Shown here in pieces: positions 1 through 64,000 of a stretch of 64,000 bases of DNA. The translations under genes and the position numbers were made by a program. The stretch comes from Rhodoferax sp. GTDB taxonomy: Bacteria > Pseudomonadota > Gammaproteobacteria > Burkholderiales > Burkholderiaceae_C. Positions within the stretch are counted from its first letter, which is position 1; every line of letters begins with the position of its first letter. The stretch is taken from assembly GCA_020048895.1 (NCBI GenBank), contig JAIFLV010000010.1, positions 1-64,000 on the forward strand, written 5' to 3'. The notes below the pieces were generated by a model. It did not search any database. It saw only the letters and a program-made list of their open reading frames with translations, and had not been told where the DNA came from.

Positions 1-598
1 CGCCCGGCTGCTCTACCGCGAATGGTTCGTCCGCCTGCGCTTCCCCGGCTATGAACACACCCCCATCGTGGATGGCGTGCCGCAGGGGTGGGAGCGGGTT
101 CCGCTGGAAGCTGCATTGGTCTTGCAACGTGGTTTCGATCTCCCAACGCAAGACCGGCAAGAAGGTGACGTGCCGATCTATGGCTCCACTGGCATCCTGG
201 GTTACCACGACAAAGCCAAAGCGGTTGCACCTGGGGTGGTCACGGGACGAAGCGGAACGTTAGGCGAAGTGCAGTACGTTGGCGAGGACTACTGGCCGCT
301 CAACACTGCTCTCTGGGTCAAGGAGTTCAAGCGGGTAACTCCATTGTTCGCACTGTTTTTGCTTCGGGAAATGGACTTGAAGCAATTCAATGGTGGCGCG
401 TCTGTACCCACACTTGATCGCAAGTCTGTGCATCGAGTTGAAATCGTGATTCCGTCCGCTCCCATGCTTCGATCATTTGATGAGTTTGCGGCTGACGTGT
501 ACGAGCAAATCAAAAATCTCAACGTACAAAACCAAAAACTCCGCGCCGCCCGCGACCTGTTGCTGCCGCGCCTGATGAGTGGAGAATTGGCGGTATGA
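1..598 (+). CDS. hsdS: Type I restriction-modification specificity subunit HsdS, C-terminal part (truncated by window start)
   Basis: Frame 2 is open from the window edge: ARLLYREWFVRLRFPGYEHTPIVDGVPQGWER..., then ...NLNVQNQKLRAARDLLLPRLMSGELAV, typical HsdS central and C-terminal conserved regions; followed by hsdR. Confidence 0.9.
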   Translation, partial: ARLLYREWFVRLRFPGYEHTPIVDGVPQGWERVPLEAALVLQRGFDLPTQDRQEGDVPIYGSTGILGYHDKAKAVAPGVVTGRSGTLGEVQYVGEDYWPLNTALWVKEFKRVTPLFALFLLREMDLKQFNGGASVPTLDRKSVHRVEIVIPSAPMLRSFDEFAADVYEQIKNLNVQNQKLRAARDLLLPRLMSGELAV

Positions 599-2256
599 GC
601 CTCGAAGACCAGCACACCGACCTCAAATCCCTGCGAACCGTCACCGGTAAGTCGGCGGACTGGGCGGCGCTGGCGCAAGACTGCGTCTGCTTTGCCAATG
701 GCGCGGGTGGCCGCTTGCTGATTGGCATTGAAGATGGGCAGACCCTGCCGCCCGCCGGTCAGGTGGTGCCGCCCGAGGTGCTGGACCGCCTGCGTAAGCG
801 CATGGGCGAGTTAACCGTGAATGTGCAGGCACTGCCCAGTGTGCAACGGGCGGCCAATGGTGGGGAGTTCATAGAGCTGGTGATTGACCGCGCGCCCAGC
901 GTGGCATCCACCAAAGATGGCCGATATTTCCTGCGCGTGGGTGACACCTGCCAGCCGGTGCTGGGTGACGATGTGCTGCGCTTGGCCAATGAGCGGCCCG
1001 GCAGACCGTGGGAGGCGATGGACAGTGGCGTGCCGCGCAGCCAAGCGGATGCCGACAAGCTGTCAACTTTCGTACAAGGCATTGCGGCGTCGGGCCGGGT
1101 GAAAGAGTCGGTCAAAGAAAAAGGTGCGGATGCGCTGCTGACGCATTACGGGCTGGCCCAAGGTCCAATCCTGACGCGCCTGGGCGTGCTGCTGCTGGGC
1201 AGCACCGCAGACCGTCGCGCTCTGGGCACCGCCCCGCTGGTGCAGGCCATCAAGTACGACGAGCACGGCCAGAAAATCAATAAATGGGTGTGGGATGACT
1301 GCGAACTGTCACCCGTGGAACTGGTCGATGCCGTGTGGCGCGAGGTGCCTGATTTCCGCGAGAGCTACGAGGTTGCCGAGGGGCTGTACCGCCGCAGCGT
1401 GCCTGCGTATGACGAGAAGGTAGTGCGCGAGCTGCTGGTCAATGCGCTGGTGCACCGACCCTACACGCAGCAGGGCGACATTTACCTCAATTTGCACCCT
1501 GAGCGGATGGAAGTGGTGAACCCTGGCCGCTTGCCTCTGGGAGTGACTCCGCGCAACATGTTGCACGCCAGCCGCCGCCGCAACGAGGGGCTGGCGCGGG
1601 TGTTTCATGACCTGGGCCTGATGGAGCGCGAGGGTAGCGGGTTTGACTTGATTTACGACCGGCTGTTGTCCCAAGGCCGCCCGGCACCCGTGCCAGAAGA
1701 AGGCGCGGACTGGGTCAAAGTGACGATCCAGCGCCGCATTGCCAAGCCCGACGTGATGCGCCTGCTGACCGAGGCTGACGCCCGTTTTCAACTTACGCAG
1801 CGGGAGCGCATCACCTTGGGCGTGTTGGCACAGACCGAGGGCATGACGGCCCGGGAACTCGGAGCTGTGTTGGAGGCGGATGGCGGAGATGATTTGTCCG
1901 TGTGGTTGGGTCGCTTGGTTTCTACCGGGCTGGTACTCACCACGGGCAAGACTTCGGGCATGCGTTACTTTGTGGCACCCGATTGGCTACGCGGGGCAAA
2001 GCTCGACCGCAAGACGACGTTGAGCCGCATCACACCGCACCGCCTACATGCCCTGATATTGGAAGACCTGGCGCGGTACCCAGAATCGTCCAGTGCCGAC
2101 ATCAACCGGCGCATTGGGGTGGAGATTTCGGCCAAAACGGTCAAGCGGGCCTTGGACGATTCAGTGGGTACCGGAGAAGTGGCCTATTCCGGCGACCGGC
2201 GCTGGCGGCGTTACCGTTTGACGCTTGATAGTTCTAAAGGACAAAAGGGAGGGTAG
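595..2256 (+). CDS. AlbA_2/Schlafen-like ATP-binding (RecG-like) transcriptional regulator-type protein
   Basis: ORF 553 aa; N-terminal DLKSLRTVTGKSADWAALAQDCVCFANGAGGRLLIGIEDG resembles AlbA_2; LVNALVHRPY...GLARVFHDLGLMEREGSGFDLI is the typical C-terminal ATPase-like part. Overlaps hsdS stop by 4 bp (ATGA). Confidence 0.8.
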   Translation: MSLEDQHTDLKSLRTVTGKSADWAALAQDCVCFANGAGGRLLIGIEDGQTLPPAGQVVPPEVLDRLRKRMGELTVNVQALPSVQRAANGGEFIELVIDRAPSVASTKDGRYFLRVGDTCQPVLGDDVLRLANERPGRPWEAMDSGVPRSQADADKLSTFVQGIAASGRVKESVKEKGADALLTHYGLAQGPILTRLGVLLLGSTADRRALGTAPLVQAIKYDEHGQKINKWVWDDCELSPVELVDAVWREVPDFRESYEVAEGLYRRSVPAYDEKVVRELLVNALVHRPYTQQGDIYLNLHPERMEVVNPGRLPLGVTPRNMLHASRRRNEGLARVFHDLGLMEREGSGFDLIYDRLLSQGRPAPVPEEGADWVKVTIQRRIAKPDVMRLLTEADARFQLTQRERITLGVLAQTEGMTARELGAVLEADGGDDLSVWLGRLVSTGLVLTTGKTSGMRYFVAPDWLRGAKLDRKTTLSRITPHRLHALILEDLARYPESSSADINRRIGVEISAKTVKRALDDSVGTGEVAYSGDRRWRRYRLTLDSSKGQKGG

Positions 2257-2380
2257 TTTTGATGAAATCTATTGACCTTGAGCCATGCAAACCCTCTAAG
2301 TCATTGATTTACTTGGTTTTTTATAAAGGACATACTGCGCATTTGTCCTTTATCCCTCATATCTTTGTCCAATAGAACCC

Positions 2381-5300
2381 ATGGCCTACACCGACATCAA
2401 CAGCGAAGACCGCCTTGTGCAGGCCACCTTTGCCGAGCATTTGGAAAAGACGCTGGGCTGGGACAGCGTCTACGCCTGTAACCAGGAAACCTTTGGCCCC
2501 ACAGGCAGCCTGGGCCGTACAAGTGAGCGCGACGCAGTGCTGGTGCGCGACTTGCGCTCTGCGCTGATGCTGCTCAATCCACAGCTGCCCTCCCCGGCCA
2601 TTGAAGAGGCGATCACCAAACTGACGCACCACGACTTTTCACGGTCGCTGTTGCAGCACAACCAGGCGTTCCATGCTCTGATCCGCGACGGTGTCCCGGT
2701 GAGCTACCGCAACGCGCAGGGGCAACTAAGCCACGCGCAGGCAGCGGTCATTGACTTTCGCAACACGGATAACAACCGTTTTCTTGTGGTGCGCGAACTC
2801 AAGCTCACCGGCCTTCGCACCCCCAACTACAACCGCCGGGCCGACCTGGTGTGTTTTGTGAACGGTCTGCCGTTGGTGTTTATCGAGCTGAAGGCGGTGT
2901 ACAAAAACATCCGTGCCGGGTTTGACGGCAATCTGCGCGACTACATGGACGAAAGCGTTATCGCCCATGCCTTTCACCACAACGCATTTTTGATTGTGAG
3001 CAACGGCCACAACGCCCGCTTTGGCTCAATCACCGGTACCTGGGAGCACTTTGGCGAGTGGAAGCGCCTGCATGAAGCCGATGTGGGCAATGTAGCTGCC
3101 GAGGTGTTGCTGAACGGCATGTTGGCCAAAGACCGGCTACTGGACATTCTGGAAAACTTCATTTTGTTTGACGCCAGCAAGGCCGGTGCCGTGCGCAAAG
3201 TGGTGGCGCGTAATCACCAGATGCTGGGTGTCAACCAGGCCGTGGCGTCTGTGGTGCGACAAGAAGCGCTGAAGAGCGAATTCCCAACTGGCAAACGCCT
3301 GACCCATCGCACCATATCGCTGCCCTATGCAGACTCCGACAAGGCCGCCAATGAACCGCAGATGGCCTACCCCATTGCGTCCGAACCGCCGCCACCGCAA
3401 TACCTGCAAATCATCGAACGTGCGCACCCGGACCTGGGCCGCCTGGGTGTGGTGTGGCATACCCAGGGCAGCGGCAAGTCGTATTCCATGGCCTTCTTTG
3501 CCGAGAAGGTGCGGCGCACGGTGCCGGGCAACTTCACCTTTGTGCTGATGACCGACCGGGACGACCTGGACAGCCAGATTTACAAGACCTTTGTGGGCTG
3601 TGGCGTGGCCGATCAACAGACACCCCGGGCCAGTTCCGGGCGAGAACTCCAGCTGTTGCTGTCAGAAAACCACCGCTATGTATTCAGCCTGATTCACAAG
3701 TTCAACCAAGAAGTGACACCTGACGCGCCCTACAGCGAGCGCGACGACATCATCGTCGTGTCCGACGAGGCGCACCGCACACAGTCCGGCAAGCTGGCCC
3801 GCAACATGCGCATGGCGCTGCCCAATGCAGCCTTTATCGGGTTCACCGGCACGCCGCTGTTCAAGCACGACCAGCTGACCAAGCGCATTTTTGGCGATTA
3901 TGTGTCGCGCTATGACTTCAAACGTAGCGAAGAAGACGGTGCCACCGTCAAACTGGTGTATGAGAACCGGGGTGAGAAGCTGGGCCTGGCCAAGCTGGAC
4001 CTGAACGACCGCATTTCTGCCGCAGTGGACGCTGCCGACCTGGACCCGGACCAGACCGCCCTACTGGAAAAGCTGCTGGGCAAGGACTACGAAGTCATCA
4101 CCGCCGATGAGCGACTGGACCGCATCGCCACCGATTTTGTGGAGCATTGCAGCACCCGCTGGGAAGCCGGTAAGGCCATGCTGGTGTGCATCGACAAGAT
4201 CACCTGCGCCCGCATGCTCAAGCTGATCGGGCCGAAGTGGGCGGCCAAGGCTGCCGCCGTGCGCGTGGAAGCGCAGGCCAAGCTGGCGGTAATTGCAATC
4301 GCCGCTGATGACGAAGCCCGGCAGGTGCTGCATGCGCAGCGCGACCGGCTGGTAGCCAAGGCGACATGGATAGATGAGACCATCATCGAGCTGATCATCA
4401 GCGAAGCCCAAAACGAGGTGGCCGACTTCAAAAAGTGGGGTTTTGACATCATCCCCCATCGCTCCGTGATGAAGCTGGGCTTTGAAACCACAGACGGACA
4501 GCGGGTGGATGTGGAAACCGCGTTCAAAAACCCCAAACACCCGTTTCGCATTGCCGTGGTCTGCGCCATGTGGCTCACCGGCTTTGATGTGGAATGCCTG
4601 TCCACGCTGTACATCGACAAGCCCATGCGGGCGCACACGCTGATGCAGGCCATTGCCCGCGCCAATCGCGTGTACCCTGGAAAAGACTTCGGGTTGATCG
4701 TGGACTACAACGGCATGCTCAAAAGCCTGCGCGAAGCCCTGGCGCAGTACGCACTGGGTGACGATGGTGGTGATCCTGAAATCGTTGCCCCCATAGAAGA
4801 ACGTGTCGCTGCTCTGGCGGATGCCATAGCAGTGACCGAAGCGCACCTGCGCGGGTTAGGCTTTGAAGCCGGTGCGCTGATGGGCACCAAGGGGTTCACC
4901 CGAATTCAATTGCTAGCCGATGCGGTGGAGGCGGTTTACACCAACGATGAATCCAAACGCCGTTATGAAATCTTGTGCCGCGTGGTGTTCAGCCGGTTCA
5001 AGGCGCTGCTGGTGGAGCCTTCCGCTTTGATCTATGCCGAGCGCCACGACAATCTGGAAGCCATCTACAAGAAGTTGAGCGATCGGCGCGACACGGCGGA
5101 CTTGAGCGAGCTGCTCAAACTACTGCACCGCATCGTTAACACGGCCATTGCCTCCCAAGGGCAGGGTGGCGATCAAGCCAGTGGGTTGACGGTGGACCTC
5201 TCGCAGATCAACATGGAAAAGCTGCGTGATGAGTTTGCCAAAAAGGTGAAGCGCAAGGCCACGGTGATTGAAGACATTCGCCAAATCGTGGAAGAGAAGC

Positions 5301-5791
5301 TGGCCCAAATGCTGGCAGCCAACCCGCTGCGCATGAACTACGAGAAAAAGTACCAGGAAATCATCGCCGCCTACAACCAGGACAAAGACCGTGCCACGGT
5401 GGAAGACACCTTCGCAAAACTTATGCTGCTGGACGCCAGTTTGAGTGAAGAAGAGCGCCGCGCTGTGGATGAGGGTCTCAGCGAAGAGCAACTTGCCCTA
5501 TTCGACCTGGTGCGCCGTGGTGACTTGACGAAGGTGGACCGCGAACGGATCAAGCAAGCCAGCAAAGAGTTGTTGGCAGGCGTGCTGGCGGTGATTGCGC
5601 CGTTAGACCGCTGGACCGAGAAAGAGCAAACACAGGCCGAGGTGGAAACCTTCATCCTGGACCACGTTTACCAAACGCTGCCTGAGCCACCCTATACGTC
5701 CAACGATAAAGCGGAAGTGGCGCAGTTGGTGTACCGGCATATCTGGCAGCAGAGTGTGCGGGATCAGTTAGCGGGTGGTAGTCCTCAATGA
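2381..5791 (+). CDS. hsdR: Type I restriction endonuclease subunit R (HsdR)
   Basis: 1136 aa; Walker A-like HTQGSGKSYSMAFFAEKV, DEAH box SDEAHRTQSG, GFTGTPLF, typical HsdR N-terminal nuclease region. Confidence 0.95.
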   Translation: MAYTDINSEDRLVQATFAEHLEKTLGWDSVYACNQETFGPTGSLGRTSERDAVLVRDLRSALMLLNPQLPSPAIEEAITKLTHHDFSRSLLQHNQAFHALIRDGVPVSYRNAQGQLSHAQAAVIDFRNTDNNRFLVVRELKLTGLRTPNYNRRADLVCFVNGLPLVFIELKAVYKNIRAGFDGNLRDYMDESVIAHAFHHNAFLIVSNGHNARFGSITGTWEHFGEWKRLHEADVGNVAAEVLLNGMLAKDRLLDILENFILFDASKAGAVRKVVARNHQMLGVNQAVASVVRQEALKSEFPTGKRLTHRTISLPYADSDKAANEPQMAYPIASEPPPPQYLQIIERAHPDLGRLGVVWHTQGSGKSYSMAFFAEKVRRTVPGNFTFVLMTDRDDLDSQIYKTFVGCGVADQQTPRASSGRELQLLLSENHRYVFSLIHKFNQEVTPDAPYSERDDIIVVSDEAHRTQSGKLARNMRMALPNAAFIGFTGTPLFKHDQLTKRIFGDYVSRYDFKRSEEDGATVKLVYENRGEKLGLAKLDLNDRISAAVDAADLDPDQTALLEKLLGKDYEVITADERLDRIATDFVEHCSTRWEAGKAMLVCIDKITCARMLKLIGPKWAAKAAAVRVEAQAKLAVIAIAADDEARQVLHAQRDRLVAKATWIDETIIELIISEAQNEVADFKKWGFDIIPHRSVMKLGFETTDGQRVDVETAFKNPKHPFRIAVVCAMWLTGFDVECLSTLYIDKPMRAHTLMQAIARANRVYPGKDFGLIVDYNGMLKSLREALAQYALGDDGGDPEIVAPIEERVAALADAIAVTEAHLRGLGFEAGALMGTKGFTRIQLLADAVEAVYTNDESKRRYEILCRVVFSRFKALLVEPSALIYAERHDNLEAIYKKLSDRRDTADLSELLKLLHRIVNTAIASQGQGGDQASGLTVDLSQINMEKLRDEFAKKVKRKATVIEDIRQIVEEKLAQMLAANPLRMNYEKKYQEIIAAYNQDKDRATVEDTFAKLMLLDASLSEEERRAVDEGLSEEQLALFDLVRRGDLTKVDRERIKQASKELLAGVLAVIAPLDRWTEKEQTQAEVETFILDHVYQTLPEPPYTSNDKAEVAQLVYRHIWQQSVRDQLAGGSPQ

Positions 5792-6516
5792 CTGCCTCGC
5801 GGCCTACAACTTTTTCAACTCGTTTGGTTGCGACCATTGTTCTGGCGGGTAGGCGCTCTGCGCCCATGGCAGCGCAACCAACACCATTGCTGACCTCTTC
5901 TGAGGCTCTGTAGTGTCGGCCACCCGACATCACCGCTTACAGTTTGCCAGCAGGGTGGTGTTGATCAGTGCGCACAGCTCGGCTTCGCTATGCGCAGGCG
6001 CGGAGAGTTTCATCGCCAGTGCTTCGCAAGTGTAATTTTGTGCGCTGGAGCGCAGAGATGGTGTCGGCTCGCTTGCGCCTCGCGCTGGATCAGCCGTAGC
6101 CTGCGGCTCGGCCTGGCGGCGCGGATGTTCGTGGCAGTTGTGGTGCTCGCCCGCTACGGGACCCACTGCGTGGCCCTTCGGGTTTACATAGGGTGCTATT
6201 GCCTGCAGTGCCCGCCAGTCGCTACGCTAAAGCTTCGCTTGGTGCCGGACACCGCTTCGCGCCCGTCGGGTGCAGGCAACGAACTTTTTGTTAAGTACCG
6301 AGCCTAGGCCGTGCCTGTCAGCCCTTCACCTTTACTGTGCGCTGACGCGCACACAGGTGTGCGGGCCGCGGCACTCATTGGCGTTCGTGCTGGGTGGGCT
6401 TTAATCAGAGCGCTGCGCGCTAAGTGGGGGCAACCCCAAACCGCCGGGAGGTAACAGGGAGGTAAGAGAGCGGGAATACTGGAGATGCTATCGTTTTAGC
6501 AGCATCAAACCCAATG

Positions 6517-6546
6517 AGATAAGCCCTCGTGAGAGGGCTTATCTTT
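6517..6546 (+). terminator. Rho-independent terminator-like hairpin with + strand T-tract
   Basis: AGATAAGCCCTC-GTGA-GAGGGCTTATCTTTTT: perfect stem followed by T-run on the + strand. Confidence 0.75.
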
Positions 6547-6551
6547 TTCAC

Positions 6552-6641
6552 TGGCGGAACAGGCGGGATTCGAACCCGCGGAGGGTTTTACCCCTCGCAC
6601 GCTTTCCAGGCGTGTGACTTAAACCGCTCATCCACCGTTCC
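6552..6641 (-). tRNA. tRNA-Ser (GGA anticodon)
   Basis: Reverse complement GGAACGGTGGATGAGCGGTTTAAGTCACACGCCTGGAAAGCGTGCGAGGGGTAAAACCCTCCGCGGGTTCGAATCCCGCCTGTTCCGCCA; acceptor stem pairs, long variable arm, GGTTCGAATCC T-loop, encoded CCA. Confidence 0.95.
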
Positions 6642-6692
6642 AGAGCCTTGGATTCTAACCCGGTATTAGTCGTGACCGACCGAAGCGGCAAC

Positions 6693-6720
6693 AAAAAAGG
6701 GCACTCCTTCGAGTGCCCTT
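6693..6720 (-). terminator. Rho-independent terminator for the downstream-oriented livK-like gene
   Basis: Minus strand AAGGGCACTCGAAGGAGTGCCCTTTTTTG: 10-bp stem with U-tract, 44 bp after the stop of 6764..7969. Confidence 0.85.
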
Positions 6721-6763
6721 CATGTCGTATTGTCCCTACAAAGGGACAACAGACTTTTTCTGA

Positions 6764-7969
6764 TTAGCGAATGACAGCAAGTGTTTCCAACTTGCCGGCA
6801 CGCACGGTTTTGAGGGTCAGGGCGCCGTTCTTGATGTCGCCTTTTTCATCAAAGGAGATTGGGCCAGTCACGCCCTTGTAGTCTGCAGTAGCTGCCAGCA
6901 CGGGCAGGTACTTTGCGGGATCAGACGAGTTTGCCTTCACCATGGACGCAACCATGATCTTGACTGCGTCATAGACATAGGGTGCATACACTTGCACATC
7001 CGCGTTGTACTTGGCCTTGAACTTGGTCTTGAACTCTTCCATTCCAGCCTTGGCTTCGCCTTCTACGCCGCCAGCTTCTGCGCAATAAACCTGGTCATCT
7101 GCAATGGCGTCACCACCGAGTTTCACCAGCTCTGTGGAGCAAATGCCGTCGCCGCCCATGAACTTGGCCTTGATACCCAGCGACTTCATCTGCTTGAGCA
7201 TCGGACCCGCAACAGCGTCCATACCGCCAAAGAACACGACATCAGGCTTCTTGCCCTTGATGGTGGTCAGGATGGAGTTGAAATCGGTTGCCTTGTCGGT
7301 AGTGAACTCTTTGGCCACCACTTTGCCACCGGCGCCTTCGACAGCTTTGGTGAACTCTTCGGCGACGCCCTGACCGTATGCAGTACGGTCATCAATCACA
7401 GCAATCGATTTACCCTTCAGTGTGCCAACTGCATACTTGCCCAATGCACCGCCCAACTGGGTGTCATCGGCCACGAGCCGGAATGCGGTCTTGAATCCCT
7501 GGCGTGTGTATTTGGGGTTGGTCGCGGAGGGCGAAATCTGGGGAATGCCAGCGTCGCTGTAAATCTGGGAAGCGGGAATGGTGGTGCCGGAGTTCAGGTG
7601 GCCCACAACACCAGCCACTTTGGCGTCGGCAAGTTTCTGCGCTACGGCCGTGCCCTGCTTGGGATCAGCGGCGTCATCTTCAGCCATCAGTTCCAACGTC
7701 ACCTTCTTGCCGTCGATCATGACGCCCGCTGCGTTCAGTTCTTCCACAGCCATGCGCGCGCCGTTCTCATTGTCTTTGCCCAAGTGCGCGATAGCACCGC
7801 TGGTGGGACCCACATGTCCAATTTTGACAACGGCAGCAGCAGGAGCGGCCGGTGCGGGCGCAGCGGCAGGAGCGGCAGCCGGTGCAGGAGCCTCTTCTTT
7901 CTTGCCACAAGCGACCAGCAGGGTTGCTGCGGCCAATACCGTCAATGTACTTTTCACCTTGAATTGCAT
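6764..7969 (-). CDS. Branched-chain amino acid ABC transporter substrate-binding lipoprotein (LivJ/LivK family)
   Basis: MQFKVKSTLTVLAAATLLVACGKKEE signal/lipobox; VVKIGHVGPTSGAIAHLGKDNENGARMAVEELNAAG. Start moved to internal Met at 7969. Confidence 0.92.
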   Translation of the reverse strand: MQFKVKSTLTVLAAATLLVACGKKEEAPAPAAAPAAAPAPAAPAAAVVKIGHVGPTSGAIAHLGKDNENGARMAVEELNAAGVMIDGKKVTLELMAEDDAADPKQGTAVAQKLADAKVAGVVGHLNSGTTIPASQIYSDAGIPQISPSATNPKYTRQGFKTAFRLVADDTQLGGALGKYAVGTLKGKSIAVIDDRTAYGQGVAEEFTKAVEGAGGKVVAKEFTTDKATDFNSILTTIKGKKPDVVFFGGMDAVAGPMLKQMKSLGIKAKFMGGDGICSTELVKLGGDAIADDQVYCAEAGGVEGEAKAGMEEFKTKFKAKYNADVQVYAPYVYDAVKIMVASMVKANSSDPAKYLPVLAATADYKGVTGPISFDEKGDIKNGALTLKTVRAGKLETLAVIR

Positions 7970-8062
7970 AAAAACTCCAAAATTTAGGTCAAAAAAAGAC
8001 AACGTGAACAAAATTATTCAACACCCGACACGATAACCGAGTTTTGCCCTTTCCAAATTAGC

Positions 8063-8395
8063 TTAGCGCTTACTAGGGTCAAAAAGTTGGTTTGTAACCG
8101 AAACTGCAGCATTTCCCGCTGCCGATTGAGCATCTTGCGATACACGGATTTCACCCAGGATCATTTCGATATCCGAACGCAGACGCGAAGTGAGATCGGA
8201 TCTGTGCTCCAGCAGCACCTGCTCCACAAGCGTCCGAATCCTCTCCTCGACACTTGGCATGATTTGCTGCAAAACACTGTCGACTGATGGATAAGTGTTG
8301 TTATCCTGCACGGGTTGCACAGGTTGCACAGGCGCGGGGATGACAACTTGGGTCAGTGTCGGTAACGGCTTCAGTCCGCTCTTGCTGGTTTTCAT
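8063..8395 (-). CDS. Conserved hypothetical protein (110 aa)
   Basis: ORF in tight arrangement with holC (4-bp overlap), Pro/Val-rich N-terminus and helical C-terminus. Confidence 0.65.
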   Translation of the reverse strand: MKTSKSGLKPLPTLTQVVIPAPVQPVQPVQDNNTYPSVDSVLQQIMPSVEERIRTLVEQVLLEHRSDLTSRLRSDIEMILGEIRVSQDAQSAAGNAAVSVTNQLFDPSKR

Positions 8396-8832
8396 GGGTT
8401 GGCACCCTTGAGCGCCAAGTCATGGCGAGCGATTTTGTAGCCCGCCAGCGTGTATTGCCTCCATCGCTCACGCGCCAGCGAGCGGTCCGCGTCTTCCAAG
8501 CCAACGACTTCAATCAGCCGCTCAAAACGCTCGTAGCCGGCGGGTATCACACTACCCAGATTGACCAATACCTGCCGATTGACCGAGTTGTCTGTAGGCA
8601 TTTGCGTTAACAGTACCGGCGAGAGTTCCCGCAGCGATCCTTGGTCCGCCGCCGTGCAATGGGGTACAAAATCGGTACCCGAAAGCGCCCACAATTGGCT
8701 GCTCAAAAGCCCCGTGGTGGAGATGTCTGCCACCACCTCGACCGTCGCGCCAGCATTCACGGCCTTTCTCAGCAGCCGGCAGGTATAGGCAATTTTGTCC
8801 GGCGCACCAAAGTGAAACGCGACCGCGGTCAC
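8392..8832 (-). CDS. holC: DNA polymerase III subunit chi
   Basis: MTAVAFHFGAPDKIAYTCRLLRKAVNAGATVEVVAD...LWALSGTDFVPHC; located directly after pepA as is common. Confidence 0.9.
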   Translation of the reverse strand: MTAVAFHFGAPDKIAYTCRLLRKAVNAGATVEVVADISTTGLLSSQLWALSGTDFVPHCTAADQGSLRELSPVLLTQMPTDNSVNRQVLVNLGSVIPAGYERFERLIEVVGLEDADRSLARERWRQYTLAGYKIARHDLALKGANP

Positions 8833-10274
8833 TTGTTCTCGGCACGTGCCAACAGAAACTCCACGAGCAGCCCTACGGGGCGACCGGTTGCTCCTTTTTG
8901 TACGCCGCTTTTCCAGGCAGTGCCAGCGATGTCCAGATGCGCCCAGGGGAATTTGGACGCGAAGCGCTGCAGAAATTTCGCTGCCGTGACCGCGCCACCG
9001 GCGCGACCTGCAACGTTGGCAACATCAGCAAAATTGGTTTTCAGCCCTTCCGCGTACTCTTCATCCAGCGGCATCCTCCAGCAGAGGTCCTGTGCAGCAT
9101 CGCCAGCAACTGCGAGTGCCTTGCCTAATGCTTCGTCCGAGGCAAAGAGCCCACTGCGCACGCCTCCCAGTGCGATCATGCAAGCGCCAGTCAATGTCGC
9201 AACGTCGATTGCTGCACTGGGTTTGAATCGCTCGGCGTAGGTCAGTGCATCGCACAAAACCAGTCGACCTTCCGCATCGGTGTTGAGAATTTCGATGGTT
9301 TGGCCACTCATGCTTTTCACCACATCACCAGGCTTGACGGCCCTCCCGCTCAGCAGGTTCTCGCAAGCCGGGATCAGGCCAACCACATTGATGGAGGGTT
9401 TCAACACGGACAACGCGCGGAAAACACCCAGCACGCTGGCTGCGCCAGACATGTCGAACTTCATTTCGTCCATCTCGGGGGCTGGCTTGATGGAAATACC
9501 GCCACTGTCAAAAGTAATACCTTTACCGACCAGCACGGTTGGCGCCTTTGCTTTCGCTGCGCCGTCGTAATGGAGCACGATAAAGCGCAATGGCTCGTCG
9601 GAACCCTGCGCCACAGCCATGAAAGAGCCCATCCCCAACTTGGCAACCTCTTTGGGCCCAAGAACCTCGCATCGAATCTTCGTGAGTTTGGCCAATTCCT
9701 GCGCCGCTTGCGCTAGATGCGTCGGGGTTGCGTGATTCGCTGGCCGATTCGCCCATTCCTTGGCGACCTCCACGCCCTGAATGGTCGCCGCAGTGCGTTG
9801 AAAAAGAGATTGCACTTCCGCGACATTGGTCGTTGCAATGATGGCTTTTTGCAGCGTACGCCCTTCCGGCTTGGACTTTGTTAGCGTATAGACATAGGTT
9901 GCATCGGCAATGGCCAGCATGGCGGCGCGAACCGCTTCTTCTCTTGCCGGCTGCGCAAAACACACCATGACCTTCTTGAACAGAGCTGATTTGACCAGCG
10001 GCGTCGCCGCCATCATCGCAGCACGCACATCACGTGCAGAGCCTTCCCCAGCCCCAACGAGAACGACGCGGGTCGCGTTCGCCTGCACTGGTTTGTAGAG
10101 CGACAACACCTTTCCGGGTTTGGTTTCCAGATCGCCAGACTTGATGGCGGCGGCGACGAGCTGCGACAGATCATCCTTGCCCGCCTTAAAAGTCTGGGTA
10201 ACCAACACCAGCAAGGCGTCGCACTTTTCGGTACCCGCGCCGACCAGTCCAAGAGATTTCAGTTCAAAGTTCAT
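8829..10274 (-). CDS. pepA: Leucyl aminopeptidase
   Basis: VLVGKGITFDSGGISIKPAPEMDEMKFDMSGAASVLG and NTDAEGRLVLCDALTYAE, M17 signatures. Start at internal Met (10274). Confidence 0.96.
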   Translation of the reverse strand: MNFELKSLGLVGAGTEKCDALLVLVTQTFKAGKDDLSQLVAAAIKSGDLETKPGKVLSLYKPVQANATRVVLVGAGEGSARDVRAAMMAATPLVKSALFKKVMVCFAQPAREEAVRAAMLAIADATYVYTLTKSKPEGRTLQKAIIATTNVAEVQSLFQRTAATIQGVEVAKEWANRPANHATPTHLAQAAQELAKLTKIRCEVLGPKEVAKLGMGSFMAVAQGSDEPLRFIVLHYDGAAKAKAPTVLVGKGITFDSGGISIKPAPEMDEMKFDMSGAASVLGVFRALSVLKPSINVVGLIPACENLLSGRAVKPGDVVKSMSGQTIEILNTDAEGRLVLCDALTYAERFKPSAAIDVATLTGACMIALGGVRSGLFASDEALGKALAVAGDAAQDLCWRMPLDEEYAEGLKTNFADVANVAGRAGGAVTAAKFLQRFASKFPWAHLDIAGTAWKSGVQKGATGRPVGLLVEFLLARAENK

Positions 10275-10297
10275 AATTGCGTTTTTCCTTCGCTTCA

Positions 10298-11407
10298 ATG
10301 TTATTCCATTCTTCACTCCGCAAGGAGCTTGCACGTAGTTTCGGCGCGACTCTGGTCGTACTGGTAACCGTAGTAGTCACAACGGTACTGATCCGTACCT
10401 TGGGGGAAGCCTCACGTGGCAACTTTAACCCAAGCGATGTGATGGTGGTGATGGCATATACCGTGTTGTCGGATATGCCAACGCTTTTGTCGATGTGCCT
10501 GTTCATTGCCATTTTGAGTGTGCTCAATCGGATGTTTCGCGACAGCGAGATGGTGATCTGGTTCGGTAGTGGCCGCGGACTCACTTCACTTATCAAGCCG
10601 TTGGTGCGATTTGCCTGGCCAATCTGGATCGTCATTCTGGCCTTGGCATTCTTCATTTTGCCGTGGTCATTTGGGCGCATTGAGGACTACCGGGACCAAT
10701 ATGAAAAGCGCGGTGACCTTGCGCGTATCGAACCCGGGCAGTTTCAGGAGTCGTCCGCGGGCGATCGGGTTTTCTTTATCGAGAAGAGTACGACAGGCTC
10801 ATCCATCGGCAGCAATGTCTTCATCGCCACCCATGAGCCAACCAAGGAAACGGTCACGTCGGCACAGAGCGGACGTATCGATGTTATCGGAACAGACCGC
10901 TTTTTGGTACTCGAGAATGGACAGCGGCTGGAAAAACGCAGCGACAAAAGTGACTTGATCGTGAGTTTTTTTCAGACTTATGGGGCCCGCGTGGGTGCTG
11001 ATGATCCTTCCGCCCGCAGCTACGTCCCCACCAACTCCATAGCGACTCTGGCGTTGTTACAAAGTCCGAGCAAACCGAACTGGGCGGAGCTGTCATGGCG
11101 CGCCGGTCTTATATTGGCGGCGATCAATTTTGTCCTTTTGGGTTTGGCCACCGCAGGTGTCAACCCGCGCGTGGGTCGTTCCGCCAACTTAGGTTTCGCG
11201 TTCATGACATTTGTCGTCTACTTCAACCTTTTGGGGCTGGGCAAAAGCTGGATCCAGTCAGGACAGGTGCACTTTGCGGTGTTTCTGGTGGCGCTGCACG
11301 GCGGAGCGCTGTTGATGGGGGTGCTGCTGCTGGCCAAACGCCATAACAACTGGGAAATCCGGTTTCCCAAGCGGTTCAAGGCCGCGCCTCCTGGAGCGGC
11401 GCTTTGA
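10298..11407 (+). CDS. lptF: LPS export ABC transporter permease LptF
   Basis: MLFHSSLRKELARSFGATLVVLVTVVVTTVLIRTLGEASRG; divergent from pepA, followed by lptG with 4-bp overlap. Confidence 0.93.
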   Translation: MLFHSSLRKELARSFGATLVVLVTVVVTTVLIRTLGEASRGNFNPSDVMVVMAYTVLSDMPTLLSMCLFIAILSVLNRMFRDSEMVIWFGSGRGLTSLIKPLVRFAWPIWIVILALAFFILPWSFGRIEDYRDQYEKRGDLARIEPGQFQESSAGDRVFFIEKSTTGSSIGSNVFIATHEPTKETVTSAQSGRIDVIGTDRFLVLENGQRLEKRSDKSDLIVSFFQTYGARVGADDPSARSYVPTNSIATLALLQSPSKPNWAELSWRAGLILAAINFVLLGLATAGVNPRVGRSANLGFAFMTFVVYFNLLGLGKSWIQSGQVHFAVFLVALHGGALLMGVLLLAKRHNNWEIRFPKRFKAAPPGAAL

Positions 11408-12510
11408 AAACCATCCGGCGTTTGTTTTACCGTGAAATGGTGCTGGCCATACTGATGGTCACACTGGGTTTCGCGGCTTTGTTTTTTTTCTTTGATTTCA
11501 TTGAAGAACTTCAAGCTGTGGGTCGCAATAGCGACTCTGGCTACAAAATCCCACAAGCTTTGGCCTATGTCGGCCTCATGGTGCCAAGCCATCTGTATGA
11601 GCTGCTGCCCATCACCGTGCTGATTGGCACGATTTTCGTCATGTCGCGCCTGGCGCAAAGCTCCGAGTTCACGATCCTGCGAACCAGTGGTCTGGGGCCG
11701 TGGCGGGCGCTGCGCACCCTGCTGGTGCTTGGGCTGGGTTTCGTACTGCTGACGTTTGCCATTGGTGACTACCTGGCACCGCTTGCCGACAAGACAGGAC
11801 AACTGATGAAATCACGCTATCAGGGACGCATCACGGTTGGAAAGACTGGCGCCTGGTTAAAGGAAAGACACCCCTTAGGGCACGTGGCCGTGAATGTAGG
11901 AGCAATGGCGCCTGACGCCAGCATGCGGGATATTCGAATCTTTGAGTTTGACTCCCGCGGCTACCTCGTCTCAACCATACGCAGCACAAGCGCCCAGTTT
12001 GAAAGCGGCGACGCATGGACACTGCAAGACGTAGAGCGGACCGAGTTTCTGAGTGTCGAAACCCAGACCAACTCCGTCCAGCGCGCATCGACCGCTTCGC
12101 TACGCTGGCCCACCCAGATCAGTGCCGAAATGGTGGCTGCGGCGGTTCTGCGGCCGGAACGCATGGGAACCATTGACTTGTTCCAGTACATGCGGCATTT
12201 GCAGGCCAACGGCCAATCAGCGCAAAAATACGAAATCCAGTTCTGGAAGAAGGTTTTTTACCCTATGAGCTGCCTGGTGATGGTGGTTCTGGCGCTGCCG
12301 TTTGCTTACTTCCATTTTCGGTCCGGCAGCATCACCACCTACGTATTCGGTGGTGTCATGGCGGGCATCAGCTTTGTACTGCTCAACAACGTTCTGGGCG
12401 ATCTGGGGATGTTGCGAGGCTGGCAGCCATGGATTACCGCTGCACTGCCGGGTTTCATCTATTCCGTGGCATCGCTTACCGCATTTACCTGGTTGGTCTT
12501 GCGGCGCTGA
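11404..12510 (+). CDS. lptG: LPS export ABC transporter permease LptG
   Basis: MKTIRRLFYREMVLAILMVTLGFAALFFFFDFIEEL; YELLPITVLIGTIFVMSRLAQSSEFTILRTSG. Confidence 0.93.
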   Translation: MKTIRRLFYREMVLAILMVTLGFAALFFFFDFIEELQAVGRNSDSGYKIPQALAYVGLMVPSHLYELLPITVLIGTIFVMSRLAQSSEFTILRTSGLGPWRALRTLLVLGLGFVLLTFAIGDYLAPLADKTGQLMKSRYQGRITVGKTGAWLKERHPLGHVAVNVGAMAPDASMRDIRIFEFDSRGYLVSTIRSTSAQFESGDAWTLQDVERTEFLSVETQTNSVQRASTASLRWPTQISAEMVAAAVLRPERMGTIDLFQYMRHLQANGQSAQKYEIQFWKKVFYPMSCLVMVVLALPFAYFHFRSGSITTYVFGGVMAGISFVLLNNVLGDLGMLRGWQPWITAALPGFIYSVASLTAFTWLVLRR

Positions 12511-12566
12511 CATCGCTAAACAGCAAATTCCGGCATAATGAATTTCATCTTTAGTTGAAATTCGAT

Positions 12567-13520
12567 ATGAACCTTCACCAGTTTCGATTTGTTCAGGAAG
12601 CTGCACGGCGCAATCTCAACCTGACCGAAGCCGCCAAAGCGCTGCATACCTCCCAGCCTGGGGTCTCCAAGGCCATCATCGAACTCGAAGAAGAACTCGG
12701 CGTCGACATTTTTGCCCGCCACGGCAAACGGCTCAAACGCATTACCGAGCCCGGGCAACAAGTGCTCAAGAGCATTGAACTCATTCTGCGCGAAGTCGGC
12801 AACCTCAAGCGTATCGGCGAGCAGTACAGCGCTGAAGACAGCGGCACCCTCTCCATTGCAACCACCCACACGCAGGCCCGCTACGTGCTGCCGGAAAAAG
12901 TGGCGCAATTGCGTGCCGCCTACCCCAAGGTGAATATCAGTTTGCACCAGGGCGCACCCGATCAGGTCGCGCGGATGGTGATTGACGAAGTAGCCGAAAT
13001 TGGCATCGCCACTGAATCATTGGCCGACTACACGGAGCTGGTGACACTGCCCTGCTACGAATGGCAGCACATGCTGGTATTGCCTACCGACCATCCGCTG
13101 GCACGCAAGGAGCGGATTGCGCTGGAAGATATTGCGCAAGAACCGCTGATTACCTACCACCCGTCGTTCACCGGCCGCACCAAGATTGATCAGGCTTTTG
13201 CTGCCAGGAAGCTAGAGCCACGGATTGCCTTGGAAGCGATTGACTCCGACGTCATCACGACCTATGTGCGATTAGGCCTTGGCGTCGGGTTGGCGGCAGA
13301 AATGGCCGTGCGCGACATCGCTGACGACGGCGGTAAAGGGGGCCTGGTCGTGCGCCCCGCTGGCCATTTGTTTGGTCAGAATGTGGCGCGCGTGGCCTTC
13401 AAGCGCAGCGCCTACTTGCGTAACTTTGTGTATACATTTGCCGAGCTGCTCAGCGACCGTCTCAATCGCAAGCTGGTGGCGCGTGCGATGGATGGGCACA
13501 CGGAAGACTACGAGTTTTGA
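12567..13520 (+). CDS. cysB: LysR-family regulator, CysB-type
   Basis: MNLHQFRFVQEAARRNLNLTEAAKALHTSQPGVSKAIIELEEELGVDIFARHGKRLKRITEPG; QARYVLPEKVAQLRAAYPKVNISLHQG. Confidence 0.9.
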   Translation: MNLHQFRFVQEAARRNLNLTEAAKALHTSQPGVSKAIIELEEELGVDIFARHGKRLKRITEPGQQVLKSIELILREVGNLKRIGEQYSAEDSGTLSIATTHTQARYVLPEKVAQLRAAYPKVNISLHQGAPDQVARMVIDEVAEIGIATESLADYTELVTLPCYEWQHMLVLPTDHPLARKERIALEDIAQEPLITYHPSFTGRTKIDQAFAARKLEPRIALEAIDSDVITTYVRLGLGVGLAAEMAVRDIADDGGKGGLVVRPAGHLFGQNVARVAFKRSAYLRNFVYTFAELLSDRLNRKLVARAMDGHTEDYEF

Positions 13521-14821
13521 CTACGCGATGAACAGCGTCGCCGGCGTCTCCAGATAACTCCGAATCACCTGCACGAATTTGGCAGCATCAAGCCCGTCGA
13601 TTACACGATGGTCAAACGATGAGGATAGATTCATCACCTTGCGCACCACAATCGCACCGTGCAGCACCACGGGACGTTCCATGATGCGGTTGACCCCGAT
13701 GATCGCTACCTCCGGGTGATTGACCACGGGAGTGGTGACGATGCCACCGAGTGGCCCGAGGCTGGTAATGGTGATGGTGGAGCCACTGAGCTCCTCGCGC
13801 GTGGCACGGCCACTTCGGGCCGCCTGCGACACACGCAAAATTTCTGTCGCAATGGACCACAAGCCCATGTTCTGCACGTCACGTAAAACGGGAACCATCA
13901 AACCGTTATCAGTTTGCGTCGCAATGCCCAAGTGCACCGCTCCATGGCGCGTTACAACGCCCTGGTCGTCGTCGAAGCGGGCGTTCATCTGCGGAAACTG
14001 TTGCACCGCCAGCACCACGGCACGGGTCAACAGCGGCAAAATCGTGAGCCGCTCACGTTTGCCACTCCATTGGGTATTGAGCCTCTCCCGCAAGGTCTCC
14101 AATTCTGTGACATCGACCTCCTCTACATAGGTGAAGTGTGGGATGCGCCGTTTGGACTCCTGCATCTTCATCGCAATCTTGCGACGCAAACCTATAACGG
14201 GAATGCTCACATCTTCGGGTGGTGTGCTTGCACTGGAACCTTCCATGGGACCGTTGCGCTGTGGTTCAAACCTTGCCAGCCGCTCGACGGGCGCATCGGA
14301 CGGATGCGCCACACGGTAGGTTTCCAGGTCACTGTGCATGATGCGTCCCGCAGCGCCCGTGCCAGACACCAAAGCAAGGTCCACGCCCAATTCCCAGGCG
14401 CGGCGGCGTACCGCGGGCGACGCAATCGGTCGATCCTCGCCCGGTTCTGCGCTGCGCATCGGTCGGCTGGGCATCGCAGCTGGCGCTGCGTGCTCACGTT
14501 TCAGTGACTTCTGTGGCTCGGCAACTTTCTGTTCCTGCACTGGCACGGGAACACTATCGACCGCCTTCTGGTTACCCGCGCCCTGCACTTCCAGCCGTAC
14601 CAACTCGGAACCCACGGCGATGGTCTGTCCGACCGTTCCACCCAGGGACACCACGGTACCGGCGACCGGTGAAGGCACTTCGACGGTGGCCTTGTCGGTC
14701 ATGACATCGGCAAGTACCTGGTCCATGGCGACCAGATCGCCCGCCTTCACGTGCCAGGCAACCAATTCCACCTCGGCAATACCTTCACCGATATCGGGGG
14801 TTTTGATGATGTAAGTTCCCA

Positions 14822-14822
<1 letters not shown>
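13521..14822 (-). CDS. 2-oxoacid dehydrogenase E2 (dihydrolipoamide acyltransferase, branched-chain type)
   Basis: MGTYIIKTPDIGEGIAEVEL...DKATVEVPSP lipoyl domain, peripheral subunit-binding domain ASPAVRRRAWELGVDL, catalytic SSFDHRVIDG. Confidence 0.93.
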
Positions 14823-17175
<2,353 letters not shown>

Positions 17176-17233
17176 CTACGGGATCTCCGCCGCCTGCCAG
17201 ACGGGCTATCGTAACGCACTTTTTTGTCTTTCC

Positions 17234-18379
17234 ATGAACCCACTCGTATCGCGTCTGCCGCATGTTGGCACCACCATTTTTTCCGTGATGTCGGCTTTGG
17301 CGCAGGAGCACCAGGCCGTCAATCTGGGCCAGGGGTTCCCGGACTTCGCCTGTGATCCGGCATTGCTTGACCATGTGAATGAGGCCATGCGCAACGGCCA
17401 TAACCAGTACCCGCCAATGCCCGGCGTAGCCGTCCTGCGCGAGGCTGTTGCTACAAAAATTGAAGCGCTCTACGCACGCCAGTACAGCGCTGCGAGCGAA
17501 ATTACCATTACGGCCGGGGCGACCCAGGCCATCATCACAGCGATTCTGGCGGTGGTGCATCCGGGCGACGAGATCATTGTGCTGGAGCCCTGCTATGACA
17601 GCTATGTTCCCAATATTGAGCTTGCTGGCGGAAAAGTCATCCGGGTGCCACTGACGCCCCAAACCTTCAGGCCCGACTTCCACGCCATTGGCGCGGCCAT
17701 CAACGCCAAAACCCGCGCCATCCTCATCAACTCACCGCACAACCCCAGCGCCACGGTGTGGTCGAAACAGGACATGCTGCAGCTGGAAGCGCTTCTGGCA
17801 CCCACCGATGTGCTGTTAATCAGCGACGAGGTGTACGAACACATGGTCTTTGACGGAGCACCGCACGAGAGTGCTGCACGTTATCCCGGTCTGGCTGAAC
17901 GCACGTTTATCGTTTCGAGTTTTGGCAAGACCTACCATGTCACCGGCTGGAAAGTGGGCTACGTGGCTGCGCCGGCCGCCCTGACGGCCGAGTTTCGCAA
18001 GGTGCACCAGTTCAATGTGTTTACCGTCAACACACCCATGCAATATGGTCTGGCGTCCTACCTGGCAAACACAGTGGCTTACCTGGAATTGCCGGCGTTT
18101 TACCAGCGCAAGCGCGATCTGTTCCGCGCCGGTCTGGCACACAGCAAACTCCGGTTACTCCCCTGTGAGGGCAGTTACTTCCAGTGCGTGAATATCTCAG
18201 AGGTGAGCGACCTCAGCGAGGCCGACTTTTGCCAGTGGTTGACCAGGGAAAAGGGCGTTGCGGCCATTCCGGTATCTGCCTTTTACGGCAGCAGCTTCGA
18301 CCAGCGGGTCGTGCGGTTTTGCTTTGCCAAGCAGGACGAGACACTGCATGCTGCCCTCGGTCGCCTGCAATTGCTATAG
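17234..18379 (+). CDS. PLP-dependent aminotransferase (methionine/kynurenine aminotransferase type, class I)
   Basis: VNLGQGFPDFACDPALLDHVNEAM...QYPPMPGVAVLREAVA, NSPHNPSATVW, SFGKTYHVTGWKVGY. Confidence 0.92.
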   Translation: MNPLVSRLPHVGTTIFSVMSALAQEHQAVNLGQGFPDFACDPALLDHVNEAMRNGHNQYPPMPGVAVLREAVATKIEALYARQYSAASEITITAGATQAIITAILAVVHPGDEIIVLEPCYDSYVPNIELAGGKVIRVPLTPQTFRPDFHAIGAAINAKTRAILINSPHNPSATVWSKQDMLQLEALLAPTDVLLISDEVYEHMVFDGAPHESAARYPGLAERTFIVSSFGKTYHVTGWKVGYVAAPAALTAEFRKVHQFNVFTVNTPMQYGLASYLANTVAYLELPAFYQRKRDLFRAGLAHSKLRLLPCEGSYFQCVNISEVSDLSEADFCQWLTREKGVAAIPVSAFYGSSFDQRVVRFCFAKQDETLHAALGRLQLL

Positions 18380-18429
18380 AAATAGTAGCTGGTTACGCTT
18401 TCCAGACGGGCGCTACAACCACTTTTGGT

Positions 18430-19452
18430 TCAAATTTTCAGGCGCTTTTCAATCAGCGCCCGCCCGCCGGGGCCAGTCATCAGCACCAGGGCTGAGCCGG
18501 GCGCGATGGGGTGGTCGTCTGCGGGATTGAAAAACCATTTGCCATTCTCATGGGTGGCCAGAACCAGGTAATCGCGAGAGCGAGGCAGCAATTGCGCAAG
18601 CGGGGTATTTTGCATCGCCGTCGGTGTGATGACTTCTTCCACCCGCAACCCTTCATCGCTGTGCAGCATCTGGTCCATAAAGCTGACCACGTGCGGGCGC
18701 ACCATCACCGAAGCTATGCGCATACCGCCAGCAAAATCGGGCGACACAATTTCATCGGCCCCGGCGCGACGCGCTTTCAGCGAGTTGCGCACATCATGCA
18801 AGCGCACAACGACCCGTGCATTGGGGTTGAGCATCTTGACCGACAACGAAATCATGATGTTGTGGCTGTCGTCGCCGGTCACGGCAAACACGCCGGCCGC
18901 ATTGGCCAGGCCGGCTTTGTGTAATGCCACGTCGTCGGCAGCGTCGTCATGCAGGTACCTGGCATTGGGATGCAGTTCCAGCCAGTTCTCCAAAACGTCA
19001 CGGTTGTTCTCGATCACAACGAATGGCCGCTTGGTCTTGAACATCTCACTCGCCACGTTGGAGCCGACTCGACCGATGCCGCAGACAATGTAGTGCCCGG
19101 TGATCTTGGCAATTTCCTTTTCCATGCGCTTTCTCCTGAGACTGGCGTTGAGATCGGAATCGATCAAAAAAGCTACGAAGTTGGAGAACAGATAGCTCGT
19201 GGTTCCGATACCGATGATGGCGATGAACACGGTGAAAAGCCGCCCCATCGGATGACCTTCCAGGCTTACCACCTCGCCATAGCCGATCGTGGCCACGGTA
19301 ATAAAGGTCATGTAGAAGCTGTCGACCCAGGTGGCGTTGGGGCTGCCAATGTGCCAATAGCCGACCGTACCCACCACGGTGACGGCCAATAAAAGCAATG
19401 ATCCGTAGACTAATCCGGAAAAATGCCGGCTGCGGATGACTCTCTTTTTCAA
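18430..19452 (-). CDS. Potassium channel protein with TrkA-N (RCK) domain
   Basis: Selectivity filter TVATIGYGE between two TM helices, then GHYIVCGIGRVGSNVASEM and TrkA-C-like end. Confidence 0.9.
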   Translation of the reverse strand: MKKRVIRSRHFSGLVYGSLLLLAVTVVGTVGYWHIGSPNATWVDSFYMTFITVATIGYGEVVSLEGHPMGRLFTVFIAIIGIGTTSYLFSNFVAFLIDSDLNASLRRKRMEKEIAKITGHYIVCGIGRVGSNVASEMFKTKRPFVVIENNRDVLENWLELHPNARYLHDDAADDVALHKAGLANAAGVFAVTGDDSHNIMISLSVKMLNPNARVVVRLHDVRNSLKARRAGADEIVSPDFAGGMRIASVMVRPHVVSFMDQMLHSDEGLRVEEVITPTAMQNTPLAQLLPRSRDYLVLATHENGKWFFNPADDHPIAPGSALVLMTGPGGRALIEKRLKI

Positions 19453-19510
19453 ATCGTTGCGCCCTGAAGATCGTTACCGGCAAATTGTAGACAACCAGTT
19501 GGACCCAAAG

Positions 19511-20203
19511 TCAGACAACTTCCCGTTCAGGTTGATCCGCCGTGGGGTTCTGGGAAGCACCAGGCAACGCAGGTTTTGGCGCGCGCCGGGCACGCTCCAG
19601 GGTGCGCGCTACATCGTGCGTGTCCATCCCGTACGTGTCTGCAAATGCGTCCATCGTCTGGCCGCTGGCGGTAAACGCTCGCAGCAGGGCTTCACCACGG
19701 GCCGCACGCTCCTGCGATTGCGCCAGCGCCTCATCGAGCAGTGCATTGGCGGCAGGATCTTTGCTGTGCACCAGGGCCGCGTAATCCATGCCAGTCAGAC
19801 CTGAATCTTCAAAGGCTTGAATGACCCGCTCCAGGAGCTTCGGACGCAAGTCTTCCTTGCTACGCATCTGTCTGCGACGAAACACCTCCAGCAACGACTG
19901 GTAGATGTGTTCAGGTGCCATGGGTTCCACCGCCTGCCCTTGCAGATCATGGCGCTGCTGCCCCGAGGCCACCGCCGTCAAATACCGGGTAGAGCGGGTG
20001 TGCAGAGCCAGCGCGGCCTTGAGCTGGCTGCGCTCGCACAGGTCCGGGTGTGCTTCGAGCAGGTCCTGGAAAATACCGCGCTTGAGCGGCAAAAAAACTG
20101 CGCCAAACAAGTGGGGATACAGCGCTGCCAGCTTGTCCAGCAGCGGGAATACGTCAACTTTGGCAGGCTTGGGGGCTTCGACAGTGGGTTGTGATTCGGT
20201 CAT
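19511..20203 (-). CDS. proQ: ProQ/FinO-family RNA-binding protein
   Basis: LLDKLAALYPHLFGAVFLPLKRGIFQDLLEAHPDLCERSQLKAALALHTRSTRYLTAVA, core of the ProQ/FinO domain. Confidence 0.9.
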   Translation of the reverse strand: MTESQPTVEAPKPAKVDVFPLLDKLAALYPHLFGAVFLPLKRGIFQDLLEAHPDLCERSQLKAALALHTRSTRYLTAVASGQQRHDLQGQAVEPMAPEHIYQSLLEVFRRRQMRSKEDLRPKLLERVIQAFEDSGLTGMDYAALVHSKDPAANALLDEALAQSQERAARGEALLRAFTASGQTMDAFADTYGMDTHDVARTLERARRAPKPALPGASQNPTADQPEREVV

Positions 20204-20679
20204 AGCCCTCCATCATGCCTCATCTCACTCCCCAAAAGCCCGATCCCATCGCGCCAGGGTGCGATTCAAAGCAATGTGGCATCGGGCAGAGATGGCTAGG
20301 AGCTTTTGCGTCCCAATTGCTGGGGGCTAAAGGCGAAGTAGCGAGATTCCGCCCCGCCTCAGCCGGAGAAAATTGTGCCGAATCGGGTTATAGCGCCCGT
20401 AGAACCTGCGTGAGCTGCTCCTATTTTTGCTGCGCTGCGAAATGTAATTGGGTGGGTCGCCAAGTGTGCCGGGGCGGCAGCGACTGCGGGTGTTAACGAA
20501 GAGCGGCTATCGGACTTACCCAGTTGAGTGAAAGCCGAGACCTCACGATGTGAGCGTCAGACAAATACAGAAACGACTCTAGCTTGACGCGATTACGTAC
20601 CGACACGCTGAGCGCTAACGAAAAGTGGTGCCGGAGTCAGTGATTCGACCAAGCGGTTCGATCTTCGAGGAGACGCACA

Positions 20680-21072
20680 GTGAAGAAACTTTTACAAACA
20701 GCCGCACTTTTGGCTGGATTTGGCGGAGGGGTGGCTGTGAACTGGGCGCTTGCGCAGGTGCCCGCTTCCGAGGACCCACTTCTGGTTGCGCCAGCGCACT
20801 ATAAAGTTCGCTTCGAAAACGATCGGGTTCGCGTACTGGAAGGCTTTGACGCCCCTGGCGTGAAGATTGCCATGCATGGGCATCCTGACACGCTTATGGT
20901 CGTACTGTCATCTTTCAAGCGCAAGCTTACCCTGGGAATCGGGCGCGTCATTGAGACTGAGTCCGCGCCGGGCGATGTGAGATGGATGCCTGCGCAATCT
21001 CATGCGGGCGAGAACATCGGTAGTACCGAAACTCGGGCGCTTATTGTCGAGTTCAAGGCGAAAGTTCGCTGA
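20680..21072 (+). CDS. Cupin-fold protein with signal peptide (130 aa, GTG start)
   Basis: Signal-like MKKLLQTAALLAGFGGGVAVNWALAQ followed by DAPGVKIAMHGHPDTLMVVLSSF...PGDVRWMPAQSHAGENIGSTETRALIVEFK cupin-like pattern. Confidence 0.75.
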   Translation: MKKLLQTAALLAGFGGGVAVNWALAQVPASEDPLLVAPAHYKVRFENDRVRVLEGFDAPGVKIAMHGHPDTLMVVLSSFKRKLTLGIGRVIETESAPGDVRWMPAQSHAGENIGSTETRALIVEFKAKVR

Positions 21073-21306
21073 CAAGTGCTGTAAAGCGCTTGGCAGTCCA
21101 GTTCAACTCCATTCTTGAGTCGTTCATGGCATTCGGCATGGTGCATCAATCATTCACCCGGAGCTTGAGTAAGTGGACGCTCTAACCGCCAAATCCGCCT
21201 TGGAAAGTTGGCGCTGGTGGCTCAGCATGCCTTTCTTCATGCCACTGCGGCGTGAACTTTTCGGGTGTTTACAATTTGCAGGAAGTCAACATCCATACAG
21301 CCATCT

Positions 21307-22170
21307 ATGCTGATTCATCCCGAGTTTGACCCTGTTGCCTTCCAAATAGGTCCCATTTTGATTCGATGGTACGGGTTGACCTATGTCGTGGCCTTTGCCT
21401 TCGTGCACTGGCTTGCGCTTAAGCGGATCCATCATCCTTCATTCAGCTCCCCATTTTCGGCAAAGCCTTGGGAGCGCAGGGATGTAGAAGATATCCTGCT
21501 CTACGGTATGTTTGGTGCGGTTGTCGGCGCTCGGCTTGGCCATTGCCTGTTCTACAACCCGGTTTACTACTTTTTCAATCCATTGGAAGTGTTCGCCGTT
21601 TGGAAAGGTGGCGAGAGTTTTCATGGTGGGCTGATCGGGGTGATGCTTTCCCTCGCGTGGGTTGCCCATCTGCGCAAGTGCCCTTTTTGGGAGGTCGGTG
21701 ATTTGGTCGCCCCATGTGTTCCTCTCGGGCTGGCCAGCGGGCGTATGGGCAACTTCATCAATGGGGAATTATGGGGACGGGTGACATCGCCGGACTTGCC
21801 ATGGGGAATGGTTTTTCGCGGAGCGGGGGATTTGCCACGCCATCCATCGCAGATTTACCAATTCCTTCTCGAAGGCTTACTGCACTTTGTGCTGCTGTGG
21901 CTCTACGCCAGAAAACCACGCAAGACGGGTCAAGTGTCGGCGATGTTCTTGATCATTTACAGCGTTTTTCGTTTTATTGTCGAGTTTTTCCGTGAGCCCG
22001 ATGCGCATCTGGGCTTCCTTGCGCTGGGTTTGACCATTGGTCAGTGGTTGTGTGTGCCCATGCTCATCGGCGGGGCGGGGCTCTGGTGGTGGGCGCATCG
22101 GCGAAATACTCCGCAAACAGTGTCGCTGCCTCGATCATCGCCGGATCGTCCCGTTGAAGTCGGCCGCTAA
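21307..22170 (+). CDS. lgt: Prolipoprotein diacylglyceryl transferase
   Basis: MLIHPEFDPVAFQIGPILIRWYGLTYVVAF, ESFHGGLIGV, GLASGRMGNFINGELWGR (Lgt signature), RHPSQIYQFLLEG. Start at internal ATG 21307. Confidence 0.94.
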   Translation: MLIHPEFDPVAFQIGPILIRWYGLTYVVAFAFVHWLALKRIHHPSFSSPFSAKPWERRDVEDILLYGMFGAVVGARLGHCLFYNPVYYFFNPLEVFAVWKGGESFHGGLIGVMLSLAWVAHLRKCPFWEVGDLVAPCVPLGLASGRMGNFINGELWGRVTSPDLPWGMVFRGAGDLPRHPSQIYQFLLEGLLHFVLLWLYARKPRKTGQVSAMFLIIYSVFRFIVEFFREPDAHLGFLALGLTIGQWLCVPMLIGGAGLWWWAHRRNTPQTVSLPRSSPDRPVEVGR

Positions 22171-22189
22171 GCCGCTGTGTCGCGCTCGC

Positions 22190-23221
22190 TCACCAGTCGA
22201 CCACAGCGGAGCCCCACGTGAAGCCCGCGCCGAACGCAACCATCGCGATCTTCATGCCTTTCTTCAGCCGGCCGGACTCTACCGCTTCGGCCAGCAAGAT
22301 TGGGATTGTCGCTGCAGTGGTGTTGCCATAGCGCTGAATGTTGGACACGAGTTTGTCGTGCGGGATCTTGAGTTGATCGGCTACGTATTGGTTGATGCGT
22401 AGATTCGCCTGATGAAAGAAAAATAGATCTATTTGTTCGTGCGTGAGGCCTTTTTTTGAGTATGCAGTGAACAGTGCGCCGATCATTCGCTCGACCGCGT
22501 TGCGGAACACGAGCTTGCCGTCCATCTGCGCAAACATCATCTCGGGATGCACCTGGCCAACACCCTGCTCATCGAGCGGAATGAAAGGCTTTTGCCGAGT
22601 GTCCCAGATCTTCTGCGTCAGCACGTCTGCGTGGCGGCCGTCGGCGCCAAGCCACCAGCCACGCACGCCGCGGTCCTCGTCGGTCGCGCTGACAACCACC
22701 GCGCCGGCACCGTCGCCGAACAACGTTGCGACGGTGCGACCCCGCGTCGAGAGATCAAGCGCATGAGAGTGCACTTCGGCACCCACCAGCAGCACGTGCT
22801 TCACGTTGCCCGACTGCACCATTGACGACGCCGTTGCGAGGCCGTACAGAAAACCGGAGCACTGATTGCGAACGTCCAGAGCCGGTACAAACGTGGCGTC
22901 CGCACCGTCGCATAGGCCTAGCTTACGCTGAAGGTGCACGCCCGAGCCGGGGAAGGAGTGCTCTGGCGACAGTGTCGCGAACACGATCATCCCGATGTCG
23001 TGCTTCGAGATCCCTGCATTTGCGATCGCCTGCTCCGCGGCGCACACCGCAAGATCGCTGGGACCAACGCCATTGTCGACGAAGCGACGCTCTTCGATGC
23101 CGGTGCGCTGGACGATCCACTCGTTTGTGGTGTCGATGTTGAAATCGTTGATGAGTTGATCGTTGCTGACGACATTTGGCGGAACGAAAAAGCCTGTTCC
23201 AGAGATGTAGGCATTGGGCAC
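22190..23221 (-). CDS. Beta-ketoacyl-ACP synthase III (FabH-like)
   Basis: ITSGTG-like N-terminus, active-site C in DVRNQCSGFLYGL, H in FFFHQANLRI, N in RYGNTTAATIP. Confidence 0.92.
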   Translation of the reverse strand: MPNAYISGTGFFVPPNVVSNDQLINDFNIDTTNEWIVQRTGIEERRFVDNGVGPSDLAVCAAEQAIANAGISKHDIGMIVFATLSPEHSFPGSGVHLQRKLGLCDGADATFVPALDVRNQCSGFLYGLATASSMVQSGNVKHVLLVGAEVHSHALDLSTRGRTVATLFGDGAGAVVVSATDEDRGVRGWWLGADGRHADVLTQKIWDTRQKPFIPLDEQGVGQVHPEMMFAQMDGKLVFRNAVERMIGALFTAYSKKGLTHEQIDLFFFHQANLRINQYVADQLKIPHDKLVSNIQRYGNTTAATIPILLAEAVESGRLKKGMKIAMVAFGAGFTWGSAVVDW

Positions 23222-23263
23222 AATTGCACTCCTAAAGGATTTTCACTATCGATGAAGTTGGAC

Positions 23264-24109
23264 TTATGGCGACAAATTATGACTGTCGTGATGACCGTAT
23301 GCAGGTTTTTTGTTTTCGAGTTCTGCAAGTCGCCGCACGTGCTCAAACACCATTTCGGTTGTCGCCAAAGGATCCTTTTGAGCTTGCGCTTTCAGATCGC
23401 CCACGCGCAGCGGTGCCCCAAAACAAACGTTGATTGGTAGTGAAGGCAGGTCGCGTCCGCGCCTAAACTCCAGCACGAAGTCGCTCGAGAGGCCATGAAT
23501 AAAAACCGGCAAGACTACAACGTCAGGGGCACAAACTGCCAGCAACTGCCCCAGTCCTGGCTTGCGGGGCAAAAATTCATAGGGGCTTGGGTGATGCGAG
23601 CGTGTCCCCTCGGGATGCATTCCGATGACAGCCCCTTTACCCAAGGTGCATGCCACTTGTTGCATTCCCACTTTATTTAGTACGCGCCGGCGATCGTCTC
23701 GAAACACGGGTGGCCACATGGATGCTCCGGCTACACCATAGTTGAGCAGCACCCCCAACGGGTTGGTGTAATAGAAGCTTGAGCGAACCGGGTAGGCGAC
23801 GCGCGTCAGCAAACGCGTACGGAACTTCAAGATTGTCGAGATTGCAAACATGTCAAAAAACGACCGATGGTTACTCACCAAAATGATGCCACCGGGTGCA
23901 TCAAGCGTTTGAAGCGCGTCAAGCCCCGAGATTTGCCAGCGCTTGGCAGTCATCGCATGTATCCACGCCGCATTCAGCCATCCGGAGAAAAAATGCAGGA
24001 CGCGTCGAAGCCAAGGCAAGCGGTTAGTGGCCTCAAGCAGCGGAACCGAGATGCGCTCAAATCCTCGCAACAGGTGCCTGGGCATCGGGGGCATCGATGG
24101 AGTAGTCAT
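23264..24109 (-). CDS. Lysophospholipid/1-acylglycerol-3-phosphate acyltransferase (PlsC family)
   Basis: Hx4D box SNHRSFFDMFA and MHPEGTRSHH motif. Confidence 0.88.
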   Translation of the reverse strand: MTTPSMPPMPRHLLRGFERISVPLLEATNRLPWLRRVLHFFSGWLNAAWIHAMTAKRWQISGLDALQTLDAPGGIILVSNHRSFFDMFAISTILKFRTRLLTRVAYPVRSSFYYTNPLGVLLNYGVAGASMWPPVFRDDRRRVLNKVGMQQVACTLGKGAVIGMHPEGTRSHHPSPYEFLPRKPGLGQLLAVCAPDVVVLPVFIHGLSSDFVLEFRRGRDLPSLPINVCFGAPLRVGDLKAQAQKDPLATTEMVFEHVRRLAELENKKPAYGHHDSHNLSP

Positions 24110-24179
24110 TGTTGAATATGATGGTTACTAAACTCAACTACAGACATCATGGGTTCGCACCCGTCATTGGCGCCAGAAC

Positions 24180-24977
24180 ATGAAAAAAATGCTGCAAGAC
24201 CCGTATGTGAAGACTGCTGTTGCTGATATACGCTCGTTTCTCGCTGAGAACCGTCGCGAAGTCATTATATTTTTCACAGTACTTTACGTTCTGATCGCCA
24301 ATAAATATCTGGGACAGGTTGATGGCCTATTGGGTCTGCTGAAACTCATCGGTGCGGAAAAGTTATTGGTAGTAGCGATTGATACGTTTCAATTGTCTGC
24401 GGATGCCCACTTTTATTCGCTCCTGTACTGGGGCTGCGTCTTGTGTTTTGACTATATGGTCATTCCATGCCTGGTTATCGTGTTTGTATTGAAGGAGAGG
24501 CTGAGCAATTTTGGACTTCAATTTGAACTGGGCAAGCGGTTCACTAAATATTATTTCTATTTTCTTGTACTCGCCCTTGCTGTGGTTTATCTGGCGTCGA
24601 AATCCCCAGCTTTCCAGGCCAAGTATCCTTTTTATAAGATCCATGGCGTTGCGGAACTCAACGCCAACTTCTTCATTTGGGAGTGCTTATACATATCCAT
24701 GTTTTTTTGCCTGGAGTTCTTTTTTCGGGGCTTTATGGTCAAGGGCTTAAAGAGTAAGTTCGGCTTGTGGTCAATATTCATCATGACGGTACCGTATTGC
24801 ATGATCCACTTTGGCAAGCCACTCGCCGAAACGATTGGTGCCATATTTGCGGGATTGGCCCTGGGGTATATCAGCTATCGCGGAAGAGGCATACTGGCCG
24901 GCTTCTTTATGCACGTTACCGTGGCGTTGTCGATGGACGGCATGGCCTTGTGGCAGACCGGTGTGTTATCTCGGTAA
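24180..24977 (+). CDS. CPBP-family (type II CAAX-like) intramembrane protease homologue
   Basis: Multi-TM protein with FCLEFFFRGFMVKGLKSKFG, TVPYCMIHFGKP and AGFFMHVTVAL, corresponding to the three CPBP motifs in variant form. Confidence 0.8.
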   Translation: MKKMLQDPYVKTAVADIRSFLAENRREVIIFFTVLYVLIANKYLGQVDGLLGLLKLIGAEKLLVVAIDTFQLSADAHFYSLLYWGCVLCFDYMVIPCLVIVFVLKERLSNFGLQFELGKRFTKYYFYFLVLALAVVYLASKSPAFQAKYPFYKIHGVAELNANFFIWECLYISMFFCLEFFFRGFMVKGLKSKFGLWSIFIMTVPYCMIHFGKPLAETIGAIFAGLALGYISYRGRGILAGFFMHVTVALSMDGMALWQTGVLSR

Positions 24978-26576
24978 GCGGGAGGCAGCCTGCAACGCGT
25001 CGTAGGTGGATTTTCTTCGTTGCAACCAACTGTATGCCAGCAACAGCGCGATGGCACCCCAAATCACTTGGCCCACCAACGTGGGCCAACGTTGGAAAAA
25101 TGTGCTGGTTGGCTGCGTGTGGTACGCCACTTCAAACAACCCGGACCATTTTTGTTTAATGGGCGACAGTTCGAGCAACTCACCATTTGCCAACGCCACG
25201 CTGGAAATCCCTGAATTGGTTACGCGCAACATGGGCACGCGAAACTCCACCGCGCGCGCCATCGTCATGTAGGAATGTTGATAAGGTTCTTGCCAATGCC
25301 CAAACCAGGAGTCGTTGGTGATATTCACAATGAAGTGCGCCCCCAAATCAGCCCAGTTTCCGGACAACTCGGGAAACAGGCTCTCATAGCAAATTTGAAT
25401 TCCGAATTTGAGCTGGTTCAATGCCAATAATTCTTTGACACCCTGGCCCGCTGCCATGTTGCCAATGCGTGGTAAATAGTTGCGAATCGCCGGGAATTCC
25501 TGTTCAAACGGCACGTATTCGCCAAACATGATCAGCTTGGATTTGCTGTAGTGCGGTGCCATGACCTGCCCCTCTGGGCTCAGCACAAATACCGAGTTTG
25601 TCTTCAATTGCCGCCCGGCATCCCAGCCAAACGCACCGGTAAGCAGCCCTACGCCACTACGCTTGACAAATTCGCTCAGCTGATCGGCGATCTCATCCTT
25701 TAAGTTCGGATCGCTCAAAATGGTGGGAATCGACGTCTCCGGCCACAGCACCATATCAATTTTTCTGTCTTTGAACTGCTGCAACGCTTCTTCGGATTGG
25801 TGAATGTATCGCTTCAATATTTCATGGCGAAATTCGTCACCGTACTCGGCGGCCAGTTTCTTGTTGTTTTCGATATTGGTTTGGATCATCAGCACATTGG
25901 CCGACGCATCTGGCTGCGGCAGCCGCGATTGCAACCAAACGCCCAGAACATTGAGCAGCAAAAATACCACAACTACCGATCCCGCCAGCACTTTTCCGAA
26001 GACCGCTTTGCGTTTTTGCCACGCCAGCAGCAAGGGCAGATTCGCCAATACAGTCAACGTGCTCAAGCCTTTAAACCCGATGTACTCGGCCAATTGAAAC
26101 ACCGGCAGTCCGGCCGAGAACCACGTATAGCCAAAATTCGAGTCAAACAAGGTGACGGAATAGGATTCGCACAGGACGGTGATCAACGCCATCCAGAACA
26201 GCGACAGGCGTGATGACCATTGGAAATGGCGCTGCCACAGGAACCACAGAACACCGGCAATGGTTATATACAGATGCCCAACCAGACAAAAGCCCAGCAT
26301 GCCGAGCACCGAGACTGGCCACGACAGGTGGGCAAACTCGTGCAGCGTGTAGGCAACCCAGTTGTAGCCGATCAGCGTAAAGACAAATCCGCACGTGATA
26401 CCGCCCCAAAACACCGCTTTGAGACTTTGCTGACGTGACCAGTACAACCATAGCGGTACCAGACAAAACAGGTTGGCCCATGGCGGAAATGGGATATAGC
26501 TTGTGCCGACCAGCACGCCGGCCAGCACTGGCAAGGTCAAGGACTTCCAAACGAAAGGCACGGGGCTGGATTGCAT
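24966..26576 (-). CDS. lnt: Apolipoprotein N-acyltransferase
   Basis: Nitrilase-type triad context VLWPETSIPT (Glu), SKSKLIMFGEYVPFE (Lys), FGIQICYESLFPE (Cys); N-terminal TM region. Confidence 0.92.
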   Translation of the reverse strand: MQSSPVPFVWKSLTLPVLAGVLVGTSYIPFPPWANLFCLVPLWLYWSRQQSLKAVFWGGITCGFVFTLIGYNWVAYTLHEFAHLSWPVSVLGMLGFCLVGHLYITIAGVLWFLWQRHFQWSSRLSLFWMALITVLCESYSVTLFDSNFGYTWFSAGLPVFQLAEYIGFKGLSTLTVLANLPLLLAWQKRKAVFGKVLAGSVVVVFLLLNVLGVWLQSRLPQPDASANVLMIQTNIENNKKLAAEYGDEFRHEILKRYIHQSEEALQQFKDRKIDMVLWPETSIPTILSDPNLKDEIADQLSEFVKRSGVGLLTGAFGWDAGRQLKTNSVFVLSPEGQVMAPHYSKSKLIMFGEYVPFEQEFPAIRNYLPRIGNMAAGQGVKELLALNQLKFGIQICYESLFPELSGNWADLGAHFIVNITNDSWFGHWQEPYQHSYMTMARAVEFRVPMLRVTNSGISSVALANGELLELSPIKQKWSGLFEVAYHTQPTSTFFQRWPTLVGQVIWGAIALLLAYSWLQRRKSTYDALQAASRLPR

Positions 26577-26825
26577 GGAACAGTCGCTTTTTCAACAAGG
26601 ATCAGTGCGACTTGGCATCGCAACTTAGGTCGAGGCGCAAATCCTTTATGCACGGACATCTGTCATGGCTTCCGACAGATGCTGTTGATCGTGCTGCGAC
26701 CAGGATGGGCGGCGCAGGTTGCCTGTTGCGCGGCCCCGCCGGGCTGGTCTCAACGCAATGGACTTGCTCTGAGTCAGCCCAGCCGCATCGTGTCAGCGAG
26801 ACGCTGGGTTAAGCAACTGACGCAA

Positions 26826-27701
26826 TCAGGGCTTCCAACCACCTCGAAATGTGGTTGCCAGTTTTTTGACGTCGTCTTTGTCAAGGCTGCCATCGCTGGT
26901 CATCGTGGACAAGGTGTTGCTCATGCTGCCGAGCAAGGTCGAAGTCACCACACTGCCATTGGCCAAGGTCTCCACAGCGGCAGAAGAAGTCTGCAACAAG
27001 AGCTTCGCAGCATTTTCCAGTTGTGCCTGTTGGGTTGGCCCGTAGTTGGCATCGACCGCGGCATTTGCTTCTTTGGTGGTCAAGGTGATCGGCGTAGGAG
27101 TTTGCACTACGCTTGCCAGCACACGTGTGACCTGTACGGCAGAAGCCACAGCCACTTCCTTTTGCAGGGCTGGGCTCAGGCTGGTGGCGGAGGTGCCGAC
27201 AGGCACCAGCATATTGAGCGCCGCATCGCCGGCTTTCACCAGCGTCATGTAATTTGGGCTGATACCGCCAGTGGCCGCAGCCTCGTAACCGGCCATACTA
27301 TAGACGCCGTAGAGCTTGGCATTGGAATCCGTGGAGCCATTCGCCACGACGTTTAGCGACGCGCTATCCATGAGAGCGTCTTTTGCGTAGGCTAGCCCAA
27401 GGGTTTGCACCACATCCTTGTTATAGCCTGCGGCGGCCAGGACCGCCGAGGCCTCACTGATGGCCTTTGCCGCGTTTCCGCTGGCGAGAGAGGTATTCGC
27501 GGTGGCCAGGGCCTTGGTTTGATCTGCCGTCAGGGTGGCGGACGGCAACTGGGTATTGATAGGGGCGCCAATTGGCACCGCTTCTTCGTTGGCGGCGCCG
27601 CAGGCCCCAAGCAGGCCGGCCACCAGTAATGCCGCCCACGCGCCGGGTTGCCGCAGCGGGAAGGTGATGTGTCGGCGAAGCGTCAAAGTGGAGTTCGTCA
27701 T
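26826..27701 (-). CDS. Predicted secreted lipoprotein of unknown function (291 aa)
   Basis: Signal peptide with lipobox LVAGLLGAC|GAANEE; no recognised domain. Confidence 0.7.
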   Translation of the reverse strand: MTNSTLTLRRHITFPLRQPGAWAALLVAGLLGACGAANEEAVPIGAPINTQLPSATLTADQTKALATANTSLASGNAAKAISEASAVLAAAGYNKDVVQTLGLAYAKDALMDSASLNVVANGSTDSNAKLYGVYSMAGYEAAATGGISPNYMTLVKAGDAALNMLVPVGTSATSLSPALQKEVAVASAVQVTRVLASVVQTPTPITLTTKEANAAVDANYGPTQQAQLENAAKLLLQTSSAAVETLANGSVVTSTLLGSMSNTLSTMTSDGSLDKDDVKKLATTFRGGWKP

Positions 27702-27717
27702 GTCTAGTTCCTCTCTC

Positions 27718-28848
27718 TTAAGAGCCGGCGCCGGTAAGAGCCAGCAGTTGCCCGATCGCTACCGTGCTGATGGAGGTTTGTCCGCCAAACGTGATTTTCA
27801 AGGAGACGGTGGCCGCCGTCCCCGGGTTGGCGGAACAGGTTACGGAAGGCACATCCTTGTCAGTGTCCGTTACTTTGCATTCAGCGGTTGCTTTTTCGAC
27901 GAGATATTCGACCTTGTACGCCGCGCCGAACGTCGAACCTTTGGCGTTCAAAGCAAAGGGCTTCCCAACTTCGAGCCTGCCGGTGGTAGTTCCAGGCACG
28001 AGCCTGGCGAGGGGGGCAGCGGCTACCGTGATGGTTGCTGACGAGCTATTCAGCGTAGTGCCTGCTGAGTCCTTGAGGGTGCCCTGCAGGGTGTATTCGC
28101 CGGCTGTAGGCAGAGCAGAGGCGGCCACCGTGACGGTTCCCGAGGTGGTTTCGTCCGTCGTGCAGGTGGTATTGCTGGGAATGCTGGCATTGCTGCAGGT
28201 GGTTTCGACCGTAGTGGTTGTGACCGTGGACTTATTCAACAGCGTCCAAGTCACTTTCTTGGCTGCTGATTTTAGCGGCGCGTGGGTGTACTCGGCGCTG
28301 AACGCACTGCCGATGACAGCCGTTGCCAGCGGGTTGGTTATGGCAATATTCGTGCGACCATCCTTGATATTGAATTTGGTCGTTGTCGGCTTCAGACCCC
28401 CTCCAGCGGTGATGGTCATCGACGAGGGGGTCGTACCCTTGGCAGCCAGTTTGTCATACAGGATGGTATTGAGAGGGATAACTACTGTCTGACTTCCCGG
28501 TGTACTTGTACTAGACGCTGTTGTGACGCCCTCCAAATCGCCAACGCCTGTCTTTGAACAGTTCAGGTTACCAAGCGGACAAGTAAATGTTCCTACGTCG
28601 GAATCATTTATCTTTATTGCGTATGTGGGGTCGTCAATAGATCCGCTTCTCATTTGGCTGACCAACTGATACTGACTCGACTCATCGACAACGGTGTAAG
28701 TTGGTGTGGAGGCCGCGGCGGCGGTGGGTTTGGCCGGGGCGGGGTCATCACCACACGCCCATAGCGTCCACCCGTACATCAACGCCAGCGCATAGATGAG
28801 CACAAAGCGAAATCCTAAGGGTTTCTGTCGTAGCAGCGGCATTTTCAT
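27718..28848 (-). CDS. Predicted secreted/lipoprotein with Ig-like repeat character (376 aa)
   Basis: Signal LIYALALMYGWTLWAC|GDDPAPAKP; Thr/Ser/Val-rich beta-type sequence with GEYTLQGTLKDSAGTTLNSSSATITV; 16 bp upstream of the 26826..27701 gene. Confidence 0.7.
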   Translation of the reverse strand: MKMPLLRQKPLGFRFVLIYALALMYGWTLWACGDDPAPAKPTAAAASTPTYTVVDESSQYQLVSQMRSGSIDDPTYAIKINDSDVGTFTCPLGNLNCSKTGVGDLEGVTTASSTSTPGSQTVVIPLNTILYDKLAAKGTTPSSMTITAGGGLKPTTTKFNIKDGRTNIAITNPLATAVIGSAFSAEYTHAPLKSAAKKVTWTLLNKSTVTTTTVETTCSNASIPSNTTCTTDETTSGTVTVAASALPTAGEYTLQGTLKDSAGTTLNSSSATITVAAAPLARLVPGTTTGRLEVGKPFALNAKGSTFGAAYKVEYLVEKATAECKVTDTDKDVPSVTCSANPGTAATVSLKITFGGQTSISTVAIGQLLALTGAGS

Positions 28849-29034
28849 GGCAAGAGTCCTGTCTGAGTGGATTGCGCTACGAATGTATCAAGCACAGGCC
28901 AAGCAAGCCTTAGCGGGCATAACTCAGTAGCTTGGGATCGATATTACCGCAACGTTAGTCTTGTGTGAGGCTGCAGCGTTGTTTTTTTTTGACTGGCCTA
29001 TAACGAAAGCGTAAAGCTAAATTGCAGGGTTGGG

Positions 29035-29154
29035 GTCGTGGACAAGGTGTTGCTCATGCTGCCGAGCAAGGTCGAAGTCACCACACTGCCATTGGCCAGG
29101 GTCTCCACAGCGGCAGGTGAAGACTACACCAAGTGCCTCGCAGCACTTTCCAGT
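29035..29154 (-). pseudogene. 120-bp remnant duplicating part of the lipoprotein gene at 26826..27701
   Basis: Aligns without indels to 26903..27022; the first ~80 bp is almost identical; contains an in-frame TAG. Confidence 0.85.
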
Positions 29155-29508
29155 GTGCCGCAGCAAATGAGATCGGGTGTAGGGCAACCCCGCTCTGGCA
29201 TAGGCTTGGCGGATGGTCTTGCGTACGAGATCAGCGCCAACGGGTTCGTCGCCTGGTGCAGTGACGCGCACGAAGACCGCACGGTTGGTGGTTCTGGGGC
29301 GCTCCTGCTTGAGGTAAGCCGCGATGGCCTTCCCTGTGGTTGCTGGAAGCGGTAGAACATCTTCGCGGCCGCCCTTGGTGTGGCGCAGCGTCACGGTGGC
29401 TGCGCGCCAGTCAATATCATCCAAGCCGAGTTGGGAGACCTCGACGCTGCGAAGACCCAGATCGAGTGCAAAGCGCACGATGGCGTCGCCGCGTCGCATC
29501 GAGCAGAG
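29155..29508 (-). pseudogene. Tyrosine recombinase/phage-integrase core fragment (lacks N-terminus and catalytic Tyr end)
   Basis: RRGDAIVRFALDLGLRSVEVSQLGLDDIDWRAATVTLRHTKGGREDVLPLPATTGKAIAAYL...LVRKTIRQAYARAGLPYTRSHLLRHT; sequence then changes abruptly to the lipoprotein remnant. Confidence 0.85.
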
Positions 29509-29656
29509 CATTGGCGGCAGCATCTTTGCTGTGCACCAGAGCCGCGTAGTCCATGCCCGTCAGACCCGAATCTTCAAAGGCTTGAATGTCCAACAGCGGG
29601 AATACGTCAACTTTGGCAGGCTTGGGGGCTTCGACAGTGGGTTGTGATTCGGTCAT
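29497..29656 (-). pseudogene. Truncated, internally deleted proQ copy
   Basis: MTESQPTVEAPKPAKVDVFPLLD|IQAFEDSGLTGMDYAALVHSKDAAANALLD: identical flanking segments to intact proQ with 104 codons missing; coding then runs into recombinase sequence. Confidence 0.9.
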
Positions 29657-29752
29657 AGCCCTCCATCATGCGTCATCTCACCCCCTAAAAGCCCGATCCC
29701 ATCGTGCCGGTAGGCGATTCAAAGCGATGTGGCACCGGGCAGAGGCGGCTGC
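29587..29752. repeat. Direct repeat of the proQ 5' end and upstream region (copy 2; copy 1 at ~20134..20299)
   Basis: Colinear by-eye alignment at constant offset of 9453 bp including proQ start and ~95 bp upstream. Confidence 0.88.
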
Positions 29753-30091
29753 GGGTTTACGGCGAGGTGACGGATGTACTTTTTGAGTGTGTTTCGGGGC
29801 TTGGTGTATATCAAGCAAAGCTTGATTGCCGTGCCACTCGTTGTTCTGGTGTCGGTCTGCATGGTGGCTCCAACTCGGGCAGATGAGCCACTCCAAGTCC
29901 AAAGATACGATGATGCTGACGACTTTTTGCCGTCAGCTGAAAGAAAAGACAAAGATGGCCCTCGGGAAAGATGGCATCCGGTTCATGGAGCGCACGTCAT
30001 CTAGTGCTGCATGCAAAGCAATATAGGACTACGGATGGGGCAGTCCGTCCAATAAGCTCTTGTATTTTTTATCTACAAAGGTTGCAATTGC

Positions 30092-31324
30092 TTAGGGAGC
30101 AGTGCGGCCGCTCATCCCGAGTGCTTTGCCGACGGCCCAGCTGTTTAGCCGATGGCGCAGCGTCGTGCGCGTCAGGGTGAGTGATTCAATGTCTAATGGA
30201 GCCAGAGTCAATGAGCGATAGCCGTCTGCGGTGACAAGCACGGTGTCGCTGTGCCGGTAGCCGCCGACCCCCTGTTCGTACAAGCCAGGCTCTATGGAGA
30301 TCACCATGTTCTGTTGCAGTACGTGCGTACTGCCCTCAGCAATCCATGGTGCCTCGTGATTGCCCAAACCGAATCCGTGTCCGCATCGGTGCAGACGGGT
30401 CTGAAATTCGGCGAACCCGGCGTCGCCCAGGAACCTGTTCACTGCAGCGTCAATCTCGGCACACTCCATGCCGGGCCGAATCAGGGCGAAGGCGATTTTC
30501 CGTGCACTTTCAATCAAGCAAAACATGTCGCGCTCGTGCGATGTTGGAGTCTGGGTGAAGAAGGTCCGCTCGCTCTCAGCTGCGTAGCCGTTTACGCGTG
30601 TGAGGACCATCGCGACATGAGGCCCCCCGCGTAAACGATCCGTCAGTCTGGGTACAGAGTGCGGCTCGGCACTGATCGGGGCGGGCCAAGCGCCCGCAAT
30701 GACCTTGGTTGCCAGCGCATCCCAATCGGTCACCTCACGTATGATTTTTCTCTGCAGCGATTGGCTCGGCATATAGGTTTCTGCTGCACTCGCACCGTTC
30801 CAGGCCTTGCGAAGAATTTCGTTGACGCCCCAATCCGCATACCGTGCGGCCCGCTCGATCTGCACGATCTCCCCACGGGACTTGACCATGCGCAGTTCAC
30901 CGATGGGGTCAGACGCACGTCCGCCGGACTTAAGCAAAACAGCAGCAACGCTCAGAGGTGTGCTGTCATCAAAACCAAAGCTGGATTCGCTGAGGTTGGT
31001 GTTCAGCAGCTGTTCGGCCCACCCTTGGCCAGGCGGCGCTGGGAACTCGCGGTATGTCAACACACAACTGGCTTCGATCCCCCATGCCTTACCCATGTGA
31101 TCGCGCTCCATTGCGGGCACCAGCATGCGGCGCGAGCCGTCAGCGCCGATGATGAGGAAGAACGGACGCTCCAGCGGCTCGAAAGTAGCCCCCGTCAGAT
31201 AAAAGATGTTATCGGTGGTGGTCGCAACAAAGTGGTCGAGGTCTGCGCTGCGAATCGCTTTGACCAACGCGTCATGTCGACGACTGTATTCGATGATTTC
31301 TAAACCATTAAAGTTGCGATTCAT
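30092..31324 (-). CDS. M24-family metallopeptidase (Xaa-Pro aminopeptidase/creatinase-like)
   Basis: N-terminal DLDHFVATTTDNIFYLTGATFEPLERPFFLIIG; LHRCGHGFGLGNHEAPWIAEGSTHVLQQNMVISIEPGLYEQGVGGYRHSDTVLVT. Confidence 0.88.
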   Translation of the reverse strand: MNRNFNGLEIIEYSRRHDALVKAIRSADLDHFVATTTDNIFYLTGATFEPLERPFFLIIGADGSRRMLVPAMERDHMGKAWGIEASCVLTYREFPAPPGQGWAEQLLNTNLSESSFGFDDSTPLSVAAVLLKSGGRASDPIGELRMVKSRGEIVQIERAARYADWGVNEILRKAWNGASAAETYMPSQSLQRKIIREVTDWDALATKVIAGAWPAPISAEPHSVPRLTDRLRGGPHVAMVLTRVNGYAAESERTFFTQTPTSHERDMFCLIESARKIAFALIRPGMECAEIDAAVNRFLGDAGFAEFQTRLHRCGHGFGLGNHEAPWIAEGSTHVLQQNMVISIEPGLYEQGVGGYRHSDTVLVTADGYRSLTLAPLDIESLTLTRTTLRHRLNSWAVGKALGMSGRTAP

Positions 31325-31333
31325 AGCGTTTCC

Positions 31334-31675
31334 TTAGGTTGCGAGCGTGGCCGTGGTGACAAGTACGCCGAAGCTGTTGATAGCGATGGCGGACCAACGA
31401 CTGGCCGCACTGGCGTATTCGTTTGCGTTGCCTCGAAGGTGACGGTAGACGCCGCCATAGGCAATGAGAAAAAGCATGGCCACCAGCGCAGCATTGGCGC
31501 CGGGAACTTGGTAATGCCGCAAAGCCGCGCACGCGGCGTACAGGGACATAGTCAACAACCCGCCGCGTGGATCTACGGGTGTGAGCGTTCTGCCGGTTCG
31601 TAGGCGATGGGCCCAACTCATCAGGTTCGCCCCTGCCCCAAGCGCAACATAGAGCATCTGCAACGAAAGCATCAT
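31334..31675 (-). CDS. Small membrane protein, 113 aa, unknown function
   Basis: MMLSLQMLYVALGAGANLMSW... overlaps MFS stop by 4 bp (ATGA) and ends 9 bp before the M24 start; several TM segments. Confidence 0.65.
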   Translation of the reverse strand: MMLSLQMLYVALGAGANLMSWAHRLRTGRTLTPVDPRGGLLTMSLYAACAALRHYQVPGANAALVAMLFLIAYGGVYRHLRGNANEYASAASRWSAIAINSFGVLVTTATLAT

Positions 31676-32928
31676 GCGGCGGCTTTGTGACCCAGCCGCG
31701 AGCGTGCCGGGTGCGTCTCCGGTGTCATTGCAAGTGCTAGGAATGTGACCGCAGCGCCGATCGTCACATAGAACAGCGGAGCAAACGTCATGCCCTTGCT
31801 GAGCGCGAGCGCATTCACAGCGGGCGCCATCGCGCCGAACACCATAACGCCCAGGCTGTAGCCCAGGCCGACCCCGGTGGCCCGCTTTGTGGGGGGAAAG
31901 TTCTCCACCATAAGTGGCAAACCGGCCCCGGCAATGAACCCCAGTGCTGCGGCGCATGTCCATTGAAATGCCGCCATGGACATAACCGATGGCGCGGTCA
32001 GCAGCGCCGTAAATAGCGGCCAAGCGGCTACAACTCCGATTGCCAGGGCGGTGTACATCACTCTTTTGCGTCCGTGGATATCGGACAACCAACCACCGAC
32101 CACGGCGGTCAATGATGTGACAACGCTCGCGCCCATGGCGATCGCCATGCCCGCACCCATATTGATGCCCAGTTGTTTGGCAGCGTATACAGGCATGAAA
32201 ACGATGACCACATAGAACACGGTCAAACCGAAGGCTGTCAATCCGGCGACCCGTAGAACCATCCTTGCGGTGCCAACTTCCGTTGTCTTTGCGGTCGGCA
32301 CCACCTTCGGATGCTCTTCATGAATACCGCGACGTACCCAATACCCTACCGGCACAATGAGCAAGCCTGCGGCATAGCCAATGCGCCAACCCCAGTCGTT
32401 GGTGACCTCTGTACCAAGCAGGCCGTAGCAGAGCATCGCCACAAGTCCAGCCGCGGCAACGCCTAGATAGGTCGACCCAGAAAACAATCCACCCCAACGC
32501 CCGCGTCGGTCCAATGGGGCAGCTTCAATGGCCATTGCTGCTGCTGCTCCGGTCTCGCCCGCTGCGGCCAGTCCGGCGATCAATCGCGCGATCACAACCA
32601 TCGCTGTGCCAAGCGCGCCGGCGTCCCTGTGCGATGGTGCAACCACTACCAATAGCGTGGCGAGGCCCATCAGGAGCAATGTCAGGATCAGCACGGGTTT
32701 ACGACCCCACAGGTAAGCCTTGCGACCGAAGAAGTAGGCGCCAAGCGGGCGCGCGATGAATCCCGCTGCAAAGGCGGTATAGGCCGACATGGTTGACAAC
32801 AAGGGATCGGTTGCAGGAAAGAAGTTCGCGCCGATAGCCACCGCAAAGAAGCCGTAGAGCGTGAAGTCGAACCACTCCATGAAGTTCCCGATGGCAGAGG
32901 CCTTCAACGTCTTTTTTTGCGAATGCAT
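31672..32928 (-). CDS. MFS transporter, metabolite:H+ symporter (MHS) type
   Basis: KTLKASAIGNFMEWFDFTLYGFFAVAIGANFFPATDPLLSTMSAYTAFAAGFIARPLGAYFFGRKAYLWGRKPVL. Confidence 0.9.
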   Translation of the reverse strand: MHSQKKTLKASAIGNFMEWFDFTLYGFFAVAIGANFFPATDPLLSTMSAYTAFAAGFIARPLGAYFFGRKAYLWGRKPVLILTLLLMGLATLLVVVAPSHRDAGALGTAMVVIARLIAGLAAAGETGAAAAMAIEAAPLDRRGRWGGLFSGSTYLGVAAAGLVAMLCYGLLGTEVTNDWGWRIGYAAGLLIVPVGYWVRRGIHEEHPKVVPTAKTTEVGTARMVLRVAGLTAFGLTVFYVVIVFMPVYAAKQLGINMGAGMAIAMGASVVTSLTAVVGGWLSDIHGRKRVMYTALAIGVVAAWPLFTALLTAPSVMSMAAFQWTCAAALGFIAGAGLPLMVENFPPTKRATGVGLGYSLGVMVFGAMAPAVNALALSKGMTFAPLFYVTIGAAVTFLALAMTPETHPARSRLGHKAAA

Positions 32929-33045
32929 ATGTGCACGCTTTCTTGATGTTTAACGAGATGAATTGTTGGGCCAATGGCTCGCTCGCAAGCATTCATATCT
33001 GGACACAAAGCATTCATTTATGGACAATCAACTTAGGAGATTCCC

Positions 33046-34068
33046 TTGCCAACCCTCATCGATTCGGTCAGTCCGCGGCATCTTGCAGCCCTGGTTAACT
33101 ACCTGGAGCAGGACGGCTTTCTGTTTACGAGTGCGCTTAAGCGGGCTGGTCTCACGCGTGCGATGCTCGAATGGGATCGGATACCCATCCCTGCTGTTTT
33201 GTCTGCAATGCAGGAGATCGTCCGTGCCTCCAAGCGTACCGATCTGGGATTCGTCCGGGGCCTCATAACCCACCCTGGAGTCGACCACGTCGCGTTTCAG
33301 TTGCTATTGAGTGCGCCCAACTTGCGTGAGGGGCTGAAAACGGTGGCGCCTTACATCCAGTTGCTGTCCGCCGCGATTCGTATGCAATGTCGCGACGAGC
33401 AGGACGCCTTCGTCGTGGAATGGTCGATAGCGCAACCCATGCCATACGAAATGAGCTTGATTGCACTCGAGACAGTAGCCGTTTCTTCGCACCGGCAACT
33501 TCTGTTCCTGCTGCAGCAAAACGATGTGGCCTATGAGATGCAGTTTTCCTGGCCGCCACCGCCGCATGCAGCCCGGTATCGGGAGCTCAAGAGTCCCAGA
33601 GTCACCTTCGGGGGCGGGGGAGTGCCAACGGCCAGCTTTAGGCTCCCCAACCATCTAGCGGATCGACCACTGCCGATGGCCGATGAGCGCGCGTTGCGCG
33701 AAGCAGCAATCCATGCAAGTGAGATGCTTAAGGAACTTGCACAGAGCAGATCATTTGGTGAGTGGGTTCGGCATGTGCTCAACACGGTCGATGAAGAGCT
33801 GCTGGGTCAGGAGGAAGTCGCGCGCCTGTTGCGCATATCGGGCAAAACGCTTTCACGGTACCTCGCCCAAGAGGACCTTCGATTCGGCGAGATTGCACAA
33901 AGTGTGCGCCTGACACGAGCTAAGGAGTTTCTCTTCAACTCCAACCTGAGCGTTACAGACATTAGCCACAAATTGGGTTACTCGACCTCGGCTAATTTCG
34001 TTCGCTCCTTCAAGGCACTGACGGGGAGCACGCCTGCACAGTTCCGACGCAACAGCGCTGCGCCGTGA
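33046..34068 (+). CDS. AraC-family transcriptional regulator with arabinose-binding-type N-terminal domain (TTG start)
   Basis: C-terminal HTH: SVTDISHKLGYSTSANFVRSFKALTGSTPAQFRR; AGGAGA RBS before TTG at 33046. Confidence 0.88.
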   Translation: MPTLIDSVSPRHLAALVNYLEQDGFLFTSALKRAGLTRAMLEWDRIPIPAVLSAMQEIVRASKRTDLGFVRGLITHPGVDHVAFQLLLSAPNLREGLKTVAPYIQLLSAAIRMQCRDEQDAFVVEWSIAQPMPYEMSLIALETVAVSSHRQLLFLLQQNDVAYEMQFSWPPPPHAARYRELKSPRVTFGGGGVPTASFRLPNHLADRPLPMADERALREAAIHASEMLKELAQSRSFGEWVRHVLNTVDEELLGQEEVARLLRISGKTLSRYLAQEDLRFGEIAQSVRLTRAKEFLFNSNLSVTDISHKLGYSTSANFVRSFKALTGSTPAQFRRNSAAP

Positions 34069-34681
34069 ACTATGTATGAGTTGCCTCGATTTGTGTTCTG
34101 AGAACCGTCGTTTTTTCTGCACTTCAGACAACGTAATCGTGACCCACTGCATGGCTGTGGCCCATTTTTTAAATGGACGCCAATTTAGGTATCGGTCGGA
34201 TTGGGCACTCTGCCTAATTCTGCGTCAAGCAACTGTTTGGACTTGATCTGGACCACCGGAAACCGGTCGCTCATGACCGGCTCCGTCAAGCCCAATGCAG
34301 TGCTTTCGCCCATCCAACAACCACCAAGAAGGCGGGCATCGGGGCATGCGGACGTAGGCTCCATTCGCTGTTGCCACACAGGCTGCGCGCAAACCGCTTT
34401 TTTGGCGCACCGACGGAGGCATGCAGGATATGGACGCCGACGATCCTCATTCGGCCTCGCTGAGGCAGAACGACACGCGTCGGAGAATTCACACTGCGCC
34501 TCCCGCGTTGCGCATGATGTCAGCGCGTATTTCACCAGCAAAATCGCTCGCTAGCGCCTGTCAGTCGTGCGTGATGCGCTACTGAAGTTGTAGCGCCGTT
34601 ACTTTCTTAGGCGCGGCTGTGATTCGCGTTGTGAGGGAACCCGTGCAAAAGCCGTTTCAGTTTCAGTCGCACCCATCGCGT

Positions 34682-37285
34682 TCAATGGGAAAAGCTGAAC
34701 TGCCCTGGCGCCTTGATGGTGTCCACCGCCACGTGAATCGTGTCCTTGGGCGCAAACTCGCCCTGCAGCAGCAATGTTGACAGCGGGTTTTCAATGCGCT
34801 GCTGGATTGCACGCTTAAGCGGGCGCGCGCCAAACACCGGGTCAAAACCTACCTTGGCAAGCTCTGCCACCGCAGCGTCCGACACTTGCAACGTCAGGTC
34901 CATGCGGGCGAGTCGGGTGATCAACACCTGCAACTGGATCTTGGCGATGTCGGCAATGTGCGCGGCGTCGAGCGCGTGAAAGACCACCGTCTCGTCAATG
35001 CGATTGAGGAATTCGGGTCGGAAGTGGTTCTTCAGCTCGGCGGTGACTGCATCCTTGATGTCTTCACGGTCCTGCCCCACCATGCTTTGAATCATCTGGC
35101 TGCCAATATTGCTGGTCATCACGATCACCGTGTTCTTGAAGTCCACGGTACGACCCTGTCCATCGGTCAGGCGGCCGTCGTCAAGTACCTGCAGCAGCAC
35201 GTTGAACACATCGGGGTGCGCCTTTTCCACCTCATCGAGCAGCAGCACCGCATAGGGTTTGCGCCGCACCGCTTCGGTGAGGTAACCGCCCTCCTCATAG
35301 CCCACATAGCCGGGCGGCGCGCCAATAAGACGGGCTACGGAGTGCTTTTCCATGAACTCGCTCATGTCGATGCGAATCAGGTGGTCTTCACTGTCAAACA
35401 GGAAGCCAGCCAGCGCCTTACACAACTCGGTCTTGCCCACACCGGTGGGGCCGAGGAACAAAAACGAGCCTGTCGGCCGATTAGGGTCGCTCAAGCCCGA
35501 GCGCGAGCGGCGGATGGCGTTGGCGACAGCACCAATCGCTTCGTTCTGCCCCACCACGCGCTGGTGCAGCTTGCCTTCCATCTGCAGCAACTTGTCCTTT
35601 TCGCCCTGCATCATCTTGGAGACAGGAATCCCGGTAGCCCGGCTTACCACCTCCGCAATTTCATCGGCGCCCACCATGGTGCGCAGCAACTGGGCCCGGC
35701 CGCCGTCTTTGGCGTTCTGGGCCTTTCCTGCCTCTTGGTTTTGTGCATCGCTGAGTCGTTTATCCAGCTCGGGAAGTTTGCCATATTGCAGCTCCCCGGC
35801 TTTGTTGAAGTCGCCCTTGTCGGTCAGTTCCTTGATTTGGAATAGAAGTTTCTCCCTTTCCTGCATGATGGTCTTCGACCATTGCGCCTGGGCTTGTTCC
35901 ACTTTCCAGATTTCCTCCAGATCAGCAATCTCTTTTTGCAACCCGGTGATCTCTTCGTTGATCAGTTCCAGGCGCTTCTGCGACGCTTCGTCTTTCTCGC
36001 GCTTTACCGCTTCACGTTCAATCTTCAACTGAATCAGGCGGCGGTCTTTCTTGTCCATGACCTCGGGCTTGGAGTCCAGTTCGATCTTGATCTTGGACGC
36101 CGCTTCATCGATCAGGTCAATGGCCTTGTCGGGCAAAAAGCGGTCGGTGATGTAGCGGTTGGACAGTTCTGCTGCCGCCACGATGGCCGGGTCGGTGATT
36201 TGCACGCCATGATGCGTCTCATACCGCTCTTTCAGGCCCCGCAAGATGGCAATCGTCGCCTCGACCGTGGGTTCGCCCACCAGAATCTTCTGGAAACGGC
36301 GCTCCAGAGCTGCGTCTTTCTCAATGTACTTGCGGTATTCATCGAGCGTTGTCGCGCCTACGCAGTGCAGTTCACCGCGTGCCAGGGCGGGTTTGAGCAT
36401 GTTGCCCGCGTCCATGGCACCTTCTGCCTTGCCGGCTCCCACCATAGTGTGCAATTCATCGATGAAGACAATGGTCTGGCCTTCATCCTTGGCCAGGTCT
36501 TTGAGCACATTCTTCAGGCGCTCCTCGAACTCGCCACGGAACTTGGCACCCGCCAGCAAAGCCGCCATGTCCAGGCTCAGTACCCGTTTGCCTTTGAGCG
36601 ACTCGGGCACCGCGCCATCCACAATGCGCTGCGCCAGGCCCTCCACGATGGCAGTCTTACCCACGCCCGGTTCTCCGATCAGCACCGGATTGTTCTTCGT
36701 GCGGCGCTGTAGCACCTGAATGGCACGCCGAATTTCATCGTCGCGGCCTATGACCGGGTCGAGCTTGCCCATGCGGGCGCGCTCGGTGAGGTCGATGCAA
36801 TACTTCTTGAGCGATTCGCGTTGGTCTTCGGCATCGGCACTGTCGACCTTTTGGCCGCCACGCACCGCATCAATGGCGGCTTCCAGGCTCTTGCGCGTCA
36901 TGCCATTGCTGCGGACGAGATTGCCTACCTCGACCTTGCTGTCGGCGAGGACCAGCAGGAACAGTTCGCCGGCGACAAATTGATCGCCGCGTTTGATGGA
37001 TTCCTTCTCTGCCGCCTGAAGCAACACACCCATGTCACGGTCCACCGTGATCTGCTCCTGGCCTTGCACCTGGGGCTGTTTCTTCACGTAGCCTTCAGCC
37101 GCCGCAAGCAACTGCGCCACATTGACACCGGCGCGTTGTAACAGTGCCTGGGGGCCGTCCGCTTGCCGCAACATGGCGACCAGCACATGTGCGGGTGTGA
37201 TGTAGGCGTGGTCATTGCTCAGTGCCAGGGTCTGTGCCTCGCCAAGGGCTTCCTGAAATTTGGTGGTGAGTTTTTCGATTCGCAT
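34682..37285 (-). CDS. clpB: ATP-dependent chaperone ClpB
   Basis: 867 aa; [55 protein letters not shown], coiled-coil middle domain. Confidence 0.97.
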
Positions 37286-37383
37286 AAGAATGTCCTTTGA
37301 TTGCCTCAGACGTTGGGCACTTTCCGCTCATTTCAAGGGACGGGCTTGTGGAGGCCCCCAGTCGCGGTCAATACAATGGCACT

Positions 37384-37971
37384 ATGGATATCCACCAGCT
37401 TTCCGTCGACTACAGTGAGGAACAAGACCGCATCTTGATTCGTATCAATACGAGCCAAGCCGAGGAATTGCGGTTCTGGCTGACACGCCGCATGACGCAC
37501 AAGTTGTGGCCCACCTTCAACCAGGTGGTGGCCAGCCACACGGTGCGTTTCGGCAAGTTGATGGACACGCCCAATCCGCATCCGGGCACGCTGGACGACT
37601 CAGCCCAGTCGCTGATGGCCGACTTTCACCGCAACGAGGCGCTCAAGCGAGCCGACTTCAATACGCCTTACAACAGCGGCGCCAACAGTTTGCCGCTGGG
37701 AGAGGCACCTTTGGTGGTGACGGAGGTCAAGCTCACGTCGCTGGGCACGGGGCAATTGCAAATCAAGCTCAGTGAGCAACTGGTGGGTAAAGCCAGCCAG
37801 CGCTCGTGTCAGCTGGAAGTGCCCACGCATCTTGCGCATGGCCTGATGCACTTGCTGGACCAATGTCTGGCCCGCTCGGGCTGGAGTGATCCGGCGCCAC
37901 ACACGGCCGCTCAGCCCGATGAGCCAGAAGCCGCACCGGTGGAAGAAAAACGCCCACGCTATCTGAACTGA
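37384..37971 (+). CDS. Conserved hypothetical protein (195 aa)
   Basis: MDIHQLSVDYSEEQDRILIRINTSQAEELRFWLTRRMTHKLWP; ATG at 37384 divergent from clpB. Confidence 0.7.
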   Translation: MDIHQLSVDYSEEQDRILIRINTSQAEELRFWLTRRMTHKLWPTFNQVVASHTVRFGKLMDTPNPHPGTLDDSAQSLMADFHRNEALKRADFNTPYNSGANSLPLGEAPLVVTEVKLTSLGTGQLQIKLSEQLVGKASQRSCQLEVPTHLAHGLMHLLDQCLARSGWSDPAPHTAAQPDEPEAAPVEEKRPRYLN

Positions 37972-37988
37972 GGCAACTTTCCGGGGCG

Positions 37989-38483
37989 TCAGGCGTTGCG
38001 CGCCTGGATGCCCCAGCGGGCCAGCGCTGCGTCATCGGAAACCCTGGCGTCTACCCACTGTGCGCCGTCAGCCGTCTGCTCTTTTTTCCAGAAGGGTGCC
38101 TGGGTTTTCAGGTAGTCCATAAGGAATTCGCAGGCCTGAAAGCTCTCGCCACGGTGGGCCGAGGTCACCGCCACCAGCACAATCGGATCACCCGCGTGCA
38201 ACACGCCAACCCTATGAACGACGCGGGCGGCGTAAATATCAAACCGAGCGTGAGCGGCATCGATCATCGCTTCGATCGACTGCTCGGTCATGCCGGGATA
38301 GTGCTCGAGTTCGAGCGACTGGACGGCACTGGCTTGCGGTTCTGCGGGGTTATTGCGGTCTCGAACCGTCCCTAGAAAGCTGCACACCGCACCCACCCGA
38401 AAGTCTTCTGCGCGCAGGGCAGCGAGTTCAGCGGACACGTCAAATTCGTGCGTTTGAATGGAAACCCGTTGTTGCGAAGTCAT
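37989..38483 (-). CDS. moaE: Molybdopterin synthase catalytic subunit MoaE
   Basis: GAVCSFLGTVRDRNNP, LELEHYPGMTEQSIEAMI, VHRVGVLHAGDPIVLVAVTSAHRGESFQACEFLMDYLKTQAPFWKKE. Confidence 0.94.
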   Translation of the reverse strand: MTSQQRVSIQTHEFDVSAELAALRAEDFRVGAVCSFLGTVRDRNNPAEPQASAVQSLELEHYPGMTEQSIEAMIDAAHARFDIYAARVVHRVGVLHAGDPIVLVAVTSAHRGESFQACEFLMDYLKTQAPFWKKEQTADGAQWVDARVSDDAALARWGIQARNA

Positions 38484-38553
38484 ACAGAAAATAAGCCTCT
38501 AGCGCACGCCAGACTAGCGTAAGCAGCTATTGAAAGCATAGCATTCGACATCA

Positions 38554-38805
38554 CTAGCCGCCTGTCACCGGGGGGAAGAACGCCACCTCACAGTCTTCGC
38601 TCAGCGCCGCGGTATCGTCCACCAGTGTTTGGTTCAATGCAGCCCGCACAGAGCGTCCGCTGGCCAAGACCTGCGCATAGGCACCGCCCCGTGCCACCAG
38701 GGCATCACGCAGTTCCCCCACCGTGGTGGCGTTGCAATCAAACACCTCGCTGCCGGTTTCCAGCGCCTCGCGAATGGAGGCGAAATAGCGCAATCGAATC
38801 TTCAT
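38554..38805 (-). CDS. moaD: Molybdopterin synthase sulfur carrier subunit MoaD
   Basis: MKIRLRYFASIREALETGSE...CEVFFPPVTGG-type GG terminus (VAFFPPVTGG). Confidence 0.92.
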   Translation of the reverse strand: MKIRLRYFASIREALETGSEVFDCNATTVGELRDALVARGGAYAQVLASGRSVRAALNQTLVDDTAALSEDCEVAFFPPVTGG

Positions 38806-40031
38806 GACAACAACTCCGAGACGCCCACGTAGCGCACCAAATCGCCGGCTGCGATGGTTTGCCCGCCGGGGTTGTCCACCAGCCCATCGCCCCACACCAC
38901 CGATGTCAGCACGCCCGAGCTCTGGTTCGGGAACAAATCCAGACCGCCGTTGGCATTTCGGCGCACCCGCAAAAATTCCTGGCGTTTATCGGCCTTGGGC
39001 CAAGCGAAATCTGCACGAGCAGCTACCGAATGCATAGCAACATCCGCCACCCCCTGCAAGCGCAGCAAGAAAGGGCGCACCAGCAGCAGAAAAGTCACCA
39101 GGCTGGACACCGGGTTGCCCGGCAAACCAATGAAATGGGTCCGATCCACTTGGCCGTAGGCAAAGGGTTTGCCAGGTTTGATGGCGATCTGCCACAGGTC
39201 CAATGCCCCCAAACTTTGCACTGCGGGTTTGATATGGTCTTCTTCTCCCACCGACACGCCACCGCTGGTGAGTATCAGATCGTGCTTCCGCGCCGCGTCA
39301 CTCAAAGCTGCGACCGTAGCATCGAGTCGATCCGGCACGATCCCGAAATCGGTGACGATGCAACCCAGGCGCTTGAGAAGTGCGGCCAGAAAGAACCGGT
39401 TGGAGTTGTATATGGCACCAGGTCGCATCTCCTGCGGCGCCACGGTGCCCGGCATGACGAGTTCGTCCCCGGTGGAAAACAGGGCGACCCGCGGCCGTTT
39501 TGCCACCGCCAGGCTGTTCAAGCCGATGCTGGCAGCCAACCCGAGTTCCGCCGGACCGAGCCGCTGCCCGGCGCGTAGCACGACCTGCCCACGCGCTACA
39601 TCCTCACCGGCGCGCCGAATGTGTTGGCCTGGAGTAGGAACTGCCTCGATCTGCACGCCACCTTCACAGTCATTGACCAGGCGGCAGTCTTCCTGCATGA
39701 CGACTGCGTCGGCTCCGGGGGGAATCGGCGCACCGGTAAAGATGCGGGCACAGGTAAAGGGCTCGACCAACTGGCCGCTGCTGCCAGCCGCAATACGCTG
39801 GGTAACCGAAAACACCGCCCCGCTCTGGGAAACATCGGCACATCGCACTGCATAACCGTCCATGGCACTGTTGTCCTGGGGCGGAACGTGCAGTTCAGAT
39901 GCCACGTCCTGCGCCAGAATGCGGCCATCAGCGTCAAGCGTGGCGACCGTTTCCACCCCCAGCCCGGATTCCGCTGCAACCAGCAGCGACTCAAGCGCCT
40001 GGGGCAAAGGCATCAACGCGGCACGAACCAT
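38802..40031 (-). CDS. moeA: Molybdopterin molybdenumtransferase MoeA
   Basis: PPQDNSAMDGYAVR, IFTGAPIPPGADAVVMQED, LTSGGVSVGEEDH, GLPGNPVSSLVTFLLLVRPFL. Confidence 0.93.
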   Translation of the reverse strand: MVRAALMPLPQALESLLVAAESGLGVETVATLDADGRILAQDVASELHVPPQDNSAMDGYAVRCADVSQSGAVFSVTQRIAAGSSGQLVEPFTCARIFTGAPIPPGADAVVMQEDCRLVNDCEGGVQIEAVPTPGQHIRRAGEDVARGQVVLRAGQRLGPAELGLAASIGLNSLAVAKRPRVALFSTGDELVMPGTVAPQEMRPGAIYNSNRFFLAALLKRLGCIVTDFGIVPDRLDATVAALSDAARKHDLILTSGGVSVGEEDHIKPAVQSLGALDLWQIAIKPGKPFAYGQVDRTHFIGLPGNPVSSLVTFLLLVRPFLLRLQGVADVAMHSVAARADFAWPKADKRQEFLRVRRNANGGLDLFPNQSSGVLTSVVWGDGLVDNPGGQTIAAGDLVRYVGVSELLS

Positions 40032-40054
40032 GGTGGACACGGGATTTGGCGGAG

Positions 40055-41485
40055 TCAGTAGCCGCAATGATCGGCAATCAGCCGCTTCACGGTAGCCACA
40101 TCGGTTTCCATGACGTGAACACGCTTAGGCAAGGCTTCGATCCCCTCAAACTTCGGTGGACGATCCGGCTCACGGCCCAATGCTTCTACGATGGTTTCCG
40201 AAAATTTGATGGGTAACGCCGTCTCCAGCACAATCATGGGAATACCGGATTCGCGGTAGGCTTGGGCGACCTTCAAGGCATCGGCAGTATGGGTGTCGAT
40301 CATCACCTCATGGCGCTGCCAGGTATCGCGAATAGTGGCAAGACGGTCGGCATGCGTGCTCTTGCCGCTCACAAATCCATAGCGTTGCGCAGCAGCCAGA
40401 AAGGCAGCATCGCTGCTAAGGTCAAACTGACCCGCGCTGTTCAGTGCATCCGAGAAAAGGGACTTGACCCGCGCACCGTCGTGCCCCAGCAAATCGAACA
40501 CGAAACGCTCAAAGTTGCTGGCCTTGGAAATGTCCATCGAGGGGCTGGAGGTTTCGAACGTATCAGCGGTACCACGCACCCTATACACGCCAGTGCGGAA
40601 AAATTCGTCCAGCACGTCGTTTTCGTTGGTTGCCACCACCAGTTTGTGGATTGGCAAGCCCATCATGCGGGCGACATGACCCGCACAGACGTTGCCAAAA
40701 TTGCCACTGGGTACCGCGAAACTTACTTTTTGCCTGTTGTCATCCGTGGCTTGGATATATCCGGCAAAGTAGTACACAACCTGTGCAAGCAAACGCGCCC
40801 AGTTGATGGAATTCACTGTGCCAATCTTGTACTTCCGTTTGAAGGGCAAATCGTTGCTGACCGCCTTGACCATGTCCTGGCAATCGTCAAACACCCCTTT
40901 GACGGCAATGTTGAAAATATTGGCGTCCATGAGGCTGAACATCTGCGCCTGCTGGAACGGGCTCATGCGTCCAAAGGGGCTGGTCATGAAGACACGCACC
41001 CCCTGCTTGCCGCGCATGGCGTACTCGGCCGCACTGCCGGTATCGCCGCTGGTGGCCCCCAGAATGTTGAGTTCCTCGCCACGCCTGCCCAACTCGTATT
41101 CGAACAAATTGCCAAGCAACTGCATGGCCATGTCCTTGAAGGCTAAGGTGGGGCCGTTGGACAGGCCCTCCAGCCAGAGCCCCTCTTCGAGGTGCCGCAA
41201 GGGGACGATCTCGCCGGTGCCAAATACGGCTGCCGTGTAGGTCTTCTCGCACAGGGCACGCAGGTCAGCTGCCGGGATGTCATCGATGTACAACGACAGA
41301 ATCTCGAAGGCCAGTTCCGCGTAACCCTGCTGGTGGTAGACACCGCGCCAGCGCGTCAGGGTGGCATCGTCAACTTGTGGATACGACTCAGGCAGGTACA
41401 AACCCCCGTCGGGAGCCAGACCTTCGAGAAGGATTTCACAAAAGCGCTTGCGATCCGGGTGGCCACGCGTCGACAGGTACCTCAT
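40055..41485 (-). CDS. thrC: Threonine synthase
   Basis: MRYLSTRG...SNGPTLAFKDMAMQLLGNLFEYEL, ATSGDTGSAAEYA. Confidence 0.95.
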   Translation of the reverse strand: MRYLSTRGHPDRKRFCEILLEGLAPDGGLYLPESYPQVDDATLTRWRGVYHQQGYAELAFEILSLYIDDIPAADLRALCEKTYTAAVFGTGEIVPLRHLEEGLWLEGLSNGPTLAFKDMAMQLLGNLFEYELGRRGEELNILGATSGDTGSAAEYAMRGKQGVRVFMTSPFGRMSPFQQAQMFSLMDANIFNIAVKGVFDDCQDMVKAVSNDLPFKRKYKIGTVNSINWARLLAQVVYYFAGYIQATDDNRQKVSFAVPSGNFGNVCAGHVARMMGLPIHKLVVATNENDVLDEFFRTGVYRVRGTADTFETSSPSMDISKASNFERFVFDLLGHDGARVKSLFSDALNSAGQFDLSSDAAFLAAAQRYGFVSGKSTHADRLATIRDTWQRHEVMIDTHTADALKVAQAYRESGIPMIVLETALPIKFSETIVEALGREPDRPPKFEGIEALPKRVHVMETDVATVKRLIADHCGY

Positions 41486-42840
41486 GCCAACTCTTCCTTG
41501 CGGATACGGGTGATAGGAGCAAGCACCGTGGGCAGCGCCTGCATCTCGGACATCGCGGAGTTCATCCTGGCCTCTACACAGTCGTGTGTCAGGATGATGA
41601 GATCGGTCTGATTGGACCCTTCACCACCCACTTCATCGGCCTCACGCTGGAGGACTGCATCGATGCTGATACCTGCCTCGGCCAAAATGCCCGTGACCCG
41701 CGCCAGCACGCCCGCTTCATCCGCGACACGCAGGCGAAGGTAATAGCTGGTCACGATCTCACCCATGGTGAGTACCGGCAACGTGCTCATCGCCTCGTCC
41801 AGTGTGTGCGGCTGGAATGCCAGGTGGGGCACACGCTGGGCTGCGTCAGCGGTGTGCAACCGCGCGATATCAACAAGATCGGCAATCACCGCACTCGCGG
41901 TGGGCTCCGCACCGGCACCTTTGCCGTAGTACAACGTGGTACCGACCGCGTCACCCTGCACTACAACGGCATTCATTGCGCCTTCCACATTGGCAATAAG
42001 GCGTTTGGCGGGGATCAATGCCGGGTGCACCCGCAGCTCGATCCCTTCACGCGTCTGCGCCTTCGCGTCTGCTTGGCGCCGCTTTGTGATACCCAGCAAC
42101 TTGATTCGATAGCCCAGTTGCTCGGCATATTTGATGTCCGCAGCGGACAGCTTTGTAATGCCTTCGATATGTGCCTTGTCAAACTGCACCGGAATGCCAA
42201 AGGCGATGGCCGACATGATGGTGGCTTTGTGCGCAGCATCAACACCCTCGATGTCAAAGGTTGGGTCAGCCTCGGCATAACCCAGGCGCTGCGCCTCTTT
42301 CAACACCACGCCGAAATCCAGCCCTTTGTCACGCATTTCGGACAGGATGAAATTGGTTGTTCCGTTAATGATGCCAGCGATCCACTGAATGCGGTTCGCC
42401 GTTAACCCTTCGCGCAGCGCTTTGATGATGGGAATGCCACCTGCCACCGCTGCCTCAAATGCCACCATGACGCCCTTGGCGGATGCCGCGGCGAAGATTT
42501 CGGTTCCGTGCACCGCAAGCAGAGCCTTGTTGGCGGTCACCACATGCTTGCCAGCGGCAATGGCCTCCAGTACCAGCGTTTTGGCAATTCCGTAGCCGCC
42601 GATCAGTTCGATCACGATGTCGATGTCCGGATTGGCGATCACCGCACGCGCGTCGGCTACGACCTGCGCCGCGTCTCCGACGATCGACTTCGCGCGTGCT
42701 ACATCCAGATCAGCCACCATCGTAATGGCTATACCGCGGCCTGCTCGTCGCTGAATTTCTTCCTGATTGCGATGCAGCACGTTGAATGTACCCGCACCCA
42801 CCACGCCAATGCCCAAAAGCCCTACTTGAATCGATTTCAT
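41482..42840 (-). CDS. hom: Homoserine dehydrogenase
   Basis: IQVGLLGIGVVGAGTFNVL, VTANKALLA, GIINGTTNFILSEM; C-terminal ACT-like domain. Confidence 0.95.
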   Translation of the reverse strand: MKSIQVGLLGIGVVGAGTFNVLHRNQEEIQRRAGRGIAITMVADLDVARAKSIVGDAAQVVADARAVIANPDIDIVIELIGGYGIAKTLVLEAIAAGKHVVTANKALLAVHGTEIFAAASAKGVMVAFEAAVAGGIPIIKALREGLTANRIQWIAGIINGTTNFILSEMRDKGLDFGVVLKEAQRLGYAEADPTFDIEGVDAAHKATIMSAIAFGIPVQFDKAHIEGITKLSAADIKYAEQLGYRIKLLGITKRRQADAKAQTREGIELRVHPALIPAKRLIANVEGAMNAVVVQGDAVGTTLYYGKGAGAEPTASAVIADLVDIARLHTADAAQRVPHLAFQPHTLDEAMSTLPVLTMGEIVTSYYLRLRVADEAGVLARVTGILAEAGISIDAVLQREADEVGGEGSNQTDLIILTHDCVEARMNSAMSEMQALPTVLAPITRIRKEELA

Positions 42841-42856
42841 GTTGCAGTCTCGTTAA

Positions 42857-44083
42857 TCAGTTGCTGTGCCGCTTGCGATAGTCATTCAGGAATTTGGCAA
42901 CCCGTGCAATGGCCTCGCGCAAATCGTCCTCGTGCGGCAAGAAGACAATGCGAAAGTGATCCGGCACAGGCCAATTGAACCCAGTGCCTTGCACCAGCAT
43001 GACCCTGGTTTCCTGCAGCAGTTCCAGAAAGAACAGCTGGTCATCTTTGATCGGGTACATGGCCGGATCCAGGCGCGGAAACATGTACAACGCCGCCGTG
43101 GGCTTTACGCAGGTCACGCCAGGAATGGAGGTAATCAGTTCGTAGGCCAGATCGCGCTGCCGGCGCAAACGCCCACCCTCCCCAACGAGTTCGTTGATGC
43201 TTTGGTGCCCACCCAACGCCGTCTGAATGGCCCACTGACCCGGAACGTTGGAACACAGCCGCATATTCGAGAGCATGTTCAGCCCTTCGATGTAGTCGCG
43301 CGCCGGCTTCTTGTCGCCTGATACAACCATCCAGCCGGCGCGGTATCCGCAGGACCGGTAGCTCTTTGACAAAGAGTTAAAAGTGAGGGTCAGCACGTCG
43401 TCACTGAGCGACGCAATGGCGGTGTGCTTGGCACCGTCGTACAACACCTTGTCGTACACCTCGTCGGCAAATATCACCAGACCATGCTGGCGCGCAATAT
43501 CCACAAGGGACTGCAATAGTTCATTCGAATACAGCGCCCCGGTGGGGTTGTTGGGGTTGATGACCACAATGCCTTTGGTCCGATCGGTTATCTTGGCGCG
43601 AATATCGTCGAGCCGTGGCATCCAGCCATTGGACTCATCACACATGTAGTGCACCGGGGTGCCACCGGACAGGCTCGCGGCCGCGGTCCACAATGGATAG
43701 TCGGGTGCCGGCAGCAGAATCTCGTCACCATCGTCGAGCAAGGCATTGGTCGCCATCACAATCAACTCGCTCGCACCATTTCCCAGGTAGATATCGTCTA
43801 ATGTGACGCCCTTGATGCCCTGCTTCTGCGTTTCGTGCATCACCGCCTTGCGCGCTGCAAATATGCCCTTGCTGTCGGAATAGCCGGCAGAGTTGGGCAA
43901 ATTGCGAATCATGTCCTGCTGAATCTCCTCCGGCGAATCGAATCCGAATACGGCCAGATTGCCGATGTTCAGCTTGATAATCTTCTGGCCTTCTTCTTCC
44001 ATCTGGCGTGCGCGGTCCATGATCGGGCCACGAATGTCATAACACACAGAAGCCAATTTGGCCGATTTCAGAATAGGTCTCAA
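42857..44083 (-). CDS. PLP-dependent aminotransferase (AlaA-like alanine aminotransferase)
   Basis: LKSAKLASVCYDIRGPIMDRARQMEEEGQKIIKLNIGNLAVFGFDSPEE; INPNNPTGALY; SLSKSYRSCGYRAGWM. TTG start at 44083 behind GGAGGG is preferred. Confidence 0.9.
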   Translation of the reverse strand: MRPILKSAKLASVCYDIRGPIMDRARQMEEEGQKIIKLNIGNLAVFGFDSPEEIQQDMIRNLPNSAGYSDSKGIFAARKAVMHETQKQGIKGVTLDDIYLGNGASELIVMATNALLDDGDEILLPAPDYPLWTAAASLSGGTPVHYMCDESNGWMPRLDDIRAKITDRTKGIVVINPNNPTGALYSNELLQSLVDIARQHGLVIFADEVYDKVLYDGAKHTAIASLSDDVLTLTFNSLSKSYRSCGYRAGWMVVSGDKKPARDYIEGLNMLSNMRLCSNVPGQWAIQTALGGHQSINELVGEGGRLRRQRDLAYELITSIPGVTCVKPTAALYMFPRLDPAMYPIKDDQLFFLELLQETRVMLVQGTGFNWPVPDHFRIVFLPHEDDLREAIARVAKFLNDYRKRHSN

Positions 44084-44185
44084 AGTCCCTCCGGAAGGTG
44101 ATCGCACACGGCGAAACCTATAATTTGACCACAGTTCTGCGCCCCTTTGGTGCGCTGCAGCACCCATATTCAGCGAGAAAGCAAT

Positions 44186-44551
44186 ATGAAATTCCACCCC
44201 GATGCCCGGGCCAGTCAATCTATTACCGCTCATGGGGAGGGTTGGATTGAGGTGAATCGGGAAAGATTTACGTCAAGCCTGATTGTCAGCGCCATGGGTG
44301 AGCGACTCGACTGGCAGTGCCAGTCATTTGATGCGTTGCAATCGACCGACTTTGAGCGGATTCTCGCCCTGAGTCCAGAACTGGTGTTGTTCGGAAGCGG
44401 AACACGCATACGCTTTCCCAAGCCGCAATGGTTAGCGCCGCTGTATGCGCACCGAGTTGGGGTTGAGACGATGGATACGGGAGCTGCCTGCAGAACCTAC
44501 AACTTCCTGGCTGCTGAAGGCCGAAGAGTGGTCGCAGCTCTTTTGTTGTAA
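44186..44551 (+). CDS. Mth938-like (DUF498) domain protein
   Basis: LSPELVLFGSGTRIRFP...GVETMDTGAACRTYNFLAAEGRRVVAALLL. Confidence 0.85.
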   Translation: MKFHPDARASQSITAHGEGWIEVNRERFTSSLIVSAMGERLDWQCQSFDALQSTDFERILALSPELVLFGSGTRIRFPKPQWLAPLYAHRVGVETMDTGAACRTYNFLAAEGRRVVAALLL

Positions 44552-44689
44552 CCCGTGCTTACCCTGAGACCAATTGGGGCTCTTTTCAGAGTAAAATCGT
44601 GGGTTGCAGTCGGAGATCAATCAAACGCTGTCACGTTTGAAGACCAAAGTTTTGACTGACACATTCAGCACGCGAGAATTAAGTACCTT

Positions 44690-45175
44690 ATGGCGATCGT
44701 TGTCAACAAACCCCTCCCAGAATTTGAAGCCAATGCCACCGGCGGCATCAAGGTCAGCAACACCACCCATGTGGGCAAGACAATGGTGCTGTACTTCTAC
44801 CCCAAGGACAACACCCCTGGATGCACCACCGAGGCGATGCAATTCAGGGACAAGTACAAAGATTTTGTCAAGGCTGGTGCTACCGTGTTCGGCGTGTCAC
44901 GTGACAACATGAAATCCCATGATGAATTCAAGGCCAAGCTGGAACTGCCCTTTGAGCTGATCGCAGACACCGAAGAAAAGATGTGTCATATGTTTGGCGT
45001 GGTCAAGAACAAGATCATGTATGGCAAGAAGGTCAAGGGTATTGAGCGCAGCACCTTCTTGATCGGCGCTGACGGCATCCTGAAGGAAGAATGGCGCGGA
45101 TTGAAGGTTCCTGGCCATGTGGACGATGTATTGAAGGCAGTGAAGGGCTTGAAGATCCTCAAAAAGGCAGCCTGA
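44690..45175 (+). CDS. bcp: Peroxiredoxin (Bcp/PrxQ type)
   Basis: GKTMVLYFYPKDNTPGCTTEAMQFRD, TVFGVSRDN. Confidence 0.93.
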   Translation: MAIVVNKPLPEFEANATGGIKVSNTTHVGKTMVLYFYPKDNTPGCTTEAMQFRDKYKDFVKAGATVFGVSRDNMKSHDEFKAKLELPFELIADTEEKMCHMFGVVKNKIMYGKKVKGIERSTFLIGADGILKEEWRGLKVPGHVDDVLKAVKGLKILKKAA

Positions 45176-45211
45176 CACTGTGGTGACGCAAGGCCCATGC
45201 ATAATGGGACC

Positions 45212-46876
45212 ATGCCATTGCCACCCGCCCCCACCAAACCTGCAGACCGCCTTGCAGCCAAGGCTTTTGAAGTTAAAGCCCGCAGCCCCGCCCGAGTTCG
45301 CAAGGTAGACCCAATCGAACAAGAGATTCCACCGAAGCCCGAATCCGCTTCGGTGAAAAGACCCACCCGCGGAACGAACGACAAGTTGCCCGGTGTGCCA
45401 CCGCCATCGACTGTGACGAAGGTTGTACTCCCATTGGCAAATCCAACTGCACCAGTGGCATCACGGGTTAGAAAGAACGCACATTCCGGCCCTCCAAAAC
45501 TATTTGTTCTCGACACCAACGTGCTGTTGCACGACCCGATGTCACTGTTCCGTTTTGAGGAGCATGACATTTACCTTCCCATGATTGTCCTGGAGGAACT
45601 GGACGGTCACAAAAAGGGGATGACGGAGGTCGCGAGGAACGCCCGACAAACCAGCAGGACCTTAGATGCCCTGGCCGGCGCACCTGGAGCCGACATTACG
45701 GCGGGGTTTCAACTGGATAGCACGGGGCAGCGCGATGCCCGCGGAAAACTGTTGTTTCAGACCCAGCCACTGGATTACTCCCTGCCAACCAGCCTCCCAC
45801 AGGGCAAGGCCGACAATCAAATCCTGGGGGTTGTTGAGGCGCTGCGCAAACAACACCCGACGCGAGAGGTGGTACTGGTTTCCAAGGACATCAATATGCG
45901 CGTGAAGGCGCGCGCGCTAGGTTTGGCCACCGATGACTACCAGAATGACAAAACCCTGGAAGACGGTGACCTGCTGTATGCCGGGTCGTTGGCGCTGCCC
46001 ACAGACTTTTGGGCTACACACGGTCAAACGGTTGAAAGCTGGCAGCAGGGTCAGCACACCTTTTACAAAGTGGATGGCCCGACAGTACCGAGCATGATGG
46101 TGAACCAGTTTGTCTATTTTGAGTCGCCCGGTGAGCCAAGTCTGTATGCCCGCGTATCGGAGATCCGGGGCAGCTGTGCCGTGCTGAAAACCCTGCGTGA
46201 TTTCAATCATCTGAAGAATTCCGTGTGGGGTGTGACGACGCGCAACCGGGAACAGAATTTTGCGATGAATTTACTCATGGATCCGGAGGTGGATTTCGTC
46301 ACCCTGACCGGTACGGCAGGCACTGGAAAAACATTGATGGCACTGGCGGCAGGACTCACCCAGGTCCTCGATGATCGTCGTTATACCGAGATTATTGTGA
46401 CACGCGCAACCGTGAGTGTGGGCGAGGACATCGGTTTTCTGCCGGGTACGGAAGAGGAAAAAATGGGCCCCTGGATGGGTGCCTTGGATGACAATTTGGA
46501 AGTACTCGGCAAGACCGACACCAGCGCTGGCGAATGGGGGCGTGCTGCGACTAACGAACTCATCCGAAGCCGCATCAAAATCAAGAGCATGAACTTCATG
46601 CGTGGGCGTACATTCCTGAACAAGTACGTCATCATCGACGAAGCCCAGAACCTTACACCCAAGCAGATGAAGACACTCATTACACGCGCGGGCCCTGGCA
46701 CCAAGATCATATGCATGGGCAACCTGGCACAGATTGATACACCCTACCTCACGGAAGGCTCCTCAGGCCTTACGTTTGCAGTCGACCGATTCAAGGGTTG
46801 GCCACATAGCGGACATATCACGCTGGCCCGTGGCGAGCGCTCTCGCTTGGCGGATTTTGCCAGTGAAGTGCTCTGA
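45212..46876 (+). CDS. PhoH-family protein with N-terminal PIN domain
   Basis: KLFVLDTNVLLHDPMSLFRFEEHDIYLPMIVLEELDGHKKG (PIN) and GTAGTGKTLMALAAGL...DEAQNLTPKQMKTLITRAGPGTKIICMGN (PhoH). Confidence 0.93.
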   Translation: MPLPPAPTKPADRLAAKAFEVKARSPARVRKVDPIEQEIPPKPESASVKRPTRGTNDKLPGVPPPSTVTKVVLPLANPTAPVASRVRKNAHSGPPKLFVLDTNVLLHDPMSLFRFEEHDIYLPMIVLEELDGHKKGMTEVARNARQTSRTLDALAGAPGADITAGFQLDSTGQRDARGKLLFQTQPLDYSLPTSLPQGKADNQILGVVEALRKQHPTREVVLVSKDINMRVKARALGLATDDYQNDKTLEDGDLLYAGSLALPTDFWATHGQTVESWQQGQHTFYKVDGPTVPSMMVNQFVYFESPGEPSLYARVSEIRGSCAVLKTLRDFNHLKNSVWGVTTRNREQNFAMNLLMDPEVDFVTLTGTAGTGKTLMALAAGLTQVLDDRRYTEIIVTRATVSVGEDIGFLPGTEEEKMGPWMGALDDNLEVLGKTDTSAGEWGRAATNELIRSRIKIKSMNFMRGRTFLNKYVIIDEAQNLTPKQMKTLITRAGPGTKIICMGNLAQIDTPYLTEGSSGLTFAVDRFKGWPHSGHITLARGERSRLADFASEVL

Positions 46877-46885
46877 GAGTCTGAA

Positions 46886-48289
46886 CTAGTAGTCGCCACT
46901 TCCGCCGCTGGCCAGACTCTCGAACTTGGTGATCTGGCGTAGAAACGCCAATTTGACGGTTCCGGTTGGGCCATTGCGCTGCTTGGCAATGATCACCTCG
47001 GCTACACCCGGCTCCTTGCAGGCATCTTTCGTGTAGTACTCGTCACGGTAGATAAACATGATGATGTCGGCGTCCTGCTCGATGGCACCTGATTCGCGTA
47101 AATCGCTCATCATGGGTCGCTTGTCGGGTCGCTGCTCAACACTTCGATTGAGCTGCGAGAGCGCAATCACTGGGCACTTTAGTTCACGCGCCAACATTTT
47201 CAGACCGCGGGATATCTCACCAAGCTCGGTGGCGCGGTTCTCGCCATCGCTGGAACTTCCGCTCATGAGCTGAAGGTAGTCGACAACGATCAAGCCTAGC
47301 TGACCACACTGGCGCGCCAAGCGCCTGGCGTTTGCGCGCAACTCGCTAGATGTCAATCCAGCGCTTTCGTCGATATGCAGCGAAATGGTTCGAAGTTTCT
47401 CAATCGCCTCTGACAAACGCGGCCACTCATCATCTGTCAACCGCCCAGTGCGCAAATGTCCTTGGTCAATGCGTCCGATCGAGCCAACGATACGAACAGC
47501 CAACTGGGAAGCGCCCATTTCCATCGAAAAAACGGCGACCGGCAGTCCTTCGTGCAGCGCAACATGCTCTGCAATATTGATGGCCAAAGCGGTTTTGCCC
47601 ATGGAAGGCCGCGCCGCCAGCACGATGAGATCTCCGGCTTGTAAACCCGCCGTCATTCGGTCCAGATCGTAGAACCCGGTGGGCACCCCAGTGACGTCAT
47701 TGGGGTTGTCGGCCATCTCCTGCACACGGTCCAGTAGTTTGACGACCAGAGAGTCCATTGCCTGGAACCCTTGGTTGTTGCGCTTTCCTTGCTCGCCGAT
47801 ATTGAAAATCTTTTGTTCTGACTCATCGACAATATCTGCGACTGGACGCCCTTTGGGGTTGAATGCATTTGTGGCAATTTCGTCGCTGGCAGTCACAAGC
47901 TTTCGCAAAAGAGACCGGTCGCGAACTATCTCTGCGTACCGCCGAATATTGCTGGCACTCGGCACATATTGCGCCAACGAGTTCAGGTAAACAAGCCCGC
48001 CGACATCGTCCGATTTGCCTTGGTTTTGGAGGAACTCAAATACCGTTATTACGTCGGCCGGTTTGCTCGCATTGACCAGGGCACCAATGGCACCATAGAT
48101 CAATCGGTGCTCGTATCGATAGAAGTCGTCGTCGACCAGAATATCGCCAATGCGGTCCCAGGCATTGTTATCGAGCAACAGCCCACCAAGCACGCTCGAC
48201 TCCCCCTCAATCGAGTGAGGTGGAACTCGCAACTGAGCGATCTCGCGGTCCTGGGTATAGTCGTCGATGGCGGAGATTACGGCTGACAT
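46886..48289 (-). CDS. dnaB: Replicative DNA helicase DnaB
   Basis: RVPPHSIEGESSVLGGLLLDN, LAARPSMGKTALAINIAEHVAL, VDYLQLMSG; no intein-like insertion. Confidence 0.96.
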   Translation of the reverse strand: MSAVISAIDDYTQDREIAQLRVPPHSIEGESSVLGGLLLDNNAWDRIGDILVDDDFYRYEHRLIYGAIGALVNASKPADVITVFEFLQNQGKSDDVGGLVYLNSLAQYVPSASNIRRYAEIVRDRSLLRKLVTASDEIATNAFNPKGRPVADIVDESEQKIFNIGEQGKRNNQGFQAMDSLVVKLLDRVQEMADNPNDVTGVPTGFYDLDRMTAGLQAGDLIVLAARPSMGKTALAINIAEHVALHEGLPVAVFSMEMGASQLAVRIVGSIGRIDQGHLRTGRLTDDEWPRLSEAIEKLRTISLHIDESAGLTSSELRANARRLARQCGQLGLIVVDYLQLMSGSSSDGENRATELGEISRGLKMLARELKCPVIALSQLNRSVEQRPDKRPMMSDLRESGAIEQDADIIMFIYRDEYYTKDACKEPGVAEVIIAKQRNGPTGTVKLAFLRQITKFESLASGGSGDY

Positions 48290-48417
48290 GGTTAATTCCA
48301 TTGAGTCCGCGATGCTACGCTGAAGCAGCCGTTGCGTCGAGGGAATGCCTGGGTGTAACGATGGTAAATCGTGTGGATAAAGTGTGCAGAACGCTGTTCG
48401 ATTTGACCCAGAATGAC

Positions 48418-48448
48418 AAAAGCCGCCAGGGAACTCCCGAGCGGCTTT
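48418..48448 (-). terminator. Rho-independent terminator after rplI
   Basis: Minus strand AAAGCCGC-(14 nt)-GCGGCTTTTGTC, between rplI and dnaB. Confidence 0.75.
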
Positions 48449-48491
48449 GAAGCCTGATCACAAGCCTGCAAGCAGGCTATTTGTGAATTGC

Positions 48492-48944
48492 TTAGGCTGT
48501 TTCGCCGTAAACCGACACAGTGATGTCCACCACCACATCGGTGTGAAGCGCAACGCTCACCGAACTGTCCCCCACCATCTTGATAGGACCATTAGGCATA
48601 CGCACTTGTGCCTTTGCAACCTTGTAGCCGTTCTTTACCAACTCATCAGCGATATCGGAGTTGGTCACGGAGCCGAACAGACGTCCATCGACACCCGCCT
48701 TTTGGGTCAACTTGATGGTTGTACCGCCGAGTTTGACGCCCAGTGCTTGTGATTCGGCCAACTTGGCTGCGGCCGCTTTTTCAAGCTCGGCACGCTTGGC
48801 CTCAAACTCAGCTTTTGCAGATGCGGTAGCGCGACGTGCACGACCAGATGGGATAAGGAAATTGCGGGCGTATCCGTCTTTCACTTTGACGATTTCACCC
48901 AAATTGCCGAGATTGACTACTTTGTCGAGCAGAATAATTTGCAT
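48492..48944 (-). CDS. rplI: 50S ribosomal protein L9
   Basis: [36 protein letters not shown]. Confidence 0.97.
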
Positions 48945-48956
48945 GGCTATTGCTCC

Positions 48957-49238
48957 TTAGATCTTGTGCTGGTCGCTATAAGGTAGCAACGCAAGGAAAC
49001 GGGCACGCTTGATAGCTGTATTGAGCTGACGCTGGAAAATTGCGCGGGTTCCAGTCAAACGGGCTGGAATAATCTTGCCATTCTCCGCAATGAAATCACG
49101 CAAGGTATCGATATCCTTGTAGTCAATTTCCTCGACGCCGGTCACGGTGAAGCGACAAAAACGTTTGCGCTTGAACAAAAGAGACTGGGTATTGCGCTTG
49201 GGGCGCTTGTCTTTATTGAATTTCTTGAACGTTGCCAT
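48957..49238 (-). CDS. rpsR: 30S ribosomal protein S18
   Basis: [51 protein letters not shown]. Confidence 0.97.
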
Positions 49239-49255
49239 GAAAGGCTCCTGAATAA

Positions 49256-49564
49256 TTAATCTTGCAAAAAATCTTGAATATGAAAAACAATCGACTTGCC
49301 TTGACGGGCGTTGCCCAGAAAACCGCTGAAAGTCCAGACACTGCCTATTGTCTGCTTTGCTAACCTCTCCGCTAGTGTTCCAAACGCAACGGCACTGATT
49401 ACCAACTTCACCTTTCGGTTTACCCCCACCTCGTTCAGTGTCGAATCATGTTCCAACTGAAAACTCAGGGCAGGCAGTCCAGCAGGCGTGTACCGTAGTG
49501 ACTCTGCAGCAACGATAGAGGCATGCAACTGAAGTAAATTGGTAGACACATTCTCCGTCAGCAA
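49256..49564 (-). CDS. priB: Primosomal replication protein N (PriB)
   Basis: Position between rpsF and rps[34 protein letters not shown]-fold pattern. Confidence 0.92.
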
Positions 49565-49575
49565 ACTCTACAGTT

Positions 49576-49941
49576 CTAAGCTTGGTATTCGGCTTGTTGT
49601 GTCTTGCGGGTTTCCTCGCGCTCCACCGTCTTCATCATGGAAGAAGGACCGGTCTCGGCTTTTTTCTTCAGAACCGTCAAATGCCGAAGCACTGCATCAT
49701 TGAACTTGAACGCATGCTCCAGTTCAGACATGACCGCTTGGTCGGCTTCAATGTTGACACACAGATAGTGCGATTTTGCGAGTTTGTTGATCATGTACAC
49801 CATCTGACGACGGCCCCAGTCTTCAACTCGATGGACTTTTCCGCCACCGGCAGTAATCATGCCCTTGTAACGCTCCAGCATGGCCGGAACCTGCTCGCTC
49901 TGATCCGGATGGATCATGAGAATAATTTCATAGTGACGCAT
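49576..49941 (-). CDS. rpsF: 30S ribosomal protein S6
   Basis: [29 protein letters not shown]...[23 protein letters not shown]. Confidence 0.97.
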
Positions 49942-50055
49942 TAAGACTCCTTTTGGATAACCCGATACTCAAAATTTCTTCGGGTAAGAAAAAGCTACCC
50001 TCCGCGTCTATTGGAGGTGCAGCAAGGCGAAGCCCATGATTATATCGCATTGCGT

Positions 50056-52368
50056 TCAGACTGCGGTGTCAACCGGTTCAATGTGATTGACAACAATCGC
50101 GCGAGGCCTGGTAATGAATGTCAAGATCACCGTGGTCGCAATTCCGGCCGAAACGCCAAACACTCCCGCCGAAACAGGTTGAATCCCCCACCAAAGGCCG
50201 TCCTGGGCGAGTCCAAGATACGACCTTACCCAAGGCTGATTGATCACCATGTAGTACACCGTGACACCCAATCCAATCAGCATGCCGCCGACTGCTGCGA
50301 CACGTGTGGTGTCACGCCAAAAGATTCCCAAAACCATGGCAGGTACAAATGCTGCTCCTGCCAGTGAGAACGAGGCAGACACCAGATACAAAATTCCCGC
50401 TGGCCGTTGGGCCGCCACATAGGCAGCCACCAGCGCGACGATCAAGAGTGCAAACTTGGACCACATGACACGCCGCATGGCTTCGGCTTTATCGGTATCT
50501 CCTTTGAAGTAAACATCGTGCGCCAGTGCATTTCCAATAGTGAGTAAGAGCCCATCTGCGGTGGACAAAGCAGCGGCCAAAGCACCTGCCGCTACCAAGA
50601 CGGAAAACACGTAAGGCAGCCCACCAATCTCGGGAGTAGCGAACATGACCAAGTCCGCACCCACACTTAGCTCAGCGAATTGCAGGAGATGATCACCGTT
50701 GACATCCGTCACCGCCAGAAGTGTCGGATCCCTTGCCCATTGAGATACCCAATGCGGCAGGCTATCAATCGGTTGTCCAACCAAGTTTGACATGATTTCG
50801 TACTTCACCAATACAGCTAAAGCAGGTGCCGACAAATACAGGGCAGAAATAAACAGCAGCGACCACGCGACGGAAGTGCGGGTTTCAGCCACAGAAGGTG
50901 TCGTGTAATAACGGGTGAGCAAGTGCGGCAGCCCTGCAGTGCCCACCATCAAACAAAAAATGAGTGCGAGAAAGTTCAGTCGGCTGTTGGAAAACGTCTC
51001 TCTTTCCAGGGCCGTTCCGTCTGGATTGCCTGCAAAGGGCTGCGTATGGCGCGGCATTCCGCCCAAAGGTCGGGCACGCGCAAGATTCTCGGACATCAGC
51101 TGCGTCCAGCGCTCCCGCGCAGCCTGAACATCCTTTGGAAGGGCCGCCAGCTCACGTCGTAACTTCACCGACATTTCATCGTCCGATTTGGACGTGCCAA
51201 GCGCGCGCAACTGATTGCGCAATTCCTCGCGGTCGTTTCGCAGTGCAGATTCAGGGTCATTCAATTTTTGTGCATAGGCCGCGGCTCTTCGGCGGTATTC
51301 ATCGATAACTTGCCGCTCTGCCGGGTCGTCGAGCAAGCGCCGCTCGATTTGCGTAATCTGCTGCAGTTGCTGTGCGAAGGCCCAAGGCGCCAATGGGTTG
51401 CCGACCTGTTTGTAAGCGAGCCAGGACACCGGGATCAAAAAGGCCAGAATAATCAGCACGTATTGCGTCACCTGGGTCCAGGTGACGGCACGCATCCCAC
51501 CCAGAAACGAACAAACCAGCACTCCACCGAGCCCCAGGAGAATTCCAATCTCAAAGTGCACGCCGGTCAAACGCGAGGTAATGAGCCCTACACCATAAAG
51601 CTGGGCGACGACATACGTGAATGAACACATTACCGCGGCCAAGGCCGCAAGCAAGCGCGGCCAACGCCCACCAAATCGCATGGCGAAAAAGTCCGGGACC
51701 GTGTAGATACCGAGGCGACGCAAATACGGCGCAACAAGTAAGGCAACCAAGCAAAAACCGCCCGTCCAACCAAGGATGTATGCCAATCCACCCGCATGAT
51801 CTGCGCTGCCCGAGAAACCTTGCAGGTAGAGTCCGCCCGCAAGACTAATGAAGGACGCAGCGCTCATCCAATCGGCCGCCGTCGCCATGCCGTTGTAGAA
51901 GGCCGGGATGCGGCGCCCAGCAACGAAATACTCAGACGCATCTGAAGTGCGTCCGTAGACGCCAACACCGGCGTAGAGCACCAAAGTTGTCAGCAAGAAC
52001 AGTCCGGCAACCCACGCTTTGGATAACCCCCAATGCTCGGCGAGCGCGAGAAGCGCCAAAAAAAGCATCAGGCCGACTACATAGATTCCGAATCTGCGGT
52101 GAATCTGAAGTGTGTACCGTCGGTAATCCGCTGGATCGATGCCTCGGGGGGTACTCTCCACTTGGTTCGTTCGCCAAGCGAAGAAACCAACGATCAGCAC
52201 AAACATCAGCATCGAACCCTGCGCAGCGAACCAAAACCCCACGGGCCACCCGAACACCTCGAACCGCAGGTCATTAGCAAAAAAGACGATCCCGAACGCC
52301 AAGATGAACCAGAGCGACAGCAACCCCAAATGCAGGGACTTGCTGCGCGCGACGAACCAGCCCTTCAT
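50056..52368 (-). CDS. Sodium:solute symporter-family protein with N-terminal DUF4212-like (small subunit) domain
   Basis: N-terminus [55 protein letters not shown] resembles the separate small subunit; SSS core [32 protein letters not shown]. Confidence 0.88.
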
Positions 52369-54758
52369 GCTTGGGCGAGTTGCTGCCAGGTCGCGATAAC
52401 CGAGTCCGGGTTGAGTGAAATGGAGGAAATTCCTTCTTCTTTCAACCAGAGCGCGAAGTCCGGATGATCACTCGGGCCTTGACCGCAGATCCCCACATAC
52501 TTGTTCCGCTTTCGACAGGCGCCGATCGCCATCTTGATCAGCGATTTCACCGCGGGGTCGCGTTCGTCAAAGTCGGCCGCCAGCAACGCCAGACCAGAAT
52601 CACGGTCCAGGCCCAATGTAAGTTGTGTTAGGTCGTTCGATCCAATGGAGAATCCGTCAAAGTATTCCAGGAAGTCATCGGCCAACAGCGCATTGCTCGG
52701 AATTTCACACATCATCACCAATTTGAGTTCATTATCCCCGCGACGCAAGCCATGATGTGCCAATAATTCCACCACGCGTCGCGCCTGTTCTACGGTTCGC
52801 ACAAAGGGGACCATCACCTGCACGTTTCCTAGCCCCATGTCGTTGCGCACGCGTTTGATGGCTTCACATTCCATACCAAAGGCTTCACCGAATTCCTCAC
52901 TGATGTATCGCGCCGCACCGCGAAAACCAAGCATCGGGTTTTCTTCTTCGGGTTCATAACGACTGCCCCCGATGAGCTTGCGGTACTCATTGCTCTTGAA
53001 ATCAGACAACCGAACAATGACCGGTTTTGGCCAGAACGCGGCAGCGATTGTGGCCACGCCTTCCGCCACACGGTCCACGTAAAAGGCCCTTGGAGACGCG
53101 TGCCCACGTGCTACCGACTCAACCGCCTTTTTGAGGTCTGCATCGATATTGGGGTAATCCAATATCGCCTTTGGATGAACCCCGATGTTGTTGTTGATGA
53201 TGAACTCCAGTCTTGCCAAACCGACGCCCTGGTTTGGAAGTTGGCAAAAGTCAAACGCCAATTGTGGGTTGCCTACATTCATCATGATTTTTACAGGGAT
53301 GTCCGGCATGGTGCCGCGCTGCACTTCGGATACTTCCGTCTCGAGCAGTCCATCGTAGATGAAACCAGTGTCTCCCTCGGCGCAACTCACCGTGACCAAC
53401 ATGCCTTCCTTCAGTCGGTCGGTTGCATCACCACATCCCACAACGGCGGGAATACCCAACTCGCGCGCAATGATGGCTGCGTGGCATGTTCGTCCACCCC
53501 TGTTCGTTACGATGGCCGCTGCCCGTTTCATCACCGGCTCCCAGTTCGGGTCAGTCATGTCAGTCACCAGGACGTCGCCCGGCTGTACCTTGTCCATTTC
53601 GCTGGTGTTGTGAACAATGCGCACCGGCCCGGTGCCAATTTTTTGCCCTATGGCACGACCTTCGACCAGCACCGCACCTTTGCCTTTGAGTTTATAGCGA
53701 TGTTCGACCTGATTTCCAACTTGGCTCTTGACGGTTTCAGGTCGCGCCTGAAGGATGTACAGTTGACCGTCGACGCCATCCTTTCCCCACTCGATGTCCA
53801 TCGGGCGACCATAGTGGGATTCAATGACCAAGGCATATCGCGCCAACTGTTCCACATCGGCATCTGTCAGCGAGTAGCGGTTGCGCATTTCCGTCGGAAC
53901 GTCTGTCGTCTTCACGAGTTTCCCATTCCGGGCTTTTTCCTGAGCAGTCGTGAACTCCATTTGCAGCAATTTGGAGCCCAAGTTTCGTCGAATAATGGCA
54001 CGCTTACCCGCGCGCAGCATGGGTTTGTGAACATAAAACTCGTCCGGATTCACCGCACCCTGTACTACGGTCTCACCCAAACCATAACTTGCCGTAATGA
54101 AGACAACATCGGAAAAACCCGATTCTGTGTCGATGGTGAACATCACTCCTGCGGCACCCACATCCGAACGCACCATGCGTTGAATGCCTGCACTTAAAGC
54201 AACATGCTCATGGGCGAACCCCTTGTGAACCCTGTAGCTTATTGCACGGTCGTTGTACAGCGACGCAAACACCTCGCGAATCTTGTGCAAAACTTCCTCA
54301 ATGCCGATCACATTAAGAAATGTCTCTTGCTGTCCGGCAAACGAAGCATCTGGCAAGTCCTCTGCCGTAGCCGACGAACGAACCGCAAACGAAGCCAGCG
54401 GATTACCCTCGCTGAGAGTGGCAAATGCTTGACGAATACCCGACTCCAATTCGCCGGGAAACGGCTGCGCTTCCACCATCGCTCGAATCTCCGCACCCGC
54501 CTGCGCCAATGCGCGGACATCTTCGGTGTCCAGGGTTTGCAACTTCGCGTTGATCCGCTCCGCCAGATTCCCAAACTTCAGGAATTGACGGAACGCATGG
54601 GCAGTGGTGGCAAAGCCAGTCGGAACCTTGACGCCATCAGGCAGGTGCGAAATCATTTCGCCCAAACTTGCGTTCTTTCCCCCAACCGACTCGACATCGG
54701 ACATCCTCAGGTTCTCGAACGGTACGACCAGGTCGGTTGGTTTAAACAGCATAGACAT
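52365..54758 (-). CDS. ppsA: Phosphoenolpyruvate synthase
   Basis: [70 protein letters not shown]. Confidence 0.97.
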
Positions 54759-54913
54759 GGAAAACTCCAGAAGTTGAAACCGTTTTGCTGCCTCAGGAGC
54801 ACTCTGACCGGAAAAGCAGCCGCAGATTCATCTTCACCTCGCGCGGGTTCTCTTGTGAGACGCGACGAAAACTGAAAATGCGCTAAATTGGGGTCATTGT
54901 AGGGTTGTACAGC

Positions 54914-55735
54914 ATGTCACATCGCACCGTATTTTTTGTATCCGACGGCACCGGCATTACAGCCGAAACCTTTGGCAACGCCATCCTTGCACAGTTTGAA
55001 GCTACTGCACGGCACGTTCGATTGCCCTTCATCGATACCGTTGACAAGGCGCACCAGACCGTTCGTCAGATCAACCACGCAGCGGAAGTTGATGGTCGTC
55101 GACCCATCGTTTTCTCCACATTGGTGAACATGGAGATTCTCCAGGTGATTGAAAACGGTTGCCAAGGCATGCTGCTGGACATGTTCGCCACTTTTGTGCG
55201 CCCTTTGGAAGATGAACTGGGACTGAAGTCCAATCATCGCATCGGGCGCTTCAGCGATGCCAGCAAGAGCAAGGAATACCAGAACCGCATTGAAGCCATC
55301 AATTTTTCGCTGGCGCACGACGATGGGCAGTCGAATCGGGATCTGGATCAGTCCGATGTCATTCTCGTTGGCGTCAGTCGCAGCGGAAAGACCCCCACAT
55401 CCCTCTACCTTGCCATGCAATACGGACTCAAAGCGTCCAATTACCCTCTGATTCCTGAGGATTTTGAAAGGCGCCAACTACCGCCTGCTTTGACGCCCCA
55501 CAAGGGCAAAATTTTCGGACTATCGATTCAACCAGAACGCCTCAGTGAGGTTCGCAACGAACGGCGACCCAATTCTCGTTACGCATCACTGGAAAATTGC
55601 CGAATGGAAGTAAGCGAGGCAGAGTCGATGATGCGCCGCTCGGGAATTCGCTGGCTATCCACGACCACGAAATCCATCGAAGAGATTTCCACCACTATTC
55701 TGCAGGAACTCCATCCCGAACGATTGGCGTATTAG
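54914..55735 (+). CDS. ppsR: PEP synthase regulatory protein (bifunctional kinase/pyrophosphorylase, PSRP)
   Basis: [60 protein letters not shown]; divergent from ppsA. Confidence 0.96.
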
Positions 55736-56807
55736 GCCGCATTGTGGTCTGTGGAAAAGTTACCACGTGCTCCAGTTCAGCACGAATCCCGACACTGTCC
55801 CCGACTGTGTGGTCATGGTGCTTCAGTACCGAAGCCAGCACAGTTTCCCCAGACTCCAAACGCAACGTGTACAGGAACTCGGACCCGCGAAAGGTCTTCT
55901 GCACAACTTCGGCTCTACAGGGCGATTCCAAATCGATCGATATGTCGTCCGCACGCAGCAACACATCGCAGGCGCCATCGGAGTCGCAGTCCCCTCGCCG
56001 CTGTGACGCTGTAACCTGAAAAACACCCAGAGGGGTTCGCAATTGGGTCACGCCATCTGACTGCACATAGCGCGCACTTGCGAACTGGCCATGCCCGATA
56101 AAGCTTGCGACAAATCGTGTCGCTGGGCGATGGTAAACCGAGTACCCGTCGTCCCATTGGTGCAAATGCCCCTGCGCCATCACACCCACACGGTCCCCCA
56201 TGGCAAATGCCTCCTGCTGGTCGTGCGTGACCAGCAATGCAGTCGTTCGCGCTTCCTTGAGAATGCTTCGCACCTCGAGGGCAAGACGTTCGCGCATCTC
56301 GACATCCAGATTGGAAAACGGTTCGTCCAACAACAACAGATGTGGCTGTGGGGCTAACGCCCGCGCCAGAGCCACGCGTTGCTGCTGCCCACCGGACAAC
56401 TCATGGGGGTAGCGCGCCGCGTTCGGGGTCATGCCCACCAAGTCCAGGACCTCGCGCACACGGGCTTTGCGCTGAGTGCTGGTCCAACCGTGTAAACCAA
56501 ATTCAATGTTGTTGGACACGGTCATATGGGGAAACAGAGCGTAGTCCTGAAAGACCATGCCAACCCGACGGCTCTGCGCTGGAACGTGGACCTGGACACT
56601 GCTGACTTGCGATGAAGCAAGCCAAACCTCACCGGCGGACAGTGGCTCCAGGCCAGCCACAGCACGTAGCAAAGTGGTCTTCCCGCAACCAGATGGGCCA
56701 ATCAGCACCCCAATTTCCCCGACTTGCAAACCCAGGGACACACCGTCCACCGATGGTGACGGACGACCACGATGGCGAACCCCTACATCAATCAGATCAA
56801 GAAACAT
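55695..56807 (-). CDS. fbpC: Fe(3+) ABC transporter ATP-binding protein (FbpC type)
   Basis: [53 protein letters not shown]; start at internal [10 protein letters not shown]. Confidence 0.92.
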
Positions 56808-56857
56808 TCCGGAGATTGTAGGGTTGGCTATTCCAAAACTGCGGTATGGTGCGCGCC

Positions 56858-58480
56858 ATGCAACGGTTTCTTCGATCCTTATTGTGGGCGCTCGTGGTCC
56901 TGCTGGTATTGCCGGTAGCCACCTTACTGGCTTCCTGGCTGCAGGGAAATGCACAGACCTGGACGATATTGGCGCAGATGGGGGCCACAGTGCTGCCAGA
57001 CTACGCTTTGACGAGCCTGCTACTGTGCGGCTTGGTCAGTTTGGGTGTCATTAGCATGGGAACAGTATCTGCTGCGGCCGTCACTTTGTTCGATTTTCCC
57101 TTTCGCAAAACAATGGAATGGGCCTTGTTGTTGCCATTGGCTATGCCTGCTTACGTCGTGGCATACGCGTATACCGACTTTCTTCAGTACAGCGGCACTT
57201 TGCAAACCTGGCTGAGGAGCACTTTCGGGCTGCAGGGCGCACTGCTGCCCGATGTCCGAAGCGTGTGGGGGGCCGCCGCCGTGTTGGCGCTGTCGCTGTA
57301 TCCATACGTCTATTTGCTCACACGCACGGCCCTCTCGGACCGAGCGAACCACTTAATGGAGGCAGCCCGATTACTCGGAGCATCAATGCGTCGGCGCATC
57401 TGGCAGGTGGCACTACCCCTGGCACGACCCGCCATTGCGGCAGGGACGGCATTGGCACTAATGGAGACGTTGGCCGACTTTGGTGTGTCCAGCTATTTCG
57501 GTATTCAGACCTTTACTACTGGAATTTACAAGGCCTGGATCGTCATGGACGACCACGCCGCCGCCGCACAACTGTCGACAGCTTTGCTGCTGTTGGTTGT
57601 ATGTGTGCTGGGGATAGAACTGCGCGCCCAGTCAAAAATGCGGTTTTCCAGTACCAGGGTCGATCGGCAAAGTGCCGAGTCCAATCCCATTCGTTTGCGC
57701 GGCATACATGCGTTGGCATTGCTCCTGTTGTGCGCGTTGCCCGTGGTGTTCGGTTTTGTCCTACCGCTCGCGATTTTGATCACTGAGTTTGGCAGCAGCG
57801 GTTCCGACGCTATTGCATGGGATCGATTTGCTCGATGGAGCAGTACCAGTCTCGCGCTTGGGCTGACCACGGCTGTGCTTGCTGTAGGGTTCGCCGTTTT
57901 TGTGGCTGCTTTTGCAAGGGCCCGCCCCGCTTGGGATACCCATTTGGCACAGCGCGCTGTCGGTCTGGGGTACTCAGTTCCGGGCGTAGTCATTGTGATT
58001 GGCTTGTTGCTCCCAGTTGGGTGGCTGCAGTCAAACTTCCCTGATCTGGGGATTGGCTATTGGTTGACATCCACCATCTTGGGAATGTTGTGGGCTTACC
58101 TTGTGCGCTTTGTGGCAGTGGCATTGCAATCGGTACAAAGCGGTTTCACGCGCATCGCGCCTGCTCTGGACGAGAGTTCCCGAATGCTGGGGGCGTCGTC
58201 CTGGACCTTGTTGGTGAAGGTGCATCTGCCCTTGTTGCGCAAACCGCTATTTGCCGCTTCGCTGTTGGTGTTGGTGGACGTCATGAAGGAGTTGCCGGTA
58301 ACGCTGGTGCTGCGGCCGTTTAACACTGACACCCTTGCGGTCATGGCCTACCAGTTGGCGCGCGATGAGCGCCTCGGCGAAGCTGCACTACCCTCGCTTG
58401 CGCTCGTATTGGTTGGGCTTGTCCCGGTGTACTTCCTGAGCAGAACGCTACGTCGAGGCGATACACCCACCCCTTGTTGA
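56858..58480 (+). CDS. fbpB: Fe(3+) ABC transporter permease (FbpB type)
   Basis: Duplicated permease halves; LLGASMRRRIWQVALPLARPAIAAGTALALMETLADFGVSSYFG. Confidence 0.92.
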   Translation: MQRFLRSLLWALVVLLVLPVATLLASWLQGNAQTWTILAQMGATVLPDYALTSLLLCGLVSLGVISMGTVSAAAVTLFDFPFRKTMEWALLLPLAMPAYVVAYAYTDFLQYSGTLQTWLRSTFGLQGALLPDVRSVWGAAAVLALSLYPYVYLLTRTALSDRANHLMEAARLLGASMRRRIWQVALPLARPAIAAGTALALMETLADFGVSSYFGIQTFTTGIYKAWIVMDDHAAAAQLSTALLLLVVCVLGIELRAQSKMRFSSTRVDRQSAESNPIRLRGIHALALLLLCALPVVFGFVLPLAILITEFGSSGSDAIAWDRFARWSSTSLALGLTTAVLAVGFAVFVAAFARARPAWDTHLAQRAVGLGYSVPGVVIVIGLLLPVGWLQSNFPDLGIGYWLTSTILGMLWAYLVRFVAVALQSVQSGFTRIAPALDESSRMLGASSWTLLVKVHLPLLRKPLFAASLLVLVDVMKELPVTLVLRPFNTDTLAVMAYQLARDERLGEAALPSLALVLVGLVPVYFLSRTLRRGDTPTPC

Positions 58481-58497
58481 GAATAGTTCGCATTTGC
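58478..58497. promoter_or_regulatory. Candidate Fur box upstream of fbpA
   Basis: TGAGAATAGTTCGCATTTGC; two mismatches by eye to TGAGAATNATTCTCATTTGC-type Fur sites. Confidence 0.6.
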
Positions 58498-58548
58498 GAT
58501 ATGATCAGCACCGCTGTTGCAATGTAAGCAACGACCAGAACTTTCAAC

Positions 58549-59607
58549 ATGGCAAGAACCGGCAATCTACCAATTTCAGCCTTCATCGGATTGGGCTTGG
58601 CCAGTCTATGCGCTGCTGCTGCAGCACAAGAACCAGCCATCAACCTGTACTCAGCGCGCCACTACAGCACCGACGAGGCACTTTACAGCAACTTCACCAA
58701 AGCCACCGGCATCCGGATCAACCGGGTCGACGCGGACGATGCAGGCATCATCGCCCGACTGAAGGCCGAGGGCAGCGCTTCGCCTGCAGACGTCATCCTG
58801 CTGGTCGATGCCGCGCGCTTGTGGAAGGGCGAGGTTGAAGGGCTGTTCCTGCCGATTCAATCCAAAATCCTGGATACAGCCATACCGCCTCAGTTGCGTG
58901 CCAAGCCGACCGACGTAGGTAAGACTGCGTGGTTCGGACTTTCAACCCGCGCGCGCGTGATCGTGTATGACAAGGTCAAAGTCAAGAAAGAAGACGTCGA
59001 CCGCTACGAAAAACTGGCAGACCCCATCAACAAAGGCAAAGTCTGTATCCGCTCGGGCTCCCATCCCTACAACCTAAGCCTGTTTGGAGCAACGACGGAG
59101 CACATGGGTCCGCAAAAAACGGAGGCTTGGCTCAAGGGCATGGTAGACAACATGGCCCGTTCACCCAAAGGCGGTGATACGGATCAAATCAAGGGTGTTG
59201 CCAGTGGCGAATGCGCGATCGCAGTGACGAACAGCTATTACCTGGCCCGCTTGCTACGATCCAGCAACCCAGAGGAGCGGGCCATTGCCGAGCGGGTCGG
59301 CGTGGTGTTTCCAAACCAGTCGACCTGGGGAACACACATCAACATAGCTGGAGGTGCCGTTGCAAAACACTCGAAGAACAGTGCCAACGCAGTAAAGTTC
59401 CTCGAGTATTTGGCCGGCGCCGATGCGCAGGGCTACTTTGCTAACGGCAACAACGAATGGCCGGCTGCCGTCGGTGTCACACTCGATAACCCTGCCCTGA
59501 AAGCCATGTCGGGCGGAAGTTTCAAGAGCGAAACCATCCCCATCAGTGCCGTTGGCATGAACCAGATCAAGGTGCAGCAAATGCTGGATCGCGTTGGCTT
59601 CAAGTAA
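58549..59607 (+). CDS. fbpA: Fe(3+) ABC transporter substrate-binding protein (FbpA type)
   Basis: INLYSARHYSTDEALYSNFTKATGIRINRVDADDAGIIARLKAEG, VCIRSGSHPYNLSLFGATTEHMG. Confidence 0.94.
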   Translation: MARTGNLPISAFIGLGLASLCAAAAAQEPAINLYSARHYSTDEALYSNFTKATGIRINRVDADDAGIIARLKAEGSASPADVILLVDAARLWKGEVEGLFLPIQSKILDTAIPPQLRAKPTDVGKTAWFGLSTRARVIVYDKVKVKKEDVDRYEKLADPINKGKVCIRSGSHPYNLSLFGATTEHMGPQKTEAWLKGMVDNMARSPKGGDTDQIKGVASGECAIAVTNSYYLARLLRSSNPEERAIAERVGVVFPNQSTWGTHINIAGGAVAKHSKNSANAVKFLEYLAGADAQGYFANGNNEWPAAVGVTLDNPALKAMSGGSFKSETIPISAVGMNQIKVQQMLDRVGFK

Positions 59608-59690
59608 AGCTCTGACGATCGGTTCACCGTTGTTTCGCCGCTGCGTTCGTGCTGCTCATGTGCAGATATCAAATTTGCTGCTAGTCAGCC

Positions 59691-60185
59691 CTACTCTTCC
59701 AGCAAACTGCGAAGCATCCAGGCAGTCTTTTCGTGCACATCGATGCGCTGGGTCAGCACATCAGCGGTCGGCTGGTCGTTGGCGGCGTCCGCGATGGGGA
59801 ACAGCTTGCGGGCAGTGCGCGCTGTGGCTTCCTGCGCCGCCACCAGATGGCGAATCATGTCGGTGGCTTTTGGTACGCCTTCCACCTCCTTGATGGAGGC
59901 TAGCTTTGTGTACTCCTTATAGGTACCTGGCGCCGGAAAACCCAACGCACGAATACGCTCGGCAATCAGATCGAGCGCAGTCCATTGCTCGGTGTACTGC
60001 CCCATGAACATCTGGTGCAGGCTGTTGAATTGCGGTCCAGTCACGTTCCAGTGGAAGTTGTGGGTCATCAGATACAGGGTGTAACTGTCCGCCAGCAACT
60101 CCGAAAGTCCCCTGGCAATCTGTTTGCGTGCGTCCGACTTCAAGCCGATGTCTATCGTCAGTGACTTGGCTTTCTTTTGACTCAT
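59691..60185 (-). CDS. dps: Dps/ferritin-like DNA-protection protein
   Basis: [56 protein letters not shown]. Confidence 0.93.
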
Positions 60186-60308
60186 TTGCGAAACTCCTGT
60201 TGATTAAAGTGGCACCAGTCTAGCCCTTGCCGACGAGTTGCACCAATCAACAAAAGGCATACTGCAAATAGCTCAATTCAATCGCCCAGCAATTTCCGAG
60301 TGGCGAGG

Positions 60309-60716
60309 TCACAACCCCAGCGCCGCAATGCCCGCTTTCGCAACCTGCGCGTCTTCGCTCGACTTGACGCCACTGACTCCCACAGCGCCCAGGCACTGAC
60401 CATCCTTGATGATGGGTACGCCGCCCTCGAGCATTGCATCCAGGCCGGGTGCGCTGAGAAACGAGTTGCGTCCACCGTTGATCATGTCCTCATAAGCTTT
60501 GCTTTCACGTCGACCCAAAGCCGCGGTTCGGGCCTTTGCTGGCGCAATGAAGGACGATATTGGCGCAGCGCCGTCGAGACGCGCAAAAGACAGCAAATGT
60601 CCGCCATCGTCCACAATGGCAATGCTGACCGCCCACTGGTTCTTCAGGGCTTCTGCCTGCGCGGCACTGGCGATGGCCAAAACGTCCGGCCTTTCCAATA
60701 CAGGTTTCGATTTCAT
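60309..60716 (-). CDS. GlcG/HbpS family heme-binding-like protein
   Basis: WAVSIAIVDDGGHLLSFARLDGAAPISSFIAPAKARTAALGRRESKAYE...GLDAMLEGGVPIIKDGQCLGAVGVSGVKSSEDAQVAKAG. Confidence 0.9.
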   Translation of the reverse strand: MKSKPVLERPDVLAIASAAQAEALKNQWAVSIAIVDDGGHLLSFARLDGAAPISSFIAPAKARTAALGRRESKAYEDMINGGRNSFLSAPGLDAMLEGGVPIIKDGQCLGAVGVSGVKSSEDAQVAKAGIAALGL

Positions 60717-60818
60717 GGCGTGTCTCCAGAGTTTTTGTAAGTCTCTAGCATAACAAGCTTGATAAACCATAGAATCGCCCCATTTGCACTGTTAGTGATT
60801 TTTAAGGAGACCACAACC

Positions 60819-61514
60819 ATGAGTGATCGCATTACCACTTTGGACAATCGATTTGGCTACGCCGTATCGGGAGAAGAACGCAACAAGGTGTTGCGCAATA
60901 CCTATTGGCTGTTGTCTTTGACGATGATTCCAACGGTGCTTGGTGCCTGGATCGGTGTGCAAACCGGCATCATGTCGGCCATGTCACCTGGCATCAGCAT
61001 GATGGTTTTCTTGGTTGGTGCTTTTGGACTCATGTTTGCCGTTGAGAAGTTCAAGAACTCAGCAGCCGGAGTGCCAATCTTGCTGGCGTTCACTTTTTTC
61101 ATGGGAATGATGCTGTCCCGTTTGGTTGGGTCCATTCTGGGTCTGAACAACGGTGCGAGTCTCATCATGTTGGCCTTCGCCGGCACTGGTGGCGTGTTTT
61201 TCGGCATGGCCACGCTATCCACCATCATCAAGCGCGATCTGTCTTCCATGGGGAAATTCATGTTCATTGGCATGATCATGGTGCTCATCGCGATGATCGC
61301 CAACATTTTTCTGCAAAGCAGCGCGTTGATGATTGCCTTGTCGGTGATCGTGATCGGAATTTCATCGGCGTTTATCTTGTATGACCTGAAACGTGTTCGC
61401 GACGGCGAGGAAACCAACTACATCTCTGCCACTCTTGGCGTCTACGTGAGCCTATACAACGTGTTTAGCAACCTGTTGGCATTGCTGGGCATCTTTGGCG
61501 GCGAGCGCGACTGA
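60819..61514 (+). CDS. Bax inhibitor-1/YccA family membrane protein
   Basis: MSDRITTLDNRFGYAVSGEERNKVLRNTYWLLSLTMIPTVLGAW; FILYDLKRVRDGEETNYISATLGVYVSLYNVFSNLLALLGIFGG. Confidence 0.93.
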   Translation: MSDRITTLDNRFGYAVSGEERNKVLRNTYWLLSLTMIPTVLGAWIGVQTGIMSAMSPGISMMVFLVGAFGLMFAVEKFKNSAAGVPILLAFTFFMGMMLSRLVGSILGLNNGASLIMLAFAGTGGVFFGMATLSTIIKRDLSSMGKFMFIGMIMVLIAMIANIFLQSSALMIALSVIVIGISSAFILYDLKRVRDGEETNYISATLGVYVSLYNVFSNLLALLGIFGGERD

Positions 61515-61535
61515 TCACCCTGATCCTGTCGACCC

Positions 61536-61562
61536 AAAGGCCCTTGTTAAGGGCCTTTTTTC
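61536..61562 (+). terminator. Rho-independent terminator after the YccA-family gene
   Basis: AAAGGCCCTTGTTAAGGGCCTTTTTTC. Confidence 0.85.
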
Positions 61563-61636
61563 TGTCTTTCTCACATGATCACCTGCTCAAGACAGGGCAA
61601 AATGGGACGATATAGAAACACCGCCTTGCCGTCCCT

Positions 61637-61981
61637 ATGATTTCACGCTTACTCATTCTTGCTTTGACGCTTTCTTTGGCGGGGTGCGAGCTGATTGATC
61701 AACTGCTGGCCGACCCGAAGGCAGCCCAAAGAGTTGCGGATTCCAAAGCGATTGGAAGTGCTTGCCGCCACGGACTGCGCAGCATTGAAGACTGCTACGC
61801 ACTCAACGAAAAAGCCTCCAAAGCGGCGGTCTTTGATGGCTGGAAAGAGATGGACCAGTACATGCGCGACAACAAGATCGATGGCATCGAACCCAAAGGC
61901 GTCAAGCCGCCACAGCCGGTGGAAGAAGTTGTTATTGAGGCTAAACCCAAAGCCAAGCCCAAGGCTGACGCTGCCCACTAG
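61637..61981 (+). CDS. Small predicted lipoprotein (114 aa)
   Basis: MISRLLILALTLSLAGC|ELIDQLL canonical lipobox LAGC; Lys/Pro-rich tail. Confidence 0.75.
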   Translation: MISRLLILALTLSLAGCELIDQLLADPKAAQRVADSKAIGSACRHGLRSIEDCYALNEKASKAAVFDGWKEMDQYMRDNKIDGIEPKGVKPPQPVEEVVIEAKPKAKPKADAAH

Positions 61982-62075
61982 GAGCGTTAACGGCAGAGCG
62001 TTTTGCTCCGTGTCCCCCCACCCGCAGCGCGGGTTCCTCCTTGACCTGCGCAAAACGCTCTGCCGCTAACGCTCC
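61981..62075. repeat. Long inverted repeat, 26-bp arms with one mismatch
   Basis: GGAGCGTTAACGGCAGAGCGTTTTGC (61981-62006) vs GCAAAACGCTCTGCCGCTAACGCTCC (62050-62075). Confidence 0.9.
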
Positions 62076-62083
62076 GGTATGTT

Positions 62084-63538
62084 TCAGACTGAGATATCGT
62101 CAAACACCGCAATGCTTTCGACGTGGGCGGTGTGCGGGAACATATTGACCACTCCAGCGGCTGAGCACCGGTAACCGGCCTCATGCACTAGCACTCCCGC
62201 GTCTCGCGCCAGCGTGGCCGGATTGCAACTCACAACCACGATACGCTTGGGTGCATGCCACCCATCCCGCTGCTCCCCTCGCAGCTGCTCCTGGTGCAAA
62301 GCGGCAAGTGCCTGCACCAGCGCATAGGCGCCCTCGCGAGGTGGATCGACCAGCCACTTCTCAGAGGGCCCGTCTGCCACCAATACATCCGGCGTTATCT
62401 CAAACAGATTTCTTGCTACAAACTTCGTAGCTGCCAGCGAACGTTCCGCGGGCGCTGCAGTCTGATTTAGCTCCAAATTCTCACGCGATCGTGCGACCAG
62501 TGCTTCGGCACCCTCGACGCCCAACACCGCACGGGCCTGCGTCGCCAGTGGCAGCGTAAAGTTGCCCAAGCCGCAAAACCAGTCGATCACCCGCTCCTGG
62601 CGGGTCACGGCCAACAAGCTGAGCGCCCGAGACACCAGAACCCGATTGATGTGGGGATTGACCTGCGTAAAGTCCGTGGGGCGAAACGGCATGATGATGC
62701 CGAAGTCTGGCAAGCGATAAGCCAGCGGCGCGGTCTCGTGGCCGGGAATTTCATCCAGCCGATGCACCGAATCCAGGCCTTTTGGCTGCAACCACCATTG
62801 AAGACCGGGGTGCTGGGCAGCAAACTCCCGCAGTCGTTGCAGGTCACCGTCACCCAGGGGCTCCAGATGGCGCAACACCAAGGCAGTGACCTCCACCGCG
62901 CTGTGCTGCAAACCCATGTCACCCATAGCCAATTCGATTTGCGGACAGGTCTCCACAGCATCGAGCGAACCAATCAACTCCCGCAGCGGCACCAGCATGG
63001 CACTGACATGGGGCGCCAGCACCGGACAGACCTTCATATCGGCCACGTACCGGCTCTTGCGCTCATGAAATCCAACCAGCACGGTCCCTTTCTTGCGAAC
63101 ATAACGCACGGAAAGTCGGGCGCGGTAGCGATAACCCCAGGCGGGACCCTCAATGGGCCGCAGCACGTTGTCGGGCTTCACCTTGCCGATATGCCACAAG
63201 TTGTCCTCCAGCACCCGCTGCTTGACCGCAACTTGTGCAGCCGGATGCAAGTGCTGCATCTTGCAGCCACCACAGGCACCTTCATGCAGCCCGAAATGTG
63301 GACAAGCGGGTCGTACACGCTGGGAAGACTCGCGGTGAATGGCGGTAAGTGTCCCCTTCTCGAAACTCTGCTTGGAGCGGTGGATCTGTGCACTGACCAC
63401 CTCGAACGGCAACGCGCCCTCGATAAACACCACTTTGCCGTCGGGCTTGTGCGCAACGCCCTGGGCCTCCAGGTCCAGTGATTTGACCTGTAACCAACCT
63501 TCGGGCCATATGTGTTCAGTGGATGTGGATTCTGTCAT
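62084..63538 (-). CDS. rlmD: 23S rRNA (uracil-C5) methyltransferase RlmD
   Basis: [19 protein letters not shown] Fe-S Cys motif, [28 protein letters not shown]. Confidence 0.95.
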
Positions 63539-63593
63539 GCGGGGATTGTCTCAGGTGCCGCTGCGAGGGCACTCGCTGCGATGCAAACCAGGG

Positions 63594-64000
63594 TCAAATC
63601 ACCGACTGGCGTGTGATGCCACGGCGCGCCACATAGCGCTTGATCTTTTGCAACGCCTCGTTTTGAACCTGGCGCACGCGTTCGCGCGTCAATCCCAGGC
63701 GATCACTCAAAACGTCCAGTGTCTCTGGCTCGCGGTCGTGCAATCCAAAGCGCCCCTCCAGCACTTCGCGCTCACGGCCATTGAGTGTCCCAACCCATTG
63801 CTCCAGCAGCACCGTGATTTCGTGGGCCAATGCCACGCCTTCGGGGTCCACGGTCAGCTCATCGACGAGACTGTCACCCAGCGTCAAATCGTCTCCGGTG
63901 CGGTCCAGTGCGGCATCCAGTGAGCGCGGTGCCTCGGCCATTGACAACAAATCGGCAACTTCGCTTACCTTGCGCCCTACCAGAGCAGCGATATCTTCCA
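63594..64000 (-). CDS. rpoS: RNA polymerase sigma factor RpoS, C-terminal part (truncated at window end)
   Basis: EDIAALVGRKVSEVADLLSMAEAPRSLDAAL (region 3) and LNGREREVLEGRFGLHDREPETLDVLSDRLGLTRERVRQVQNEALQKIKRY (region 4); follows rlmD. Confidence 0.88.
   Translation of the reverse strand, partial: EDIAALVGRKVSEVADLLSMAEAPRSLDAALDRTGDDLTLGDSLVDELTVDPEGVALAHEITVLLEQWVGTLNGREREVLEGRFGLHDREPETLDVLSDRLGLTRERVRQVQNEALQKIKRYVARRGITRQSVI

Follow-up and report, generated by a model that had tools for sequence, protein, structure and literature searches.

Relation to deletion scars and RIT elements

Short-homology (illegitimate) deletions are known to leave scars in bacterial pseudogenes. The Rhodoferax locus described here, located within a 64-kb window (the whole stretch of DNA analysed, 64,000 nucleotides of one contig), resembles these scars in its 2-5 bp joins and its collinear, truncated genes. 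It differs from the usual ones in being an unusually clear mosaic, with three joins within about 440 bp.

One of the joined pieces is related to recombinase-in-trio (RIT) elements, the published architecture of which is a three-gene array of ritA, ritB and ritC (PMC3414803, PMC2864759). The core of this piece is 68-85% identical at the amino acid level to the products of trio-heading ritA genes, mostly of Burkholderiales, but only about one quarter of ritA is present, without ritB, ritC or the ends of the element. Broken RIT elements, with genes missing or truncated, also occur on pHG1 and on plasmid 2 of A. aromaticum EbN1, where a trio is interrupted by an IS copy (PMC3414803). Unlike these, the Rhodoferax fragment is fused to pieces of chromosomal housekeeping genes.

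The recombinase sequence lies within a minus-strand ORF of 168 aa (29523-29017), which, as the initial annotation proposed, is a chimera that starts in a proQ remnant and passes through a tyrosine recombinase core; its start is out of frame with proQ. The ORF matches the Pfam Phage_integrase profile (E = 1.9e-13) over only positions 25-135 of 172 and thus encodes a core fragment. Homology to ritA extends from 29502 to 29153, in an open frame, and corresponds to codons about 259-375 of 425. The 117-codon core shares 81% amino acid identity with residues 259-375 of a 425-aa recombinase of another Rhodoferax (genome G082); identities to the closest intact copies reach 84% (nucleotide, locus L106) and 85% (amino acid).

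In Rhodoferax, Limnohabitans and other Burkholderiales, intact relatives of the fragment stand at the head of ritA-ritB-ritC trios, and nucleotide identity to these trio-heading genes is 78-84%. Among the relative loci that we retrieved, ritB follows ritA in nearly all and ritC is present in most. As its nearest intact relatives are the first genes of three-recombinase arrays, the piece is assigned, by sequence similarity, to RitA of a RIT element, which bears out a resemblance suggested in the initial annotation. A RIT element has a size of ~3.5 kb and terminal repeats, and its three recombinase genes point the same way and adjoin, overlap or nearly overlap. Neither ritB nor ritC was found beside the fragment at the mosaic site, and we therefore describe it as a RIT remnant rather than as a RIT element.

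The fragment retains GLRS, TKG and HLLRH, the motifs of the first Arg, the Lys and HxxR. Both ends are missing, as had been noted: the first 258 codons, including the N-terminal domain, and the final ~50, a segment that in relatives reads HRSLNTT-IYAKLD and includes the catalytic Tyr. The set of Arg, Lys, HxxR, His/Trp and Tyr that an active tyrosine recombinase carries in one catalytic domain is thus incomplete. In comparison with intact relatives, dN/dS is about 0.17, and the private changes of the fragment comprise 14 synonymous and 9 nonsynonymous substitutions, so it has not long been decaying as a free pseudogene.

Searches of the source genome (91% complete) identified no intact RIT. 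Another contig carries a second remnant (C47:5809-6565), in which ritB is reduced to its end and ritC to its first half, both interrupted by a stop. Its ~40-56% identity to the G082 proteins indicates that it derives from a different type of RIT.

Anatomy of the mosaic

The mosaic comprises four pieces, all on the minus strand, and spans 29750-29036, beyond the limits of the ORF first reported. It is situated between a lipoprotein-like gene at 28848 and an M24 peptidase gene at 30092. Broken remnants of a second proQ, of ritA and of a copy of a lipoprotein gene are present, joined at 2-5 bp, and a hydrolase-like piece adjoins them. BLAST against the source genome recovered the proQ and lipoprotein relationships named in the initial annotation, and resolved the proQ remnant into two parts (E = 9e-48 and 3e-34 for proQ, 1e-44 for the lipoprotein piece).

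The first part of the proQ remnant (29587-29750) includes 94 bp of upstream sequence and codons 1-23, and is 92% identical to 20134-20297 in the intact resident proQ region (gene at 19511-20203, minus strand). The upstream region, the start codon and a Shine-Dalgarno-like GGAGG are retained. The second part (29491-29591) covers codons 128 to about 152 and is 91% identical to 19726-19826. The offsets of the two parts from the resident gene, 9453 and 9765, differ by 312 bp, an in-frame loss of 104 codons. The ProQ domain occupies residues 20-117 of the resident protein; the deletion, of codons 24-127, removed nearly all of it, and the remnant lacks the domain that defines membership of ProQ/FinO.

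The lipoprotein-gene remnant (29036-29159, minus strand) corresponds to codons about 227-266 of an intact resident gene (27701-26826) and is 92% identical overall to 26903-27027. Its distal 63 bp are identical to the resident gene; the proximal part is about 75% identical and has one stop in its own frame. Substitutions are mainly amino-acid-changing. The piece is probably the remnant of a paralogue, and the identical tract perhaps reflects gene conversion. No relatives of the intact gene were identified in 102 other Rhodoferax genomes. The remnant sits 2 kb from the intact gene. The chimeric ORF ends out of frame with respect to this piece, as previously described, and it continues past it into flanking DNA.

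Also present is an N-terminal remnant of a hydrolase-like exported protein (29774-30001, plus strand), which faces away from the proQ remnant. Another Rhodoferax has a full-length gene to which it is 78% identical across 59 nt, beyond which homology ends. A hydrolase gene head-to-head with proQ was not found in two genomes that carry close homologues.

The three internal joins have little sequence in common: ~2 bp (CA) between the proQ parts, 3-5 bp (from ATG to CGATG, according to which ritA relative is chosen as parent) between proQ and ritA, and ~4 bp (CACA) between ritA and the lipoprotein piece. Order within each gene is collinear. The source is a draft genome of 188 contigs that appears to be metagenome-derived, and a misassembly in this single draft was considered. 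It is the least probable of the explanations that we weighed: any assembler overlap would be far longer than the sequence shared at the joins (at most about 5 bp), divergence of 8-9% from the resident copies shows that the pieces are not misplaced reads of them, and the mosaic is internal to a 141-kb contig. When that contig was compared with itself, the proQ and lipoprotein pieces were the only repeats involving the window, which rules out the mosaic being one of many such structures on the contig. Outside the window, contig positions 120472-120548, 124712-124767 and 135526-135596 carry members of a repeat family (~55-75 bp, 79-91% identical) that occurs in both orientations.

The chimeric ORF is open over 168 codons, with no stop in its ritA part, and the ribosome site and start of proQ are kept, as might be the case for an expressed gene with a function, such as a small protein of the recombinase core or the N-terminus of ProQ lacking its RNA-binding domain. 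We regard this as very improbable, because the retained proQ start opens a 79-aa ORF (29656-29417, minus strand) that runs out of frame into ritA, in a frame other than that of the chimeric ORF, because the catalytic Tyr is missing, and because the chimera is conserved in no relative. Conservation across several species, which the initial annotation had named as an argument for a real gene, was sought in 103 Rhodoferax genomes and 401 genomes drawn from the family. No chimera was identified in any of them and a conserved chimera is thereby ruled out; the other matches were either short and weak or to ritA or proQ at loci of their own.

Probable origin by successive deletions

We conclude, with a probability of roughly 0.8, that the segment is a scar within a graveyard of pseudogenes, eroded by microhomology-scale deletions. 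Three neighbours in the same orientation would once have occupied the site: a second copy of proQ, a RIT element and a paralogue in tandem with the lipoprotein gene. Short-homology deletions, one after another, would then have cost proQ its ProQ domain, ritA both of its ends and its partners ritB and ritC, and the lipoprotein copy most of its length. That a frame stays open across the joins would be an accident, with the ritA part young enough to be still open, and no active recombinase would be made. This origin is suggested by the collinear pieces on one strand, their 2-5 bp joins and the retention of the proQ upstream region and start. Signs of decay, namely the substitutions in the mosaic proQ and the nonsynonymous changes and stop in the lipoprotein piece, point the same way, as do the loss from ritA of its ends and partners, unlike in nearly every relative, the presence of a second broken RIT elsewhere, and the absence of the chimera from the genus and family genomes. 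Each step tested agrees with the initial view of a recombination scar rather than a functional gene.

Among Rhodoferax, proQ is single-copy wherever it was found (38 of 103 genomes), ruling out a genus-wide second copy. Given this pattern, and a resident proQ neighbourhood that is the same as in another Rhodoferax genome (G025), we take the resident copy as native and the mosaic copy as extra. When the substitutions were polarised against G025 (the outgroup), 13 of the 15 fell in the mosaic copy and 2 in the resident one, which fits a decaying copy. Derived sites in the remnant number 4/158 in coding and 9/94 in upstream sequence, so it was probably under constraint for part of its history. 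Changes between the pieces and the resident copy are mostly synonymous, as would be expected if the pieces came from a functional proQ of another species; that idea is weakened by the outgroup placement of most changes in the mosaic copy and by the small counts.

Several observations count against serial deletion. The 63-bp identical lipoprotein tract requires recent conversion or another cause, and the coding parts of the proQ remnant changed little in comparison with its upstream part. No RIT element adjoining proQ was seen in the flanks of the relatives examined, where the initial annotation had proposed to look for full-length recombinases; thus, no intact precursor was found. Nor were intermediates found, whether with an intact duplicate proQ or with a RIT next to either proQ or the lipoprotein gene, and we therefore infer the order of events. 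The mosaic remnant is the sole trace of the duplicate, since each Rhodoferax genome in which we found proQ has a single copy.

Alternatively, the proQ/ritA/lipoprotein patch may have arisen all at once, through a microhomology-mediated event with several templates in which neighbouring genes and a RIT were partly copied, by template-switching replication repair or by illegitimate insertion of joined short pieces. Two source genes within 10 kb, 2-5 bp of microhomology at the joins and pieces of only 100-350 bp favour such an event. We consider it unlikely, as the proQ piece has kept order and strand and carries its upstream region too, and as a fourth remnant adjoins, all of which are more simply explained by serial deletion. 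The pieces are also 8-9% diverged from their sources, so any single event would be old and its traces blurred. To our knowledge, one-event mosaics of this kind have rarely been documented in wild bacterial chromosomes, and a literature search of limited extent found no paper on short-patch double illegitimate recombination with microhomology.

Annotation and RIT arrangements in relatives

The mosaic is an ordinary scar, with little significance beyond annotation: an ORF with a good integrase-domain match can be a scar and should not be called a recombinase. It is also a record of a second proQ, since lost, and of a RIT that was once present in this genome, in which our searches found no intact one.

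RIT loci in relatives show arrangements of their own. In Rhodoferax G082, two different RIT elements adjoin on one contig (C240, 3-5440; locus L017), with ritA proteins about 50% identical. In Limnohabitans MMS-10A-192 (L071, 2181-8484), a RIT trio directly follows a 975-aa putative Tn3-family transposase, as judged by eye. A RIT on a Rhizobacter contig (L076, 835-5624) is apparently interrupted, with the shortened ritB of one copy preceding part of a further ritA, ritB and ritC.
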